A DNA stretch of 11,895 bases from Candidatus Galloscillospira excrementavium. Its GTDB lineage: Bacteria > Bacillota > Clostridia > Oscillospirales > Oscillospiraceae. This document shows positions 1-11,895 of this stretch, piece by piece. Every line of letters begins with the position of its first letter. Position 1 is the first letter of the stretch. Location of the stretch: positions 1 through 11,895 of the forward strand of contig DVHW01000201.1 in assembly GCA_018711785.1 (NCBI GenBank), read 5' to 3'. The notes beneath the pieces are model-generated. The model made no database searches, was not told the origin of the DNA, and was given only the letters and a program-made list of their open reading frames with translations. A program made the translations under genes and the position numbers.

Positions 1-40
1 CCTGCCGGCGGCGAAAAGCCGCCGGCAGGCGCCGGTTTTT
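1..40 (+). terminator. Intrinsic terminator hairpin at left edge
   Basis: Two perfectly complementary 12-base arms, CCTGCCGGCGGC (1-12) and its reverse complement (18-29), enclose a GAAAA loop. A run of five T follows at 36-40. Six bases separate the main stem from the T-run. An alternative pairing of CCGGCG (5-10) with CGCCGG (30-35) would put the stem directly against the T-run. It most likely ends a gene lying to the left of the window and separates it from the catabolic cluster. The window starts at the first stem base, so the stem may extend further left. Confidence 0.75.
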
Positions 41-74
41 ATTCATTTACGCTAAAACTTTGTGGGCATTTCTC

Positions 75-103
75 TTGATTTTTGTATGCCTCTATGTTAG
101 ACT
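75..103 (+). promoter_or_regulatory. Putative sigma-A promoter of the catabolic operon
   Basis: TTGATT (75-80) and TAGACT (98-103) are separated by 17 bases. Each matches the consensus at four of six positions, and TG at 95-96 gives an extended -10 element. The -10 box lies in a short palindrome, TTAG-A-CTAA (97-105). The surrounding 41-160 region is AT-rich compared with the GC-rich genes, as expected for a promoter. Transcription from here would give a leader of roughly 115 bases before the aldolase gene. Confidence 0.5.
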
Positions 104-117
104 AAAGAAAAGCAGAA

Positions 118-153
118 AAATCCAACACCCACATCTTTGATTTGTTTGGATTT
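118..153. promoter_or_regulatory. Inverted repeat, candidate operator
   Basis: AAATCCAA (118-125) and TTGGATTT (146-153) are exact reverse complements separated by 20 bases. They sit just downstream of the predicted -10 box, where a bound repressor would block transcription. The DeoR-family protein encoded second in the operon is the obvious candidate ligand, but that link is inference. The arms are only 8 bases, so chance occurrence in this AT-rich stretch is possible. Confidence 0.35.
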
Positions 154-182
154 CTCCCCCGAAGCGGTCGGTTCTGCTGGAT

Positions 183-208
183 CGGCGGCCGGTGCGCTCT
201 GCCGCCAG
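183..208 (+). other. 5' leader stem-loop before first gene
   Basis: GGCGGC (184-189) pairs with GCCGCC (201-206) around an 11-base loop, ending a few bases before the ribosome binding site AAAGGTGAGG (211-220). The GC stem should be stable in RNA and could affect translation of the aldolase gene. It lacks a following T-run, so it is not a terminator. No known riboswitch class is recognised in the 110-223 leader. Confidence 0.3.
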
Positions 209-223
209 AGAAAGGTGAGGTTT

Positions 224-886
224 ATGGAACGCTATGAGAAGGTCCGCAGCGAGATCTGCGAGGTCTGCCGCCTCCTGTACGACCGGGGCTATGTGGTCAG
301 CAACGACGGCAACGTGTCGGTCCGGGTGGCGCCGGACCAGGTCCTCATCACCCCCTCCGGGGTGGGCAAGGGCCGCATGGAGCCCGATATGCTGGTCCTC
401 TGCGACCTGGAGGGCAATATTCTGGACGGGGACCGCTACCCCTCCTCGGAGAGCAAGATGCACCTGATGGTCTACCGGGAGCGGAGCGACGTGATGAGCG
501 TGGTCCACGCCCATCCCCCCCTGTCCACCGCCTTCGCCATCTGCCGCCGCCCCCTGAAGGAGCGGTATCTGGCCGAGATGGTGGTGGGGCTTGGGGAGAT
601 CCCGGTGACCGAGTTCGCCATGCTCTCCACCGAGGAGGTCCCCAACAGCGTCAAGCCCTTTGTCCACGACCACAACGCGGTGCTCCTGGCCAACCACGGG
701 GCACTGGCCTGGGGCCCCACCCTCCTCTCCGCCTTTGACCGGCTGGAGACCGTGGAGCAGACCGCCAAGGTGTTCTACTATGTGGAGCGCATCGGCGGCG
801 GGGTGGAGATCACCCAGGAGCAGGCCGACACCCTCCGGGCCAAGGCGGGCATGTACGCCAAGCTGGCCGGAAAGCGGGAGGGCTGA
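224..886 (+). CDS. Class II (FucA-like) sugar-phosphate aldolase
   Basis: This 220-residue cytoplasmic protein belongs to the class II aldolase/adducin family, which contains fuculose-1-phosphate and rhamnulose-1-phosphate aldolases. Expected landmarks are all present. The phosphate-binding motifs are DGNVSVR (28-34) and ITPSG (42-46). PSSE (73-76) carries the acid/base glutamate E76. Zinc ligands are H95 and H97 in HAHPP, and H158 in ANHG. Length matches E. coli FucA (about 215). The start at 224 is chosen because AAAGGTGAGG precedes it by a few bases; an earlier in-frame ATG at 137 lacks such a site and would add 29 low-complexity residues. The methionine-salvage dehydratase MtnB is in the same family, but HAHPP and VPVTEF-like segments fit an aldolase better. 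With an MtnA-type isomerase in the operon, the likely reaction is cleavage of a ketose-1-phosphate to dihydroxyacetone phosphate and a two-carbon aldehyde. It is similar in role to Ald2/DrdA of the DHAP shunt. Exact substrate is not determinable here. Confidence 0.88.
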   Translation: MERYEKVRSEICEVCRLLYDRGYVVSNDGNVSVRVAPDQVLITPSGVGKGRMEPDMLVLCDLEGNILDGDRYPSSESKMHLMVYRERSDVMSVVHAHPPLSTAFAICRRPLKERYLAEMVVGLGEIPVTEFAMLSTEEVPNSVKPFVHDHNAVLLANHGALAWGPTLLSAFDRLETVEQTAKVFYYVERIGGGVEITQEQADTLRAKAGMYAKLAGKREG

Positions 887-887
887 C

Positions 888-1688
888 GTGGGCCGCGGCG
901 GCGCCTCCACCGCCCTGCTGGCCCCGGAGCGGCGCTCGGAGATCCTCTCCCTGGTCCGCCGGAACAAGAGCGTGCTGGTCAAGGACCTGTGCGCCCGGTT
1001 CGGCGTCACCGGAGAGACCATCCGCAAGGACCTGACCCTCCTGGAGCAGGAGGGGGCCCTCATCAAGACCTACGGCGGGGCCTACGTCCAGGACGGGGTC
1101 AAAAACGAGGTGGACGCCACCATCCGGGAGACCCTCTACACCGAGTCCAAGGCCGCCATCGGCGCCGCCTGCGCCGCCCTGATTGGGGCGGGGGACACCC
1201 TGTTTTTGGACGAGAGCACCACCTGCCTGGCCGTGGCCCGGCGGCTGCTGGAGCGGGAATCCCTCACCGTGGTCACCAACTCCCTCAAGACCGCCTCCCT
1301 CCTGGCCGCCTCCGGCAAGGGCAAGCTGGTCCTCTCCGGCGGGGAGCTGGACCGGAAAAACCAGTGCTTTGTGGGCGGCGGGGCGGAGGATTCCCTGTCG
1401 GCCTACTACGCGGACAAGTGCTTTGTCTCCTGCCGGGGGGCCGACCGCGCCGCCGGCCTCACCGACGGCAGCGCGGCGGGCGGGCGCATCCGCTCTCTCA
1501 TGTTCCGCCACGCCAAGGAGCGCTTCCTGGTATTGGACCACACCAAGCTGGACAAGACCCATTTCTACCACATCTGTGATTTTTCCGCCGTGGACGCCGT
1601 GGTGGTGGATTTCCTCCCCACCGGGGTCTGGCGGGAGTTCTTCCGCGACCGGGGCATCCGGGTCCTCGAGGCCCTGCCCCGCCCGTGA
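888..1688 (+). CDS. DeoR-family transcriptional regulator
   Basis: This 266-residue regulator has a DeoR-type helix-turn-helix at about residues 14-65 (ERRSEIL, then VTGETIRKDL and the GGA turn). A DeoR C-terminal sensor domain follows, with the typical GDTLFLDESTT, VTNSL and LSGGEL segments. Members usually repress sugar or nucleoside catabolic genes and release DNA on binding a phosphorylated sugar. The GTG start at 888 has GGGAGG about five bases upstream and lies one base after the aldolase stop codon, suggesting translational coupling; no upstream in-frame start fits the gene layout better. Autoregulation of the operon is likely because the gene sits inside it. Possible binding sites are the inverted repeat at 118-153 and the palindrome at 5056-5071. 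The effector would plausibly be the pathway's pentose-1-phosphate or ketose-1-phosphate, which is inference. Confidence 0.9.
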   Translation: MGRGGASTALLAPERRSEILSLVRRNKSVLVKDLCARFGVTGETIRKDLTLLEQEGALIKTYGGAYVQDGVKNEVDATIRETLYTESKAAIGAACAALIGAGDTLFLDESTTCLAVARRLLERESLTVVTNSLKTASLLAASGKGKLVLSGGELDRKNQCFVGGGAEDSLSAYYADKCFVSCRGADRAAGLTDGSAAGGRIRSLMFRHAKERFLVLDHTKLDKTHFYHICDFSAVDAVVVDFLPTGVWREFFRDRGIRVLEALPRP

Positions 1689-1702
1689 GAAAGGAGGGCG
1701 CT

Positions 1703-2179
1703 ATGCAGCAGTACACTCCGGAGCGGCTCATCGAGCTGCTCCAGCTCCGTCCCCACCCCGAGGGGGGGCGGTACGCCTTTGTGGCCCGCAGCGGCGTCCC
1801 CCTCCCCGCCGGAGCCCTGCCCGGCATCGCCGGGGAGCGGGACACCTGCAGCTACATCTACTATTTCCTGGAAAAAGGCCAGATCTCCCGCTGGCACCAG
1901 CTCAAGGCCACCGAGGTGTGGACCTGGCACATGGGGGGCAGCCTGGAGATGACCCTGGGCGGCACGGGGGGCGCGCCGGTGCCTGAGCGGAAGCTCCGCC
2001 TGGGCCCCCGGCTGGAGGCAGGGGAGCCCCTCCAGCTCATGGCCCCGGCGGACCAGTGGCAGACCACCCGGGTCATCGACGGGGACTATGTGCTGGTCTC
2101 CTGTGTGGTCTGCCCGGCCTTCGAGGACGAGGACTGCCTCCTCCCGGAGCAGCCCCTCCCCAATGAAATCTACGGATAA
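1703..2179 (+). CDS. DUF985-family cupin protein
   Basis: This 158-residue protein is recognisable as a DUF985 (cupin_5) member from the HPEGGRY motif at residues 18-24 and the cupin segment WHQL..TEVW.WHMGG (about 64-79). H65, E71 and H76 are possible metal or substrate ligands. The family is small, cytoplasmic and RmlC-like in fold, and no general enzymatic role is established. The start at 1703 follows AAGGAGG (1691-1697) by five bases and lies 14 bases after the regulator's stop. Its position between regulator and dehydrogenase argues for a metabolic role in the same pathway, for example epimerising or ring-opening a sugar, but nothing in the sequence proves it. It is not KduI, which is a larger two-cupin enzyme, despite the KduD-like neighbour. 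Confidence 0.8.
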   Translation: MQQYTPERLIELLQLRPHPEGGRYAFVARSGVPLPAGALPGIAGERDTCSYIYYFLEKGQISRWHQLKATEVWTWHMGGSLEMTLGGTGGAPVPERKLRLGPRLEAGEPLQLMAPADQWQTTRVIDGDYVLVSCVVCPAFEDEDCLLPEQPLPNEIYG

Positions 2180-2195
2180 AAAGGAGGACAAGCCA

Positions 2196-2954
2196 ATGGA
2201 TCTCTCCCTGTTTTCCCTGGAGGGCAAGGCCGCCCTGGTCACCGGTGTCAGCCGGGGCCTGGGGCAGGCCATGGCCGTGGCCCTGGCCAAGGCGGGGGCC
2301 GATATCGTGGGGGTGGGGCTCCACGGCATGGGGTCCACCAAAGCCATGATCGAGGCGGAAGGCCGCCGGGCCTATGAGATCTGTGCCGATCTAAGCCGCA
2401 GCGACGGCGCTGCCGCCATCGCCCAGGAGGCCATCTCCGCCTTCGGCAAGGTGGACATTCTGGTCAACAACGCGGGCATCATCAAGCTCGCCGCCGCAGA
2501 GGACCACACCATGGCCGACTTCGACGCGGTGATGGAGGTCAACCTCCGCTCCCTCTTTCTCCTCACCCGGGAGATCGGGCGGCAGATGATCGCTCTGGGC
2601 CACGGGAAGATCATCAACACCTGCTCGGTCCAGTCCCTGAAGGGGGGCTCGGGGGACGCGGCCTATGTGGCCAGCAAGCACGCCGTCCACGGCCTGACCC
2701 GGGCCTGGGCCAACGAGTGGGGCCGGTACAACATCCAGGTCAACGGCATCGCCCCCGGGTACATGGTCACCGACAATACCGCCAAGCTCCGGCAGAACCA
2801 GGAGGCCGTGGCCGCCATCACCGCCCAGATCCCCCTGGGCAGGTGGGGGGAGCCGAAGGACCTGATGGGGCCGGTGGTGTTCCTGGCCTCGGCGGCCAGC
2901 GACTTTGTGAACGGCCACCTGCTGGTGGCCGACGGCGGGTACATGAACGCATAG
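2196..2954 (+). CDS. KduD-like short-chain dehydrogenase/reductase
   Basis: This 252-residue classical SDR has every family landmark. TGVSRGLG (16-23) binds the dinucleotide and NNAG is at 91-94. The catalytic residues are S144, Y157 and K161 (YVASK). The C-terminal half closely follows 2-dehydro-3-deoxy-D-gluconate 5-dehydrogenase (KduD): ANEW, IAPGYM, GRWG.P.DLMGP and VFLAS.ASD.VNG. The start at 2196 has AAGGAGG (2181-2187) in front and lies 16 bases after the cupin stop. No uronate-degradation genes are nearby, so KduD's own reaction is unlikely here. Within this operon it might reduce the two-carbon aldehyde released by the aldolase, or oxidise a sugar hydroxyl. The family assignment is firm; the substrate is not. 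Confidence 0.88.
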
Positions 2955-3016
2955 TGCCCCCGGCCAAAACAAATGCCAATTTCACTATAAATACAGAACA
3001 GATAGGAGTGTTTCGG

Positions 3017-4087
3017 ATGTCTGACGAGCTCAAGCAGGTCACCCACATCGACAACGTCCGCCTGGGGGACGACGAGAAGAGCGTGGTCATCATCGACCAG
3101 ACCCAGCTGCCCAATCGGACGGTGTACCTGACCCTCCGCACCGCCCAGGAGGTCTACGACGCCATCAAGCTGCTCCAGGTCCGGGGCGCGCCGGCCATCG
3201 GCATCTGCGCCGGGTACGGCATCTACGCCCTGGCCCGCCAGTGGGACCTGGACGACCCCGCCGCCTTCGCCGCCAAGTTCCATGAAACGGCGGAGTACCT
3301 CAACTCCTCCCGGCCCACGGCGGTCAACCTGAGCTGGGCCCTGAAGCGGATGGAGGGGGTCGTCACCGCCAACGCCGGCAAGTCCGTGGCCGAGATCCTG
3401 GACCTGCTGGGCGCCGAGTGCCGGGCCATCCACCAGGAGGACATCGAGATGTGCCGGAAGATCTCCGAGTACGGCCTCTCCCTCATCAAAGACGGCGACG
3501 GGGTGCTCACCCACTGCAACGCCGGCCCCCTGGCCACCTCCCGGTACGGCACCGCCCTGGGCCCCCTGTTCCTGGGCAAGGAGAAGGGCATGAATCTGCA
3601 CGTCTTTGCCGACGAGACCCGGCCCCTGCTCCAGGGCGCCCGGCTCACCTCCTACGAGCTGCAAAAGGCGGGCATCGACGTGACCCTCATCTGCGACAAC
3701 ATGGCCTCCATCGTCATGAAAAACGGCTGGGTCCAGGCCTGCTTCGTGGGCTGCGACCGCATCGCCGCCAACGGCGACGCGGCCAACAAGATCGGCACCA
3801 GCGGCGTGGCCATCCTGGCCAAGCACTACGGCATCCCCTTCTACGTCCTGGGCCCCACCTCCACCATCGACCTGAGCTGCCCCGACGGGGACCACATCCC
3901 CATCGAGCTGCGGGACCCCAGCGAGATCCGGGAGAAATGGTACGCCGAGCCCATGGCCCTGCCCGAGGTGAAGTGCTATAACCCGGCCTTTGACGTCACC
4001 GACCACAGCCTCATCGCCGGCATCGTCACCGAGAAGGGCATCTGCCGGGCCCCCTATACCGAGAGTCTGGCCGCTCTGTTCCGGTAA
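3017..4087 (+). CDS. mtnA: MtnA-family aldose-1-phosphate isomerase
   Basis: This 356-residue protein has the full length and motif set of 5-methylthioribose-1-phosphate isomerase, which converts the aldose-1-phosphate to methylthioribulose-1-phosphate. RGAPAIG and [11 protein letters not shown] are in the N-terminal half. THCNAG carries the catalytic cysteine C167, and [11 protein letters not shown] carries the catalytic aspartate D247. The 80-residue spacing equals that of C160/D240 in B. subtilis MtnA. PTSTIDL and [11 protein letters not shown] complete the C-terminal domain. The start at 3017 follows AGGAGTG; reading further upstream would overlap the dehydrogenase in another frame. No mtnK, mtnN, mtnC, mtnD or mtnW is in the window, so classical methionine salvage is not supported. 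With a phosphorylase next door, the substrate may be ribose-1-phosphate, 5-deoxyribose-1-phosphate or methylthioribose-1-phosphate. A ribose-1,5-bisphosphate isomerase is less likely on length and N-terminal motifs. Confidence 0.9.
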
Positions 4088-4119
4088 GCTGTCTGAACAT
4101 TTGAAAGGAGGTCCGTCTT

Positions 4120-4968
4120 ATGAACAAGGAAGTGGACGCCGCACGCCAGGGCCTGAGCGACGCCGAGACCGGCGGAGCCATCACCGAGGGCTTTCTCGCC
4201 CCGGGCATGGGGGAGTATGTCCTGCTGCCCGGCAATCCCAACCGTATCACTTTGATGGCCGGCCAGTGGGACGCCGGGTCCGCCAAAGAGTATGATCTGA
4301 ACCGGGGCTACCGGGCCGCCACCGGCACCTTCCGGGGTATTCCTATCTCCGCCATGTCCACCGGCATGGGCGGTCCCAACCTGGAGTTCCCCCTGACCAC
4401 CTTGGCCTCGGCGGGAGCCCACACCTTCATCCGGGTGGGTACCACCGGCACTATTCAAGAGAACATCAAGATTGGCGACATCATCATCAACGACTGCAAT
4501 GTCCGTTTGGACGGCACCTCCCAGCTCTACGTCCGGGAGGAGTACCCCTCCGCCGCCTCCTACGAGGTGGTGATGGCCTTGGTCCAGGCCTGCGAGAATC
4601 TGGGCTTCCCCTACCATGTGGGGGTGGGGTGCACCACCTCCTCCTTCTACGCCGGCCAGCTCCGCCCCAGCTTTGGCGGCTACAAGCGCCAGAGCATGGA
4701 CGCCGAGTTCGAGGACCTGCGGGCCGCCAAAGTACTCAACTTCGACATGGAGGGCTCCGCCCTGTTCACCCTGGCCCGGCTGTTTGGTCTGCGGGCGGGC
4801 ATGTGCGCCTCGGTGGTAGTCCACCGTCTCACCGGCGAGGTAGGGGACGACGGCGGAGAGGCCCGGGCCTGCCTGGTGGGCGCGGAGGCGCTGCGTCTGC
4901 TCGTCGAGTGGGACCGGAAAAAGGCTGCGGCGGGCAAGTCCCATCTGTTTCCTTCGGTGCTGAAATAG
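4120..4968 (+). CDS. udp: Uridine phosphorylase-family nucleoside phosphorylase
   Basis: This 282-residue enzyme of the NP-I nucleoside phosphorylase family is closest to uridine phosphorylase (E. coli Udp, about 253 residues). Such enzymes split a nucleoside with phosphate into free base and pentose-1-phosphate. Phosphate contacts are conserved: G38 and R42 in PGNPNR, R62, and R105/T108 in RVGTTG. Q180 and R182 in FYAGQLR match the Gln/Arg pair that reads uracil in Udp. NFDMEG (207-212) gives the ribose-contacting M210 and E211. The N-terminal 37 residues contain no histidine, so the residue equivalent to Udp H8, which binds the 5'-hydroxyl, is missing or replaced. The C-terminus is about a dozen residues longer than Udp. 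AAAGGAGGT upstream fixes the start. As last gene of the enzyme block it would feed pentose-1-phosphate to the MtnA-like isomerase. The exact nucleoside is uncertain, hence the symbol is family-level. Confidence 0.85.
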   Translation: MNKEVDAARQGLSDAETGGAITEGFLAPGMGEYVLLPGNPNRITLMAGQWDAGSAKEYDLNRGYRAATGTFRGIPISAMSTGMGGPNLEFPLTTLASAGAHTFIRVGTTGTIQENIKIGDIIINDCNVRLDGTSQLYVREEYPSAASYEVVMALVQACENLGFPYHVGVGCTTSSFYAGQLRPSFGGYKRQSMDAEFEDLRAAKVLNFDMEGSALFTLARLFGLRAGMCASVVVHRLTGEVGDDGGEARACLVGAEALRLLVEWDRKKAAAGKSHLFPSVLK

Positions 4969-5036
4969 TTCAGGCCGCAAGGGCCGCCGGCTCCAAAGAA
5001 AACCGCGATTTCTGGACATTTTGTGCAAATTACAGC

Positions 5037-5065
5037 TTGTCAAATCTCCACGCAGATAGTATGAT
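5037..5065 (+). promoter_or_regulatory. Strong sigma-A promoter of the nucleoside transporter
   Basis: TTGTCA (5037-5042) and TATGAT (5060-5065) are separated by exactly 17 bases; each box matches consensus at five of six positions. They lie in the only AT-rich part of the 4969-5212 gap. The start of transcription would be near 5072, giving a leader of about 140 bases to the lipoprotein gene. No convincing terminator follows the phosphorylase gene, so read-through from the enzyme operon may add to this promoter. Confidence 0.75.
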
Positions 5066-5071
5066 TACTAT
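5056..5071. promoter_or_regulatory. Palindromic operator over the -10 box
   Basis: ATAGTA (5056-5061) and TACTAT (5066-5071) are perfect reverse complements around a TGAT centre, giving a 16-base palindrome. It covers the -10 hexamer and the likely transcription start. A regulator bound here would exclude RNA polymerase. The DeoR protein of the neighbouring operon or an unlinked regulator could be the ligand. Confidence 0.5.
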
Positions 5072-5089
5072 ATTCCCACGGCCCGTTCG

Positions 5090-5157
5090 CGGAGGTCTGC
5101 CCGAATCGCTCCGGGGTCCGGTTGCAAAGGCGCGCCCTCTCCGACCGAAAGGCCCCG
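5090..5157 (+). other. Structured 5' leader of the transporter mRNA
   Basis: The GC-rich leader contains two overlapping possible stems. CGGAG (5090-5094) can pair with CTCCG (5109-5113). Alternatively CGGGG (5112-5116) with CCCCG (5153-5157), stacked near CGGT (5119-5122) with ACCG (5144-5147), can form a longer stem. They share bases 5112-5113 and so compete. No known riboswitch consensus is recognised, and in a GC-rich sequence such pairings may be fortuitous. Confidence 0.25.
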
Positions 5158-5212
5158 CCCGCGGCCCTGGGAGAAATCCACTCTTTCTTTATAAAAAGGA
5201 GGAAACTTGAAC

Positions 5213-6421
5213 ATGAAACTGAGCAAGCGTTTCGCCGCCCTGGGCCTCTCCCTTGTGATGGTCCTGGCCCTGGCCGCCTGCGGCAACGACTCCGCAGACG
5301 CCACCCCCACCCCCGCCCAAGGCACCGAGCAGGGTGGTGACACCACCCCCGCCCCCGATGACGGCGGCGACACTGCCGACGAGGGTCTGCGCATCGCCAT
5401 CGTCACCAGCCCCAACACCGTGGACGACGGGTCCTTCAACGAGGACAACTACAACGGTATCCTGAACTTTATCGCCTCCCGGGGCGACATCGACACTGTG
5501 ACTGCCCTTCAGGAGCAGACGGGTGACTCCGCCGCTGTGGCTCAGATGGTCAGCGACATTATCGCCGACTATGATGTGCTGGTGACCACTGGCTTCCAGT
5601 CCGCCGCCATCGGCCCCGTGGCCCAGGATAACCCGGATAAGTATTTCATCCTCGTGGACACCTTCCCCACTGATGCAGAGGGCGTGACCATCGAGGGCGG
5701 TCTGGACAATGTCTACGCCATGCAGTTTGCCGAGCAGGAGGGCGGCTTCTTCGCCGGCGTCGCCGCCGCCATGGAGACCCAGAGCGGCAAGGTGGCTGTG
5801 GTTACCGGCCAGCCCTTCCCCTCCAACGTCAACTATCAGTATGGCTTTGAGTCCGGTGTGAACTACGCCAATACTCACCTGGGTGCCAGTGCCGAAATCG
5901 TGGAGCTGGCCTCTTACGCCGGTGTGGACACCACCGGCACCAATGTGGGTGGCAACTATACTGGCAACTTTGTGGATGAGGCTGCCGGCAAGACCCTGGG
6001 CGAGGCTCTCATCCGTGAGGGCGTGGATATCATGTTCGTGGCCGCCGGCGGCTCCGGCAACGGTGTATTCGCTGCGGCCAAGGAGTCCGGCACCTGCATG
6101 GTCATCGGCTGCGACGTGGACCAGTATGACGACGGCGCCAATGGCGACAGCAACATCATCCTGACCTCCGCGCTGAAGAACATGGCCATCAACGTAGAGC
6201 GCCAGCTCAACGCCATCGTGGACGGTACCTTTGAGGGCGGCAACTACACTCTGGACGCCTCCACCGACTCCACCGGCTATGTCTCCGCCGAGGGCCGCCA
6301 GCAGCTGTCCCAGGAGACCCTGGACGCCCTGGCTGAGCTTTATCCCCAGGTGAAAGACGGCACCATTGTTCCCGCTTCCGGTTCCAATGGCTATACCCCT
6401 GAGGAATTCCCCGGCCTGTAA
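5213..6421 (+). CDS. BMP-family nucleoside-binding lipoprotein (ABC transporter)
   Basis: This 402-residue precursor has a lipoprotein signal: basic MKLSKR, a hydrophobic core, and the lipobox LAAC with C23 as the lipidated residue. An acidic Thr/Pro/Gly/Asp-rich tether (about 24-58) leads to a Bmp/PnrA-type periplasmic-binding fold. Family landmarks include DDGSFN (71-76), the AGGSGNGVF hinge segment, and GCDVDQ (299-304), whose aspartate region contacts ribose in homologues. K322 in ALKN is also a conserved position. Such proteins capture nucleosides outside the membrane for the ATPase and permeases encoded next. AGGAGG (5197-5202) lies ten bases before this ATG; a TTG two codons earlier is too close to the site. 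The gene is flanked by its own promoter and a strong terminator, so it is probably expressed above the membrane components. Confidence 0.92.
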   Translation: MKLSKRFAALGLSLVMVLALAACGNDSADATPTPAQGTEQGGDTTPAPDDGGDTADEGLRIAIVTSPNTVDDGSFNEDNYNGILNFIASRGDIDTVTALQEQTGDSAAVAQMVSDIIADYDVLVTTGFQSAAIGPVAQDNPDKYFILVDTFPTDAEGVTIEGGLDNVYAMQFAEQEGGFFAGVAAAMETQSGKVAVVTGQPFPSNVNYQYGFESGVNYANTHLGASAEIVELASYAGVDTTGTNVGGNYTGNFVDEAAGKTLGEALIREGVDIMFVAAGGSGNGVFAAAKESGTCMVIGCDVDQYDDGANGDSNIILTSALKNMAINVERQLNAIVDGTFEGGNYTLDASTDSTGYVSAEGRQQLSQETLDALAELYPQVKDGTIVPASGSNGYTPEEFPGL

Positions 6422-6461
6422 ATTTTCCTGTCCCTTTCAGATCTTCCTTAGCGTCTGATCC

Positions 6462-6520
6462 CGGGGCGCTCCGTATGTTTGACTGTCTGGTCCCTTCGGA
6501 GCGCCCCGCTTTCTTATTTT
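6462..6520 (+). terminator. Intrinsic terminator between binding protein and ATPase
   Basis: CGGGGCGCTCCG (6462-6473) and CGGAGCGCCCCG (6497-6508) form a perfect 12-base-pair stem around a 23-base loop, followed by the T-rich tract CTTTCTTATTTT. It lies 41 bases after the lipoprotein stop. Partial termination here would yield abundant binding-protein transcript and less of the ATPase and permeases. No good promoter is seen between it and the ATPase gene, so some read-through is expected. Confidence 0.85.
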
Positions 6521-6557
6521 GCTTTTCCAATGCTCCTCCTTTTTCTTGGTCATTCGG

Positions 6558-6612
6558 CTGAGGTGTTTTGATCCAAGTCCGGTACCGCCGGGCTGGGATG
6601 AGGCCACCTCAG
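6558..6612 (+). other. Alternative hairpins ahead of the ATPase gene
   Basis: CTGAGGTG (6558-6565) is an exact reverse complement of CACCTCAG (6605-6612). The same right arm can instead form a tight local hairpin, TGAGG (6599-6603) with CCTCA (6607-6611) around three bases. The two structures exclude one another and end about 15 bases before the ribosome binding site AAGGAG (6627-6632). A role in RNA processing or stability of the distal transcript is possible but unproven. The rest of the 6421-6642 gap shows no gene. Confidence 0.3.
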
Positions 6613-6642
6613 GAAAATCAAGCAAGAAGGAGCGTGATGTGG

Positions 6643-8184
6643 ATGGCGGACGAGTATATCGTGGAAATGCGGCATGTGACCAAGCGTTTCCCGGGCATCA
6701 TCGCCAATGACGACATTTCTCTTGGCATCAAAAAGGGGGAGATCTTCGCCCTGTTGGGAGAAAACGGCGCAGGCAAGTCTACTCTGATGAGCATGCTCTT
6801 CGGGATGTACGAGCCTGATGAGGGTGAGATCTATGTCCGTGGCAAGCTGGAGCACATCTCCTCGCCCAACTATGCCACCAAGCTCAACATCGGCATGGTG
6901 CACCAGCATTTCAAATTGGTGAGCAACTACACCATCGCAGAAAACATCATCCTTGGCATCGAGCCAAAGCGCCGTTTAGGGCTCCTCCCCGTGGTGGACA
7001 TCAAAGGCACCATCGAGAAGGTATCTGCCCTGTCCAAGCAGTACGGCCTGGAAGTGGATCCCACGGCCAAGATCGAGAACATCAATGTCTCCACCCAGCA
7101 GCGGGTGGAGATCCTGAAGATGCTCTGGCGCGAGGCAGAAATCCTCATCTTTGACGAGCCCACCGCCGTCCTCACTCCCCAGGAGATCGAGTTCCTGCTC
7201 CAGATCATCCGTGGCCTGCGTGACAGCGGCAAGACCATTATCCTGATCACCCACAAGCTGGAGGAGATCAAGCAGGTGGCCGACCGCTGTGCCATCCTCA
7301 ACCGCGGTAAGCTCATCGATGTGCTGGACGTGGCCACCACCTCCACTCAGACCATGGCCAACCTGATGGTGGGCCGCGAGGTAGACTTTGTGGTAGACAA
7401 GGCCCCCCCAAGGTACGGTGCGGAGGTCCTGCGGGTGGAGCATCTGACCGTGAAGAACCGCGACAACTTCCCGGTGGTGAAGGATGTCTCTTTCTCGGTC
7501 CGTGCCGGAGAAATTTTTGCTATTGCAGGCGTTTCGGGCAACGGTCAGGTGGAGATCGCCGACGCAGTGGCCGGCATGGCCGATGCGGCCGAGGGCACCA
7601 TCACCCTGAACGGCCAGGACATCACCCATATGAGTGTGCGTCAGCGCACCGACTTGGGCATGTCCTACATCCCGGAAGACCGACAGAGTGTGGGCCTTAT
7701 TTTGGACTTTACTCTTCAGGACAATCTGGCACTTAAAACTTACTATAAGGAGCCCTTCTGCCAAAAGGGCATCCTCAACCGAGCCGCCTTTGCCCAGTAC
7801 GGAGACCGGCTCATCGGGGAGTACGATATCCGGTCTGGGCAAGGCAGAGAAACTGTGGTCCGTTCCATGTCGGGCGGCAACCAGCAGAAGGCCATCGTGG
7901 CCCGTGAGATCGAGCTGGAATCCCCGCTGATGATTTTTGTCCAGCCCACCCGGGGCCTGGACATCGGCGCCATTGAGAATATCCACCGTCAGATCCTGGC
8001 GGAGCGGGACAAGGGCCGGGCCATTCTGCTCATCTCCCTGGAGCTGGATGAGATCATGGGGCTGGCTGATACCATCGGAGTCATTTTCAGCGGCGAATTG
8101 CTCAAGATCGCTCCGGCAGACACCCTGACCACCAACGAGGTAGGCCAGTTCATGATGGGGGTGAAGCAAGATGAAGCGGGTTAA
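6643..8184 (+). CDS. nupO: Nucleoside ABC transporter ATP-binding protein (two domains)
   Basis: This 513-residue cytoplasmic protein is a tandem ATPase of the YufO/NupO and RbsA type that powers BMP-dependent nucleoside import. The first domain has Walker A GENGAGKST (39-47), Walker B ILIFDEPT (167-174) and switch histidine H204. Its signature region reads NVSTQQR (148-154) instead of the usual LSVGxQQR. The second domain has the degenerate Walker A GVSGNGQ (296-302) expected in this family, an intact signature MSGGNQQ (409-415), and QPTRGLD (434-440). Thus one composite ATP site looks complete and the other degenerate. The start is ambiguous: AAGGAG (6627-6632) is ten bases before ATG 6643 and four before ATG 6637; the former spacing is preferred. 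The 3' end overlaps the next gene by 14 bases, indicating translational coupling with the permease. Confidence 0.93.
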   Translation: MADEYIVEMRHVTKRFPGIIANDDISLGIKKGEIFALLGENGAGKSTLMSMLFGMYEPDEGEIYVRGKLEHISSPNYATKLNIGMVHQHFKLVSNYTIAENIILGIEPKRRLGLLPVVDIKGTIEKVSALSKQYGLEVDPTAKIENINVSTQQRVEILKMLWREAEILIFDEPTAVLTPQEIEFLLQIIRGLRDSGKTIILITHKLEEIKQVADRCAILNRGKLIDVLDVATTSTQTMANLMVGREVDFVVDKAPPRYGAEVLRVEHLTVKNRDNFPVVKDVSFSVRAGEIFAIAGVSGNGQVEIADAVAGMADAAEGTITLNGQDITHMSVRQRTDLGMSYIPEDRQSVGLILDFTLQDNLALKTYYKEPFCQKGILNRAAFAQYGDRLIGEYDIRSGQGRETVVRSMSGGNQQKAIVAREIELESPLMIFVQPTRGLDIGAIENIHRQILAERDKGRAILLISLELDEIMGLADTIGVIFSGELLKIAPADTLTTNEVGQFMMGVKQDEAG

Positions 8185-9349
8185 TCCGGTGACCCGGGGG
8201 ATCCTGTTCCTGATGGGGGATGAGAAACGCCAGCGCATCACCATTCCCATCCTGGCGGTTCTCATCAGCCTGATCGTCAGTTCTATCGTGCTGCTTGTCA
8301 TGGGTAAAAATCCGTTCGAGGCTTTTGCCAGTTTTCTCCAGGGTTCTGGTGTCATTCCCAAACGGGCATACGGTGCCAAGCAAAATATGTTTACGGATTT
8401 TCTGGGGCTGGTCGACGCGTGGACGCCCATGCTCTTCGCCTCCCTGGCGGTAGCTGTGGCTATGCGGGCGGGCTACTTCAACATTGGCGTGTCTGGCCAA
8501 ATGCTCCTCTCCGGTTTTATCGCCACCGTGGCCGTCGGATATGCCGAAACCCTGCCTGCCGCTGTGGCCAAGCCTTTGGTCGTCCTCATCGGTCTGGTCA
8601 CCGGTGCTGTTGTGGCCGCCTTCATCGGGTTCCTTAAGACCAAGTGGAACATCAACGAAGTTGTTTCGGCCATTATGCTCAATTACATCATTCGATATGT
8701 TGTCAGCTTTTTTGTCAAGACCGCCATTAACAATCCTAACACCCGGCAGTCCTGGCCGGTGAGCGAGGCATCCCGTCTTACTCTTCAGGACGTGGAGATC
8801 GGCGGGCTGAAGATGGATATCCCACTGGGGATCATCCTTGCGGTGGTCGCCGTGATCCTGGTCCAGTTTATGTTTTCCAAGATGAAGCTCGGTTTTGAGC
8901 TGCGGGCTATTGGCGGCAACCCGATAGCCTCCAAGTACGCTGGTATCAATGTGGGCCGCAGCACAATTTTGGTCATGGCGCTCTCCGGGGCCCTGGCCGG
9001 GCTGGCCGGTGTCACCTATTATCTCGGCTATTACGGTTCTATCCAACCCGATGTGCTCATCTCCACTGGCTTTGATGCCATCGCTGTGTGCATCCTCGGC
9101 AACTCCAACCCCATCGGAATCATTTTCTCCTCCCTGCTCATCTCTGTCATCGACAAAGGCAGCACCTATCTCCAGTCTTCGATTGGTGTGCGGGCGGAGA
9201 TCGCCTCTCTCATTACTGGCCTGATCCTGCTCTTCTCGGCCTGCGGTGCCTTCTTTGCCTATCTCATCAACCGCAGCCGCCAGCGGGAAGAGGATACGAA
9301 AAACCTCGCCGCTGGCCGCCAGGCCGGTGGAAAGGAGGCCCAAGCATGA
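8171..9349 (+). CDS. nupP: Nucleoside ABC transporter permease (NupP/YufP-like)
   Basis: This 392-residue integral membrane protein belongs to the BPD_transp_2 family of nucleoside and ribose permeases. Hydrophobic segments are at roughly 22-45, 83-98, 104-124, 132-154, 160-181, 214-236, 261-286, 295-322 and 330-354. The conserved cytoplasmic coupling loop RAIGGNP..A.YAGINVGR begins at R245 and should dock the ATPase. GYFNIGVSGQM (about 101-111) is another family signature. A Lys/Arg/Glu-rich tail extends from about 355. It starts inside the ATPase gene (14-base overlap) and its stop overlaps the second permease's start by four bases. The two permeases form the membrane channel as a heterodimer. 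Confidence 0.93.
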   Translation: MKRVNPVTRGILFLMGDEKRQRITIPILAVLISLIVSSIVLLVMGKNPFEAFASFLQGSGVIPKRAYGAKQNMFTDFLGLVDAWTPMLFASLAVAVAMRAGYFNIGVSGQMLLSGFIATVAVGYAETLPAAVAKPLVVLIGLVTGAVVAAFIGFLKTKWNINEVVSAIMLNYIIRYVVSFFVKTAINNPNTRQSWPVSEASRLTLQDVEIGGLKMDIPLGIILAVVAVILVQFMFSKMKLGFELRAIGGNPIASKYAGINVGRSTILVMALSGALAGLAGVTYYLGYYGSIQPDVLISTGFDAIAVCILGNSNPIGIIFSSLLISVIDKGSTYLQSSIGVRAEIASLITGLILLFSACGAFFAYLINRSRQREEDTKNLAAGRQAGGKEAQA

Positions 9350-10314
9350 CTTATGTCAACATGATCATCATTGATGGCCTCTCCTTCGCTATTCCGCTGT
9401 TCATCATGGCTATCGGCGGCATCTATTGCGAGCGCAGTGGTGTGACCAACCTGGCCGTGGAAGGCTTTCAAGGCATGGGGGCTTTTACCGGTGCGCTGGC
9501 GGCAACTCTGGTTTCCGGTTTCTTCGCTGCGGACAGCCAAGTGCCTATGGTCATTGCCATGCTTTTCGCTTTCCTCGGCGGCGGACTGTATGCCATCGTT
9601 CACGCCGTGCTTTGCGTCAAATTCAAGGCAAATCAGGTCATCAGCGGCGTGGTCATCAACATTCTGGCCACCGCCCTGACCACCTTCCTCACCAGTGAGA
9701 TCTCCACGGTTCTCACCGGCCAGGCCTCCAATCGCTTCCGCCTGATCACCTCGGTGCGCTGGACTGTCCCCGTTCTGTCCGACATCCCGGTACTGGGGGC
9801 CATCTTCACCAATGTATATCCCTTTGAGCTCATCATCATCGTGGTGGCTGTGATCGCTTGGTACGTGCTCTATAAGACCCCCTTCGGTATGCATCTGCGG
9901 GCCTGCGGGGACAACCCCCACGCGGTGGACGCAGCCGGTGTGGAGGTGGGCCGGGTTCGGTTCCTGGCGGTCATGCTCTCGGGTGCCCTGTGCGGTCTGG
10001 GCGGCATCTGCTTTGCCTACTCCATCTCGGTGCAGTTTTCCTCCGCTATTTACATGGGCTATGGCTATCTGGCCATCGCCGCTCTGATCTTCGGCAACTG
10101 GCAGATCCTGCCCACCCTGGGCGCCTGTCTGATTTTCGGCTTCGCCCGCTCCGGCGGTACCGCTCTGACCCAGATCATGGAGCTTCCCTCTGCTTTTACC
10201 GACATATTTATGACCTTGCCCTATGTGGTCACACTGCTTCTGCTGGTGTTCTTCTCCAAGAGCAACCGGGCACCCCGGGCTCTGGGCGAGATTTACGACA
10301 AAGGGAAGCGTTGA
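9346..10314 (+). CDS. nupQ: Nucleoside ABC transporter permease (NupQ/YufQ-like)
   Basis: This 322-residue membrane protein is the partner BPD_transp_2 permease. Near the N-terminus it carries the family segment ERSGVTNLAVEGFQGMGAF (about 29-47). The coupling loop RACGDNP.AVDAAGVEVGR starts at R185. About eight hydrophobic segments are visible, including one near 161-177 (ELIIIVVAVIAWYVLY) and one near 282-300. AAAGGAGG (9331-9338) lies seven bases ahead of the ATG, which overlaps the upstream stop as ATGA. A short basic C-terminus (YDKGKR) ends the gene, and no clear terminator follows in the 82 bases before the next gene. Confidence 0.93.
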   Translation: MTYVNMIIIDGLSFAIPLFIMAIGGIYCERSGVTNLAVEGFQGMGAFTGALAATLVSGFFAADSQVPMVIAMLFAFLGGGLYAIVHAVLCVKFKANQVISGVVINILATALTTFLTSEISTVLTGQASNRFRLITSVRWTVPVLSDIPVLGAIFTNVYPFELIIIVVAVIAWYVLYKTPFGMHLRACGDNPHAVDAAGVEVGRVRFLAVMLSGALCGLGGICFAYSISVQFSSAIYMGYGYLAIAALIFGNWQILPTLGACLIFGFARSGGTALTQIMELPSAFTDIFMTLPYVVTLLLLVFFSKSNRAPRALGEIYDKGKR

Positions 10315-10333
10315 GCGTTTATCCTTTCTTTGG

Positions 10334-10363
10334 TTGATTCCACGACGGGGTGGTTTCAATAAT
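10334..10363 (+). promoter_or_regulatory. Possible promoter of the stalk-domain gene
   Basis: TTGATT (10334-10339) and AATAAT (10358-10363) are separated by 18 bases, with four and five matches to the sigma-A consensus. They fall in the short gap between the second permease and the last gene. Together with the unrelated function and strong codon bias of that gene, this suggests independent transcription. Read-through from the transporter operon is not excluded. Confidence 0.4.
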
Positions 10364-10396
10364 CTATGCAGATGAAATGAAAGGAGTCCTACACGT

Positions 10397-11860
10397 ATGA
10401 AGAAGCATCGTTCCCGTTTCCTGTCGGGTCTGCTGGTGGTCGCCATGGTGGCGGCGCTGGCAATCCCCGCCGCCGCTGAGATGGTCCAGCTCAATGCCAC
10501 CACCGGCGTCACCATCTATGTGGATGACCAGAAGGTCGACCCCCGCAACTCTCAGGGGGATCAGGTGGATGCCCTTCTGACCGGCGGCACCACTTACCTG
10601 CCCATCCGCGCCCTGGGCGACGCCCTGGGCAAGGACATCGGCTGGGACGAGTCCACCACCACCGCCTATGTCAGCGGCTATGAGGCCGACCCCAAGGCGG
10701 CGGAGTACCTGGAGGAGTACTTTGACATCGCGCCCCTCTCCGGCACTGTGAGCCGCGCCGCCTTTGACGCCGCGCTGGAGGCCATCGGCGGCTCCGCCAC
10801 CGAGGGCACCGGCGACCTGACCGTGGCCGATGCCGTGGTGGCTGCCGTGAAGGCCGCCGGTCTGGATGAGCTGGCTCAGACCTACACCCGCGACAACAAC
10901 GCCAAGGCCAACGAGCGCATTGCTGCCTACGGCCTGCCCGCCATGGAGGGCGAAGCGGCCGCCTATGTGGCCGCCGCTCTGGACAGCGACCTGGCCTATG
11001 CCACCTTCGACTTTGACGCCGCTCTGGACGCCGAGACCGCCAACACCCTGCTGATGAACGCCGTCAACATCTCCGGCCAGGGCCGCCGCTATCTGGGCCG
11101 GGCCAGCGACAGTGATATCTACTCCAAGCTCCAGGCCGCCTGGGACTCCTTCGGCAATTTTGACGATCCTGTCCTCTCCTCCCTGGGCGAGCAGCTGGTC
11201 CTCCAGCAGGCTTCCACCGGCTACAACCTGAAGTTCGACGGCTATAACGCCAACTTCCTGTCCGAGTACACCCTCCAGTACGGCCACAGCGACATCACCC
11301 ACGCCGTGCAGCTCATCGCCCTGCTCAACAGCGAGGGCATCGACGCTCTGATCCAGCTGGAGCCCAAGACCTCCATCTATGAGTACATGGTGGAGTGGGG
11401 CGATCCCACCCAGGTGGAGTCCACCCCCACTTATGAGCTGCGCCAGATCGAGGGCACCGACCGCTGGCTCTGCTACGCCACCGAGTACGATATGAAGCTG
11501 GAGTTTGACTCCATCGAGGACAAGAACGCCTTTGACGGCATTGTCAACGAGTACGCCAAGAAGTGGATTGCCAACGAGAATGAGGACGGCTCCTTCACGC
11601 CCTCCCTGCTGGCAGGTGCCTGGTGGCAGCCTCTGTACACCTCCACCGTCCCCATGGCGGATACTGAGGCCTACACCCTCATTCAGGACAACGTCATCCA
11701 CAACGGCGCGTACAGCATCCACCCCTTCAGCCTGGCTGGCAACAACGCTGAGATCGTGCGGGTCGTCTCTGAGGAGGCCCCCGACCTGAGCGTGGACGTA
11801 GTTGACCTCTATGTCAACATGGCCTTCTTCCGTTACCTGAACGGCGACGACAGCGAGTAA
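10397..11860 (+). CDS. Secreted stalk-domain (CuAO_N1-like) protein of unknown function
   Basis: This 487-residue protein starts with an export signal: MKKHRSR, a hydrophobic core, and likely cleavage after AAA (25-27). Residues about 37-92 form a copper-amine-oxidase N-terminal-like (stalk) domain, shown by VTIYVDDQKVD, the TYLPIRALGDALG core (66-78) and a closing strand ending at V92. This module occurs on many clostridial cell-surface proteins and is not itself an oxidase. Residues about 100-215 are Ala/Asp-rich helices with segments such as VSRAAFDAAL and LTVADAVVAAVKAAGL that faintly recall S-layer-homology repeats; this is a weak impression. The last 270 residues are not recognised. They are acidic, rich in aromatic residues and end in DDSE. 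No transmembrane anchor or sorting motif is seen. AAAGGAG (10380-10386) lies ten bases before the ATG. Codon use is strongly biased to C- and G-ending codons, compatible with high expression. The 35 bases after the stop contain no gene. Confidence 0.75.
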   Translation: MKKHRSRFLSGLLVVAMVAALAIPAAAEMVQLNATTGVTIYVDDQKVDPRNSQGDQVDALLTGGTTYLPIRALGDALGKDIGWDESTTTAYVSGYEADPKAAEYLEEYFDIAPLSGTVSRAAFDAALEAIGGSATEGTGDLTVADAVVAAVKAAGLDELAQTYTRDNNAKANERIAAYGLPAMEGEAAAYVAAALDSDLAYATFDFDAALDAETANTLLMNAVNISGQGRRYLGRASDSDIYSKLQAAWDSFGNFDDPVLSSLGEQLVLQQASTGYNLKFDGYNANFLSEYTLQYGHSDITHAVQLIALLNSEGIDALIQLEPKTSIYEYMVEWGDPTQVESTPTYELRQIEGTDRWLCYATEYDMKLEFDSIEDKNAFDGIVNEYAKKWIANENEDGSFTPSLLAGAWWQPLYTSTVPMADTEAYTLIQDNVIHNGAYSIHPFSLAGNNAEIVRVVSEEAPDLSVDVVDLYVNMAFFRYLNGDDSE

Positions 11861-11895
11861 TTCTTTCCTAAGTGTATGAACGGGGCCCGGTCCAA

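Follow-up and report, generated by a model that had tools for sequence, protein, structure and literature searches.

The locus described here raises the question of whether a single gene cluster can import a nucleoside and pass its sugar into glycolysis and, if so, which nucleoside that might be. It lies in a stretch of 11,895 nucleotides from Candidatus Galloscillospira excrementavium (contig DVHW01000201.1), referred to below, at its full length, as the window. Papers given by PMC number are cited from excerpts.

Gene content of the locus

A first-pass annotation of this DNA had placed a nucleoside importer, a nucleoside phosphorylase, an MtnA-type aldose-1-phosphate isomerase and a class II aldolase on one strand, and all of them are indeed encoded on the forward strand between positions 224 and 10314 (Table 1). 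Missing from that annotation were the cupin and SDR genes, which sit between those for the aldolase and the isomerase; their roles are guesses, the KduD-like SDR being a candidate reductase of a two-carbon aldehyde or of a sugar intermediate. The window genes probably form two transcription units. Both sets of promoter-like boxes have similar counterparts at equivalent positions in L122, the sister species (two-sequence alignment), namely TTGTTT/TAAACT upstream of the aldolase gene and TTGCCA/TATTAT upstream of the importer genes. An Rfam scan of the window gave nothing above the gathering scores.

Table 1. Genes and promoter-like elements of the window.
Feature	Position	Strand	Evidence
Promoter-like boxes TTGATT/TAGACT, 17-base spacer, 5' of aldolase	75..103	+	Read by eye; putative function
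Class II aldolase (FucA/DrdA/Ald2-like)	224..886	+	Pfam PF00596 Aldolase_II, 173.8 bits; alignment to 4c24 and 6btd
DeoR-family regulator	888..1688	+	PF00455, PF08220
DUF985 cupin (Cupin_5)	1703..2179	+	PF06172, 125.2 bits
SDR oxidoreductase, KduD-like	2196..2954	+	TIGR01832, 311.1 bits, under cut-off 338.85
MtnA-type aldose-1-phosphate isomerase, class A	3017..4087	+	TIGR00512, 404.9 bits, cut-off 279
Uridine-phosphorylase-like nucleoside phosphorylase, distinct subfamily	4120..4968	+	TIGR01718, 209.3 bits (cut-off 280.3); PNP_UDP_1, 110.2
Promoter-like boxes TTGTCA/TATGAT, 17-base spacer, 5' of importer	5037..5065	+	Read by eye; putative function
BMP/PnrA-type substrate-binding lipoprotein	5213..6421	+	PF02608, 147.1 bits
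ABC importer ATPase, two ABC domains	6637..8184	+	PF00005, 2 stretches
ABC importer permease 1	8171..9349	+	PF02653
ABC importer permease 2	9346..10314	+	PF02653

With a Bmp lipoprotein, a double ATPase and two permeases, the transporter has the make-up of a BMP/PnrA importer, and the solved structures nearest to its BMP protein are T. pallidum TmpC (2fqw) and the lipoproteins 6yab and 6ya3. Judging from homology to TmpC/PnrA, whose ligand we take to be a nucleoside, this importer would carry nucleosides. The isomerase has Cys167 and Asp227 in the catalytic columns, as expected of the MtnA type, carries the class A motifs VRGAP, SRPTAVN and DRIAANGD, and scores 178.7 bits against TIGR00511, under its cut-off of 314.1. 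The aldolase has the class II residues Glu76, His95, His97 and His158, the three His presumably binding the metal and the Glu having its assumed role; none of the NCBIfam aldolase models shown was over its cut-off for this protein or for eight others scored.

The uridine phosphorylase fold of the window phosphorylase was confirmed in a monomer model, and its phosphate, sugar and uracil residue positions are all filled; the roles of such residues in the phosphorylase, isomerase and aldolase are in part our assumption. As a uridine phosphorylase it falls below the equivalog cut-off of TIGR01718, there is no MtnP model among its nine NCBIfam hits, and MtnN gives only 19.0 bits. The triad Gln166/Arg168/Arg223, for which the excerpt of PMC5238616 describes a role in uracil recognition, corresponds to Q180/R182/R236 in the window enzyme and is kept in all 33 subfamily members. 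These residues give the enzyme a uracil-type base pocket.

Recurrence of the gene set

The arrangement is not unique to one genome: the gene order from the aldolase to the BMP gene is identical in the sister species. We saw this exact order only in the genus Candidatus Galloscillospira, and the functional set recurs in several bacterial phyla. An MtnA-family gene was found near the phosphorylase gene in 19 of the 33 bacterial loci of the subfamily versus none of 40 ordinary uridine-phosphorylase loci of the same order (Fisher p 5e-9), and in 13/19 versus 0/17 after collapsing at 80% identity (p 1.3e-5); a 20th locus with an MtnA match (L142) is cut by a contig end. With the order kept in the sister species as well, the association is more than chance. 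MtnA and the aldolase are both present in 16 of the 33 loci and BMP in 13; in the Spirochaetales locus L130, an aldolase-isomerase fusion adjoins the phosphorylase. A 43.8% identical phosphorylase relative on a Rhizobium plasmid has deoC and a gene for a hydantoinase-type amidase as neighbours, and no MtnA.

A second type of isomerase, class B, was found in 14 of the 19 aligned module loci, the window MtnA not being of this class. Class B is also represented on a plasmid of Lactobacillus intestinalis, in the cluster mtnK-isomerase-fucA, and three of 14 other loci have an MtnK-like gene close to it.

Cytidine deaminase (a cluster named, like PNP and the others, from one or two scanned members each, with the remaining members assigned by BLAST) is encoded at 14 of the 33 subfamily loci, 11 of which belong to the MtnA-bearing group of 19, versus 1/40 controls. 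A Tyr present in 28/28 control deaminases (30 loci, two of which lacked a usable frame) is replaced in 11 of the 14 module deaminases; the deaminase of L123 (74% identity, the closest locus found beyond the genus) appears ordinary in the columns compared. This Tyr may be linked to the 5'-OH, a connection that we do not use as evidence. Five loci (L123, L128, L134, L139 and L143) combine the phosphorylase with cytidine deaminase and isomerase, three of them also with the aldolase, and gave no match to the purine phosphorylase queries. At L124, L125 and L136, the phosphorylase shares its locus with an MtnK-like kinase, cytidine deaminase, trimeric PNP, an amidohydrolase of the 5'-deoxyadenosine-deaminase superfamily and adenine deaminase.

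Loss of the N-terminal histidine

The N-terminal His of uridine phosphorylase is taken here to contact the 5'-OH of the nucleoside, an assumption that goes beyond the excerpts cited below. In its alignment column, we found this His in 40/40 ordinary uridine-phosphorylase controls and in 47/47 archaeal enzymes but in only 2/33 subfamily members, and the window phosphorylase has no His within its first 60 residues. The lost residue is presumably His8 of E. coli uridine phosphorylase, a numbering and role that we assume. In the monomer model, window residue 20 pairs with approximately residue 4 of the E. coli enzyme, the N-terminal segment reaching the neighbouring subunit and thus extending beyond such a model.

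A similar change is seen in DeoD, which has Ser at the His position in 11/11 cases beside MtnA versus His in 16/16 read away from it (no MtnA motif within loci of ~3.7 kb; in this survey the motif was obtained from 19 of 30 loci). Such a consistent change of the N-terminal His, seen in two families of phosphorylases, hints that the position has been under selection. Loss of the N-terminal His, as read from these alignments, argues against ordinary ribonucleosides as the substrate, and a sugar that is 5-deoxy or otherwise altered at C5 appears more likely than plain ribose.

There are complications. Binding of the 5'-OH may have been kept by another route, as a His lies one column ahead of the lost position in 14 of the 33 subfamily members and the window enzyme has an acidic residue, Glu16, near that position. 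The Moorella phosphorylase (L163) retains the His despite having an isomerase and an aldolase nearby. A second phosphorylase type, found at eight of these loci, keeps the His at L124, L125, L132 and L136 and lacks it at the other four; at L136, the His-bearing enzyme adjoins both the aldolase and MtnA.

We rejected the His of trimeric PNP as a third marker of the 5' group, since 26/30 controls also lack it and 3/15 module enzymes keep it, in a comparison where all clustered PNPs were counted as module (although L124 and L125 had no MtnA in the flank examined) and control rows L295 and L300 are themselves MtnA neighbours. In excerpts of the PNP literature, His4 of the neighbouring subunit bonds sugar hydroxyls, the 5'-OH not being specified there, and one source has the 5'-OH generally in contact with water, or with Arg43 in the case of one enzyme.

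Kinase and phosphopentomutase

The annotation had also described the route as free of a kinase. We found no kinase family among the ten window proteins scanned and no MtnK in the window genome or that of the sister species (both 71-73% complete). MtnK was over the cut-off in three of the 21 genomes whose locus includes MtnA, and kinase-free entry is well supported. Counting against it, MtnK is encoded within the phosphorylase locus itself at L124, L125 and L136.

The suggested bypass of phosphopentomutase fared worse. DeoB exceeded the cut-off in 5 of the 21 genomes that have MtnA at the locus; among relatives of the window genome it did so in 30 of 119. Lacking DeoB is thus the usual condition in this group (Fisher p = 1.0, using 5/23, which includes L124 and L125 without MtnA nearby). 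We therefore rejected DeoB absence, which is not enriched, as support for the bypass.

Proposed pathway and alternatives

We propose a kinase-free DHAP (dihydroxyacetone phosphate) shunt with its own importer, acting on nucleosides whose sugar is altered at C5 rather than plain ribose, a reading to which we give an even chance. The favoured substrates are nucleosides taken up from outside that carry a modified 5' group and are probably pyrimidine nucleosides. The BMP-type ABC importer would take up the nucleoside, the phosphorylase would use phosphate to split it into base and a ribose-1-phosphate derivative, MtnA would convert the latter into a ketose-1-phosphate, and the class II aldolase would cleave this to DHAP and a two-carbon aldehyde, which the SDR perhaps reduces; the DeoR-family protein is the putative regulator. 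Counting against this reading, we know of no natural 5'-deoxypyrimidine nucleoside that is abundant in the gut.

The most serious alternative, though a rather less probable one, retains the ribose-1-phosphate intermediate considered in the first-pass annotation: ordinary uridine, or deaminated cytidine, would yield ribose-1-phosphate, MtnA would turn it into ribulose-1-phosphate, and this would be cleaved to DHAP and glycolaldehyde, bypassing phosphopentomutase. The uracil triad, conserved throughout the subfamily and in the window, fits such a route, as do the BMP-type importer, the enrichment of cytidine deaminase, which suits cytidine plus uridine, and the five loci where the phosphorylase, deaminase and isomerase occur together. 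A precedent comes from haloarchaea, in which a FucA homologue splits ribulose-1-phosphate into the same two products (PMC9700705, excerpt). However, the His is out of its column in 31 of the 33 subfamily members, yet all 47 archaeal relatives keep it, and DeoD beside MtnA has lost it too. The partner isomerases, moreover, belong either to MtnA or to the class that also accompanies mtnK, a literature search found no MtnA activity on ribose-1-phosphate, and the DeoB distribution lends no help.

An unlikely reading is that none of the three enzymes (phosphorylase, isomerase, aldolase) discriminates by 5' group, so that any imported oxo-base nucleoside, whether ordinary or 5'-deoxy, would be used. 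The breadth of aldehydes taken by class II aldolases of this group (PMC6079011 and PMC9700705, excerpts) and the mixed salvage genes of L124, L125 and L136 are compatible with it, but the consistent His change in two phosphorylase families points to selection. It is very improbable that the aldolase, cupin, SDR and MtnA serve a sugar-phosphate or methylthioribose route of their own, with the phosphorylase and importer as mere neighbours, as G015 (aldolase-cupin-SDR-MtnA, with no phosphorylase or importer query match within the 20 kb examined) and the promoter-like element setting the importer genes apart might suggest, since the phosphorylase gene lies directly 3' of MtnA in the window and the sister species and the two are associated, in many arrangements, at 19 of the 33 loci.

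If nucleosides altered at C5 are indeed the substrates, such bacteria could activate the capecitabine metabolites 5'-deoxy-5-fluorocytidine and 5'-deoxy-5-fluorouridine to 5-fluorouracil, and the gene set would mark gut bacteria able to free this compound from fluoropyrimidine prodrugs. More broadly, and at slightly less than an even chance, several phyla would share dedicated import and salvage of pyrimidine nucleosides through ketose-1-phosphate cleavage, drawing either on an unrecognised gut pool of 5'-deoxy or 5'-altered cytidines and uridines (converted to DHAP by deamination, phosphorolysis and cleavage) or on ordinary pyrimidine nucleosides via ribulose-1-phosphate without phosphopentomutase. 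The uridine-phosphorylase-like subfamily, with cytidine deaminase as a frequent neighbour, would then be a new entry enzyme for the DHAP shunt. This predicts either that 5'-altered pyrimidine nucleosides exist as a hitherto unknown class or that bacteria have a new way of taking RNA nucleosides into glycolysis.

Comparison with known pathways

The sugar of the fluorometabolite pathway is a fluorinated 5-deoxy one, in which that pathway is unlike the window. Its enzyme order is taken here as general background, and we know of no pyrimidine phosphorylase or importer link for it. In Streptomyces cattleya/MA37, a methylthioribose-1-phosphate isomerase is thought to have been recruited for 5-substituted ribose-1-phosphate (PMC7408626, excerpt).

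The haloarchaeal non-carboxylating pentose bisphosphate pathway starts at guanosine and passes via ribulose-1-phosphate to DHAP plus glycolaldehyde, a FucA homologue being the cleaving enzyme (PMC9700705). It resembles the window, as far as the excerpt goes, in that a uridine-phosphorylase homologue feeds a nucleoside-sugar route and a FucA-like aldolase gives DHAP and a two-carbon aldehyde that is then reduced.

In the 5-deoxyribose salvage of B. thuringiensis (DrdK-DrdI-DrdA), an isomerase and a class II aldolase are likewise clustered, and the excerpt lists phosphorylase- and transporter-containing clusters too (PMC6079011). In the window, by contrast, a uracil-type phosphorylase replaces the kinase. 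The window isomerase is of class A and those of 14 of the 19 module loci are of class B, in a comparison drawn among the module enzymes, with the DrdI sequence itself outside it.

The closest match is the DHAP shunt of E. coli ATCC 25922, in which a nucleosidase plus MtnK, or MtnP, is followed by MtnA and then Ald2, and whose operon includes a putative transporter and allows growth on external 5'-deoxynucleosides (PMC10986504 and PMC12632272, excerpts). The window shares with it, as known here from the genes, the MtnA-type isomerase and the class II aldolase that would give DHAP and an aldehyde. Unlike the shunt, it has a uridine-phosphorylase-like entry enzyme, adds a BMP-type ABC importer, SDR, cupin and DeoR regulator, and has neither MtnP nor the MtnN/Pfs plus MtnK entry, which makes it a variant rather than a standard member. 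The reading of the first-pass annotation holds for a phosphorylase, isomerase and aldolase set lacking a kinase, tied to a BMP-type importer and recurring in other phyla, but not as a novelty claim: judging from the excerpts, kinase-free entry, transporter-linked clusters and growth on external 5'-deoxynucleosides are already published (PMC6079011, PMC10986504). What appears to be new is a pyrimidine-type entry to the DHAP shunt.

Gene content and transcription units

The plus strand of the window encodes a class II aldolase, a DeoR regulator, a DUF985 cupin, a KduD-like SDR, an MtnA isomerase, a uridine-phosphorylase-like enzyme and a four-gene BMP-type ABC importer, which include all four components named in the first-pass annotation (importer, phosphorylase, MtnA-type isomerase and class II aldolase). 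From the aldolase to the BMP gene, the gene order is identical in the sister species (G001), whose contig stops there. The genus, Candidatus Galloscillospira, is assigned to Oscillospiraceae, and the genome that holds the window (1.82 Mb, 281 contigs) is 70.8% complete. Because promoter-like boxes precede both the aldolase and the BMP gene and are similar in the sister species, the window would likely comprise two transcription units. No cytidine deaminase was found in the window or, by a TIGR01354 search, in its incomplete genome. The open frame downstream of the importer may, in our reading, be related to the copper-amine-oxidase N-domain.

Coordinates of features in the window and in compared loci
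Locus	Position	Strand	Feature	Remark
Window	1–29		terminator-like hairpin	
Window	75–103		promoter-like boxes before aldolase	similar boxes in sister species (alignment, read by eye)
Window	5037–5065		promoter-like boxes before BMP gene	similar boxes in sister species (alignment, read by eye)
Window	10397–11860		open frame resembling a secreted protein	
L130 (Spirochaetales, JAISRN010000147.1)	1197–2999	+	class II aldolase–MtnA-family isomerase fusion, 600 residues	adjoins phosphorylase
L053	2716–4692	−	class II aldolase fused to methylthioribose kinase (TIGR01767 407.9 over 275)	adjoins MtnA
L058	6611–14893		ABC-importer-like ATPase (29% to the window's), MtnA, RuBisCO-like protein, class II aldolase	RuBisCO-like protein below MtnW cut-off
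L036	1056–6705 and 9026–10842		xanthine phosphoribosyltransferase, BMP importer genes, MtnA, DeoD with Ser for His	

Distribution of the gene neighbourhood

One query set was applied to the flanks of 33 bacterial loci with the window-type phosphorylase subfamily (test loci), 40 ordinary uridine-phosphorylase loci of the order (controls) and 47 archaeal loci, some loci being cut by contig ends. Comparison of these neighbourhoods for repeated co-occurrence bore out the proposed association: the flanks examined carried an MtnA-family gene in 19 of the 33 test loci, an aldolase in 17 and both in 16, versus MtnA in 0/40 controls (Fisher p 5e-9 for MtnA). For MtnA, collapsing test and control loci at 80% identity gave 13/19 vs 0/17 (p 1.3e-5), and at 65% identity 9/12 vs 0/5 (p 0.009). 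MtnA-bearing loci span Oscillospiraceae, Lachnospiraceae, Erysipelotrichaceae plus Solobacterium, Spirochaetales, Pseudonocardia, Reyranella, Rhizobiaceae and Moorella. The 14 test loci with no MtnA match are L124, L125, L126, L127, L129, L133, L135, L137, L142 (match cut by the contig end and left out of the 19), L144, L147, L149, L154 and L185.

Test loci also carried genes for cytidine deaminase (14/33, versus 1/40 controls), BMP (13/33), trimeric PNP (9/33), MtnK-like proteins (3/33) and DeoD (3/33); the archaeal flanks contained IF-2B genes (2/47), cytidine deaminase (2/47) and aldolase (0/47). The deaminase family (u5) was identified from the L123 member scanned (TIGR01354, 129.3 over 113.65), whose locus reads DeoR (opposite strand), phosphorylase, aldolase, cytidine deaminase, isomerase, BMP, ATPase and two permeases. 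Around the nucleoside-binding motif, 11 of the 14 deaminases are of a divergent type (L124–L126, L128, L131, L132, L136, L138, L139, L145 and L146).

In L137, L147 and L149, with no MtnA match nearby, the neighbours of the phosphorylase are a PLP protein and an enzyme resembling Zn-dependent threonine dehydrogenases. The L147 PLP protein scores 347 with the PatB C-S lyase model TIGR04350, above its cut-off of 340; a sulfur-containing nucleoside is a conceivable substrate at these loci.

Isomerase classes

The 19 isomerases aligned from beside the phosphorylase subfamily all keep the catalytic Cys and Asp and form two classes. Class A, like the window MtnA, comprises L122 (the sister-species locus), L140, L141 and L148, and the L163 isomerase is closer to it; class B motifs (TQSxGP, ADVITMDGY and similar) occur in 14/19. 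Class B fell under the TIGR00512 cut-off in the five examples tested (L123, L130, L131, L134 and L155), and among solved structures L131 matched MtnA (146 bits) better than the archaeal R15P-isomerase group (117 bits). Matches to L131 at E < 1e-60 were found in 14 of 391 genomes of the bacterial class, TQSxGP being present in 14/14; neighbours of these genes were MtnK-like (3), PNP (9), aldolase (9) and window-type phosphorylase (0/14). Both classes are present in the sister genome: its class A gene accompanies the window-type phosphorylase, and its class B gene (34% to the window MtnA) neighbours a PNP. On a Lactobacillus intestinalis plasmid, a class B gene (44%, motif present) follows mtnK and precedes a fuculose-phosphate aldolase gene, the same order as in the 5-deoxyribose clusters in the relevant passages of PMC6079011. 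From this shared order we infer a link between class B and 5-deoxyribose-1-phosphate, which the exchange of the two classes would extend to class A.

Phosphorylase active site

According to a passage in PMC5238616, E. coli uridine phosphorylase reads uracil through Gln166, Arg168 and Arg223. The corresponding window residues, Q180, R182 and R236, are kept in 33/33 relatives and 47/47 archaeal enzymes. The N-terminal His, which we take to be His8 in E. coli and to contact the 5'-OH from the adjacent subunit, occurs in 40/40 controls and 47/47 archaeal enzymes but in only 2/33 of the subfamily (L163 and L185), and is absent in the window; 14/33 members have a His one column earlier. A parallel change is seen in DeoD-type enzymes: PS[AE][CS] stands in the 11 read next to MtnA, in place of the His of the 16 read away from it. 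In hexameric PNP, His4 from the neighbouring subunit bonds sugar hydroxyls (PMC6193948, PMC3434127); the passages concerned do not specify the 5'-OH, and one of them gives water as the usual partner of the adenosine 5'-OH, with Arg43 taking that place in one enzyme. In a further phosphorylase type, met in eight loci, four members retain a His and four do not, and a similar check failed to discriminate in trimeric PNP. L036 may represent a purine counterpart of the window.

Kinase and phosphopentomutase

Of the 31 genomes searched, 9 had an MtnK (TIGR01767) match over the cut-off. Among the 21 with MtnA at the phosphorylase locus, 3 did (L131, L134 and L136); these 21 comprise the window genome, its sister, L142 and the 18 further genomes of the 19 MtnA loci. 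In L124, L125 and L136 an MtnK-like gene belongs to the phosphorylase locus (in L136 it coincides with the TIGR01767 match), so the kinase is not missing in every case. The L053 fusion would be a bifunctional DHAP-shunt protein.

Phosphopentomutase (TIGR01696) passed the cut-off in 9/31 genomes and was found in neither the window genome nor its sister, both incomplete; the suggested bypass of this enzyme gains nothing from genome counts (5/21 MtnA-locus genomes vs 30/119 relatives).

Substrate and comparison with known systems

The phosphorylase–isomerase–aldolase chain itself is likely. Cytidine deaminase neighbours and the uracil triad argue for pyrimidine nucleosides as candidate substrates, and the active-site and isomerase evidence for a putative altered 5' group on the sugar; combined, both lines favour pyrimidine nucleosides that are 5'-deoxy or carry some other alteration. 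We know of no abundant natural source of these, and ordinary pyrimidine nucleosides are a real alternative.

Earlier work (PMC10986504, PMC12632272 and PMC6079011) already describes entry by MtnP without a kinase, clusters that include transporters, and growth on 5'-deoxynucleosides supplied from outside, so neither the kinase-free entry nor the transporter link is new. In searches of open-licence papers on ribulose-1-phosphate and glycolaldehyde, on ribose-1-phosphate isomerase, and on cytidine deaminase with uridine phosphorylase, methylthioribose and aldolase, no title or abstract opening among those listed described this arrangement. As described in part of PMC9700705, a haloarchaeal pathway starts from a uridine-phosphorylase homologue preferring guanosine, and there a FucA homologue cleaves ribulose-1-phosphate in nature.
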